DNA of 44,679 bases from Methanomicrobiales archaeon (GCA_029907705.1 JARYLJ010000014.1:1-44679); one strand, 5' to 3'. Numbered from the stretch's first letter, positions 1-44,679 are shown. The notes: a model not told the origin generated them from the sequence alone. A program made the numbers and translations.

Positions 1-911
1 ATCCTCAAATCCTTTTTCTGGATCCCTGTTCTCAGCCGATGTGAATGATCCCTTTACTTACCAGTAATGATCATAAACCCTTTCGAGCACACCTATTTTT
101 TGACTCCGGATAAAAAAATACACAGGATAATCGAGGATTCACGATATCGCTTAGGTTATTGCGACCAGATCGAATGCGGTGACCACATCCATGCACCTTC
201 GCCAAATTCTGCAGGTGTTGAGGTGATCAAAACCGGAGTTCGATCCGAATAGAACGGGGGAATCGCATGCCGGGGTGCCTGAACGGCGGGAGCGGAGCCA
301 TGCGTCGCCCCTGGAGCGTTCGATGCCATAAAAAAACCATGGATGTTATCATGTACTCTTGCTCGTAAAAGGAGAACGTATCCCTTTCATTCGATCCGGT
401 TCGTAACAGCAGTTCAATTCAGATTGACTTATGGGGGGTACATAATAATCATTGGTGCCGATTTATCCGAATAGGGCTCTCTCATGGCAGGTTTTCTCCG
501 TATATTCATTTGCAGACTCTCCTTTTAACCGCGGATCCTGCCTGTTCTGTATCCGATAGATTATCAGTGGATGGAGCAGCTGAATAGGATCATGGCTTCT
601 GAAAACCAATCATGCGATCGATTATTCTCGATATCGGTTTTTTTAAACCATCGCATCGGTCTGCGCGTTGCTCTTTGGCGTGGCCTGAATCTTCGTCTGA
701 ACCCAGTGCAATGACGATTGAGTACGATAAAAATCAGGGAAGGGATGTCATTGGCAATGGCCGATACGGTTATTGTCATTACCGCCTGGTCGGATCCCTG
801 TGACTGTTCAGGATTCGGTGCAGAATGAAAAGAAGAATCCTTCATCATCAAAGACAACATCGTTAATTTTCATTAATCTTCTATTTCAGGCTCAAGAACC
901 ATAAAACAAGA
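1..911. other. Left-edge region with no supported gene
   Basis: Only short open frames occur here. One begins at 67 (61 codons, plus strand) and another lies at 564-860 (minus). Neither has a clear ribosome-binding site, a recognisable domain or convincing amino-acid composition, so neither is called. I see no repeat or RNA fold I can name. The stretch may be spacer or decayed sequence upstream of the tRNA. Confidence 0.4.
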
Positions 912-983
912 CGCCCCGGCCGGGATTTGAACCCGGGTCAAAAGCTCCGCAGGCTTCTAGGATATCCACTACCCTACCGGGAC
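912..983 (-). tRNA. tRNA-Arg (anticodon GCG)
   Basis: The minus strand folds into a complete cloverleaf of 72 nt. The 7-bp acceptor stem pairs GTCCCGG with CCGGGGC, including one T-G wobble, and the discriminator is G. The anticodon stem GAAGC/GCTTT encloses loop CTGCGGA, giving anticodon GCG, which reads CGC arginine codons. The T arm is CCGGG-TTCAAAT-CCCGG. No CCA is encoded; TCT follows the discriminator, so the 3' CCA must be added enzymatically. No intron is apparent. An AT-rich TTTATC-like element about 35-40 bp upstream (on the minus strand) could be its promoter, and the downstream sequence is T-rich. Confidence 0.93.
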
Positions 984-1464
984 ATTTGTGTCCATCATCA
1001 TTCATCTCTCATGGATAAATTCGTTATCATTGCATGCTTAATCGAATATCCAGACGCGATTGATGTTTTGATCCCCGAAATCCGATAATTTGGAAGGATT
1101 GCAGAGCGGCGAGCAGTTACCCGCCTCGTGTCTTCCGATAGCGAGGTTCTTCATATAAGGATTCCCCCGTGACCCGCATGCATGTTCTGCCAGGGCACGG
1201 TGATGAAACAATGGGAAGGATCGTTCGACGAGAGGCCACCTTCCCGCTCTTTCCCCATCATGCTGTGCGTTCCTGCTTCTCCATCAGGTTGCACGGGGGC
1301 CATTCGACTCTTGGATGGCCGATGTCCGATACTTCATCGGGATACGAAGGAGGTGTTATAAGGGCATCACCCGCTTCTCGAATATCAAAAAATTATTGCA
1401 TGTCGTATTTCGGATGGTCACTGACCAGTTGATAATACCATTAAATTCTTTAAAGAAAACGATA
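984..1464. other. Intergenic region without supported genes
   Basis: About 480 bases between the tRNA and the lipoprotein gene. The open frames around 1169-1432 and 1315-1857 (plus) lack ribosome-binding sites, and the second mostly reads through the antisense of the lipoprotein gene. The T-rich stretch just past the lipoprotein stop, on the minus strand near 1440-1465, is a plausible archaeal oligo-U terminator. I see nothing else. Confidence 0.4.
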
Positions 1465-2100
1465 TTATTCGTAGACCTGCATCTGCAGATCCACTTCCAC
1501 ATCGAGTCCGTCAATTTCGACCGTCATCATTCCGCTTTTTGCTATTCTGAATACCTTGCGGGTTTCTGCGCTGTACACACCCCTGTACCCATCCATCAAA
1601 ATGGTTTCACCGGTCTTTGTATCTTTCAATGTGATGACTGCTTTTGTATCGGCAGTCACATGGCCTGTGGTAATCCTGATCTCCTCCTTCTGACCGTAAT
1701 CGCTTGTGGTTACTATCACCCGCTTGATCTCCTTCGGAGTGAAAGTGGCGGTGATGATGAGCGGGGGTTTCTCGAGGTTATAATCGAGCGCCACGTGTGT
1801 ATAGGTGAGATAACTCAGGTTGAATATCCCTTTGTAGACATCTTTCAATACAGGTGACACGGTTGCAACGGGAGTGGCAGTCACGGATGATGCGTATCCA
1901 TTTCCAGAACCGGATATTCGGACCGTTACATCCGGATACGGTTCGGTCGTCGGAAGAGGAGTGGGTGTCGCGGTCTGGGAGGATCCTCTCCCGGGGGCAC
2001 CCCCTGTTCCTCCGGTTGAGATACGTTCAGCACAACCTGCTGTGAGCAGCAGCCCGATGAGGCTGATTGCGATTAATATGTATGCAATTCTCGATCTCAT
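1465..2100 (-). CDS. Putative secreted lipoprotein, function unknown
   Basis: A 211-aa protein beginning with a classic lipoprotein signal: positive residues (MRSR), a hydrophobic core and a lipobox LLTAGC ending at Cys23. The mature protein would be lipid-anchored outside the membrane. A Gly/Ser/Thr/Pro-rich linker (about residues 28-75) leads to a probable beta-rich domain (about 80-211). An in-frame ATG six codons upstream at 2118 is possible. The 2100 start gives the better signal peptide and fits a TATA-like TTATTTATAG about 30 bp upstream, which would make the message nearly leaderless. I do not recognise the family. Similar linker-bearing lipoproteins are common in methanogens, often without known function. 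Confidence 0.7.
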   Translation of the reverse strand: MRSRIAYILIAISLIGLLLTAGCAERISTGGTGGAPGRGSSQTATPTPLPTTEPYPDVTVRISGSGNGYASSVTATPVATVSPVLKDVYKGIFNLSYLTYTHVALDYNLEKPPLIITATFTPKEIKRVIVTTSDYGQKEEIRITTGHVTADTKAVITLKDTKTGETILMDGYRGVYSAETRKVFRIAKSGMMTVEIDGLDVEVDLQMQVYE

Positions 2101-2246
2101 GATAAATGGATTTATCATAATTACTATAAATAACTATTATTTAATATTTAAAAAATTTAATAGATATTATAAAAAATATAACCTTTATAGATTGAGATAT
2201 AAATTAAAAACTATATGGATGGATTTATTTTTGTCTCAGAGTAGAT

Positions 2247-2474
2247 TCAGCTGATCCTGGAGAGGCTCTTCATCATCTCCTTCTGTCTTCTTTTTTCCCT
2301 GATCTCATGTATGATGATGATGAAATTGACCCCGACCACAATCATGATGAGAAGCATGCTCACCAGGAACATTGAGCTTGCACCCTCCTCAATGAGAAAG
2401 ACCGCCCAGAGGAGGGCAACAAAAGAGATAAGGTAGAGCATGATCCATGTCCTGAACTTCTGGATATCAATCAT
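2247..2474 (-). CDS. Small two-helix membrane protein
   Basis: A 75-aa protein with two predicted transmembrane helices (about residues 10-28 and 33-55) and a short positively charged tail rich in Arg, Lys and Glu. It lies between two very AT-rich spacers and is transcribed in the same direction as the lipoprotein gene, with about 145 bp of AT-rich sequence between them, so it probably has its own promoter. No enzymatic motif is visible. It is called real because it is hydrophobic in the right pattern and fills its space. The function is unknown. Confidence 0.6.
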   Translation of the reverse strand: MIDIQKFRTWIMLYLISFVALLWAVFLIEEGASSMFLVSMLLIMIVVGVNFIIIIHEIREKRRQKEMMKSLSRIS

Positions 2475-2665
2475 TGCATTATAATTTAACTAAATTATTT
2501 ATATAAATTTCTATTTTTTTATATGTTATATAACTAAAAATAATCGATTTAAGAAATTAATTTATAGAAATATTAATAAATAAAGTAATTATAATTAAAT
2601 TAATAGTCGTCATGTAAAACAAACGGGTTTCATGATCGCATATCAGGAAAACGGACAATACATCT

Positions 2666-3643
2666 ATGCATGGCCCGAATCATATATCCAGACCCATCAG
2701 AAGACTGATCGAAGAGACAGAACGTATTGTTGCATCCGAATTGATCATTCATCGCGAGAGAGAATGTCCCATTTCCGGCCTGCTGCTCGACGTCTATTCT
2801 TATGATCTCGATCATAATGTCATTGTCTATCCTGCATCCTATCTAGGTCTGCTCAAGGATCTCGTCATCGCATGGAACTGTGCGAAACTCCTTCTGAGAG
2901 GAGTGGTGCATGGAACAGGAGATCTGAAGGTTCTCTCTTATTCAAAGGAAACTGCAATCACCGGGGGCGATCAGATCTATCTGGACATTCTGAAGGACAG
3001 CATGACGAAATCCCTCGATATTAACAGAAAAAAGAAGATAATTCCCCTAATATTTCATCTTTTCCACGAGGGAATATCCGAATTGCCTCTGGGAATTGTC
3101 TCGCACATCTTTCTTGCAAGGAATTACCCTCTGTTGAGAAATGCACAGGTGTATCTGCTCATCAAGGAAGGGATGTACGACATGCACGAACTTGTCTCGG
3201 TCAAGGATCTGATTCCTCGCAGATATTTTGTTCTGCACAATGCCCTGTACTATACGAGGGATGCGCTGCTCGCCGACTATCTATCTGCATTTCCCCTCAA
3301 TCCTGTCATCAACATCCCGGAACTGCGACGTTTTAAAAATCTGGATCTCAAGGAGACGATGACGCATCGCTGGACAGGGTCAGCCTGGTACCATACCAAG
3401 ATTGCCGGTGACGACATGTTCACCCGCACCAGAAAGATCCTGGAGAACCATTTAATCGCATTCGATTCTCCTGTGAAACTCAGAGAGATATTCCTCGCAG
3501 GAAAAAACATTGCAGAACTCTGGACGGAGAGGATGGCGATGAAGCACTGGTTCCGCTGGGTAAATCCGGCGGAGGGTGTAAAATCCGAGGGCCAGATCAG
3601 GGAAATTGAAGAGCGGATGATTGCGAAGATCTTCACGAATTGA
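2666..3643 (+). CDS. Conserved-looking hypothetical protein (325 aa)
   Basis: A soluble, mixed alpha/beta-looking protein with balanced composition and no signal peptide or clear membrane helix. It begins MHGPNHISRP and ends at 3643, 15 bp before a TPR-like gene with which it is probably co-transcribed. I could not assign a family. It is rich in Leu, Ile and Arg, with a basic patch near residues 120-126 (NRKKK), and no obvious nucleotide-binding or metal motif is seen. The upstream spacer is AT-rich, fitting a promoter. Its position near the receptor and CheW/CheR genes may be coincidental. Confidence 0.65.
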   Translation: MHGPNHISRPIRRLIEETERIVASELIIHRERECPISGLLLDVYSYDLDHNVIVYPASYLGLLKDLVIAWNCAKLLLRGVVHGTGDLKVLSYSKETAITGGDQIYLDILKDSMTKSLDINRKKKIIPLIFHLFHEGISELPLGIVSHIFLARNYPLLRNAQVYLLIKEGMYDMHELVSVKDLIPRRYFVLHNALYYTRDALLADYLSAFPLNPVINIPELRRFKNLDLKETMTHRWTGSAWYHTKIAGDDMFTRTRKILENHLIAFDSPVKLREIFLAGKNIAELWTERMAMKHWFRWVNPAEGVKSEGQIREIEERMIAKIFTN

Positions 3644-3658
3644 GAAGGTAGTGCATTT

Positions 3659-4042
3659 ATGCAGAAAAATACGAAGTTCCATACAAATAAAAGGGAGAGG
3701 GAAGAAAGGTCAGATGAGCTTGCATTGCTTGCAGATATCAGCGCCTTCGAAGGAAGGTATGAGGAGGCGGAGAAGCTCTATATCGAAGCGCTTGCATCTG
3801 CCGACCAGAATGCCGATCTCTGGGCCTTCAGGGCCATCAATCTGAGTGGTGGTCTCGGGAAATGGGAAGAGGCTAGAAAGTGCTGGGAACGGGCTGAGAA
3901 GCTGGATCCTGAAATCCGAGAGATGACGAAGGGAGCAGCGGAGGTCGAGTCCAGTGAGTTGATGGAAAGACCAAAGCTCATCCGAAATATCAGATGCAAA
4001 TCGAGGAGTCGGGGTCTTCTCAGAGAGATCGAAAAGGATTGA
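3659..4042 (+). CDS. Small TPR-like protein
   Basis: A 127-aa protein. Residues about 21-88 match tetratricopeptide spacing: an ALLADI..FEGRYEEAEKLYIEAL helix pair, followed by a second repeat with W..A..L and KWEEARKCWERAEKLDP. TPR helices usually mediate protein-protein contacts. The N-terminus is short and very charged, and the C-terminal 35 residues are basic. It follows the 325-aa orphan by 15 bp, so the two probably form an operon and may act together. The two repeats are clear by eye; any specific partner is unknown. Confidence 0.65.
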   Translation: MQKNTKFHTNKREREERSDELALLADISAFEGRYEEAEKLYIEALASADQNADLWAFRAINLSGGLGKWEEARKCWERAEKLDPEIREMTKGAAEVESSELMERPKLIRNIRCKSRSRGLLREIEKD

Positions 4043-4051
4043 ATATGATAT

Positions 4052-4255
4052 TCAGGCCTGAATATCCGTCTTTCTCTCGATCCTGGTCTTTTCAATCTCC
4101 ACCAGTACAGGGGCAATGGTACCCGTATCCACACACCGCTTCGCCAGTGTTGTCAGACGTTTCACATACGTGATATGGGTCAGCTGAAATCCCACGAGGA
4201 GACCGAAGCAACCGGAGACAACCGCGATGATGGTGTAATCCGCTGGATTGATCAT
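4052..4255 (-). CDS. Small membrane-anchored protein, paralogue A
   Basis: A 67-aa protein with one N-terminal transmembrane helix (about residues 7-26) and a short cytoplasmic-type tail. The tail contains IAPVLVEIEKTR, which closely resembles IAPIITELEKES in the 59-aa product encoded immediately upstream on the same strand (4284-4463). The two are evidently diverged tandem duplicates. GGAGG lies about 8 bases before the ATG at 4255, supporting this start. It ends 10 bp from the convergent TPR-like gene. The function is unknown; the tail may be a docking element. Confidence 0.6.
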   Translation of the reverse strand: MINPADYTIIAVVSGCFGLLVGFQLTHITYVKRLTTLAKRCVDTGTIAPVLVEIEKTRIERKTDIQA

Positions 4256-4283
4256 CCTGCATCCTCCATGCCTGTAAAACCCC

Positions 4284-4463
4284 TCATGACTCCTTCTCCA
4301 GTTCGGTGATAATCGGAGCGATCGAATCCTCTCTCTCGCAGAGACCGGCGACGATATAGAATTTTCTGGCGTAATACCTCTCTGTCAGCAGATATGCCGC
4401 GATGAGTCCGATAATGAAAGAGAGGATGCCGATGGTCAGGTATGCAATAATTTCGAAGAGCAT
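4284..4463 (-). CDS. Small membrane-anchored protein, paralogue B (59 aa)
   Basis: A complete 59-codon frame, ATG at 4463 to TGA at 4284. It starts MLFEIIAYLTIGILSF, has one transmembrane helix (about residues 5-24), then RYYARKFY and a tail ending IAPIITELEKES. The helix-plus-tail layout and the IAP.. E.EK motif match the 67-aa protein encoded 28 bp downstream, so this is a tandem paralogue pair in one transcription unit. The AT-rich tract at about 4480-4640 would supply the promoter. The role is unknown, but the paired conservation argues that both frames are translated. Confidence 0.6.
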   Translation of the reverse strand: MLFEIIAYLTIGILSFIIGLIAAYLLTERYYARKFYIVAGLCEREDSIAPIITELEKES

Positions 4464-4785
4464 TCCACTTGCCCTCTTTATTGATTTTAATATTTAATAT
4501 ATTTTTATATATATTAAAATTATTATTTATTTTTATAATTGAATTATATATGATAATATAATTTAAATTTTAAATATTCTCCAAAATTAACTAATAAATA
4601 TAAATAAAAAATTATAAATATAATAAATTTAAAATTACATTTTGTAACTGATCTCATCCCGGATGGATGAAAAAAAGCGAGGAGCCCTATACGGACTCCC
4701 ATGCCATACTCATCCATCTGACCTTCATGAAGGCAGGGATGGAGCAGATCTTCCAGAAGAAGGGGACAGGAGTTGATAAATTTAG
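4464..4785. promoter_or_regulatory. AT-rich divergent promoter region
   Basis: Positions about 4475-4640 are almost entirely A and T with many TATA-like words, and lie between the minus-strand paralogue pair and the plus-strand receptor gene. A single TATA box cannot be picked. From 4650 to 4785 composition returns to normal. Two small overlapping plus-strand frames begin there (ATG at 4663, 37 codons, and ATG at 4667, 69 codons running into the receptor gene). Neither is recognisable and either could be a leader peptide or chance. Confidence 0.5.
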
Positions 4786-6783
4786 ATGCCTGCAACAGAA
4801 TCGGTTTCCGGTAAACAATCGAGGAATCGTATCAGGACAAGAAATGCCTCCCATGATCCGGAGAGCAGCGCAATGAAGCAATCCATCGAGCCATCGATGC
4901 AGGAGGAATCTTCCTACGAGATTAAGAAGCGATACGAGACTTTCCTGTACCATAATCCACTGCCCATATCGATAATCGATCACCAGTTCAATATGCTGGA
5001 CGTGAACAGGGCGTACGAAGAGCTCATGCGACAGCCCAGGGAACGGCTGCTGTCGATGAGCGCAGCCGATTACAGGATAAAACTACTCTCCGGGGATAAG
5101 ACAGAGAAGACCTTTAAAGAGAAGAAACCGACCAAATGCGAGCTGGAAATAACCTTCAACGACGGTAAAAAGAAGATCGTCGAACAGTACGGCATCCCGC
5201 TCCAGATCGAAGATGGGGAAGTCAGTACCGCTTACTTTATCTTCAATGATATTACGAGGCAGAGAGAAGGCGAATGGGAGATTCAAAAGCAGATGGAACG
5301 CATCAAATCGCTTCAGAAGCGTTCAGAGACGATCGTGCAGCTCAATCCGATGCCCATTCTTCTCATCGATACATCGTTCAAAGTGGTCGTCAGCAACGAT
5401 GCCTTCATCAGTATGAGTGGTATCAAAAAAGAGGCGATACTGGGCATGTCTGTTCGGGATTTCAAAGTGCTCGAACAGAAGGGGGAAGGTCTGAAGCAGG
5501 TCATTCAGCAGAAGAGAAGGACCTTCGGAGAAGTGACCGTGGATCTTCCCAGCGGTGTGCATGTGCTGGAACAGTATGGCATCCCCATACAGGACGAGGG
5601 GGGAGAGCTGCTGAATATTCTTATCGTATACAACGATATCACGGAGAGGAGAGAGAAGGAGAAACAGATTCAGCAGCTGATGAAAGAGACACGCGAGAAA
5701 TCCGACCTGCTCGAAAGGAGTGCGGGTGAACTGGAAAATTCGCTTAAGGCACTCGCGAAAGGGGATCTCACCACCGGTGTCCAGATTGCAGATGCAGATC
5801 CCCTCACCAGGGCGAAGAACGACTACAATGCAGCAATCGACGCAATCAAATCGCTGCTGATGGAGGTCACGAAGGCGGTCAGGCAGGTGGAGGTGAGCAT
5901 ACAGGATTCCAGCAAGGGAACCGACGAGGTGGCGAAGGCGGCCGAAGGTGTGGCATTCGCTGCACAGAACTGCTCGGAGAATACGAGGAAACTCCTTGAG
6001 CAGATCGATGAGATAAACCGGGAGATCTCGGAACTCACGGGCACGATAAAGGGAGTCTCGGTCACTTCGCAGGAGATCTCGCAGAGAGCCCAGAAGGTTA
6101 CCCAGGAGGGTGCGAATGCAAAGGATCTGGGAAAACAGGTCCATCAGAAGATGCAGGCCGTCGAAAAGATTGCACAGCAGAGCGTGGAGGAGATCACCAA
6201 GCTGTCAGAGCAGATGAGGGAGATCAGCAATATCGTCAGGCTGATTACGGAGATAGCGAATCAAACGAACCTGCTCGCATTAAATGCGGCAATCGAGGCG
6301 GCCAGAGCGGGAGAGCATGGGAGAGGGTTCGCAGTGGTCGCCGGCGAGGTGAGAAACCTGGCAGGAGAAGCGAAGAACGCGACCAATCATATCGAGGAGG
6401 TGATCGGAAATATCACCAGAATGTCTGAAAGGACCGCGGTCTCCATGAAGAGTTCATATTCCGAGCTCCAGACCGGCATCGAGAGTGTCAACAGGACCAT
6501 CGAGGCGCTGAACCAGATCATACAGGAGACCGATGTAGTGGCACGAGGCATCTTGGACATCTCCAGGTCCAACGAGAATCAGGCAACGGCGACCAATAAC
6601 GTCATGCAGCGGGTGGAGAAGGTGGTGTACCTCACCAAGGAGACTCAGAAGCAGGTGGAGGATATGGCCGCTCTTGCCGAGGAGACCAGCGCCTCTACGG
6701 AGGAGGTGGCCAGCGCATCGCACGAAGTCAACGAGATGGCCCAGCGTCTGCAGAAGATGATCGGCCAGTTCAAATTGAATTGA
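4786..6783 (+). CDS. Soluble methyl-accepting chemotaxis protein with two PAS domains
   Basis: A 665-aa chemoreceptor that should control CheA through CheW. No transmembrane helix is present, so it senses inside the cell. Order: a variable N-terminus (1-45), PAS 1 (about 48-160, NPLPISIID), PAS 2 (about 182-290, NPMPILLID), a HAMP-like stretch (about 310-365), then the long helical signalling domain. The conserved hairpin tip is near residues 490-525 ([19 protein letters not shown], then [12 protein letters not shown]). The two PAS domains are similar and look duplicated. There is no C-terminal CheR-tethering pentapeptide. TAG stops the frame just before ATG 4786; a later in-frame ATG at 4873 with GGAG nearby is an alternative start. 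The PAS ligand cannot be read from the sequence. Confidence 0.93.
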
Positions 6784-6806
6784 TATTATGGCGAAGGGTG
6801 AAGAAC

Positions 6807-7319
6807 ATGGGAGCAACTCTGGATGTGGTCCATTTCGAACTGGGGGGCGAGGAGTACGCCCTCGACATTCAGCTGGCCAGGGAGATCGTGGAGATGATGC
6901 CCATCACACCGATCCCCAAATCGCCCCCTTATCTGGCCGGTATCATCAACCTGAGAGGTGAGATCACGACGATCCTCGACCTGGGCACTCTTCTCGGTTT
7001 TCCAAAGAAAGAGAAGCTGAACGGACAGAAGATCATCGTCCTGGTACCGGAGACCGCACACGGTGCGAACGTCGGGGTCATCGTGGACGACGTGAAGAGT
7101 GTGGTACAGGTGGCGGAAGGGGATGTGGAGCGTATGGGTGGTGCCTTATCCTCCGAACTGAGCAGTTATGTGAAAGGGATCATCAAGATGACCAACAGGG
7201 AGAACGAGAGAGAGGCACATCAGAGAAAGAGTGCGGTCCAGGAGAACGGCTGCGGACTGATCGTCTGGCTGGATATGCTAAAATTGATGGGAAATATACT
7301 GCAAACGAGTACCAGTTGA
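6807..7319 (+). CDS. cheW: CheW chemotaxis adaptor
   Basis: A 170-aa SH3-like double-barrel adaptor that couples receptor and CheA in the array. CheW hallmarks are visible: FELGGEEYALDI near the start, PITPIPKSPPYLAGIINLRGE, and a final strand GLIVWLDMLKLM. The start at 6807 is chosen because GGTGA lies six bases upstream; an ATG at 6789 in another context and an upstream in-frame start overlapping the receptor stop are less likely. A charged insertion of roughly 18 residues (TNRENEREAHQRKSA) precedes the last strand and is unusual. The gene sits 23 bp after the receptor and 4 bp before cheR, clearly one operon. Confidence 0.92.
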   Translation: MGATLDVVHFELGGEEYALDIQLAREIVEMMPITPIPKSPPYLAGIINLRGEITTILDLGTLLGFPKKEKLNGQKIIVLVPETAHGANVGVIVDDVKSVVQVAEGDVERMGGALSSELSSYVKGIIKMTNRENEREAHQRKSAVQENGCGLIVWLDMLKLMGNILQTSTS

Positions 7320-7323
7320 AAGC

Positions 7324-8133
7324 ATGGATTCCTTCGATCTGCTGGAGAGGACCATCGAGAACTGTCTCCGCATCAATTGCCGGAGTTACAAACCGGATTA
7401 TATCAGGAGAAGAGTTCAGTCCCGAATGAGGGTATTGCAGGTGAGCGATTACGAGGCATACAGGCATGTGCTCCTCTCCAGCCCCCCCGAAACGAACGAA
7501 CTGCGGGATGCACTCACCATCAATGTGACCAGGTTCTTCAGGGACAGAGAGGTGTTTGAAGTCATCGGGCGGGAGATCATCCCTGAGATACTCTCGCGGA
7601 AAAGCCGGATACGCATCTGGTGCGCAGGCTGTGCCAGCGGAGAGGAGGCGTACTCGCTTGCGATTCTGCTCTGGGAATATCTGAAAGATCATCCTGAATG
7701 CTCCGGTATCGTCTATGCAACCGACATAGACAGGCATGTGCTCCAGAAGGCCATCGAGGGTACATACGATCGTCAGGCCTTTCAGGAGGTGCATCCATGC
7801 AGAGTGCATGATCACTTCATCCCGCTGGGGGATGGCAGATATCGGATTAGCCCGAGAGTGAAGGAATTAATCCGGTTCAGATACCATGACCTGATGAGCG
7901 GTCGTCCGATATCCACCCACCTGGATCTCATCGCCTGCAGAAACGTGACGATATACTTCACCGCCGAGGAGAAAAAGAGACTGACTGCCATGTTCCATCG
8001 CGCCCTTTCGAACAACGGTTATTATGTGATGGGAAAGACGGAATATCTCGACCGAGAGCTGCAGGATCTGTTCGAATACTGCAATCCGCAGGAGAAGGTC
8101 CTCAAAAAATTACAGGCAGAAGGAAACCGATAA
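7324..8133 (+). CDS. cheR: CheR chemoreceptor glutamate methyltransferase
   Basis: 269 aa, the usual length for CheR, which transfers methyl groups from S-adenosylmethionine to receptor glutamates during adaptation. The N-terminal helical domain has YKPDYIRRRVQSRM. The SAM-binding motif CAGCASGEEAYSLA lies near residue 97. An acidic segment YATDIDRHVL follows, and the C-terminal signature LIACRNVTIYF corresponds to the family's RNVLIYF. Its partner esterase CheB is encoded at 20161. The gene begins 4 bp after cheW and is the last gene of the receptor operon. Confidence 0.95.
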   Translation: MDSFDLLERTIENCLRINCRSYKPDYIRRRVQSRMRVLQVSDYEAYRHVLLSSPPETNELRDALTINVTRFFRDREVFEVIGREIIPEILSRKSRIRIWCAGCASGEEAYSLAILLWEYLKDHPECSGIVYATDIDRHVLQKAIEGTYDRQAFQEVHPCRVHDHFIPLGDGRYRISPRVKELIRFRYHDLMSGRPISTHLDLIACRNVTIYFTAEEKKRLTAMFHRALSNNGYYVMGKTEYLDRELQDLFEYCNPQEKVLKKLQAEGNR

Positions 8134-8230
8134 AAAATGCCTAACCCCCCGGAGGCCATCTGAAAAAAATCGATGCCCACCCGGAGCAGGGCATACTTCA
8201 TCACCAGATAATATCGATCGCTGGAATGGA

Positions 8231-8277
8231 ACGCCCCCTGGTCATATCGGGGCATCGATGGACGCTTCAGGGGGCGT
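8231..8277. terminator. Inverted repeat between convergent genes
   Basis: The arms ACGCCCCCTG (8231-8240) and CAGGGGGCGT (8268-8277) are perfectly complementary over 10 bp and enclose 27 nt. The hairpin lies in the 250-bp gap between cheR and the convergent minus-strand gene ending at 8384. A bidirectional terminator or a structured 3' end is plausible, although no T-run follows directly and archaeal terminators usually rely on T-tracts. The rest of 8134-8383 shows nothing I can name. Confidence 0.4.
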
Positions 8278-8383
8278 ACGCACGCGCTGCTCCTTCCGTG
8301 AGGATCGAATCGTTCTATCGCGAGTACCATCGTTCGTCCCGAGGGTTTTTGCAGAAAAAACTACTCTAATCACCCGGAAAGCA

Positions 8384-9085
8384 TCAGTACAATTTTATTA
8401 CGGAAGCATCACCGATGTAAATCGCAATGTTCGCATCCACCAGGTTCCCGTAAAGGGTCAGATGGTACCTGCCATATCGGTACAGGACGATCTGTTTGTC
8501 CCTCCTCGAACTGTACTGCCTCCCGTAACCGTTCTCTTCTATCGTCGTCATCGTGAAAGGATCCCGGACAGTCGCGATGAGGAACGCATCATTGGGATTC
8601 TCGCTCTTTGGGGTCACCAGCATGTCGATAACCACAGGTGACTCCACCGCTTCGATCATGAGACCAATGGATGTGAACCGCATATTGAAGGATTTCTTGT
8701 AAACCGGGGTTGAATTTTTCGAATTTGTCACAGAAGCGATACTCGGCTGGGAGGGGGATCTGATACCATCCTCCGGGGGGTGCGGCCGGGACTCCTGGAG
8801 AACCGGGTAGTCGATGCTCACACGGTTCTTCCGGGGACCTGAAATCTCTTCCACGTAGGATGAAGCATCGTTTGCTGAAACGGGATTTTTCGCAGGCGCG
8901 GTTTCAGTGGTTATGACCGGAGGCTGGATCGGAGTGATCTCCGGGTAGTTGGCAATCTCACTGTCCTGCGTATCCTTCTGGAAGAAAGGGAGTGTTCCAC
9001 CCGAAATGGCAGGTTTAATGATCAGGCCTGCGATGGCGATGACGAAGAGAGCGACAACGAAATATACGAGGTCCTGCCTCTCCAT
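8384..9085 (-). CDS. Membrane-anchored extracellular protein, function unknown
   Basis: 233 aa. One N-terminal transmembrane helix (about residues 7-24) has no lipobox and no obvious cleavage site. A Pro/Thr/Ser-rich linker follows (about 45-120), then a C-terminal domain (about 128-233) of likely beta structure ending YIGDASVIKLY. The layout suggests an outward-facing domain on a stalk. I do not recognise the family. It is divergent from the HEAT-repeat gene across a 147-bp AT-rich spacer and convergent with cheR. Confidence 0.65.
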   Translation of the reverse strand: MERQDLVYFVVALFVIAIAGLIIKPAISGGTLPFFQKDTQDSEIANYPEITPIQPPVITTETAPAKNPVSANDASSYVEEISGPRKNRVSIDYPVLQESRPHPPEDGIRSPSQPSIASVTNSKNSTPVYKKSFNMRFTSIGLMIEAVESPVVIDMLVTPKSENPNDAFLIATVRDPFTMTTIEENGYGRQYSSRRDKQIVLYRYGRYHLTLYGNLVDANIAIYIGDASVIKLY

Positions 9086-9197
9086 ATTTAATGATAGGAT
9101 TATATTCGATATATTTTTTTCTATTGTAATTATATCTTTTTTTTAAGTTTAATTCAGTAAAATAAATAATTAAATCAAAAAATTAAGAAGAGAATCA

Positions 9198-9206
9198 TTT
9201 ATATAC
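9198..9206 (+). promoter_or_regulatory. TATA box for the HEAT-repeat gene
   Basis: TTTATATAC is a good match to the archaeal TATA consensus and ends 26 bp before the ATG at 9233. With the usual 22-27 bp from TATA to transcription start, the message would begin at or within a few bases of the ATG. This suggests a leaderless transcript, which agrees with the absence of a ribosome-binding site. Confidence 0.55.
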
Positions 9207-9232
9207 AAAAATAATTTATTATAACCTGTACC

Positions 9233-10270
9233 ATGACGCAAGCACCTTTCCAGAACATCGGCAACGGCAACATACCCCCGAACCGTGACCTGATGAAGGT
9301 GCTGATCGTTGCCAGTCTCTCCATCAGCGCCCTAATTATTACGGTGTACCTCACCTGGAATCAGGAAAGCCCCCTCTTCCCGCAGCTCTATTATCTTGTA
9401 CCTCATCTCTACGCGATTCCCATCGTTCTCGTCTCCTTATGGTATCCGAGGAAGGGCTTTCAGCTCGTCATTCTCCTGATCTTCGCTCTCTCTGCACTCT
9501 TTGTCTTCTTCTATATCGCCGGCTACCTGATCGATCCGATCCTCTCGCTCCTGAATGCGGGTGTGGATCTCTGGCTGGTCGGTGCGATCGCCATATATGT
9601 ATGGTATCGGAAGCAGGATGGGATGCTGAAAAGGGAAGATACGTCGTGTGACAGTTCATCATGGCGCATGACACCTTTTCCCGTGCAGATCTTCGAATCG
9701 CATGAAGAGGAGATCCGTTATTACATCGCAGCGCTGCAGCTGAACGAGGAGGGCATGAGGGTCGAGGCAGCGAGGGTGCTGGGCACCCACAACGGAAAGG
9801 ATGTCCTCGATGCGCTGATCGGTGCTCTGAACGATGAGTCGAGATTCGTCAGGGAGGAGGCGGCGCATTCGATCGGGAGGATGGGGGATGAACGGACCGC
9901 GGAGCTCCTGATCGAGCGCCTCGACGACGAATTCAGACGGGTACGGGAGGGGGCGGTGAGGGCACTCGGAGGGATGGGGCCGAAGGCGTTCGATACTCTC
10001 GCGGATGCACTGTCCGATCCCAGATGGAGGGTCCGGATGGGTGCAGCCATCGCCCTGCGGATCACAGGTGACAGGAGGGCCATACCTCTGTTCATCTCCC
10101 TGCTCGACGATGAGAACAGGTTCGTCCGGAGGGAGGCGGTGAAGTCGCTCGGCCGTCTGGGGGATGAGAGCATCCTCGGAGAACTGGAGCGGGCGATGCA
10201 GGACCAGGATCCCGCCGTCCGTCTCAGGGCCGAGCATGCACTCCGCCGTATCAAACCCTCTGATTTTTAA
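9233..10270 (+). CDS. Membrane protein with C-terminal HEAT/PBS-lyase repeats
   Basis: 345 aa. The N-terminal part (about residues 20-125) holds four hydrophobic helices. The cytoplasmic part (about 160-342) holds five to six HEAT-like repeats of about 31 residues with the recurring pattern LIGALNDESRFVREEAA, then LGRLGDE. Such repeats form a curved scaffold for protein binding. The gene lies between the receptor operon and the archaellin genes but has its own promoter and is flanked by AT-rich spacers. A structural or assembly role at the membrane is a guess; the family is common in methanogens without defined function. Confidence 0.8.
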   Translation: MTQAPFQNIGNGNIPPNRDLMKVLIVASLSISALIITVYLTWNQESPLFPQLYYLVPHLYAIPIVLVSLWYPRKGFQLVILLIFALSALFVFFYIAGYLIDPILSLLNAGVDLWLVGAIAIYVWYRKQDGMLKREDTSCDSSSWRMTPFPVQIFESHEEEIRYYIAALQLNEEGMRVEAARVLGTHNGKDVLDALIGALNDESRFVREEAAHSIGRMGDERTAELLIERLDDEFRRVREGAVRALGGMGPKAFDTLADALSDPRWRVRMGAAIALRITGDRRAIPLFISLLDDENRFVRREAVKSLGRLGDESILGELERAMQDQDPAVRLRAEHALRRIKPSDF

Positions 10271-10433
10271 AATAAATTAACTATATTTAAATATTTTTAA
10301 TTATTTTTTAATTTATAATATAATAAATTATTTTTATTTCTAATAATTAAGGTAAAATAATTATAAAATAATAATTTAAAAGCAAAATTATAAAATAAAT
10401 AATTTTATATACTATTAAAAAATTAAATATCTA
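10271..10433 (+). promoter_or_regulatory. Very AT-rich archaellin promoter region
   Basis: About 160 bases with only seven G or C. Many TATA-like words occur; the best placed is TTTATATA at about 10403-10410. That would put transcription start near 10430-10435, where the composition changes abruptly to CTACCGGTGG. The resulting 5' leader would be about 45-50 nt and contain the hairpin at 10440-10459 and the ribosome-binding site GAGGTG at 10467-10472. Confidence 0.5.
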
Positions 10434-10439
10434 CCGGTG

Positions 10440-10459
10440 GTATTGGAGGGATCCAATAC
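10440..10459 (+). promoter_or_regulatory. Hairpin in the archaellin 5' leader
   Basis: GTATTGG (10440-10446) pairs perfectly with CCAATAC (10453-10459) around a 6-nt loop AGGGAT. The stem ends 7 bases before the GAGGTG ribosome-binding site of the first archaellin gene (ATG 10480). It could stabilise an abundant mRNA or tune translation. The loop itself contains AGGG. Confidence 0.45.
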
Positions 10460-10479
10460 ACTATACGAGGTGTAGACAG

Positions 10480-11028
10480 ATGAAAAGGTTCAAACATGAC
10501 GAGGCGTTCACCGGCCTCGAAGCCGCGATCGTCCTGATCGCCTTCGTGGTCGTGGCCGCTGTATTCAGCTACGTGGTGCTCGGCGCCGGCTTCTTCACCA
10601 CACAGAAGAGCCAGGAGTCGGTCCATTCGGCCGTCGGGCAGGCAAGCTCGAACATCGAAGTAGTCGGTAATGTGCTGGCGACAGGAGCTGCCGGTAACGA
10701 GCTGAACAGCGTGACGATGTACCTCCAGCTCGCCGCCGGAGGCACCCCTGTGGATATGTCCAAGGTCACTTACACAGTGAGGACGAGCGATCAACTGATT
10801 ACGATACCCGCAACAGGCGTTACAATCACATATCCAAAGGAGGAGGCAAGCAACACCCTTCTGGAGAAGTTCGAGATGGCGAAGGTGATGATACCTGTCT
10901 CCACAGCCGATATCGGTGTCAACGACAGGTTCATCATCGAGGTGAAGCCGGAGAAGGGAGCGGCGCTCCCGATCGAGCGGACGGCACCACCCGCGATCGT
11001 CGAAGACAAGGTCTATGAGATCTACTGA
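10480..11028 (+). CDS. arlB1: Archaellin 1 (major archaellum filament protein)
   Basis: 182 aa with a class III (type IV pilin-like) signal peptide: MKRFKHDEA, cleaved before FTGLEAAIVLIAFVVVAA, whose hydrophobic helix forms the filament core. The mature size would be about 173 residues. The C-terminal part is a beta-rich outer domain. GAGGTG stands 8 bases before the ATG. The gene is followed after 10 bp by a second archaellin gene. No N-X-S/T glycosylation sequon is present. A 54-bp segment is identical to the second gene. The prepilin peptidase ArlK is not encoded in this window. Confidence 0.95.
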   Translation: MKRFKHDEAFTGLEAAIVLIAFVVVAAVFSYVVLGAGFFTTQKSQESVHSAVGQASSNIEVVGNVLATGAAGNELNSVTMYLQLAAGGTPVDMSKVTYTVRTSDQLITIPATGVTITYPKEEASNTLLEKFEMAKVMIPVSTADIGVNDRFIIEVKPEKGAALPIERTAPPAIVEDKVYEIY

Positions 11029-11038
11029 GGTGACGGAA

Positions 11039-11656
11039 ATGAGACAATTCTACAATAAAGAGGACGCATTCACCGGTCTCGAGGCGGCCATCGTGCTGAT
11101 CGCCTTCGTCGTGGTCGCAGCGGTCTTCAGCTACGTGGTGCTCGGCGCCGGCTTCTTCACCACACAGAAGAGCCAGGAGGTCGTGCACACGGGTGTCTCT
11201 CAGGCAAGTTCGAGCATCGAGCTGATCGGGAACGTGTATGCCCATGGTGACACTGGCAACGGAGAGCTTGATTATCTTCAGTTCACGGTCGGCACGACTG
11301 CCGGGGGCACCGGAGTCGATGTGACCAAGATGGTGATCACGTACAAGGACGAGGGGTACACGGACGAAATTACATACAACGCCGATGCTGCAAAATTCGA
11401 CGGGGATACATGTACACCCACAGAAGATCTTAACGCAGGAGAATGGACTGTCTGCCAGGTGCTGAACGACAACGGCAACTCGAACTCCCTCATCGAACCA
11501 CGGGAGCAGTTCATCATCGTCGTGATCCCGCAGGATGCTGCGACACTGACGGCAAACACGCCCTTCACCATCGAGCTCAAACCCGCGGTCGGCGCAGTGC
11601 TCCCTATCAGGAGGACAGTACCGCCTGCGATAGAGACCTTCAACGTGCTCTACTAA
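11039..11656 (+). CDS. arlB2: Archaellin 2
   Basis: 205 aa from ATG 11039; GGTGA six bases upstream favours this start over an in-frame upstream ATG at 11015 that overlaps the first archaellin gene. The signal peptide is MRQFYNKEDA, cleaved before FTGLEAAIVLIAFVVVAA. The N-terminal core helix matches archaellin 1, while the outer domain (from about residue 60) is different and longer, with two Cys residues (DTCTPTEDL and WTVCQVL) that could form a disulfide. No N-X-S/T sequon occurs. A T-rich tract after the stop (near 11675-11695) may terminate the archaellin transcript and thereby separate its high expression from the motor genes. Confidence 0.94.
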   Translation: MRQFYNKEDAFTGLEAAIVLIAFVVVAAVFSYVVLGAGFFTTQKSQEVVHTGVSQASSSIELIGNVYAHGDTGNGELDYLQFTVGTTAGGTGVDVTKMVITYKDEGYTDEITYNADAAKFDGDTCTPTEDLNAGEWTVCQVLNDNGNSNSLIEPREQFIIVVIPQDAATLTANTPFTIELKPAVGAVLPIRRTVPPAIETFNVLY

Positions 11657-11812
11657 ATATATATTAAATCAATTTTAATTTTTCTAATGGTTAAAATTTA
11701 AATTAAATTAAAAATAACAAGAATTTGCTTTTATATTTAATAATTATAAATTATAATTATATTTTATAAAATAATTAATTATATATATTATTAGTTAATA
11801 TTAATTAATTAT
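11657..11812 (+). promoter_or_regulatory. AT-rich promoter of the archaellum motor operon
   Basis: 156 bases with nine G or C, between the archaellin pair and the motor operon. TTTTCTAATGG-type T-rich sequence near the start suggests termination. TATA-like ATTATATATATTATT around 11778-11792 lies 20-35 bp before the ATG at 11813, consistent with a leaderless motor-operon message. Confidence 0.45.
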
Positions 11813-12649
11813 ATGGCGGTGAACCAGGCCCAGGTCGACCACATCATCGCGACCGCCTCTGCAGACGATCCCGAAGTGAAACTCCAGAAACTTCAGGACG
11901 AGGTGGATCTGATCAAGACATCGATAAAGCGTCTGCTCATCGACATCAGGGAGAGGATGAACGAGCTCGACAGTCCCTTTGCCGCGGTCGCGAGAGGGGG
12001 CCCTGCCTCTTCCAACACCAAAGCGAACCGGAAATTTCAGGGATCCGATATCGCCTCGAATGATTCGAATCCAGCCGCGAAGGAGAGGATAGATACAGAA
12101 GAATACAGAAAGGGCATCTCACCGGTTCCATCGGCAAGGGAAGAGGCAGATACAGCCGTTCAGGAACTTGGGCACGAGATCGCCTCGTCCAGGGATATTC
12201 ATCGCCTTCTCCAGGGGCTTTCATCCGGCATGAAGGAGCAGCATTCCGGTGAGTCGGAGATCAACAATAAATCGAAGCTGAGGACGGTGCACCGGCTCTT
12301 CGACTGGGCCTCGAAGATGGTGAAGAAGTACGGTCACGATCGCTTCGAGCTGATGCTCAACTCGTATAATGTCATGGGGTACCTATCGGAGGATCAGCTG
12401 CGGCAGATCAGAGAGATGTCCCGGCTCATGCCGGCGACACTGGGAGATCTCCGCGAGATCGGTCCGGACGAATTCATCTTCGAACTCTACACGCTGAACC
12501 GGATTCTCGACCCGGTGGACACCAGCCTCGATCGGGATATGCTCGAGGTGATGATGGAACAGAGAAAACAGAGACGGATTTCGGAGGATAGCGGGGCGAA
12601 GGATCGTACTCTGGAAGAGAGCTGGCAGATGATACGGGAGAGTCCATAG
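11813..12649 (+). CDS. arlCE: Archaellum cytoplasmic switch protein ArlCE (FlaC/FlaE-like)
   Basis: 278 aa. An N-terminal coiled coil (about residues 18-56, VDLIKTSIKRLLIDIRERMN) resembles FlaC. A disordered linker (about 60-120) leads to a C-terminal helical domain (about 150-240, RLFDWASKMVKKYG, then MGYLSEDQLRQIREM) typical of FlaD/FlaE. In euryarchaea the ArlC/D/E proteins form the cytosolic ring that receives CheY signals through CheF. There is no signal peptide. This is the first gene of a tightly packed operon that continues to cheF. Only one C/D/E-type gene is present, so the fused protein probably supplies the whole switch. Confidence 0.82.
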   Translation: MAVNQAQVDHIIATASADDPEVKLQKLQDEVDLIKTSIKRLLIDIRERMNELDSPFAAVARGGPASSNTKANRKFQGSDIASNDSNPAAKERIDTEEYRKGISPVPSAREEADTAVQELGHEIASSRDIHRLLQGLSSGMKEQHSGESEINNKSKLRTVHRLFDWASKMVKKYGHDRFELMLNSYNVMGYLSEDQLRQIREMSRLMPATLGDLREIGPDEFIFELYTLNRILDPVDTSLDRDMLEVMMEQRKQRRISEDSGAKDRTLEESWQMIRESP

Positions 12650-12664
12650 GGACGGGAGAGGGCG

Positions 12665-13141
12665 ATGGGAAGCGAGACATTCACCACGGCCATGTTCCTG
12701 ATTGCCGCAATCATCGCATCAGCCGTGCTCATCAATGCCGCCTTCCCCGTCATATACACGATGAGCGGGACCTTCTCCTCGTCCGCGAAGGAGGCGGACG
12801 AGCGGATAAGGACCGACATCAAGATCATCAATACGTATGCGACTACGGGTGGGGAGGCGCAGATCTGGATCAAGAACGTGGGGAAGAGCCGGATCAGCCT
12901 CGCCGAGGTCTCGGGGTCAGATATGTTCATCGGAGCGCCCGGTGACTTCGAACGCGTCTCTAAAGGCAGCTGGAGTGCGGAGATCCTCGAAGATGCGAAC
13001 GAGAACTGGGAGTACGGCGAGACCCTCCTGCTCACCGTGAGGAGCGCGAAGATACCGGACTCGATCGGACGTACCGTATACTTCCAGTTTATCCTGCCGA
13101 ACGGAGTGATGCGTTCGACCGAATTCACGGTAGGGGGATGA
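12665..13141 (+). CDS. arlG: Archaellum stator protein ArlG (FlaG)
   Basis: 158 aa beginning MGSETFTTAMFLIAAIIASAV, the SE.ITT-plus-helix start usual for FlaG, followed by a beta-sandwich domain (IKIINTYAT, then IWIKNVG). ArlG forms a short extracytoplasmic filament that, with ArlF, anchors the motor to the S-layer. The N-terminal helix stays uncleaved. The gene starts 15 bp after arlCE and ends 1 bp before arlF. ArlF and ArlG belong to one family and can be confused; the assignment rests on their N-terminal sequences and on order. Confidence 0.82.
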   Translation: MGSETFTTAMFLIAAIIASAVLINAAFPVIYTMSGTFSSSAKEADERIRTDIKIINTYATTGGEAQIWIKNVGKSRISLAEVSGSDMFIGAPGDFERVSKGSWSAEILEDANENWEYGETLLLTVRSAKIPDSIGRTVYFQFILPNGVMRSTEFTVGG

Positions 13142-13142
13142 T

Positions 13143-13607
13143 ATGGGCACCGCGGCACTTGTCGCCACGGCGATCGGCCTCGCTCTCCTGGTGCTGACCG
13201 CTTACGTGCTGATAGAAGGAAGCGTGGTGACCGCCACGACGCTGGCCACCGCACAGAGCGAACTTTCAGATGTGCAGGAGGCGAGATTGCGCACGGCCAT
13301 CTCCATCCGTGCGGCAGATGGTGTCGATCCCCTCGTCATCGAGGTAGAGAATACGGGCAGCGAAGTGGTTCCCGATCTGGCGCACCTAGATATTTTCATA
13401 ATCGTCGATGGGGCACCGGTCCGGTGCACGAAGGGTGCGGGGCCATTCGCATGGCAGATCAATTCCATCTCGCCCGATCTGGTCCATCCGAACCAGCTGG
13501 ATCCGGGCGAGAGGATGCAGATCTCGGTTCAGACAGGGGGGGCGACGATATCCTGGGTTCAGGTGACCACGACGAACGGGATCTCGGCCTCGAGGTACGT
13601 GGTGTAG
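13143..13607 (+). CDS. arlF: Archaellum stator protein ArlF (FlaF)
   Basis: 154 aa, beginning MGTAALVATAIGLALLVLTAYVL, one N-terminal membrane helix, then a beta-sandwich (residues about 45-154, with ARLRTAISI and LVIEVENTGSE). FlaF proteins bind S-layer protein and form a complex with ArlG, acting as part of the stator. It lies one base after arlG and five before arlH, so translation is probably coupled. The pair order is G then F here, opposite to the F-G order in Methanococcus. Confidence 0.82.
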   Translation: MGTAALVATAIGLALLVLTAYVLIEGSVVTATTLATAQSELSDVQEARLRTAISIRAADGVDPLVIEVENTGSEVVPDLAHLDIFIIVDGAPVRCTKGAGPFAWQINSISPDLVHPNQLDPGERMQISVQTGGATISWVQVTTTNGISASRYVV

Positions 13608-13611
13608 ACGC

Positions 13612-14352
13612 ATGAAGACAGACGACCCACTCTCCAGTCTCCTGGGCGGCGAGGACAAGAAGATACTCTCGACAGGCAACAACGAGATAGACAAGAAGAT
13701 CGCAGACGGCCTCCCCCTGGAATCCCTGACGCTCATCGAGGGCGAGAACGACACGGGGAAAAGTGTCCTCACACAGCAGATCATCTGGGGTGCGATGAAG
13801 CAGAGCTTCCGTGTCGATCTCTTCACGACAGAGAGTACGGCCAAGACCTTCCTCACGCAGATGGAGTCGATGAGCCTGGACATATCGGACTATTATGCCT
13901 GGGGTTATCTGCGCGTCTTCCCCCTCCACCTGGAGGGGATGAAATGGACGAAGGACGATATGGATGGTATTCTCCAGCGCCTCGTCGATTTCATCAGGAG
14001 CAGTCGTGCAGAGGTGATCGTCATCGACTCTCTCACGATGTTTACGGAGTACACGGACTCGGAGGCGGTCCTCGCGTTCTTCACCAGCTGTAAGAATCTG
14101 GTCGATTACGGAAAGACGATCCTGATCACCCTCCACCCATATGCCTTCGAGGAGGATTCGCTCGTCAGGATCAGATCGACATGCGATGCGCATCTCGTGA
14201 TGAAGAAGGCGCAGCTCGGCAGCAAATACGTGATGCTGCTCGAGGTGGTGAAGGTGAGGGGGGCGCGAAGAACCACGGGCAACATTGTCAGTTTCGAGGT
14301 GCACCCCGGCTACGGCATGAAGATCATCCCGGTCTCGATGGCGAAGATCTGA
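13612..14352 (+). CDS. arlH: Archaellum RecA-like regulatory ATPase ArlH (FlaH)
   Basis: 246 aa, the family length. The KaiC/RecA fold has a Walker A GENDTGKS at residues 44-51 and a Walker B VIVID ending at Asp139. In other archaea ArlH binds ATP without clear turnover and docks on the ArlI hexamer inside the ArlC/D/E ring. It begins 4 bp after arlF and ends 1 bp before arlI. No deviation from the family is visible. Confidence 0.93.
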   Translation: MKTDDPLSSLLGGEDKKILSTGNNEIDKKIADGLPLESLTLIEGENDTGKSVLTQQIIWGAMKQSFRVDLFTTESTAKTFLTQMESMSLDISDYYAWGYLRVFPLHLEGMKWTKDDMDGILQRLVDFIRSSRAEVIVIDSLTMFTEYTDSEAVLAFFTSCKNLVDYGKTILITLHPYAFEEDSLVRIRSTCDAHLVMKKAQLGSKYVMLLEVVKVRGARRTTGNIVSFEVHPGYGMKIIPVSMAKI

Positions 14353-14353
14353 T

Positions 14354-16216
14354 ATGGGTTTCCTCACAGTCACGGTGAACCTTCCCTTCAAACCTGCGAA
14401 GAACGACGAGGGGAACGACTGTGCGAACAACATCGAGGAGTGTGCACTCTACCGCATGCTCCCCGCCAATGCGAAGGAGTATGTGAAGAGCAGTCCGCAT
14501 CTGCTCGAATACCTGCATGTATTTCCGGTCGATACATACGGCATACCCCTCTTCTTCTCCGAACTGAAGAGGGATCTGAAGTCGATGAAGGATCCGAACC
14601 TGATCTATCCAGCGGGTGACGATACCTTCATTCACATATTCCCTGATCAAAAGGACAGCCGGAATTACTACATCCCCATCGAACCATCATTCCTCCACAA
14701 CGTATCGGATTATCTTCCGGTCATAGAAAAGAGGCTGATCAATCTTCTGGACGCACTGGACAGGGATCCGGTCTCGGACGAGGAGCGGACGAAGGTCCTC
14801 TCCACACTCATGAAACAGATCACGCACGTGACGAAGAACGGAGACAGCATAGAGTCGCTACTCTCCAGAGACCAAAAAAACGGAGGGTTCAGCGCCAAAC
14901 TCCTTGCATTTCTGCAGAAGGACCTGACGGCGCCGAAGGGTGGGAACGGTTCCCAGAAAGAGAGCAGGATCCAGCAGATGACAGATGGCCGGATCGTCCT
15001 CAACCCGCAGGAGTACAAGGCGATCGAATACCTGATGATCAGGGACAAGATCGGCCTCGGCCCACTGAAACCATTCATCACCGACCGCTATATCGAGGAC
15101 ATCACCTGCGATGGCGTGGGCCCCATCTTCATCGAGCACAAGATCTTCAAAGGGCTCAAGTCGGTCATCGAATTCAACAAATCAGAGGAACTGGATGCGT
15201 TTGTTATCAAACTCGCAGAGAGGATAAAGCGCCCGCTCACCTACAAGAATCCGATCGTGGATGCGACACTCCCCGATGGCTCCCGTATCAACATCGTGTA
15301 TGGTACGGAGATCAGCAAGCATGGGAGCAATTTCACCATACGGAAGGCGATGGACGATCCGATCAGCATCCTGCAGCTCGTGGATTTCAAGACCTGCTCC
15401 TACGAGGCGGCCGCATATCTCTGGCTCTGTATCGAGCACGGGATGTCCCTCTTCATGAGCGGTGAGACGGCGAGCGGCAAAACCACCAGCCTGAACGCGA
15501 TGACCGTATTCATCCCTCCGGAGAACAAGATTGTGACCATCGAGGATACACCCGAGCTGAAGGTGCCACACAGGAACTGGACCCGCGAGGTGTCGAAGGG
15601 GAAGGGCCGAGGCGAAGGGGAGGGTTCTGATGTGACGATGTTCGACCTCCTGAAGGCGGCACTCCGTCAGCGGCCGAACCAGATACTCGTCGGTGAGATC
15701 CGAGGGGTGGAAGGTTCTGTCGCCTTCGGTGCGATGCAGACCGGACACCCCGTGATGAGCACATTCCACGCGGCATCGGTGGAGAAACTGATCCAGCGCC
15801 TCTGCGGGGATCCCATCAACATACCGAAGACATACGTGGATAACCTGAACATCGTGGTGATACAGAGTGCCGTCAAACGCCCCACGGGCGAGACGGTGAG
15901 GCGGATGCTCAGTATCAACGAACTTCTGGGTTACAATCCCGAAACGGGGGGGTTCTCCTTCGTCGAGATGTTCCACTGGGATCCGGTGAGGGACACACTC
16001 GATTTTACAGGCAAGGGCTCCAGTTACCTCCTCGAGGACAAGATCGCGACTTTGCTCGGCATTCCGGAGAGCAAGAAGCACGAGATTTACGATGAAGTCG
16101 AAAAAAGGGCAAAAATATTGGAGCGCCTGCATAAAGCAGGATACACGGATTTTTACGAACTATTCGACATGCTGACGAAGGTCAGGAAGGAAGGGCTCCT
16201 GAAGATCGGAGGTTGA
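14354..16216 (+). CDS. arlI: Archaellum motor ATPase ArlI (FlaI)
   Basis: 620 aa, a type II/IV secretion superfamily hexameric ATPase that powers assembly and rotation of the archaellum. The N-terminal domain spans about residues 1-225. The catalytic domain has Walker A GETASGKT at about 370-377, an Asp box (TIEDTPEL), Walker B-like ILVGEIRG at about 444-451 and the His box GHPVMSTFHA. The N-terminal region is longer than in crenarchaeal ArlI. It lies 1 bp after arlH and 1 bp before arlJ, as is usual. Confidence 0.95.
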   Translation: MGFLTVTVNLPFKPAKNDEGNDCANNIEECALYRMLPANAKEYVKSSPHLLEYLHVFPVDTYGIPLFFSELKRDLKSMKDPNLIYPAGDDTFIHIFPDQKDSRNYYIPIEPSFLHNVSDYLPVIEKRLINLLDALDRDPVSDEERTKVLSTLMKQITHVTKNGDSIESLLSRDQKNGGFSAKLLAFLQKDLTAPKGGNGSQKESRIQQMTDGRIVLNPQEYKAIEYLMIRDKIGLGPLKPFITDRYIEDITCDGVGPIFIEHKIFKGLKSVIEFNKSEELDAFVIKLAERIKRPLTYKNPIVDATLPDGSRINIVYGTEISKHGSNFTIRKAMDDPISILQLVDFKTCSYEAAAYLWLCIEHGMSLFMSGETASGKTTSLNAMTVFIPPENKIVTIEDTPELKVPHRNWTREVSKGKGRGEGEGSDVTMFDLLKAALRQRPNQILVGEIRGVEGSVAFGAMQTGHPVMSTFHAASVEKLIQRLCGDPINIPKTYVDNLNIVVIQSAVKRPTGETVRRMLSINELLGYNPETGGFSFVEMFHWDPVRDTLDFTGKGSSYLLEDKIATLLGIPESKKHEIYDEVEKRAKILERLHKAGYTDFYELFDMLTKVRKEGLLKIGG

Positions 16217-16217
16217 C

Positions 16218-17810
16218 ATGGACGGCCATGCGAGTGCAGATGCCAGCCGGGCGGTGGAGGTCAGGCTTCCATTCAGGAGTCAGCTCTTCAGGCTCAAAGA
16301 GATCTTCGGGAACATCTTCGAGAGCAAGAGAATGGGGGCGGATCTCCTCTTCATGGTCACCTACATGACATCGATCACGACAGCCGGTATCACACGGCCG
16401 GAGATATTCTCGCGGACCGCGTTCAGAGAGGAGTATGCACCTGTGAAGTACATCAGGAAGGTGGAGTACTTCGTCAAGCGGTGGCATTACAGCTACGTGG
16501 AGGCACTGAATATCGTCTCGGAGAAGACGAAGAACGAGATGCTACGGAGCCTGCTCAACAGGTACGCGAACTCTATGGAGGCGGGAGTTCCCGACGAGGA
16601 CTTCCTGCAGAAGGAGCTCGGGACAATGCGGAGCGTGTACAGGAACACGGTGGAGCAGGGACTGGAGACGCTGAAGAAATGGAGCGATGCCTACATCGCC
16701 ATGCTCTTCTCAGCCTCTCTCGTCGGGATCATCATCATGATCTCGGTCGCCATCTACTCCCCCGACGGGATCGAGTCCTCGCTGAACACCTCTTATCTGA
16801 TCATCCTGATCATCTCGATCTTCGGACTCTCCATAATGTACAAATCCGTGCCCACGGACGAGCGGACCCATCACATGGGGGAGTGGTGCTCGTGGGAGCA
16901 GGGAGTGATTCGACGGACGGAGAAGATCTTTCTCGTTCTGACGGCCGTCTCTGCCCTGTTACTCCTGCTGATAAGTTCGAATCCAGGCATGGTGTTTCTA
17001 ATCATTGGCGTGCTCCTGGCGCCGCTGGGGATCATCGGTTATATCGATGACAAGAACATTGTCGACCGTGATCGTGATTTCACCACGTTCATAAGGAGCC
17101 TCGGTTCGGTCATGGGTGGAAAAGGGGTCTCGACCAAATTCGCTCTTGCAGAGGTCGACCGAAAGTCTCTCCAGCACCTCGAGACTTTCGTAAACTCCGT
17201 ATATTCGAAGATCAACCTCGGGCTGAACGAGTTGCTCAGCTGGGAGCGTTTCATCGGGGAAACCGGGAGCAATCTGATCTACAAGTACATGAATATCTTC
17301 CAGGACTCCGTGGAACTGGGCGGTGCACCTGATATGGTCGGTCAGATCGTCAGCTCCTCGATGCTCGAACAGGTACTGCTGAGAGAGAAGAGAGACCTCT
17401 TCTCGAAGAGCTTCGTGATACTCCTCGTCCCCATGCATGCAGCGATGGTCGGCATATTCCTCTTCCTGTACCACATCATGCTCCAGATGTCACGTGCCAT
17501 AGCGACCGTCATCGAGAATCAGAGCATGACAGGATCCGCCCTCGGTGGGACATCGACCGCAGGAGGGGCATTCGGGAGCATGAACCTCTTCGTGAACTTT
17601 CCGGAGGCAGAGATGGGCGTGTACGTGGCAATCATACTCGTGATGCTGACCACCTCGAATATTCTTGCAGGAAAGATCGTGCATGGAGGGGACAGATATA
17701 TCGTTTATTTCTTCGCATCGCTGCTCTGTGGGATAACTGGTCTGATTTATATCGCCGCACCCATCGTGGTGCAGCTCTTCTTCAGCCTTCCGGTCGTGGG
17801 TGGTGGGTGA
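16218..17810 (+). CDS. arlJ: Archaellum membrane platform protein ArlJ (FlaJ)
   Basis: 530 aa polytopic membrane protein related to the TadC/PilC platform. Cytoplasmic helical segments alternate with hydrophobic groups at about residues 165-205, 235-275, 395-415 and 470-525. ArlJ anchors the ArlI ATPase and the filament base. It sits between arlI and an unrecognised gene whose ATG follows its stop codon directly at 17811. Two T2SSF-like segments are apparent (around 40-160 and 290-400). Confidence 0.93.
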   Translation: MDGHASADASRAVEVRLPFRSQLFRLKEIFGNIFESKRMGADLLFMVTYMTSITTAGITRPEIFSRTAFREEYAPVKYIRKVEYFVKRWHYSYVEALNIVSEKTKNEMLRSLLNRYANSMEAGVPDEDFLQKELGTMRSVYRNTVEQGLETLKKWSDAYIAMLFSASLVGIIIMISVAIYSPDGIESSLNTSYLIILIISIFGLSIMYKSVPTDERTHHMGEWCSWEQGVIRRTEKIFLVLTAVSALLLLLISSNPGMVFLIIGVLLAPLGIIGYIDDKNIVDRDRDFTTFIRSLGSVMGGKGVSTKFALAEVDRKSLQHLETFVNSVYSKINLGLNELLSWERFIGETGSNLIYKYMNIFQDSVELGGAPDMVGQIVSSSMLEQVLLREKRDLFSKSFVILLVPMHAAMVGIFLFLYHIMLQMSRAIATVIENQSMTGSALGGTSTAGGAFGSMNLFVNFPEAEMGVYVAIILVMLTTSNILAGKIVHGGDRYIVYFFASLLCGITGLIYIAAPIVVQLFFSLPVVGGG

Positions 17811-18926
17811 ATGGAGCCAAAAAGAAGACGTTCGCTTATCTCGCTGGTGATCATCGGACTGGGATTGCTGCTGATATTCTTCGATTTCCCGACGGAGGTG
17901 GTGCTCGCCGGTTCATTCGTGTCGGGGGTGGCCATCATCATCGGTGCGGGTGTGATCTCATCAAGAAACGCAAAAAAAGGAATGAAGGAGGGCAAAGGGG
18001 CATCGAAGAGGAAGGCCGCGATTGAGCCAGAGAGAGAGAAAGCTCCTGCAGAGAGTAATTATTCAGGAGTCGGTGGAGTCCTTCGCATCCTCTATGGTCT
18101 TCCAAAGAGGATCCTCCACCATCTCCGGATCCACAGGGCGAGAGATCAGGAGGAGAAGAAGATAGACCGTATACTCGACGAGCTGATCGAGCAGAACCCG
18201 GTGAAGAGTGCCGATAAAGCCCCCGCGTCGGGAAAGGTATCCCTGGATCCAGCCCCGGTAGACAAAGGGGCGGATCCCTTTGCCGCCCTGGCGGACGCGA
18301 AGGTGGATGAGGAATTTCTCACATCTCTGGAACCGGAAAAAGGAGGGGATGCCCTTGTCCCCGTCGATCCCTCGAAGTTCGACCTGAGCAAGGATGAAAG
18401 GGGCGAGGGGGTGAAACTGGATCAGGAGACGGACGAGGTGGAGGAGATCCTGAAGAGCTATGGCATGGAGATCGGAACCGAGGAGTCTGATCATACGGGA
18501 GATGCACTGGCTGAACTGAAAGATCTCGACATCGGCGAGATCGATCTCGATGCAATCATTCCAGAGAGCGGTGATGGAGCCATTGCAGAAGCTCCGGTTC
18601 CGAAAAACCCGCCGCAGGTTCAAGCGCCAGTGACCGCGACTCCGGCGACCCGGGAGCCGGTGAAGGAGGAACAGGTCCCTCCATCTCCGCCGCAATCCGG
18701 GGACGCGTTCGATATCGCTCTTCCCGGGAGCGGAGAGAGCGAGTTCATCTCGCTGCTGAAGTCGGATGCAAAGAAGATAACATTGGAGAGGGATCTCTCT
18801 CTGCTGCGGGACCTGAAGGATCAAAGGTGCAGGGCAGAGGATTTGATCGACGAGATGGAAGAGCTGCTCGCCCGATCGCCAACAGGGGTCGAGATAAGAT
18901 CTCCGGACAAGAAAGTGGCAGGGTAG
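17811..18926 (+). CDS. Unrecognised two-TM acidic protein between ArlJ and CheF
   Basis: 371 aa. Two N-terminal membrane helices (about residues 8-24 and 29-49) are joined by a 4-residue turn and followed by a basic patch (RNAKKGMKEGKGASKRK). A helical stretch (about 85-125) precedes a long acidic, low-complexity, Pro/Ala-rich region (about 130-310). A C-terminal coiled coil (about 315-360, LLRDLKDQRCRAEDLIDEME) ends the protein. The ATG abuts the arlJ stop and the TAG is followed one base later by the cheF start, so all three are co-translated. I do not recognise the family. The layout suggests a membrane-tethered cytoplasmic linker between motor and chemotaxis proteins; this is inference. 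Confidence 0.75.
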   Translation: MEPKRRRSLISLVIIGLGLLLIFFDFPTEVVLAGSFVSGVAIIIGAGVISSRNAKKGMKEGKGASKRKAAIEPEREKAPAESNYSGVGGVLRILYGLPKRILHHLRIHRARDQEEKKIDRILDELIEQNPVKSADKAPASGKVSLDPAPVDKGADPFAALADAKVDEEFLTSLEPEKGGDALVPVDPSKFDLSKDERGEGVKLDQETDEVEEILKSYGMEIGTEESDHTGDALAELKDLDIGEIDLDAIIPESGDGAIAEAPVPKNPPQVQAPVTATPATREPVKEEQVPPSPPQSGDAFDIALPGSGESEFISLLKSDAKKITLERDLSLLRDLKDQRCRAEDLIDEMEELLARSPTGVEIRSPDKKVAG

Positions 18927-18927
18927 T

Positions 18928-19734
18928 ATGGAAGTTCCGGTCAAGGTCGAGCATCGGGGATCGTGGCAGGCGCTGAAGATGGATGTCGGAGAGACGGCCA
19001 TTGTACTCGGCCCCCCGCTCGATATGCACATTCAGTACAAGTCCATCGTCGATCTTTCGGAGAGGGGGAACGTTCTCATTCTGACCGTGAAGGGATCGAA
19101 GGAGGAGAGCCTGAAAATCGCATCCGTGGAGCAGGTGAGAACGATCCTCAAGCGGATGCTGGTCCAGAATTGCAGTGCCTATCGTCTCAATGCATTCTTC
19201 ATATCCCCGGCGATCAGAGGGGGTGTCCTGAACACATCTGCCAAATGGGAGAAAGGCGCGATCGCGGTGCTCAGATCTACACTCTGGTTTGCCAATCAGC
19301 ACAAGCAGGTATGCATCCCGCTCACCGCCGTGACCGGTATCCAGCTGGAGAAGAAGGACGTACAGGGGAAACCAACGGATGTGATCAGGGTCGATCATCT
19401 CGAGGGGCAGGACCTGATCACCAGTTTCGTTCTCTGCCCGCTGTCCACACTCCAGGTGCTCCTCAATTATCTGCAGGAATCCATGAAGGACAGGGAGATG
19501 AGGGGCGGGGAGCTGGATCCTGTATCATCGCAGGTCGCCATGCTCATCTACAGCGGGATGGACTCGCACGGGATAGAGAATATGCTCTCGCTCACGCCAG
19601 ATCAGCTGGATGCGATATTCGAAAAATTATTGAAGACCGGAACCGCGGAGGTGGTCTTCGTCAGAAGAGAGCTTCAACTCACACCCAAGGGGGTTAGATT
19701 CATTTCTGAAGCCTTAAAATCTTCTACAAATTAA
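18928..19734 (+). CDS. cheF: CheF, archaeal adaptor between CheY and the archaellum
   Basis: 268 aa. The N-terminal region (about residues 1-110) and middle (about 110-190) fit the CheF-arch family, and the C-terminal 70 residues look like a winged-helix segment (SSQVAMLIYSGMDSHGIENM, then LTPKGVRFISEAL). In haloarchaea and methanogens CheF binds phosphorylated CheY and the ArlC/D/E ring, carrying the switching signal. It ends the motor operon and precedes cheY by 67 bp, exactly between the two systems it joins. Confidence 0.85.
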   Translation: MEVPVKVEHRGSWQALKMDVGETAIVLGPPLDMHIQYKSIVDLSERGNVLILTVKGSKEESLKIASVEQVRTILKRMLVQNCSAYRLNAFFISPAIRGGVLNTSAKWEKGAIAVLRSTLWFANQHKQVCIPLTAVTGIQLEKKDVQGKPTDVIRVDHLEGQDLITSFVLCPLSTLQVLLNYLQESMKDREMRGGELDPVSSQVAMLIYSGMDSHGIENMLSLTPDQLDAIFEKLLKTGTAEVVFVRRELQLTPKGVRFISEALKSSTN

Positions 19735-19762
19735 TTATTGCTATTATTATAAAGTAGAATAA

Positions 19763-19772
19763 TTTATATATA
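19763..19772 (+). promoter_or_regulatory. TATA box of the che operon
   Basis: TTTATATATA stands 30-39 bp upstream of the cheY ATG in a short AT-rich spacer after cheF. A start about 25 bp downstream would leave a leader of roughly 10-15 nt. This implies that cheY-cheD can be transcribed separately from the motor operon. Confidence 0.5.
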
Positions 19773-19801
19773 AATATTAAAATATATTTTCACGAACAGA
19801 T

Positions 19802-20164
19802 ATGGGGAAAATACTCATCGTCGACGATACCGCATTCATGAGGACTCTCCTGAAAAATATCCTCTTTTCCGGTGGTCATATGATTCTGGGAGAGGCGGAG
19901 AATGGAGAAGATGCAGTGAGCAAATACAGGGAATTGAAACCCGATCTCGTTACCATGGATGTCGTGATGCCGAAAGTGAATGGAATAGAGGCGCTGAAAT
20001 CGATAAAAGCGCTCGATCCTGCGGCAAAGGTCGTCATGTGCACCGCAGTCGGTCAGGAGCAGATGGTGAAGCTGGCCATCAAGAGCGGTGCAAGAGGGTA
20101 CATCGTCAAACCCTTCCAGGCAGCAAAGGTGCTCGAGGAGATAAAAGCGGTACTGGCCACATGA
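19802..20164 (+). CDS. cheY: CheY response regulator
   Basis: 120 aa single receiver domain. The acidic pocket lies in ILIVDDTAF, the phosphoacceptor is Asp53 in TMDVVMP, the conserved Thr is in MCTAV and the Lys in YIVKPF. Phospho-CheY made by CheA signals to the motor; in archaea this goes through CheF rather than FliM. The stop overlaps the cheB start by 4 bp (ATGA). Confidence 0.97.
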   Translation: MGKILIVDDTAFMRTLLKNILFSGGHMILGEAENGEDAVSKYRELKPDLVTMDVVMPKVNGIEALKSIKALDPAAKVVMCTAVGQEQMVKLAIKSGARGYIVKPFQAAKVLEEIKAVLAT

Positions 20165-21198
20165 TTCGCGTTTTAATCGTCGAGGATTCAGTCTTCATGA
20201 GGACACTCGTAACAGATATCCTTCGGAATGATCCGGAGATCGAAGTGGTTGGAGACGCTCCGAATGGAATCGTTGCGCTGGAAAGGATCAGGGAGCTCGA
20301 GCCCGATGCGATCACCCTCGACATCGAGATGCCCCGGATGAACGGACTCGAGGTACTGGCTGCGCTGCAGGGAATGGAGAAGAAGCCGAAAGTTCTGATG
20401 CTCAGCTCACTGACAGAGAAAGGGGCCTATCTGACCCGGAAGGCAATGGAATCAGGAGCCGACGATTTTCTATTGAAACCTCGGGATATCGTTCAGGCGA
20501 AGGATATCGGTATGGATCTGGTGGCGAAGATCAAATCCCTCTTCTTCATTCCTCCTTCTGCGAGATCGGAAGACGGCGAGGGCGAGGAGGCGGAGAGGAT
20601 CGTCCTCGTAGGCTCCTCGGCAGGAGGGCCCCCGATGCTCGATCGCCTCCTCTCCTCTATGAACGGGAGGGTCGATGCCGCAGTGGTGATCACGCAGCAT
20701 ATGCCCCCCGGGTTCACCGCCCCTCTCTCTGAACGCCTGAACAGAATATCTGTCCTGCCCGTGAAGGAGACGGTGAATGGCGAGCCTTTGATCGATGGCC
20801 GTGTGTACGTCTCGAAGGCCGGCTACCATACAATGATAGTGGGTGATGTGAACGAAACCGGAAAGGCAATCGGCAGGGTCGTCCATTCCCGTTCCCCCCC
20901 GCTGCATGCGGTGAGACCTGCGGTCGATGTCACCTTCTCGACGGCCGCCCGGGTATTCAAATCAGACTCATTGGCGGTCATATTGAGCGGCATGGGTAAT
21001 GACGGTGGGGAGGGGGCATTCATGGTCAAAAAGGCCGGAGGACAGGTCATCGTCTGCAGGGAGCAGGATTGTCTGGTCTATGGAATGGCGAGATCGGCAC
21101 TGGAAAGGGGCTGTGTGGATAGAGTTGTCCCCCTGGATGCGATAGCGAGAAACATCATGGAGTTTTCCAGTGCGGCGGGGGTGCCCCATGCCGGATGA
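20161..21198 (+). CDS. cheB: CheB chemoreceptor methylesterase/deamidase
   Basis: 345 aa. An N-terminal receiver domain (phosphoacceptor Asp54 in LDIEMP) is joined to a C-terminal esterase domain with the catalytic triad Ser153 (GSSAGG), His180 (TQHMPPG) and Asp281 (GMGNDGG). It removes methyl groups added by CheR. The true start is ATG 20161, overlapping the cheY stop by 4 bp; an open frame extends upstream through cheY in a different frame and is not used. The 3' end overlaps cheA by 11 bp. Confidence 0.96.
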   Translation: MIRVLIVEDSVFMRTLVTDILRNDPEIEVVGDAPNGIVALERIRELEPDAITLDIEMPRMNGLEVLAALQGMEKKPKVLMLSSLTEKGAYLTRKAMESGADDFLLKPRDIVQAKDIGMDLVAKIKSLFFIPPSARSEDGEGEEAERIVLVGSSAGGPPMLDRLLSSMNGRVDAAVVITQHMPPGFTAPLSERLNRISVLPVKETVNGEPLIDGRVYVSKAGYHTMIVGDVNETGKAIGRVVHSRSPPLHAVRPAVDVTFSTAARVFKSDSLAVILSGMGNDGGEGAFMVKKAGGQVIVCREQDCLVYGMARSALERGCVDRVVPLDAIARNIMEFSSAAGVPHAG

Positions 21199-23167
21199 GA
21201 ATGGGTATCTGAAACTTTTTCTGGTCGAATCACGGGAAAATCATGAAAATCTGGTAAAGAATCTCCTAATCCTGGAGAGATCCGAAGACCGGGAGACGAT
21301 CGACGAGATCTTCAGATCCGCACATACGCTGAAGGGGATGTCCGCCTCGATGGGTTTCTCAGGGTTGGAACGTCTCTGCCATTCGATGGAGGATGTCTTC
21401 TCATCGATCAGGGAGGGTTCTATCAGGCCATGCGGTGAAATGGTCGACGACCTCCTCGGCTGTACCGATTATATCGAGGAGGCTCTGGCCCGGATAGAAA
21501 AGGACGGAGAGGAGGGTCTCGAAGAACCGGTCGAATTCATCGACAGACTGGTGAGATGGGGCCGGAATGAGAACAGGAGAGGGGAGGGATCAATTGGAGA
21601 AGTGAGCGATGTACCCGAGAGCCAGGCGGTAGCCGGAAGCGCAATACCTGCGGCTGAAAAAAAAATACAGCTTTCCGGTGACCGGGGTGAAAAGTTCCGC
21701 ATACGCATCCGGATCGATGGTAATGGCAGCGCAAAATACCTGCGTGGAATGATAATTCTCCAGAATCTGGAAATTCTGGGCAGGATTATCGCATGCAGCC
21801 CCTCGAGGGAGATGGTGGAGGACGAGTCCTTCGATGGAGAACTGGACATGGTCCTCGAGAGCGATTCAGGAGCAGAAGCCATACGAACCGCCATCGGAAG
21901 TCTGGACATCTCTTCCTGCCATATATCGCCTTTCATCGATCCTGAAGAGCCCAAAAGTGAACCAGAGATGTGCGAAGGGCCGGAGAGAAAGGCAAAGGCG
22001 ACAGAAGGGCGTAAAGACGGGAAAAAGAGGGAATTCAGTCATCTGAGGGTGGATATCAAAAGGCTTGATCAGATGATGAACCTGATCGAGGATCTCGTTC
22101 TGAAAGAGGGTCGAATCAGGCAGATAGCGGGAAAATACCAGGTCACCGAACTCGATGAAGCGATCGGAATGATCGGGAGGACGATCTCTGATCTCCACGA
22201 GCTGATGATGAGAATCAGGATGATTCCACTGGATTATATCTTCAACAGATTTCCCCGTGTGGTCCGGGATGTCGCCCACCACGAGGGGAAGGATGTGGAG
22301 CTGATCATCACTGGTGGCGATGTGGAGCTCGACAGGAGTGTCATGGATGGCCTGAACGATCCACTCCTCCATCTGATCAGAAATGCAGTGAACCATGGAA
22401 TCGAGAGTCCGGATGAGAGGGTGTCCGCCGGGAAAAAACCCAGAGGTACTGTCAGACTCTCCGCAGGGCGCGAAAGGGACAATGTCTTCATCGTGGTGGA
22501 GGATGACGGAAAGGGGATCGACGGGGAGCGGGTGAAGCAGAAAGCGATCGAAAAAGGTATCATCAGCGAAGAGGAGGCCTCGGAACTGTCCAGAGAAGAG
22601 ATCGTCAATCTGCTCTTCCGACCCGGCTTCAGCACCGCGGAGCAGATAACGGATATCAGCGGCAGGGGCGTCGGTCTCGATGTGGTGAAGAAGGCGATAG
22701 AGGCGCTGAAGGGATCGATCCGAGTGGAAAGCCAGAATGGGAAGGGAACGAAGTTCATGCTCATCCTGCCACCGTCCATGGCGATTGTGGAAGTATTGCT
22801 GGTAAGAATCAACGGTCACCGGTGTGCATTGCCTGTTCACAGCGTCGTCGAGGTGGCAAACATGAAGAACTGCATGGTCAGGAAGGTCGGAAGAGGCGAG
22901 GTGGTGATGATGAGAGACGAGGTCATACCGCTCTTCTCTCTGAACGATATGTTCGGCAGCGATGGCAGGGACGACATTCTCTTCGTTCTTCAGAATCATG
23001 ACAGGCGATTCTGCATCAGGGTGGGGGAGGTCGAAGGGCAGCAGCAGGTGGTGGTCAAACCCCTGAATCTGATATTCGGCAGGAATTGCGGCATCAGTGG
23101 CGTTACCATACCGGGGGACGGAGAGGTGGTTCCTGTGCTGGATGTGAACCACATGATTCAGAGTTGA
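21188..23167 (+). CDS. cheA: CheA chemotaxis histidine kinase
   Basis: 659 aa. The HPt domain carries phosphorylated His46 (SAHTLKG). A spacer/P2-like region (about 110-285) is followed by the dimerisation helices (about 285-345). The ATPase domain has the N box with Asn399 (RNAVNHGIE), G1 DDGKGID near 437-443 and G2 GRGVGLDVV near 493. A CheW-like domain (about 525-657) ends the protein. Start 21188 is preferred to an in-frame ATG at 21170 because GGGGTG precedes it and the protein then begins MPDENGYLKLF, as CheA proteins do. The stop overlaps cheC by one base (TGATG). Confidence 0.96.
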   Translation: MPDENGYLKLFLVESRENHENLVKNLLILERSEDRETIDEIFRSAHTLKGMSASMGFSGLERLCHSMEDVFSSIREGSIRPCGEMVDDLLGCTDYIEEALARIEKDGEEGLEEPVEFIDRLVRWGRNENRRGEGSIGEVSDVPESQAVAGSAIPAAEKKIQLSGDRGEKFRIRIRIDGNGSAKYLRGMIILQNLEILGRIIACSPSREMVEDESFDGELDMVLESDSGAEAIRTAIGSLDISSCHISPFIDPEEPKSEPEMCEGPERKAKATEGRKDGKKREFSHLRVDIKRLDQMMNLIEDLVLKEGRIRQIAGKYQVTELDEAIGMIGRTISDLHELMMRIRMIPLDYIFNRFPRVVRDVAHHEGKDVELIITGGDVELDRSVMDGLNDPLLHLIRNAVNHGIESPDERVSAGKKPRGTVRLSAGRERDNVFIVVEDDGKGIDGERVKQKAIEKGIISEEEASELSREEIVNLLFRPGFSTAEQITDISGRGVGLDVVKKAIEALKGSIRVESQNGKGTKFMLILPPSMAIVEVLLVRINGHRCALPVHSVVEVANMKNCMVRKVGRGEVVMMRDEVIPLFSLNDMFGSDGRDDILFVLQNHDRRFCIRVGEVEGQQQVVVKPLNLIFGRNCGISGVTIPGDGEVVPVLDVNHMIQS

Positions 23168-23787
23168 TGGCATTGATCTTGAAAGAGAACGAATGTGACG
23201 CACTCAGGGAAATGGGCAATATCGGTGCCGCACATGCGGCAACGGTGCTATCTCAGATGCTGAATTCACAGGTGGAGATGAGCGTCCCCGAGATTCAGGT
23301 GGTGGACATCTCGGAGGCACACAGGTATATCGACAACGAGGTGGCGGTCCTGGTCATCTTCCAGATCCAGGGGGAGGTGAAGAACGGTGGTTACGTCCTG
23401 CTCCATCTCCAGACCGGATCTGCACTCAGGCTGACAGATATCATGCTGGGTCTCCCCTCTACGGCCCGTGAATTCAGCGAGAGCGATCGAAGCACGCTGA
23501 TGGAGCTTGGCAACATCATGGTCTCCTCCTTCCTCGATGCCACGGCGAACCTGCTCGGCATCATGATGATACCCTCTCCGCCAGAACTGACGATCGATAT
23601 ACCGCATGCAGTCTTTCAGAGTCTGCTCGCGATGGAGGGGGTAGATATCGACGAGGTGGTGCTCTTCAGAACGGAGCTCACATCAGAGGAGCATAGAATC
23701 AATTCGAACCTGATGCTCCTGCCGAATCCGCCAATGCTCGATGAAATTATCCGGATACTGAACCAAATCCTGCAGATTTCGACCTGA
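23167..23787 (+). CDS. cheC: CheC CheY-P phosphatase
   Basis: 206 aa. Both CheC active-site helices are intact: E15-x-x-N18 in REMGNIGAA and E113-x-x-N116 in MELGNIM. This argues for two functional centres that dephosphorylate CheY-P. CheC activity is normally stimulated by CheD, encoded 11 bp downstream. The start at 23167 overlaps the cheA stop by one base. It is the only CheC-type phosphatase seen; no CheZ or FliY occurs, as expected in archaea. Confidence 0.94.
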   Translation: MALILKENECDALREMGNIGAAHAATVLSQMLNSQVEMSVPEIQVVDISEAHRYIDNEVAVLVIFQIQGEVKNGGYVLLHLQTGSALRLTDIMLGLPSTAREFSESDRSTLMELGNIMVSSFLDATANLLGIMMIPSPPELTIDIPHAVFQSLLAMEGVDIDEVVLFRTELTSEEHRINSNLMLLPNPPMLDEIIRILNQILQIST

Positions 23788-23798
23788 AGCCGGTGCCT

Positions 23799-24287
23799 AT
23801 GACCACAGAGAGTCCCGAGCAGTCATGCGTGAGGATCGGCCTGGGCGAATTGCACATCGGCAGCGAGCCGATGGTCTGCATCGGTATCGGCTCCTGTGTC
23901 GCCCTCATCATACATGACAGGGAGCGATCGATCGGCGGCATGGCGCATGTGATGCTGCCCTCATCCGGGGCGAATAACGGGAAACCCGGGAAATATGCCG
24001 ACACCGCGGTGAATGCCATACTGTCCTCGTTCGGGGACAGGGTATCGAAGAATGGCAATCTTCTCGCAAAGATAGCGGGTGGAGCCTGCATGTTCAACAC
24101 CTTCTCCCATCGTTTGAATATCGGAGAGAGGAACATCGAGTGTATAAAGACGAATCTTCAGAAGCACCGGCTGAAACTTGTGGCCGAGGATACCGGCGGA
24201 ACCTGCGGCAGAACCATCTATTATTACCCTGAAAAGAACGGGAGGGTTTTCGTCAGGAGGGCGGATGGCAGCACGCTGACGCTCTGA
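23799..24287 (+). CDS. cheD: CheD chemoreceptor glutamine deamidase
   Basis: 162 aa from ATG 23799; a GTG two codons upstream (23793) is an alternative start. The catalytic Cys33 (GIGSCVAL) and His50 (AHVMLP) are spaced 17 residues apart as in characterised CheD. A Gly-rich AKIAGGACMF and a C-terminal DTGGTCGRTIYY complete the fold. It deamidates receptor glutamines and binds CheC. It is the last gene of the che operon, converging on a minus-strand gene 38 bp away. Confidence 0.94.
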   Translation: MTTESPEQSCVRIGLGELHIGSEPMVCIGIGSCVALIIHDRERSIGGMAHVMLPSSGANNGKPGKYADTAVNAILSSFGDRVSKNGNLLAKIAGGACMFNTFSHRLNIGERNIECIKTNLQKHRLKLVAEDTGGTCGRTIYYYPEKNGRVFVRRADGSTLTL

Positions 24288-24325
24288 GATATCCCAGGAG
24301 GCATCTCTTCCAGCGTATTAATCGG

Positions 24326-25507
24326 TTATCCCTCCCTCTCCTTTCTCTCCTGAATCAGGTTTACACAGAATCTGTCGACGGAATCCAGCAGGAATTTCCT
24401 CGCCCTCTTCTTTCTCTCCTCCTCTGCCGAGAATACATCCTGGGCGATGTACTCGAGCAGGAGCGTATATGGCTGCAGATCCGGGTATTCCCTCCTCATT
24501 GCCCTGAGCGCGAGTCCGATCTCTGTCTGATCCCTCTTCGCGACCGCGAGGGCGAGATCCATGAGTAGGACGACCTCCCCGGGCATCCCCTTCTGCGTCG
24601 CCATCCTCCTGAATGTATCGTAACCCGGCTGCTTTGCCGAGAGGACCGAAAGGAGCAGACCGTAATAGATGGGCTCGATCTCCTCCGGGTGCTGCTGCAT
24701 CATCTGCCTCACCACGCCTGCGGCACCGATCGCGTCCTGCTCCTGCAGGCGGGCGAGAAAGGACTCCCTCAGGAAGACCATGTCATCGAAGAACCTCTCC
24801 ACGGCAATTTTGAGAAGTTCATTGATCATCCCCCGGTTGCTGTCCTTTTTCGCCTTTTCCAGGCCGATGGAGAGAAACCGCTTCTCGCTCGGGAACCAGT
24901 CAAGTGCACAGGAGATCATCAGCCAGAATGCACGGGAGATCATCTGCTGATCGATCAGCTGGAGCTCTGGAAGGCGATCGATGGGTGGATTGCCCCTCGC
25001 GATCCTTAGCATCTGCTCGCGTGCCATCAGCTCCATGTCCCCTGGCCTTGCACCCACGGTCGCCTTCTTCTCCGCGATCTCGCGGAGCGACAGCATGTAG
25101 TAGCAGTATGCGAGAAGGACTCCCACGACCCCATCCGCCTCTGCGTATGGTGCGAAATAGGAGGTGGCACCCTTGAAGTCGCCCCTTTTCAAGAGTGAAA
25201 TGCCTGCCGGCAGGTGTATCCCGATTCCGGTCTTCGTATTCTTTCGGGTCCTGATCGCATTCGAACAGACCCGCTCGACAAAGCCGGTCTCTGCGTGATC
25301 CTGTGATCTCTCCAGAAGCTTGATGGTAATCGCCTCGATGAAGCGATCGTACTCCTCATCGCCGATCTCTGCCGAGAACTGATCGAGCGAGGAGATGACA
25401 TATCCATAGAAGACAGGGATATTCGCACTGACCTTCTCGAAGTTGTTCTCTATATACTCCAGGAATTCATTCCTGAGCCGTTCGAGGCGCTCACGCAGAG
25501 GGGGCAT
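24326..25507 (-). CDS. Large helical hypothetical protein
   Basis: 393 aa from ATG 25507, preceded by GGAAGGAT; an in-frame ATG at 25528 gives 7 more residues. The protein is almost entirely helical by composition (Leu, Arg, Glu, Ala) and may form TPR-like or alpha-solenoid repeats (for example the region near residues 100-140 with GDFKGATSYFAPYAEADG). The N-terminus is coiled-coil-like (LRERLERLRNEFLEYIE) and the last 25 residues are basic. No signal peptide or catalytic motif is seen. It converges on cheD; a link with chemotaxis is possible but unsupported. Confidence 0.65.
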   Translation of the reverse strand: MPPLRERLERLRNEFLEYIENNFEKVSANIPVFYGYVISSLDQFSAEIGDEEYDRFIEAITIKLLERSQDHAETGFVERVCSNAIRTRKNTKTGIGIHLPAGISLLKRGDFKGATSYFAPYAEADGVVGVLLAYCYYMLSLREIAEKKATVGARPGDMELMAREQMLRIARGNPPIDRLPELQLIDQQMISRAFWLMISCALDWFPSEKRFLSIGLEKAKKDSNRGMINELLKIAVERFFDDMVFLRESFLARLQEQDAIGAAGVVRQMMQQHPEEIEPIYYGLLLSVLSAKQPGYDTFRRMATQKGMPGEVVLLMDLALAVAKRDQTEIGLALRAMRREYPDLQPYTLLLEYIAQDVFSAEEERKKRARKFLLDSVDRFCVNLIQERKEREG

Positions 25508-25530
25508 TTGATCCTTCCCTGTCTGCATAT

Positions 25531-25542
25531 ACAGTATACTGT
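25531..25542 (-). promoter_or_regulatory. 12-bp palindrome upstream of the helical orphan gene
   Basis: ACAGTATACTGT is a perfect 12-bp palindrome with its edge 24 bp upstream of the preferred start at 25507. It lies where a core promoter or operator is expected and includes a TATA-like centre (GTATAC). It could be a repressor site or chance. Confidence 0.35.
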
Positions 25543-25634
25543 GGCGAACTGGATATTAACCTGACATCCTTCGAAGCCCCGTGTTCGTTCGCTGGACAAT
25601 CGTTGGTATCATGTGGATCGATGTGAATCCCGAA

Positions 25635-26816
25635 TCAACCTCGATGATGACGCGAGTAACTCGAAATGAAGCCCCTGAATATCTCCGACGTGGTCTCGAG
25701 GGAGCGGACGCTCACCCGTTCGTCGACCGCATGGAGCAGCCGTACCTCTCCCGGGCCGTACTCCACCACAGGGAATCCCTCGCTTCTCAGGAGTTTTGCA
25801 TCGCTCGCCGCCCACTGCACGATAGGGGACGGCGCCATCCCCGTCACGCGTGCGATCTCCTGACTCAACCGCTTCACCACAGATGCATCCGGTGGTGTAT
25901 AATTCGGTTCCGAGATGTCCATGACCTTCACAGTCGCCCGGGGAGCATGCCTGTGTAGCATGGCAAGCACCTCCTCCGCCCCGATGCCCCAGGGCAGCCT
26001 GAGATCGAGCTCGAGCTGGCACCGCTGGGCGATTACGTTCACCTTCTCTCCCCCTCTGATGATGCCGGGGTTGTATGTCACCGTTGTCAGCACCCGCTCG
26101 ATATCAGGCACCGAGAAGAGATCGCTCAGTACGGCCGCCGATCGTTCGATGATCCCCGCCAGATCTCCGGGAGGCACGAATTCGATCTGGCGGATCTCCT
26201 CCAGCCGGCGGATGAGCGCGAGTGCCTCCGAAATTGCATTTCTCCCTGCATACGGGTGGAGCGATGCATGTCCTGGCTCCCCTCTGAACACCAGGTCGGC
26301 ACGGATGAGCCCTTTCTGCCCTATGCTCGGGTTCAGCAGGGGCGAGGGCTCGGCGATGAGGCAGTCTGTCTTCGGAAGCATGCCTCTGCCGAGAAGATAC
26401 TTCATTCCGCATCGCCCTCCGGTCTCCTCGTCGCATACGAACGCGATATTCGTGCGCGGCTCTTCCCCGGTGTCGACGATCGACTTCAGCGCCCAGAGGA
26501 GAGCAGCACAGCCACCCTTCATATCGCTCGCCCCCCTCCCCCATACGAAACCCTCCCGCAGCAGGCCGGAGTAGGGTTCGCATGTCCAGTCGTCGCCGAG
26601 CGATGGGACCACATCCACATGTCCGCAGACGAGTAGCTCGTTCTCGTCCGCACGGGAGATCAGGTTCCACTTTCTGCCTCTCGCTCTGACGATCTCTGAC
26701 CTTATCCCGATGCCATCGAGAAAATCCGAGATGTATTCGATCGCATCGCTCGTATCCCCCGGGGGATTGTCGCTCCGGATGCGGATCAGGTCCCCCGTCA
26801 GGGATGAGATATCCAT
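25635..26816 (-). CDS. M20 family metallopeptidase (ArgE/DapE-like)
   Basis: 393 aa. Zinc-hydrolase motifs in order: His66-x-Asp68 (CGHVDVVP), Asp98 (GASDMKGG), the catalytic Glu-Glu pair 130-131 (CDEETGG), Glu156 (AEPS) and a C-terminal His near 363 (LLHAVDE). A dimerisation domain (about 170-280) separates the two halves of the catalytic domain. The family hydrolyses N-acyl amino acids or small dipeptides; members include acetylornithine deacetylase, succinyl-diaminopimelate desuccinylase and carboxypeptidases. The substrate cannot be chosen from sequence alone, and no arginine or lysine genes are adjacent. It lies 15 bp after the 169-aa orphan and is probably co-transcribed with it. Confidence 0.88.
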   Translation of the reverse strand: MDISSLTGDLIRIRSDNPPGDTSDAIEYISDFLDGIGIRSEIVRARGRKWNLISRADENELLVCGHVDVVPSLGDDWTCEPYSGLLREGFVWGRGASDMKGGCAALLWALKSIVDTGEEPRTNIAFVCDEETGGRCGMKYLLGRGMLPKTDCLIAEPSPLLNPSIGQKGLIRADLVFRGEPGHASLHPYAGRNAISEALALIRRLEEIRQIEFVPPGDLAGIIERSAAVLSDLFSVPDIERVLTTVTYNPGIIRGGEKVNVIAQRCQLELDLRLPWGIGAEEVLAMLHRHAPRATVKVMDISEPNYTPPDASVVKRLSQEIARVTGMAPSPIVQWAASDAKLLRSEGFPVVEYGPGEVRLLHAVDERVSVRSLETTSEIFRGFISSYSRHHRG

Positions 26817-26831
26817 GAAGATGTCCCCGCC

Positions 26832-27341
26832 TCAGGCGTTCTTCGACTGGACGAACTCGTCGAAGAGACGTGCGAGCGATGCACCGTTGTAAAGGCTCTT
26901 CAGAAACTCATTTTCGAAGAACTCGTCGATGGCAGAGTAGAAGAACGAGGCGGGGAGCGGCCTGTTCGCATCCGGGTCTATGACAAATCTGAAGCTCCGG
27001 TAATCTGCCTCGGAGTCGTCATCGTACACGAGTGTCCAAACCACCGGGAGCGAATCGAACTTATCCCTGTCTCGCTCCTTGAGCCAGTTGATGAACTCGG
27101 GAAAATGGACGCGTGCACCTATCTGCTCCTGGTCGATGCGCCATCGCAGATACTCCCTGGTCATCTCGTTTCTAATCGATTGGAAATTGAAGGCGAGTAC
27201 GCTGACCGTGTAATCGATGTGCGCCAGGCTGTCGATGAAGAAAAAATACAGCACCGGATGGAAATCGGATGTATCGTGGAGAATCAGCGATTTCCTGTAC
27301 AGATACTGAAGTACCTGCAAATATTCATTGGATTCCTGCAT
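26832..27341 (-). CDS. Hypothetical protein (169 aa)
   Basis: A soluble protein rich in aromatic and acidic residues (for example YFFFIDSL near residues 27-36, then FDEFVQSKNA at the end). There is no signal peptide and no motif I recognise. It starts at ATG 27341 and runs on the same strand as the M20 peptidase 15 bp downstream. Upstream, 145 bp separate it from moaA, so it may have its own promoter. The coding call rests on length, composition and placement. Confidence 0.6.
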   Translation of the reverse strand: MQESNEYLQVLQYLYRKSLILHDTSDFHPVLYFFFIDSLAHIDYTVSVLAFNFQSIRNEMTREYLRWRIDQEQIGARVHFPEFINWLKERDRDKFDSLPVVWTLVYDDDSEADYRSFRFVIDPDANRPLPASFFYSAIDEFFENEFLKSLYNGASLARLFDEFVQSKNA

Positions 27342-27486
27342 GCCGAATCATTGTGGCCCTTCTGTCAAAAATGTTCCTGAAGGACGAAAAAAAGGTGAAT
27401 TTCGAAGGTGTACCGATGATGAGAGGTGAATGTCGCTCTATCTGCCGGGCGTATCCGAAAAGGGAGCCGGATGGCCCATTCTCCCC

Positions 27487-28410
27487 TCATTTGAAGAAAG
27501 GCTCTCTCCTGGATACCGCCTCGAGAAATCGCACCTCCAGCTCCTTCCCCTTCACTCCCCGGATGTCGATGTGATTGTCCTCTCTGAGGAGGCATGGCTT
27601 CAATTCTCCACTGGAGGTGACCCTGAGCCGGTTGCAGTAGGCACAGAACTCTGTATTGTGAAGGGGCCTGACGACCTCCACCTCTACACCATCGAGGTGG
27701 TATTTCTTCCTGTGATGCATGCTTCGCATGAAAAATCTGTCGGCCTTCGAGGCAAGGTTGCGCTCCAATTCAGAGATATCCGTATGGAACCTGCATTCAT
27801 CCGATTCCATCAACTCGATGATCTGAAGGATGAGCCCGTTTCTTCTGCTGACGAAGGAGAGGAAAGAATCCACCTCGTTCTCGTTCAGATCCTTCAGGAT
27901 GACCATGTTCAGTTTCACAGGCTTGAGCCCTGCATCGAGCCCTGCCTCGATGCCCGACAGTACCGAATCCAGGGCATTCACACCCGTGATCCTCCTGTAC
28001 AATATCGGATCCAGCGTATCGAGGCTCACATTCACGCGGGAGAGCCCCGCATCCTTGAGCTCGTAGGCGCAGTCGGCCAGCAGAGTCCCGTTCGTGGTCA
28101 TCGAGGACTCCACCCCTTCGGGAACGGCTCCGACGATCTCGCAGAGATCCTCCCTCAGTGTCGGCTCTCCGCCGGTGAACTTCACCTTCCTGACGCCGAA
28201 GGAACAGGCCACCTTCATTATCTCTTCGATCTCCGCAGGGGCGAGTTCCTTTGCCATTTTCACAGTGCATGAACGCTCCCCTTCGTGGTGGCAGTATATG
28301 CACCTCAGATTGCAGCGGTGGGTGAGGCTGATTCTAAGGTTCGTGATCTTCCTGCCGAACCGGTCGATCAGCCACCGCTCCTGACCCCCTGAACCTCTTT
28401 CCGATGACAT
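27487..28410 (-). CDS. moaA: MoaA-family radical SAM enzyme (GTP 3',8-cyclase)
   Basis: About 307 aa. The radical SAM cluster motif is C-x3-C-x2-C in CNLRCIYC, preceded by DRFGRKITNLRISLTHR as in MoaA. TGGEPTLR is the SAM-binding stretch. A second [4Fe-4S] motif near the C-terminus (CAYCNRLR, then LKPCLL) binds the GTP-derived substrate. MoaA makes the first intermediate of molybdopterin/tungstopterin, needed by formate and formylmethanofuran dehydrogenases. Start candidates are ATG 28410, GTG 28422 and ATG 28440; each overlaps rlmE, by at least 77 bp. The usual C-terminal Gly-Gly is replaced by an ending REPFFK, which is also seen in some archaeal homologues. Confidence 0.9.
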   Translation of the reverse strand: MSSERGSGGQERWLIDRFGRKITNLRISLTHRCNLRCIYCHHEGERSCTVKMAKELAPAEIEEIMKVACSFGVRKVKFTGGEPTLREDLCEIVGAVPEGVESSMTTNGTLLADCAYELKDAGLSRVNVSLDTLDPILYRRITGVNALDSVLSGIEAGLDAGLKPVKLNMVILKDLNENEVDSFLSFVSRRNGLILQIIELMESDECRFHTDISELERNLASKADRFFMRSMHHRKKYHLDGVEVEVVRPLHNTEFCAYCNRLRVTSSGELKPCLLREDNHIDIRGVKGKELEVRFLEAVSRREPFFK

Positions 28411-28993
28411 AGATCTCTGCACTTCCCCTCCTCGTCGCATGCGGTCTGTACAGATGGACGATCCCGAATCGGCCCCTCACGCCAGATAAAAATTCCTGGA
28501 ATAAGTCTCCCTGGAAGGACTTAATGATAATCCTGCCGTCATCCACCAGGAATCGGTCCGCGAACACGAGAACATCCATGTTCAGACCGATCGCCCTTGC
28601 CTGATCGAGGCTGCGATGGCCCGTGATCCGTGGGGAGGCATCGGAGACGATCAGATCCACCCGAGGCACGATCTCTGCAATCCCCTCCTGCACTTTCGGT
28701 TCCGAGAAGTCGCCTCTGATGGTCAATACCCCTTCCAGTGGCTGGATCTCGTTCAGATCCACGCCTGTCACCTGGCCATTCGTGAACTCTCTCGCCACCT
28801 GGAGCCAGGAACCGGGTGCGGCACCGAGATCGATGACGCAGTCGTTCTTTCTGATCACATGAAATCTCTGCTGGATCTCGATCAGCTTGTAGGCGGCCCT
28901 CGATCGGTAACCCTCCCTCTTCGCCCGGATATGAAGCCTGTCCTCGCTCCAGCGGCTCACGGTATCTCCCCATCTCTCCACGAATAAGGCCAT
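28334..28993 (-). CDS. rlmE: 23S rRNA 2'-O-methyltransferase RlmE (FtsJ/RrmJ)
   Basis: 219 aa. The FtsJ catalytic tetrad K-D-K-E is present: Lys36 (AYKLIEI), Asp118 (VSDASP), Lys158 (IIKSFQG) and Glu193 (SAEIYVIG). The SAM pocket is DLGAAPGSW. It methylates a uridine ribose in the peptidyl-transferase region of 23S rRNA. The ATG at 28993 is chosen; an in-frame TTG at 29008 is possible. A TATA-like TTAATTATA about 25-35 bp upstream suggests a leaderless transcript. The last 16 residues (from about 203) extend past the usual family end and lie in the overlap with moaA. It is divergent from the PCNA gene. Confidence 0.92.
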   Translation of the reverse strand: MALFVERWGDTVSRWSEDRLHIRAKREGYRSRAAYKLIEIQQRFHVIRKNDCVIDLGAAPGSWLQVAREFTNGQVTGVDLNEIQPLEGVLTIRGDFSEPKVQEGIAEIVPRVDLIVSDASPRITGHRSLDQARAIGLNMDVLVFADRFLVDDGRIIIKSFQGDLFQEFLSGVRGRFGIVHLYRPHATRRGSAEIYVIGKRFRGSGAVADRPVRQEDHEP

Positions 28994-29068
28994 TCTGCAA
29001 AATGGCAATTTCCTTTCGTATAATTAATATCAATAAAGTTGATAATAGAGCTTGTCAAGGAGTGTAAG

Positions 29069-29812
29069 ATGTTAAAAGCAACCATCGATGCGGACATATT
29101 CAGGGAATCGGTCGATGCAATCTCCGCCCTCGTCACCGAGTGCCGGCTGCATGCCGAACCGGACCGTATCTATACCAGGGCAGTCGATACCGCCAATGTC
29201 GCCATGATCTCGTTCCAGCTGAAAAAAGAGGCATTCGAATCCTATCAGGGCACAAAAGAGGAGCTGGGGCTAGACATCACCAAATTGAAGAATATCCTGG
29301 GTATGATGACAAAGGGCGGCAGTATCAGGTTGAATCTTCCCGAAGGGGGGCAGAAGCTGGAGCTCTCCTTCAACAGCTATCATTATTCCATCACACTGCT
29401 GGACGTGAATACCATCAGGAAAGATCCCAACCCCCCGACGATCGAACTGCCCGGAAGGATCGTCATCTCCGGGGATGTGCTCTTCTCTGCCATCAAGGCG
29501 GCATCGGTCGTTTCTGACAAGATCGCACTCGGAATCGATCCATCCAGGCAGCAGTTCTACATGATGGCGGAGGGCGATACAGATCACATCAGGCTGGAGC
29601 TGGGCAGGAACGAACTCGAAGAACTGACGCTCGTAGAGGTGAGATCCCTCTTCTCCCTCGATTACCTGAAGGATATGGGCAAGATCATGGCGAGGGCGGA
29701 GAAGGTCGAGATCCATCTGGGAGTGAACCACCCGGTTAAATTCTCCTTCGATATCGCCGGCGGCAGAGGGCATATAGATTACCTGCTCGCCCCCCGCATC
29801 GAGGCCGAGTGA
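29069..29812 (+). CDS. pcn: DNA polymerase sliding clamp PCNA
   Basis: 247 aa, the standard archaeal PCNA length, beginning MLKATIDADIFRESVDAIS. The start at 29069 has GGAG seven bases upstream; a frame running from 29039 adds ten unneeded residues. PCNA forms a trimeric ring that tethers DNA polymerase, ligase and FEN1. The interdomain region LRLEL..NELEELTLVEV and the C-terminus HIDYLLAPR are well conserved. The stop overlaps the priL ATG by one base, coupling clamp and primase. Confidence 0.95.
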   Translation: MLKATIDADIFRESVDAISALVTECRLHAEPDRIYTRAVDTANVAMISFQLKKEAFESYQGTKEELGLDITKLKNILGMMTKGGSIRLNLPEGGQKLELSFNSYHYSITLLDVNTIRKDPNPPTIELPGRIVISGDVLFSAIKAASVVSDKIALGIDPSRQQFYMMAEGDTDHIRLELGRNELEELTLVEVRSLFSLDYLKDMGKIMARAEKVEIHLGVNHPVKFSFDIAGGRGHIDYLLAPRIEAE

Positions 29813-30957
29813 TGGGTGAGAGGCTGGATCTGAAGTTTCTTGCCAGATATCCTTTTTTGAAAGAGTCACAGGAATATGTGGGTGAGAGGGTCCTCGATCT
29901 CGACAGGTTCCTCTCTTCAGGTTATGGCCGCCTGATCCTGAACCGTGGGGCGGAGAGGGTGATGGCCTCCATCGGATTCAAAGGAGTGCTACCGGGGGAA
30001 CAGGTGGGAGAGCCCGAACGAGCCCTCTACAGTTATGCGCTTGCCCGTGTCATCGTCTCCTGCATCGGCGAACGGGATCTCATCGAGAGGCTATGCAGAT
30101 ACGAAGCGGCGAAGGCGACCGCCCTATTCCTGGAAGAGGGGGAGGAGGGGCAGAAATTCGTCTCCTCGAGACTGGGCATCGATCTCGGGAGCCGGGAGAT
30201 GCCCGTCGTCAAATACGTGGAGCTCGCCTCCTTCATGAGGTCCGAGTCCTGGCGTCTCGTGAACCGGGCGGTCTGCAGGGGCAGGGTTCGTCTGGAGAGG
30301 GAGGAGCTGATCGAACTGATGAGGGAGCAGATCAGGCAGATCATCCAGAAACAACTCCCCTTGCAGGTGAACGCCGAACTCTGTGAAAAGATCGCCCCGA
30401 TGAGACAGGAGATACTCCGGGTTCTGCAGGAGCAGACCCTCCAGCAGTTCGGAGAGGTTCAGGAGAGTTCGTTCCCCCCCTGCATGCGTGCTCTGATCGA
30501 CGCGATCACATCAGGGAGAAATCTCCCCCATCAGGGCAGATTTGCCCTCACCGCTTTTCTCCATACGATAGGACTCTCGAACACCGAGATCGTGGAGATA
30601 TACAGGCGTGCACCCGACTTCGATATATCCAAGACCATGTACCAGGTGGATCACATCGCGGGGGCGAGAGGAACGGAGTACACGCCGCCGTCCTGTGCGA
30701 CGATGAGGACGTACAGCCTCTGCATCGGCAAGGACGAATTCTGCGAGCGGGTGGGCCATCCCCTGAGGTATTACCTCAGAAGGAAGAAGGGGGCGAAGAA
30801 GAAGCGGGAGCGGGGGTCAGGAGATCTGCCTGGTGACAGCCCAGCCGGCGCCGCTGATGACGGAGAGATAGATGAGGAGCGCAATCGTGTAGCCGAAACC
30901 ATCGCCCGCCACAGGAGGGAGGACGAAGAGAAGAAGGACGAAGAGCAGCAGAGTTGA
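29812..30957 (+). CDS. priL: DNA primase large subunit PriL
   Basis: 381 aa. The four cysteines that ligate the [4Fe-4S] cluster in the C-terminal domain are present: Cys224 (PPCMRAL), Cys295 (PPSCATM), Cys304 (YSLCIG) and Cys311 (EFCERVGHPLRYY). PriL with PriS makes primers. The conserved fold ends near residue 322. The remaining 60 residues are a highly charged Lys/Arg/Glu tail, and the DNA encoding it carries a membrane-protein frame on the other strand (30817-30993). ATG 29812 overlaps the PCNA stop; a GTG just before it is an alternative start. Confidence 0.93.
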   Translation: MGERLDLKFLARYPFLKESQEYVGERVLDLDRFLSSGYGRLILNRGAERVMASIGFKGVLPGEQVGEPERALYSYALARVIVSCIGERDLIERLCRYEAAKATALFLEEGEEGQKFVSSRLGIDLGSREMPVVKYVELASFMRSESWRLVNRAVCRGRVRLEREELIELMREQIRQIIQKQLPLQVNAELCEKIAPMRQEILRVLQEQTLQQFGEVQESSFPPCMRALIDAITSGRNLPHQGRFALTAFLHTIGLSNTEIVEIYRRAPDFDISKTMYQVDHIAGARGTEYTPPSCATMRTYSLCIGKDEFCERVGHPLRYYLRRKKGAKKKRERGSGDLPGDSPAGAADDGEIDEERNRVAETIARHRREDEEKKDEEQQS

Positions 30958-30993
30958 AACCCCGATCAGAATATCCAGAAGCCTCTTGTCCAT
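30817..30993 (-). CDS. Small two-helix membrane protein, antisense to the priL 3' end
   Basis: 58 aa from ATG 30993: MDKRLLDILIGVSTLLLFVL, a Pro-Pro-Val-Ala-Gly-Asp-Gly turn, then a second hydrophobic helix (about residues 33-52) ending VTRQIS. The pattern of two clean helices with a basic N-terminus is typical of real small membrane proteins. It overlaps the last 47 codons of priL on the opposite strand. Either the membrane gene is real and priL runs through it, or the hydrophobicity is a by-product of the antisense of Glu/Lys-rich codons. Confidence 0.5.
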   Translation of the reverse strand: MDKRLLDILIGVSTLLLFVLLLFVLPPVAGDGFGYTIALLIYLSVISGAGWAVTRQIS

Positions 30994-31152
30994 GTACACA
31001 TGTATACACTCTCTGTATATTGACCTTCTGACGCACTCTCCGACCCCGGATACTGTTTTTCGCGTTCGTTCGTACGGCACAATACGTGCATCAGATCTAT
31101 CGTGGCGAAGATTATTGGTTCTCCCCGTTCAATCCGTGAACGGAGATCTGCT

Positions 31153-31719
31153 GTGAAGGATGATACAAGAGAGGATATCCTGAAGCGCCTGCGTTCTGCC
31201 GTGGAGATGCTCTCCGCGGGTATGGATGTGCGATTGATTCCGGAGGTCGGCTCCAACATCGTGTATGCGCTGCCGGGTGCAAAGGAGGTGAGCGATGTGG
31301 CGGGCGTTCTGGGGAGGATCGTCCGGATGGCAGGCAGGGTCCATCCCGTGGGTGACATGGCCTTCGGTGCCAGCGACCACATGGCGAGGGCGGTACTCAC
31401 CGCCATGAGATTCGATCCGGGTATCAGGAGCGCGGCAAATATCCGGTTCTCCGAGGGTATCCTGAGCATCCTGGAAGGGCTCATGCTGGAGGTCCGTTCG
31501 TTCGATAGAGGTAGAGAACCAGCGGGCATAAAGACGATGGACTGGGGAGTGGCTGCATGCTGCAGGGACGGGGTGCCCGATGCGATATACGATCGCGGTG
31601 CGATGGGCAAGGAGCCCATGATCAGGCTTTTCGGCGAGGATCCCGTCCAGGTGGCGGAAAATATTATTAAGATTTCAACGCGCATTAAAGACACACACAT
31701 TGTGGCAGGGACTGATTGA
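31153..31719 (+). CDS. thiN: ThiN-domain protein (thiamine-phosphate synthase type)
   Basis: 188 aa from GTG 31153, preceded by GGAG at a spacing of 7; an upstream GTG at 31102 adds 17 residues. The ThiN fold motifs are visible: LIPEVGSNIVYALPGA, FGASDHMARAVLTAM, and GAMGKEPMIRLFG. ThiN couples hydroxymethylpyrimidine diphosphate and thiazole phosphate to thiamine phosphate in archaea, where it is usually fused to ThiD or to a DNA-binding domain. Here it stands alone, with only a short helical N-terminus. It is followed immediately by the S17e gene, without a gap. Confidence 0.85.
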   Translation: MKDDTREDILKRLRSAVEMLSAGMDVRLIPEVGSNIVYALPGAKEVSDVAGVLGRIVRMAGRVHPVGDMAFGASDHMARAVLTAMRFDPGIRSAANIRFSEGILSILEGLMLEVRSFDRGREPAGIKTMDWGVAACCRDGVPDAIYDRGAMGKEPMIRLFGEDPVQVAENIIKISTRIKDTHIVAGTD

Positions 31720-31911
31720 ATGGGAATCAAACCGACATATATCAAGACCATCGGGGACGAGCTACTTTTAAAGTTCGAGGACAGGTTCGCGAGCGACTTC
31801 GATGAGAACAAGAGTTCTGTCGCACAGATGGCGAATATCGGCAGCAAAAGAGTACGAAACAGGATCGCGGGATACATCACGAGAAAGGTGCATGCGAAAA
31901 AGAAGAGCTGA
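31720..31911 (+). CDS. rps17e: Ribosomal protein S17e (eS17)
   Basis: 63 aa, the standard archaeal length, with the conserved start MGIKPTYIKTIGDELL, then FDENKSSVAQM and a basic C-terminus KKKS. It is a small-subunit protein found only in archaea and eukaryotes. The ATG follows the thiN stop with no spacer, so the two are co-transcribed. Placement with PCNA and PriL fits an information-processing cluster. Confidence 0.95.
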   Translation: MGIKPTYIKTIGDELLLKFEDRFASDFDENKSSVAQMANIGSKRVRNRIAGYITRKVHAKKKS

Positions 31912-32011
31912 ATCCGGATAGACACCATCCACGCACTCCGCTCCCCGCTGGCTGAGCCCCACCTCACGAGCCGGAAAAAAATTCAGCGCCCTCTCTTACT
32001 GGTGCCTTCTT

Positions 32012-32413
32012 CTATCCGTACCCTGTGATCTCGTAATCGATCTCTGTGAGGTTCTTTGCGCATTCAGGACCGTATCTGATCACATCCTCGATGACCCGCT
32101 TGATGAGTGCCGGGTATACCGCTCCGACGATCTCCTGAACCGGCTTTCCGTTGCAGAAGAATTTGAATGTGGGAGTCCCCCTGATGCCGTACTTCTCTCC
32201 GATCCATGTATGCACCGTCACATTCAGACGTCCGAAGATCATTCTGCCTTTGTATTCCTTTGCATACTCCTCGAAGTAGGGGCTGATCGCCCTACAGTGG
32301 GGGCAGGACGGGGAGTAGAACATCACCCCCACAGGAAGTGCGGACCTCTCCACCCTCCTCTCCCAGCTCCCCCCTTCCAGTTCGAGGATGGGGCCCTCAT
32401 CCACATCTGGCAT
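32012..32413 (-). CDS. Thioredoxin-fold protein
   Basis: 133 aa. The redox motif is Cys37-Pro-His-Cys40 (SPSCPHCR), the cis-proline loop is GTPTF (Pro81), and KPVQEIVG is the usual strand-turn. CPHC is the active site of DsbA/PDI-like oxidoreductases and of some archaeal thioredoxins. No signal peptide is seen, so the protein is probably cytosolic. The C-terminal 25 residues (from about 108) extend beyond the core. It is a single-gene unit facing the S17e gene, divergent from pstS. Confidence 0.85.
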   Translation of the reverse strand: MPDVDEGPILELEGGSWERRVERSALPVGVMFYSPSCPHCRAISPYFEEYAKEYKGRMIFGRLNVTVHTWIGEKYGIRGTPTFKFFCNGKPVQEIVGAVYPALIKRVIEDVIRYGPECAKNLTEIDYEITGYG

Positions 32414-32540
32414 GATCTCTGCTTTTCAAAGCGGTGCTATATTAATCTCTCGCCAGCGGTACAATCTGATTCATCAGGGGCCTGTCGGTTTTATTTGTTT
32501 GAAGGAACCCTGCAGCCGGCATATACCAGGGGGATCACTA

Positions 32541-32620
32541 TATAAATTATACATATAATTGATTATAATATATATATTATATATATTTTATATCGGTTAC
32601 ATATATATTCACATATGTGG
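32541..32620 (+). promoter_or_regulatory. AT-rich promoter of the pst operon
   Basis: An alternating TATATA-rich tract precedes pstS. Several TATA boxes are possible, for example TTATATATAT near 32577-32586 and ACATATATAT near 32600. Alternating TA runs are self-complementary and could form cruciform or hairpin structure. A phosphate-responsive operator cannot be identified by eye. Confidence 0.4.
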
Positions 32621-32639
32621 ATGTATGACCGGTGGCCAG

Positions 32640-33515
32640 ATGAGACCACGTACCATTTCAGTTGCAGTTCTGGGATTGAGCATCCTCGTGATGCTCGTTG
32701 CCGCCCTGTTTGTGAGCGGTTGTTCTGAGGCGGGTGACCAGGGAGGCAAAGGGCTGACGCCCACACCGTCCATTCAGCGGATCACTGTCACCGGCTCGAC
32801 CACGGTCCTCCCGATCGCGGAGAAGGCAAAGGATGCCTTCGAGAAGAGACACATCAACGCAGACATCCAGATCAGCGGCGGGGGTTCCAGCGTCGGCGTG
32901 AAGGCGGTAGGAGAGGGGACCGCCGACATCGGCATATCCTCCAGGGACCTGAAATCCGAGGAGAATGCCATTTATCCGGACCTGGTAAAGCACGAAATTG
33001 CCATCGATGCCATCGTGATCATCGTCCATCCGAGCAACCCGGTGGAGGCCCTTTCGCTCGATCAGGTGCGGGGGATATTCAACGGCACCTTTACAAACTG
33101 GAAGGACCTGGGCGGCAAGGACGGGACGATCGTCGTGGTCGGCAGGGACAGCGCATCAGGCACCCGCGAATACTTCTTCGAAGCCGTCATGAAGAAGGAG
33201 AACTTCACGACACGGCAGGAGGAGTTCAACTCCAATGGTGGCATACAGCAGAAGGTGATGCAGACACCGGGTGCGATCGGATATGTGGGCCTCGCATACA
33301 CAGCCAATGTGAAGGCATTGAAGATCCAGGTGAAGGAGGATAGAATCGAACCCACGATGGATAACCTCCTGCAGAAGAAGTATCCGATCTCGCGCCCCCT
33401 CTTCATGCTCACGAAGGGCGAGCCCAGAGGGCTGGCGAAGGACTACCTGGAGTTCATCCTGAGCCCGGAGTGTCAGGGGATCGTCGCAGAAGCGGGATTC
33501 GTTCCCATCAGGTGA
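32640..33515 (+). CDS. pstS: Phosphate ABC transporter substrate-binding lipoprotein PstS
   Basis: 291 aa from ATG 32640, preceded by GGTGG four bases upstream; the in-frame ATG at 32625 and the Ile/Tyr-rich frame reaching 32559 are unlikely starts. The lipoprotein signal ends in LFVSGC (Cys28). The phosphate-binding loops are VTGSTTVLPI, ISGGGSSVGVKAV, and RDSASGTRE. The protein is anchored outside the membrane and delivers phosphate to the permease encoded 31 bp downstream. Confidence 0.94.
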   Translation: MRPRTISVAVLGLSILVMLVAALFVSGCSEAGDQGGKGLTPTPSIQRITVTGSTTVLPIAEKAKDAFEKRHINADIQISGGGSSVGVKAVGEGTADIGISSRDLKSEENAIYPDLVKHEIAIDAIVIIVHPSNPVEALSLDQVRGIFNGTFTNWKDLGGKDGTIVVVGRDSASGTREYFFEAVMKKENFTTRQEEFNSNGGIQQKVMQTPGAIGYVGLAYTANVKALKIQVKEDRIEPTMDNLLQKKYPISRPLFMLTKGEPRGLAKDYLEFILSPECQGIVAEAGFVPIR

Positions 33516-33546
33516 ACAGGGATCCCCAGCACTCTCCTTTATTTTC

Positions 33547-35574
33547 ATGAAGACAGAGTCATCTGTAGTGAGCGGGATCAGATTTCCATGGGCGGTTATT
33601 GAAACCGGTGCCTCAGGCGTCTCTGAAGGTCATGGGTGGAAATACCGGAAGGATCGCCTGATCAAATACCTGCTCTTCGCCATTGCGTTCTCGGCGGTCG
33701 CCGCCGTCTTCTTCATTCTCGTCTTTCTCGTGCGGGACGGTTACCATATCTTCCTGCAGACAGGATTGCCAGAATTCATCCTGGGATCTTACTGGAACCC
33801 GACCGGAGAGCCGCCGTCCTTCGGAATATTCCCACTCATCGTGGGCACATTCCTCGTCACGATCGGCGCCATGTGCATCTCTGTCCCCCTGAGCCTCGGG
33901 AGCGCAATTTTTATTTCATATATCGCCCCCCCGGGTGCGAAAAGGATCATCAAACCCGCCATCGAACTGCTCGCCGGGATTCCATCCGTCATATACGGCT
34001 TCTTCGGCCTGATCCTCCTGACCGACTGGATTCGAATCTTCTTTGACCAGCCCTCCGGCTCCAGCTGGCTCGCAGGTTCGATCCTCCTCGCCATCATGGC
34101 CCTCCCCACCATCACGAGCGTGGCAGAGGATGCGATCAGTTCTGTACCGAAGGAGTATATCGAAGGGAGCCTTGCGATCGGTGCAACGCGATGGCAGACG
34201 ATCCGGGGGGTGATACTGCCGACGGCCGTATCAGGCATACTGGCCGCCGTCATCCTCGGTTTCGGGAGGGCGATCGGGGAGACGATGGCGGTACTCATGG
34301 TGACAGGCAATGCAGCGATCGTCCCCGAGCCGATCTACAATGTCTTCTCGCCGATTCGGACACTGACGGGTACGCTGGGCATCGAGATGGGAGAGGTCGC
34401 ATTCGGGAGCATCCATTATCACGCGTTATTTGGAATCGCAGTCGTCCTTCTCGTCATCACGCTGGGCATCAATCTCTTCGCCACCTTCATATTCGGAAGA
34501 TTGGAGAGAAGAGGGGGGGAGAGGAGATCCATGGCCATGTCTTTCTGGCGGGAGTGGCTGAAGAGACGGGTCAGAATCGATCGCCTGACTGGGGGGGCGA
34601 GGGCAGTTCTGTTCGCGATCCCGATCGTTGTATTCATCCTCCTGATCTTCGATGGTGCCCCACGCATCCTTCTCATTCCGCTGACAGGCATGCTATCGTA
34701 TACGTTCCTCGCCGGAACATTCGGGGGGAGGCGTCTCGATCCGAGGAAGGTGGAGAAGGCCGTCTTTGCCATCCTCACGCTGATCATCCTCCTGGTTCTC
34801 GCGATCCTCGGCATCATCCTTGGCGAGATCGTGGTGAAAGGGGCCGGGGCAATCAGCTGGGATTTCATCACCCAGGCACCCAGGGATCTGGGCAGGGCAG
34901 GGGGCATCTTTCCTGCCATCGTGGGGACTATCTACCTCGTCGCCGGTGCGGTCGCCTTTGCCCTCCCGCTGGGAATCGGGAGTGCAGTATTCCTCGTCGA
35001 ATACACGAAAGAGAGCAGCATGACAAAAACAATCCGGACGGCGGTCGATCTCCTCGCCGGTACGCCCTCCATCGTCTTCGGGCTCTTCGGGTTCGCATTC
35101 CTCGTCCTCTTCCTGCGGTTCGGGATATCGATGATCGCCGGGCAGATCACGCTCGGGCTCATGATCCTTCCCACCGTCATCAGGACCACCGAGGAGGCAT
35201 TGAAGGTGGTGCCCGCCTCACTCAGGGAAGGGAGTTATGCCCTCGGCGCGACCAAATGGGAGACGATCAGGAGGGTCGTCCTTCCTTCGGCGATCCATGG
35301 CATACTGACGGGCGCGATCCTCTCCATCGGGAGAGCGGCAGGAGAGACCGCGCCGATCATGTTCACCGCTGTCGTGTTCAGTACCCGGTTCCTGCCCTCC
35401 TCCGCATTCGATCCCGTGATGGCCCTCCCCTACCACCTCTTCATCCTCACCACCACGGTGCCGGATGGAACCGCGAACAAATATGGCACCGCTTTTGTAC
35501 TCCTCCTCCTCGTCGTCTCCTTCTATCTGGTTGCCATCGTGATACGAGAAAGGCAGAGGAGGCGGTTCGCGTGA
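33547..35574 (+). CDS. pstCA: Fused phosphate permease PstC-PstA
   Basis: 675 aa, about twice the size of a single Pst permease. The first half (about residues 35-320) is PstC-like, with its EAA loop [17 protein letters not shown] near 205-221. The second half (about 330-672) is PstA-like, with [17 protein letters not shown] near 560-576, and has extra hydrophobic helices at its start. Normally these are two genes. At the joint an in-frame ATG (34531, MAMSFW) is preceded five bases earlier by GAGGAG, so a separate PstA might also be initiated. The frame is continuous with no stop. It overlaps pstB by 4 bp (GTGA). Confidence 0.9.
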
Positions 35575-36347
35575 CAATTTGTCTCGAAGAAGAGGATATC
35601 GTTCTGGAGACGAGAGCGCTGAATCTCTGGTACGGAGAGAAGCAGGCGCTGGAGGATATCACGATCAGCATTCCGAAAAACAAGGTGACCGCACTGATCG
35701 GCCCCTCCGGCTGCGGAAAATCCACACTCATCCGCTGCTTTAACCGGATGAACGATCTCATCGATCGGGTCAGGGTGGAAGGCTCCATCCTGTTCAACAG
35801 ACAGGAGATCAACTGCAGGGATGCCGATATTTTCGGGATCAGGAGGAAGATCGGGATGGTCTTCCAGAAGCCCAATCCATTTCCGAAGTCGATATACGAT
35901 AATGTCGCTTACGGGCCGCGAATCCATGGTGTCAATGACAGGCGGAGACTCGACCGTATGGTGGAGGAGAGCCTGAGGCATGCCGCTCTCTGGGAGGAGG
36001 TGAAGGATCGACTTCACGACTCCGCGATGGGGCTCTCAGGAGGTCAGCAGCAGCGGCTCTGCATCGCGAGATCCCTCGCGATCGAGCCAGAGGTGATACT
36101 GATGGACGAGCCCTGTTCCGCCCTCGATCCAATAGCGACCGCCAAGATCGAGAACCTGATGGAGACACTCATTGAAAATTATACAGTGGTGATCGTGACA
36201 CACAATATGCAGCAGGCAGCGAGGGTGAGCCAATATACGGGTTTTATGTACATGGGGAGACTGATAGAATTCGGCGAAACAGAGAGGATATTCGAGCATC
36301 CATCCGAAGAATTGACGGAGAAGTATATTACAGGCAAATTCGGGTAG
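35571..36347 (+). CDS. pstB: Phosphate ABC transporter ATP-binding protein PstB
   Basis: 258 aa, starting with GTG 35571 inside the overlap with the permease stop; GGAGG lies about 8 bases upstream. Walker [10 protein letters not shown] is at about 44-52, the Q-loop at [11 protein letters not shown], the ABC signature LSGGQQQRL near 155 and Walker [14 protein letters not shown]. All match PstB closely. An open frame extends far upstream through pstCA in another frame and is spurious. It is followed after 6 bp by phoU. Confidence 0.96.
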
Positions 36348-36353
36348 GGTACA

Positions 36354-37004
36354 ATGCCAGAAAAATTCCACCATGAATTGAAGACCCTGAAACAGGACAC
36401 CCTGCAGATGGGTCAGTTTGCATTCGACATGCTGGACAGGGCACTGGAGGCGTTGAAGACGCAGGATCTCCTGCTGGCAGAGAATGTGCAGGCGAGAAAG
36501 GTGATGCTGGCGCATTTCGACGAACAGATAGAGGACAAGTGCTTCAGGCTCATCGCTCTCTACCAGCCCATGGCGAAGGACATGCGCATCATCGCCTGCA
36601 CGCTGAAGATGATCACCTACCTGACCAGGATCGGCCGATACGGAAAGGATATCGCAAAGGCGGTGCCCGAGCTCTCTGATCAGCCGCACATCCGCGAGCT
36701 CATGAGCATCCCGCACATGGGTGAAGTGGTCTCTTCGATGATCGCAGATTGCCTGAAGGCGTACGAGCACGAGGACATCTCGTTCATCAGCAGCATTTCC
36801 GCGAGAGACGACACCGTGGATGCGCTCCGGCACTCCATTTTCCGCGAATGCATCACCTATATGATGGAGGATCCGAAGAATATCACGCGCTGCACGAATT
36901 ACGTGATGATCGCAAGATACCTGGAAAGGTGCGGGGATCATGCCTGCAAGATGGCAGAGAAGATCCATTACCTGGTCACCGGCGAGCGGATAGAGATAAA
37001 ATAA
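36354..37004 (+). CDS. phoU: PhoU phosphate-uptake regulator
   Basis: 216 aa of two PhoU three-helix repeats (about residues 1-105 and 115-216), including conserved stretches such as YQPMAKDMRIIACTLKMI and NYVMIARYLERCGDHA, the metal-binding E/D..R..D pattern. PhoU restrains the Pst transporter and, in bacteria, the PhoR sensor; archaea use it without PhoR-PhoB. It ends the pst operon. Confidence 0.94.
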   Translation: MPEKFHHELKTLKQDTLQMGQFAFDMLDRALEALKTQDLLLAENVQARKVMLAHFDEQIEDKCFRLIALYQPMAKDMRIIACTLKMITYLTRIGRYGKDIAKAVPELSDQPHIRELMSIPHMGEVVSSMIADCLKAYEHEDISFISSISARDDTVDALRHSIFRECITYMMEDPKNITRCTNYVMIARYLERCGDHACKMAEKIHYLVTGERIEIK

Positions 37005-37059
37005 TGGGGTATGGTGCACGGGAGGCGAACGTGTCCTCTTCTGGACCTGTCTGCACCTA

Positions 37060-38202
37060 TCAATGTTCCTGCGGTCGCAGGCGGCTCTCCTGATACAATC
37101 CAAAAGGTCGGTTGGTCACGAGCGAGCAGGCGATTCCGCTGAGGATCTCCCCCAACGGTGACCCTTTCTGGAGTTGGCGGTCTATCGACTCTGCCAGACT
37201 GCCCCGCTCAATCCTCTTCCGAATCACTGGCAGGTAGCGGAGCTCGTCCGCATTCGCCTCTGCCTCTGCCTTTCGCAGGAGCCATCCGAGCTCCTGCTTT
37301 AAATTCGCGGTTCCGCGATCGATCGCAGTCTCGAGCAGGTTCATCAGCTCCTCCGGGTCCTCCTCGATCTCCAGATCCCGGCATCTGAGAAGCGGGAGGA
37401 GCAGGGAAAGGATCGCCATATCCGACCGGATGCAATCCTGCTCGTCCAGCGCCTTTATCTCAAGGCATTCCCTGCTGAAACGGACGATCACACCCCGCGA
37501 GTTCAGCCATTCCTGACAGAGAATATCCGCTTTCGATGCACGCAGCTTCGAATAAATCCGTTCCTGTATCTGGAGATATTCACCGAGGGAGCGAAGCTTT
37601 TCAGGCAGAATATCATGGCAGATCTCGGGGATCCTCTCCTGGTTCTTCCTGTAATAGAAAAGCCGGTTGTCCATCCGATCCGTCCTGATCCCCTCGACGA
37701 CCGGCGAGGAGGCGGTGAGTGCCACCATGAATGGTAAAAGCGATCGGATCCTGTTGTGGAGTCTGATCAAATCATCCTCGTTGTGATATGGAATATTGAT
37801 CTGCAGGGCCTGGATATTCAGCCAGCCATGCTGTCTGATATCGAAGAGCCGGTCGTATTCCCTGTAGATCTCTCCCTCATCGTGATCCCATGCACCGGTC
37901 ATATCCAGCCGGAGAAGGGGGTGCATCCCCAGCCCCATCAGCAGATAGCGAGGTGATGTGAACTGCAACAGCCTCCTCAGACCAGTCATCAGGTCCGATT
38001 CCAGGGCATGGATCTCCATCGCTGGTTTCGATGGCACCACCTCGAGGACATGCTTCTGGAGCTCCTTCGAGACGATCACCTCCCCCAGGGGGATCTCGTT
38101 CTTCAAACTGCCTCCAATCTCCGTCAGGATCCGATCGGAGATCGGGAGAGGCATGAACTGCGCATCGTTGATCGAGTACTCGTGCTCGGTTCCGAAGCTC
38201 AT
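37060..38202 (-). CDS. Glutamate-cysteine ligase-like carboxylate-amine ligase (GCS2 family)
   Basis: 380 aa. The start MSFGTEHEYSIND resembles the G-E-E core of GCS2 enzymes, which form an amide bond between a glutamate carboxylate and an amine with ATP. A second conserved stretch is LNIQALQINIPYHNEDDL, matching the H-x-H/N-x-P strand of the family. It overlaps the YkgJ-type gene by 4 bp (ATGA) and is the last gene of a four-gene minus-strand unit that also encodes a RimK-like ligase. This suggests a peptide-like or small-molecule pathway. The family call is moderately sure; the substrate is unknown. It is not near the expected length or context of a true gamma-glutamylcysteine synthetase. 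Confidence 0.72.
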   Translation of the reverse strand: MSFGTEHEYSINDAQFMPLPISDRILTEIGGSLKNEIPLGEVIVSKELQKHVLEVVPSKPAMEIHALESDLMTGLRRLLQFTSPRYLLMGLGMHPLLRLDMTGAWDHDEGEIYREYDRLFDIRQHGWLNIQALQINIPYHNEDDLIRLHNRIRSLLPFMVALTASSPVVEGIRTDRMDNRLFYYRKNQERIPEICHDILPEKLRSLGEYLQIQERIYSKLRASKADILCQEWLNSRGVIVRFSRECLEIKALDEQDCIRSDMAILSLLLPLLRCRDLEIEEDPEELMNLLETAIDRGTANLKQELGWLLRKAEAEANADELRYLPVIRKRIERGSLAESIDRQLQKGSPLGEILSGIACSLVTNRPFGLYQESRLRPQEH

Positions 38203-38693
38203 TCCATCTCCCGTGCGGGATGCGGGATCTCCGCCACCTTCTCGGTCTCCGGTTCGTCGATGGTGTTTATCACTCCGATTTCTGCATCCGAAAGCCTGCT
38301 CACGAGTCTGCGGATACTCCTCACCGCCAGAGCGAACTGCTCCTCATAGGCCTTCCTGTTGGATTCGAGATACGCGACGAGCGGGCAGATGCTTTTCTTC
38401 TTCAGAAAAATATCGATCACGCCATCCCTCACACCGAAGGTAAAAGGACCCGCAAGGCAGGTCTCCGGTTTATGTGAGTTCACACGGCACCTCCCCTGAT
38501 CCAGCAGTATGCAGCGGCCGTCTTCGTAGCATTTCAAACGCATGTACCCTGCATATTCGAAGCAGTGATCTGTCCCCAGCATTTCCTCAATCACTCTTCT
38601 CTGTTCCCCGGTCAGTGGGGTGTGCGCTCCGATGCAGCACGCTCCCCCGCACTTCATGCATATCGCGTACTCCTCCTCCTCGAACGATGACAT
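38199..38693 (-). CDS. YkgJ-type cysteine-cluster protein
   Basis: 164 aa. Cys12, Cys15, Cys19 and Cys20 (CMKCGGACC), then Cys44, Cys55, Cys61 (DGRCILL), Cys69 (GRCRV) and Cys79 (PETCLAGPF). The arrangement matches the YkgJ/UPF0153 family, thought to bind zinc or an iron-sulfur cluster. The C-terminal 55 residues are helical. It is placed 8 bp after the ATP-grasp gene and overlaps the GCS2-like gene by 4 bp, so it should act with the two ligases, possibly as a metal/redox component or as a modified substrate. Confidence 0.85.
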   Translation of the reverse strand: MSSFEEEEYAICMKCGGACCIGAHTPLTGEQRRVIEEMLGTDHCFEYAGYMRLKCYEDGRCILLDQGRCRVNSHKPETCLAGPFTFGVRDGVIDIFLKKKSICPLVAYLESNRKAYEEQFALAVRSIRRLVSRLSDAEIGVINTIDEPETEKVAEIPHPAREME

Positions 38694-38700
38694 ACGATGC

Positions 38701-39573
38701 TCACTCCCTCATGAGTTTGGAGATGATTCGGGCATATATGTCCGGATAGCATTCGTCCTCGCCCCCCTCCAGGGACGGGTTGTCGTTCACTTCGATCACC
38801 CAGGCGGAATGGTTGAACTCCTTCAGATCGACACCATAGAGCCCATTTCCTATCGCTCTCCCTGCATCCAGTGCGCGATCGATCACCATGGCGGGCACCT
38901 CGTTCACGGAGACGCTCCGTACCGCACAATAGACCATCTTTCCATTGATGGTCGCCTGGATCTTGAACGTCTCGCTGGGAATGATGTACTTGCATGCATA
39001 GAGAACCTCCCCGTCCAGCACCCCGATCCTCCAGTCGAATTCACTGGGGATGTACTGTTGGACAACGATCCAGTCGGAGAGTCTCATGAACTTCTTCGCG
39101 ATGCGTATGAACTCATGCCCGCTGGAGACTTTTTCCACCCTGGCCGAGAACGAGGTCGAGGGCTCCTTCAAAACGAGCGGTGACCCCAGTGAATCGAAGA
39201 GCTCCTTTGCCCTCTGCTCGTTCACCTCGTACTTCCTCAAAAAAACGGTCGCGGGGATCTGGACGTTCTGTTTCATCAGATGCAGATACATGTTCACCTT
39301 GTCGGAACAGATCTGGATCGAGTCGGGATCGTCGATGACCGGAACGTCATGGATGGCAGCCATCCTCGAAGCGACGAAGCTGACATTCATCGGATCCGTC
39401 CTGCTCCTGATGAACAATGCGTCCATCCCGGGTATCTTTTTGATATCCACGGGAAAGAGGAAATAGACGAGGTGTCCCAACCCTTCCGCGGCATCCCTCA
39501 GTTTTACCAGGGAATTCAGCTGGTCGGCATTACCGAGCGTCTGCCTGTCCACGAATACACCTAGGTTTCCCAT
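38701..39573 (-). CDS. RimK-like ATP-grasp ligase
   Basis: 290 aa. The ATP-grasp features are DDPDSIQICSDKVNMYLHL (entry helix), PLVLKEPS (the nucleotide-binding Lys strand), IVVQQYIPSEFDWRIGV (hinge and Arg) and VIEVNDNPSLEGG, the metal-binding Glu/Asn loop. The family includes RimK, glutathione synthetase and LysX, which add amino acids through acyl-phosphate intermediates. The gene overlaps the RLAN-like gene by 13 bp and precedes the YkgJ-type gene by 8 bp. Product not predictable. Confidence 0.88.
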   Translation of the reverse strand: MGNLGVFVDRQTLGNADQLNSLVKLRDAAEGLGHLVYFLFPVDIKKIPGMDALFIRSRTDPMNVSFVASRMAAIHDVPVIDDPDSIQICSDKVNMYLHLMKQNVQIPATVFLRKYEVNEQRAKELFDSLGSPLVLKEPSTSFSARVEKVSSGHEFIRIAKKFMRLSDWIVVQQYIPSEFDWRIGVLDGEVLYACKYIIPSETFKIQATINGKMVYCAVRSVSVNEVPAMVIDRALDAGRAIGNGLYGVDLKEFNHSAWVIEVNDNPSLEGGEDECYPDIYARIISKLMRE

Positions 39574-40259
39574 ACAGACGCCCCTGCGATCATCCTCTTC
39601 AGCACCCCCCTCTCCTCCCTCGTGAGCTTGGAGTACTTCACAGGGCTGAGCGACGAGAGGTAATGGCGATCGTCTTCCCGCACCGAGACGATATTCATGA
39701 GAGGTATTCGGAACAATCGGTACACCGCATCTGCTATACCTCTCAGATCGGAGTCGCCCTGCTGGATCTCCCCGAAGATGGAGACCATCGCATGGAGCTC
39801 AGCTCCCTCGCTGATCGGCTGGTAGCAGAATGGATATTTACCGCTGTTGGTGATATGCCTGATCACCTGCCTCGCAATCCATTCGTCTCTGAGAATACTG
39901 TACTCCGCTGGATCTGCAAAGTAGCTCAGGCTGTATGCGATCGCAGGCATCCTGATATAACCGTACGAGATCTCCCATCTGCAGACTGGAATGCCTGCTT
40001 TTTTTGCCTTTTCCAGGCATATGGGGACTACGAAGGCTTCAAGCAGCTCCCTGCTCGAAGGTGCCACGCTCAGACCCTTCATCTCGCTGCAGAGAATTTT
40101 ATAATATGTCTCCGATTTATAGTAATAGTCCTCGGCGACGACTCTGATGGTACCATCAGGATCTGTCAGGGCCACACACCTATCGCGTTGCATGAACCGA
40201 CGCACGACCTCGCGGAAATCCTCTCTTCTGTCCCCTGGCTCTGGCAATCTCGTCTCCAT
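39561..40259 (-). CDS. RimK-associated N-terminal-domain-like protein (RLAN-like)
   Basis: 232 aa from ATG 40259; a GTG directly before it is also possible. It shows CVALTDPDGTIRVVAEDYYY, WEISYGYIRMPAIAYSLSYF, and ITNSGKYPFCYQPI. This resembles, from memory, the RLAN domain usually fused to the N-terminus of RimK-like ATP-grasp proteins; here it is a separate gene overlapping the ATP-grasp gene by 13 bp. The domain's role is unknown, perhaps substrate presentation. It heads the minus-strand unit, with a candidate TATA box (TTTATATG, minus strand of 40356-40363) about 100 bp upstream. Confidence 0.6.
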   Translation of the reverse strand: METRLPEPGDRREDFREVVRRFMQRDRCVALTDPDGTIRVVAEDYYYKSETYYKILCSEMKGLSVAPSSRELLEAFVVPICLEKAKKAGIPVCRWEISYGYIRMPAIAYSLSYFADPAEYSILRDEWIARQVIRHITNSGKYPFCYQPISEGAELHAMVSIFGEIQQGDSDLRGIADAVYRLFRIPLMNIVSVREDDRHYLSSLSPVKYSKLTREERGVLKRMIAGASVWET

Positions 40260-40262
40260 CAC

Positions 40263-40971
40263 AGGAGCCGAGAATCAATCCGGTTCCCGAATGGTGGAAA
40301 TTGTTCGCTGAAATATCACTAATCATCGAATTTTCTGAATTTAAGGCTTTCCATACATATAAATCAGATTAACGCAGCGATAAGATTAGACCATGAATCT
40401 TCATGGTTTGATCCCCTCCTGTGAGCAGGAACTCGACCTCCATCGTGTTCATCGACGCCTCTCCCCTCGCCTGCCGATGCATGCGTGCTGATGCGTAGAT
40501 GCTCGTCAGGAAAGAAGCCCTGAATGGCAATCTCTCGGGTATGGTCATCCGCCCGCCAGTGCCAGCAGAGATGGCGGCAGGCAATCATTAACGGGAGAGA
40601 GGGAGGGCCGATTTAATGATTCGGGGTCGATCTCGCAGGTGATGAAAGAGGGAGGTGCGATATGGACATGTGATCATGCATATACCCGTGAATGTCGATT
40701 TTGATGCATCAGCCATCCATATCGCCCCCTCAAGTGATGGGGTGGGAGAAATGCGGACCGGGGTCGGTGAAGGACACACCCTGGCGGCGTATGATGAAGA
40801 GGTATTGCCGCATAAGAAAATATTTACGCTTCCGGTTTTCAGCTTGTAAGGACGATTCAGCCGGTGGCCCATACAGTCGTCACCGAGGGCATCCGCAAAG
40901 GAGAGGATCGCAACGGAGCCTCCAGAGACCTGAACGGGAATAGGCAGAATCGGAATGGCACTGTACCCCGA
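40263..40971. other. Divergent intergenic region with a palindrome
   Basis: About 700 bases between the ligase operon (minus) and the permease (plus). An AT-rich stretch at 40320-40372 holds a TATA box for the minus operon. Short open frames here (for example 40364-40588 minus, 40655-40849 plus) have no ribosome-binding site or recognisable product. A plus-strand frame open from 40864 reaches the permease start at 40972 but its first 36 residues look non-conserved. Confidence 0.45.
40390..40407. promoter_or_regulatory. 18-bp inverted repeat, candidate operator
   Basis: ACCATGAA (40390-40397), a 2-nt spacer, then TTCATGGT (40400-40407): perfect 8-bp arms. It lies about 27 bp upstream of the probable TATA box of the four-gene minus-strand ligase operon, where an archaeal activator or repressor dimer could bind. 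No protein was linked to it. Confidence 0.35.
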
Positions 40972-42355
40972 ATGATCAAGGCAATACTCGTCATCGCCCT
41001 GTTTCTGATGAGCACGATTCTGATGCTCTACCTGATACTGCGTAGACCGATCATCCATCTCAGATTCCGAAACAGGAAGATCAGTTTCAGCAGCTACTTT
41101 ACCGGAGCCCTGCTCGCTCCGGTGCTTCTGGTGTTTTCGGGTCTTCTCAATTATTCGCAGCTGATCGATGCCATTCACGGTAATGTCCATCTCAATCCGC
41201 TCGGCATCCTTCTTCTATTCTTTTCCATGGTCTTCATGAGCATCTTCCTGGACACCTCCGGCTTTTTCGAGTTCTGTGCACGCTCAGCACTGAAATAATG
41301 CGGGCGCCAGTGGTGTGAAACTCTTCCTCGCACTCTACTCTGTCGTTTCCATCCTCACCGTATTCACATCGAACGACATCATCATCCTCACTCTCACACC
41401 ATTCATCTATTATTTTGCCCGTGATGCCGGTATCGATCCAAGGCCTATCCTCTTCACCGAGTTCTTCGCGGCAAATACATGGAGTATGATGCTATATATC
41501 GGAAATCCAACGAACATCGTCATCGCCTCTGCATTCTCCCTCCGCTTCGACGAATATACATTATACCTGTTTCTTCCCACCATTGCGGCGGGGCTTTCGA
41601 ACCTTCTGCTGCTGTACTTCGTCTTTCGCAAAGCCCTGAAGGTTCCGCTTAAAAAGGAATGTACCTGCGACCCGGCGGGAGCACTGACCGACAGATGGGG
41701 TGCCATTCTCGGACTGGCGATTTTAACCGGTTGCATTATCGGTCTCGCCGTCGCGCCGTATGCCGGGGTGGAGATGTGGCAGGTCTCCGTCATCTTCGCC
41801 ATCGTGCTGCTCGGAATGCTCGCAGGAAGGGATATCTTGTGGGGGTTCATTCCGCGTGCAAACCTGAAAAACAACAATTCCAGCGTGAAAGCGACCGCTT
41901 ACCGTCTTCCCTGGAGCATCGCACCCTTTGTCCTCTCCCTCCTCGTCATGGTGGAGGCACTGAAGGTGTATGAGATCACGAGGGCGGTCGGAGATGTCTT
42001 TGCTGCCATCTCCGGAGGCTCGATCATCGTGAACACATTCATCTATGGATTTTCGTCTGCCTTATCGGCGAATGTCCTGAACAATATCCCCATGACGATC
42101 GCATTCGTTCCTGTGATGGAAAGCCTGCATGGACGCGAGCTGCTCGCCGCCGCATTTGCCACCACCATCGGATCCAATCTGGGGGCGAACCTCACACCGC
42201 TCGGTTCGCTCGCCGGTATCATGTGGATGAGCATCCTCAGTGCGAAGGAGTGCAGAATATCCTTCACAGCGTTCATGAAATATGGAGCGATCATCACCCC
42301 GATCACGCTCATTTCAGCCCTGGGCACGCTTTATCTCGAGTTGCTGATCTTCTGA
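40972..42355 (+). pseudogene. ArsB/NhaD-type ion permease split by a +1 frameshift
   Basis: A single polytopic carrier is encoded in two frames. Part one (ATG 40972 to TAA 41296-41298, 108 aa) ends FLDTSGFFEFCARSALK. Part two is open from 41294 and continues NAGASGVKLFLALYS, then TSNDIIILTLTPF, to 42355. Ignoring T41296 joins the parts seamlessly (LK-NAGAS). The second part has the family's TSND and GANLTPLGS motifs and about nine membrane helices. The family moves Na+, arsenite or dicarboxylates. This may be a pseudogene, a sequencing error, or a recoding site (AAA TAA T). If the second part were translated alone it would start at GTG 41315. Confidence 0.8.
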
Positions 42356-42503
42356 ATGGATAAATGCATACATCGAATAACCACTGCGCACTGAATGCAC
42401 TGAATCGTTCAGGCTCTTCCAGAGAGGATAGGAAGAGATCCCGGTGCGCCGGTCTCGAAAAAGGTTGGATTTTTTCTGCGTTCTGCAGACACCCCTCCTC
42501 TGT

Positions 42504-42980
42504 TCAGAGGTTCTTCAATGCGATGATATCCTGAACCCCCACCAGCTTCCAGATGCAGGACCGTTCTTCGGTGATGATCGTCTCCAGCGGGTCGGTCGGT
42601 GCATGCCCCAGAGCCGCAAGGATGTTCCTCGACAGCCCCTTTTCGCGGATCATCCGGACGAACTTCTCCCTGATGATCTTCTTCTCGATCGCGTCCTTCA
42701 CCTCCTCCAGACGGCCCTGCATGGTCACGAACATATAGCTGGAGAGGTCTGCCGAATACTTCTCGACCTCGACAGATACGTACGGATTGCGTCTGAAATA
42801 TGCGATCTTTTTACCGTATTTCGTGGAGAGGAAATACATGTGTGTTCCGTCGAATATATAGAGAAATGGAGCGACATACGGGTATTTATCCCCGATGAAG
42901 GCGATCCTGCTGATGTAGCCATCGGAGATGAGATGATCGTACTCCTCCTTCTCCAGTCTGGGAATTTTTACGATCTCCAT
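42504..42980 (-). CDS. Pyridoxamine 5'-phosphate oxidase-like split-barrel protein
   Basis: 158 aa. The FMN-binding split-barrel pattern is visible: YISRIAFIGDKYPYVAPFLYIFDG, TKYGKKIAYFRRNPYVSVEVE, and a helix near residues 93-115. Proteins of this family bind FMN or F420 and often reduce or oxidise small molecules; many are uncharacterised. It is a single gene, transcribed away from the carbonic anhydrase gene. No partner is apparent. Confidence 0.85.
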   Translation of the reverse strand: MEIVKIPRLEKEEYDHLISDGYISRIAFIGDKYPYVAPFLYIFDGTHMYFLSTKYGKKIAYFRRNPYVSVEVEKYSADLSSYMFVTMQGRLEEVKDAIEKKIIREKFVRMIREKGLSRNILAALGHAPTDPLETIITEERSCIWKLVGVQDIIALKNL

Positions 42981-43118
42981 GTCCTTTCACCGTTAGATCG
43001 CTCCTCCCATACATAAACCGTTCTATTCAAATGCCAGGGGTGAGGAAATAATGGCATCTGACAAAAACAACAAATGATTTAAAGCCTCATCGCAACTATC
43101 AGAGATGGGGTATTTTGG

Positions 43119-43700
43119 ATGTTCGAGAATATTCTGAAAGGCAACAGGGAATTTGTGGAAGAGGACTTCAGAAAGAACACCGCCTTTTATCAGACCCTCG
43201 CAAAAGGGCAGAACCCGCAGATACTTTGGATTGGATGTTCGGATTCCCGCGTCGTGCCGGAACGCATTACTGCCTCCAAACCAGGGGATCTCTTTGTTCA
43301 CAGGAATATCGGGAACATCGTCCCCTGCAACGACTGGAATTTTGTCACCATGGTCGAATATGCAATCAAACACCTGAAGGTGAGGCACATCGTCATCTGC
43401 GGTCATTCGGACTGCGGTGCCATGAAGGCACTGGACAAGGAGGGAGATGACGCATACATCCCGCTCTGGCTGAATAATGCGAGGGAGGCGAAAGAGCGCG
43501 TGGATCGCAAAATGGGAGTCGTTACTTCTCAGGAAGCGATGAAACAGCGCAAGAAGATGATCGAGCTGGAGAATATCCGCCTGCAGACTGAACACCTCAA
43601 AAAGTACCCGATCGTCGCCCGTGCACTGGAGAAGGGTGATATTTCAGTTCATGGAGTGTATTACGACCTCGAATCAGGTCAGATCTCCGTGGTGACCTGA
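43119..43700 (+). CDS. Beta-class carbonic anhydrase
   Basis: 193 aa. The zinc ligands are Cys40 (GCSDSR), His96 and Cys99 (CGHSDCGAM), with the catalytic dyad Asp42/Arg44. This is the beta-class signature. It interconverts CO2 and bicarbonate, useful in a methanogen that reduces CO2. It starts at 43119 after an AT-rich stretch (ACAACAAATGATTTAAAGCC). No transporter gene is adjacent. The length and motif are intact, so activity is likely. Confidence 0.95.
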   Translation: MFENILKGNREFVEEDFRKNTAFYQTLAKGQNPQILWIGCSDSRVVPERITASKPGDLFVHRNIGNIVPCNDWNFVTMVEYAIKHLKVRHIVICGHSDCGAMKALDKEGDDAYIPLWLNNAREAKERVDRKMGVVTSQEAMKQRKKMIELENIRLQTEHLKKYPIVARALEKGDISVHGVYYDLESGQISVVT

Positions 43701-43872
43701 AAAATCTGCATCTCTCTTTTACAAACATCGGGAAGTCGGGACTCCTGCATAGAACACCACCTGTGATCATGCATGAATGGAGGGTCTGCCTCATCCCGAT
43801 CTTTTCATGAACGATAGTGATCTCTTCACAGAGGGTTCTCAGGGTGCGGTACGACGGTGTTCAGTGCCGGAA

Positions 43873-44679
43873 TTATGCAGTTAGGCAGAAAGTGAAATTA
43901 TGTCTTCTGACCCCCGGCAGCGGGAGCGAAATTGGTGTCTGAGAGCGTATCTCAGATTCACATAAAGAAAATAGCCCTATTTCGGGTGGACGCCCGTATA
44001 GGGCTATTTTTATGCTGTCCGGGGCAAGGATGGCCTTATGGAGGACGTGGCTCAAGAGTTCCTTCTGTTGGTAGGGCTGGATGTGATCAAAAACATTCGT
44101 AAATTTATTCAGGGCAAGCATCACTAATTCTTGAGTGACGGACTTCCTTTCTATTTCCTCGATCTTCTCCTCTAAAGCCTGGATGCCGGTCTCAATCTCC
44201 TTCCTTCTTTTACCTAACTGATCCAGCTTGTCTTTGAGGAAAAGGCTACTGTCTTCGCTCGCCAGGGATGTCCATTTATTCATAATGCCGTCGGCAAAAT
44301 TCTTAATCTCCGTAAGCTCCTTCTGGAGGAGCGTTTTTTATTCTTTAAGTTGCGGGAGTTCCTTCTGCAATTTCTCATTGGTGGATTTGATGATGCTCTC
44401 CATGATGTCCTTTTTGGTGGAGAGCTCTTTGATCCTCTTAGGACAACTCCCTCGATTTCATCAGCAGGCAGCTTAAACTTGCACTCCATATTTTTGCAGA
44501 TGTAGTAATAATACCTCACACCCCTGGCCCCGGTTCCAGAGCGCCCCTCCATCTCCTTCCCACACTTCCCACACCAGAGAAGACCACCGTTTAGGATGTA
44601 GCTATGTTTGACAGGCTTTGCCTTGTTGTGTTTCGAGACGCAATTTTTCTTTAGGAGAGCCTGCACGCTATAAAACTTT
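43873..44679 (-). pseudogene. Remnant of a large serine recombinase (3' part)
   Basis: From the right edge the minus strand reads FYSVQALLKKN (recombinase domain), SYILNGGLLWCGKCGKEMEG and YYYYICKN (zinc ribbon with CxxC), then a coiled coil. The frame is interrupted: near 44440 it shifts (LRGSKSS versus RIKELSTKKDIMES), and TAA near 44340 stops the restored frame after QLKE. The second piece (ATG 44283 to 43873) continues the coiled coil and ends after IKIALYG. The catalytic domain lies beyond the window. It is a decayed mobile-element integrase of the large serine recombinase family, likely inactive. Confidence 0.85.
43971..44007. terminator. Long hairpin at the recombinase 3' end
   Basis: ATAGCCCTAT (43971-43980) pairs fully with ATAGGGCTAT (43998-44007); CGGG (43983-43986) and CCCG (43993-43996) pair inside it. 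T5 follows directly on the plus strand (44007-44011) and TTTTCTTT on the minus strand. It looks like a bidirectional intrinsic terminator, situated within the recombinase reading frame near its end. Confidence 0.55.

Follow-up and report, generated by a model that had tools for sequence, protein, structure and literature searches.

In the synthesis of glutathione, by GshA and GshB or by GshF, a ligase of the GCS superfamily is paired with an ATP-grasp ligase. RimK, MptN, CofF and ArgX/LysX are glutamate or aminoadipate ligases of the ATP-grasp family. Amidoligase systems of the general kind described here were reportedly predicted by Iyer et al. in 2009, and the archaeal set may be mentioned there. 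In Legionella adelaidensis (NZ_LR134436), a single operon encodes a fused RLAN-RimK protein, a GCS2 ligase and an N-formylglutamate amidohydrolase. The rlo operon of Pseudomonas aeruginosa also contains an uncharacterised ATP-grasp protein with peptide-related partners, but these are a retropepsin and an inactive transglutaminase, and neither RLAN nor GCS2 is reported there (PMC12239564). Matches to the GshA family in methanogens and Archaeoglobi have been noted as possible thiol genes (PMC7278568).

The window, a stretch of 44,679 nucleotides from a Methanomicrobiales archaeon, carries a four-gene unit on the minus strand at 37060-40262, which lies between a phosphate-uptake operon and a permease gene.

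32559-37004, plus strand: PstS-PstCA-PstB-PhoU operon for phosphate uptake, convergent with the ligase operon
38202-37060, minus strand: GCS2-type carboxylate-amine ligase (PF04107), 380 aa, Pfam score 122.6 bits
38693-38199, minus strand: YkgJ/CxxCxxCC protein (PF03692), 164 aa, Pfam score 37.5 bits
39573-38701, minus strand: RimK/ArgX-type ATP-grasp carboxylate-amine ligase, 290 aa, Pfam RimK (PF08443) score 40.8 bits
40262-39561, minus strand: stand-alone RLAN protein (PF14401), 233 aa with a GTG start, Pfam score 33.8 bits
40864-42355, plus strand: ArsB/CitMHS-type anion permease, divergent from the operon, with one frameshift near 41300

An earlier note, made from the sequence of the window, had described two different amide-forming enzyme families, RimK-like ATP-grasp and GCS2-like, packed together with a YkgJ-type and an RLAN-like protein. 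The unit is real, and profile searches placed each of the four ORFs in its family above the Pfam gathering cut-off (25 bits for RLAN, 21 for RimK, 23 for CxxCxxCC and 21 for GCS2). The 13-bp overlap of RLAN with the ligase and the 4-bp overlap of YkgJ with GCS2 were found as that note gave them, but the gap between the ligase and YkgJ is 7 bp rather than 8 bp. The start of RLAN is ambiguous (GTG at 40262, ATG at 40259 or ATG at 40196); the first 30 or so residues are absent from most orthologues and have low confidence in the structure model as well. Defence-system models gave no match.

Both ligases are predicted to be active. The ATP lysines K92 and K136 of the RimK-type ligase and its Mg ligands D249, E261 and N263 are invariant in 24 of 24 orthologues, and its nearest solved sequences are ArgX, LysX and RimK. 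It shares the ATP/Mg residues of RimK, MptN, CofF and ArgX/LysX, but differs from the characterised members in adjoining an apparently dead paralogue and in scoring 28-56 bits against NCBIfam equivalog cut-offs of 275-350. Membership of the MptN (55.7 against 350 bits), CofF (35.2 against 300), LysX (50.6 against 275.6) and RimK (27.9 against 331) families was rejected on these scores. In the GCS2 protein, an orthologue alignment shows the active-site residues E6, E8, Q134, N136, R180, R241 and E248 to be present, and plant glutamate-cysteine ligase can be aligned with it at the GTEHE motif, at the Q134/N136 strand and at R180. The loss of active-site residues from the 380-aa protein that would have refuted the earlier reading is not seen. 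The structure model of GCS2 (pLDDT 91.1) resembles YbdK and the plant enzyme in fold, with a more distant likeness to PafA/Dop. The protein nevertheless falls below every GshA/YbdK equivalog cut-off of NCBIfam, with a best score of 41 against 176.4 bits (YbdK family) and 15.6 against 249 bits for gshA_cyano.

The RLAN protein appears, from its model and alignments, to be a catalytically dead paralogue of the ATP-grasp ligase. Modelled by AlphaFold with 30 orthologues, the window RLAN gave a pLDDT of 89.6 and a pTM of 0.83. All of the best 50 Foldseek matches of the model in the PDB are ATP-grasp enzymes, including RimK, PsnB and LysX; the top match, ArgX (3vpb), has E=6.7e-9 and a TM of 0.56, and its alignment spans 219 columns for the 233 residues of RLAN. 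In a viral structure library, the top matches that carry names are ATP-grasp proteins, glutathione-synthase-like proteins or CarB. A sequence search of the PDB with RLAN and with YkgJ returned no usable match. By hhalign, the full RLAN set matches the ligase profile weakly, at 26.7 against a maximum of 24.1 in 100 column shuffles. A less diverged subset, made up of Archaeoglobaceae-, Methanocella- and Methanoperedens-like RLANs together with bacterial ones, scores 41.4, against 12.9 for the reversed profile and a shuffled mean of 14.7 (SD 2.6, maximum 24.3, n=150); this subset is one of several tried, and its P value is to be read accordingly. The fold result is independent of the choice of profile subset. 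The profile alignment sets RLAN 'CFAVNPYTCNSVTQV' against ligase 'LVVKEPSTSFSLRVEKV', with the ATP lysine replaced, and the aligned Methanocella-like RLAN has N and V at the two ATP-lysine positions of the ligase. No Lys, Asp or Asn is constant across the RLAN orthologue alignment, so that the ATP-binding lysine pair and the Mg ligands are missing. It is because the ATP-grasp fold and the profile homology to the ligase persist while these residues are gone that we read RLAN as a dead paralogue, and it is probably a partner of the ligase. At 34 of 37 loci the two genes share 4-35 bp, which would fit a stoichiometric complex. We found no precedent for RLAN as a pseudo-ATP-grasp protein in the literature that could be searched, where neither the term "RLAN domain", nor PF14401, nor a phrase for a degenerate ATP-grasp was found.

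The four-gene set is a conserved system, found in both methanogens and sulfate reducers among the archaea. The same gene order is found in 19 related loci and recurs across the window's family and Methanoregulaceae-like and Methanothrix-like genomes, with rearrangement in Archaeoglobaceae; the neighbours are therefore kept together in related genomes, and the lack of conservation that would have undone the earlier reading did not appear. Among 61 genomes of the window's own family and order, 16 have GCS2 homologues, and RLAN and the ligase share the GCS2 locus in every one of these that was inspected. In a wider sample of 345 genomes of the phylum (Halobacteriota), searched by profile and alignment, RLAN matches in 45, GCS2 strongly in 47 and YkgJ strongly in 45. 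All 45 YkgJ genomes also have GCS2, none has YkgJ without it, and a strong YkgJ is missing from two of the 47 GCS2 genomes (Fisher's test for co-occurrence, 1.6e-54, uncorrected for relatedness). In each of the 45 Halobacteriota genomes with an RLAN match, RLAN is a stand-alone gene, so its separate state, singled out by the earlier note, is the archaeal rule.

In the Archaeoglobaceae-like loci L075, L076 and L078, RLAN-ligase is convergent with a permease-GCS2-YkgJ operon, while in L077 and L079, YkgJ adjoins RLAN-ligase and GCS2 is on a different contig. Since YkgJ pairs here with either GCS2 or RLAN-ligase, the coupling is not mere synteny, and this re-pairing is hard to explain by common ancestry of the block alone. 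Methanocella- and Methanoperedens-like genomes and the genome G003 have RLAN-ligase without GCS2 or YkgJ, so the core does not require the GCS2 step; in the Methanoperedens-like locus L074, a GNAT gene adjoins RLAN-ligase. Single members have been lost in L023, L028, L085 and L036-L038, and in both L028 (genome G019) and L023, it is YkgJ that is absent next to an intact GCS2. In one genus of the window's family (g2), RLAN-ligase is retained, YkgJ is gone, and GCS2 lacks E6 and two core segments and looks decayed from its sequence.

The permease recurs as a fifth partner. In the window and L024 it is divergent from the operon; L026, L037 and L038 have it downstream within the operon, and L085, a locus with neither GCS2 nor YkgJ, has it in the operon after the ligase. 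In the Archaeoglobaceae-like genomes it is operonic with GCS2 and lies upstream of it. The window permease, read in two frames, is 52 and 57% identical to that of L026. These two belong to one of two subfamilies, about 25% identical to each other, and the others fall in the second; permeases of the two subfamilies may play different parts. Of 21 Methanomicrobiales loci, 10 have Pst/PhoU-type phosphate genes at a distance of up to about 8 kb (the window, L030-L033, L036-L038, L085 and L088), and in five of them (L032, L033, L037, L038 and L085), these genes are upstream of and co-directional with RLAN. Near 16 loci of other families, no phosphate genes were found except a 26%-identical PiT in L073. 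The weight of this phosphate linkage is limited by the shared ancestry of two families and by unequal flank lengths between the loci.

The YkgJ protein has eight conserved cysteines in the orthologue alignment (C12, C15, C19, C20, C61, C69, C79 and C103). It is probably an Fe-S or Zn protein, and a metal role is likely. FliB, the only characterised protein with a YkgJ-type motif in the literature searched, also has a cysteine-rich, PF03692-type motif and eight conserved cysteines; it binds one [4Fe-4S] cluster through the cysteine motif and methylates lysine with SAM (PMC8598068). However, FliB is a larger protein and a flagellin methyltransferase.

How far has this set been seen before? The earlier note knew of none characterised with it. 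We narrow this to the split RLAN and YkgJ, which are the archaeal part, as the RLAN/RimK/GCS2 core has a bacterial precedent in the L. adelaidensis operon, whose GCS2 and ligase are 34% and 33% identical to the archaeal ones. There, RLAN is fused and about 45 residues shorter in mid-domain, whereas archaeal RLAN is split and full-length, and the third gene is that of the amidohydrolase; neither YkgJ nor a permease, both present in the archaeal form, is seen there. In Azospirillum, RLAN-RimK is accompanied by a GNAT-C39 peptidase. Fusion to an ATP-grasp domain is the usual state of RLAN, though not a universal one. RLAN is fused in all three plasmid loci of bacteria that were scanned by Pfam and is a separate ORF in the window and all archaeal loci; the bacterial sampling consists of plasmids, in which the RLAN copies were reached by searching with the ligase and a tblastn search with RLAN itself gave no match. 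The short middle of bacterial RLANs may be why the ATP-grasp origin previously went unnoticed. We regard the archaeal operon as a conserved variant of an amidoligase system predicted for bacteria; the one structural finding is that RLAN looks, by model and alignments, like a pseudo-ATP-grasp protein.

We propose, with moderate confidence, that the operon encodes an ATP-dependent, amide-forming pathway with two ligases, following the logic of glutathione synthesis, to a small, probably glutamate-containing molecule, with an RLAN-ligase heteromer, YkgJ as an accessory, the permease and, in Methanomicrobiales, a linkage to genes for phosphate uptake. GCS2 would couple an amine to the carboxylate group of an amino acid, glutamate being the most likely one, after which the RimK-type ligase would add a second residue; the result would be a small glutamyl peptide or amide that is probably anionic, although the two steps might occur in the other order. 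RLAN, made in step with the ligase, would form a heteromer with it and bind or orient the substrate. YkgJ, as an accessory eight-cysteine metal protein, may modify or protect the product, and the ArsB/CitMHS permease may move substrate or product. The direct basis of this proposal is the gene set, its conservation and co-occurrence, the intact active sites of the ligases and, by model and alignment, the fold of RLAN and its missing residues. We also count in its favour that the bacterial neighbours of RLAN-RimK (GCS2 with N-formylglutamate amidohydrolase; GNAT with C39 peptidase) all act on peptides, N-acyl groups or glutamate. Counted against it are the genomes with RLAN-ligase but no GCS2 or YkgJ, the loss of YkgJ in L028 and L023, and the decayed GCS2 of genus g2. 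The two permease subfamilies and the weak profile score of the full RLAN set are also counted against it.

Other products can be considered for the same genes. Rather than make a free small peptide, the ligases might lengthen or cap the tail of a coenzyme or protein that already exists, as is done by MptN for tetrahydrosarcinapterin, by CofF for F420 and by RimK for ribosomal protein S6. The ligase matches MptN (55.7 bits) and CofF (about 35 bits) over most of its length, the 98.9%-complete genome of the window has no protein above the MptN or CofF cut-off, and the polyglutamate of methylofuran is made by ATP-grasp enzymes that include an MptN relative (PMC8141765). However, these scores are far under the 350 and 300 bits that the equivalogs require, neither a GCS2 partner nor a permease would be expected, and the patchy presence of the operon within families (31 of 61 genomes in family f5) is unusual for an essential coenzyme step, so we consider this reading unlikely, if the most serious of the competing ones. 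The earlier note had offered a thiol or a protein tag as possible products. A low-molecular-weight thiol, for example, gamma-glutamylcysteine or a glutathione analogue, would suit the GshA plus GshB layout of GCS2 with ATP-grasp and the published reading of the methanogen and Archaeoglobi matches (PMC7278568). Yet the archaeal GCS2 scores far too low for the GshA and YbdK equivalogs, the ATP-grasp protein is a RimK/ArgX match and not a GshB one, and no GSH reductase-like gene recurrently adjoins the operon loci; we think a thiol quite improbable. Compared with glutathione synthesis, the archaeal set also has RLAN and YkgJ as extra members. The context argues that those GshA-family matches which fall in this subfamily are part of a different pathway, of the RimK type.

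The resemblance of RLAN and the ligase, in fold or sequence, to ArgX/LysX and PsnB could instead point to modification of a ribosomally synthesised peptide or an amino-carrier protein, with graspetide or LysW-like logic. This is weakened by the small ORFs within 1.5 kb of the 37 loci, among which there is no conserved tag, carrier or precursor as a graspetide would need, only antisense shadows and lineage-specific proteins, and it seems to us very improbable. That the four genes are chance neighbours, or the remnant of a general operon without joint function, is hardly credible: single members have indeed been lost in several loci, but the strength of the GCS2-YkgJ co-occurrence, even if uncorrected for relatedness, and the re-pairing of genes in Archaeoglobaceae are against it.

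Beyond the proposed two-ligase pathway, RLAN might define a class of heteromeric ATP-grasp ligases with an obligatory, anciently duplicated dead subunit, and the archaeal RLAN-ligase-YkgJ-GCS2 set might make an undescribed anionic glutamyl metabolite under phosphate limitation. We regard this combined suggestion as speculative and doubtful as a whole. The analysis brings together, as a single testable pathway in organisms central to methane production, genes annotated here and there as "glutamate-cysteine ligase" in methanogens and Archaeoglobi. The orphan RLAN domain gains a likely origin as a dead ATP-grasp paralogue, which would explain its constant adjacency or fusion to a RimK-type ligase. 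Should the product be found, it would add a new class of metabolite or thiol in archaea, and if RLAN proves to be obligatory, a very large enzyme superfamily would have a regulatory architecture of a new kind.

The ligase operon adjoins the phosphate genes pst-phoU, which occupy positions 32559-37004 of the window. This flanking is seen repeatedly in Methanomicrobiales, in the compared loci L030-L033, L036-L038, L085, and L088 as well as in the window, and in five loci pst-phoU is upstream of the operon and co-directional with it. In the Methanoregula-like loci L023, L028, L029, L086, and L087, GCS2 is followed by a gene for an ADP-forming acyl-CoA synthetase, in most of them co-directional with GCS2 and some 70 bp beyond it. 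The other features considered in the window are as follows.

40864-42355: ArsB/CitMHS permease, split near 41300 between two reading frames
42504-42980: pyridoxamine-oxidase-like (PNPOx) protein
43873-44283: ORF adjoining the recombinase zinc-ribbon ORF
44280-44666: recombinase zinc-ribbon domain

A PNPOx-like protein is also found near the operon in L026, L038, L083, and L084, a recurrence that spans the window's family and Methanothrix-like genomes. The break in the permease is either a sequencing error in the draft genome or a recent pseudogene. The two ORFs at 43873-44666 lie at the contig end and together may be what is left of a serine recombinase, probably one from a mobile element.

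The RLAN-RimK fusion of a Pseudomonas aeruginosa plasmid (L090, 3272-6437) faces a PLP aminotransferase gene, a context unlike both the GCS2 and the GNAT types of bacterial neighbourhood.

The operon itself also varies. The ATP-grasp ligase of the Methanothrix-like loci L080-L084 is longer at the C-terminus by some 45-50 residues, an extension absent elsewhere. One genome from the window's family (L025) has a 3.3-kb insertion (2310-5626) between the ligase and YkgJ. YkgJ has been lost in L036, L037, and L038, where GCS2 is truncated and diverged, with about 33% identity and a long branch. The state of these three loci looks like that of a GCS2 step caught partway through loss.
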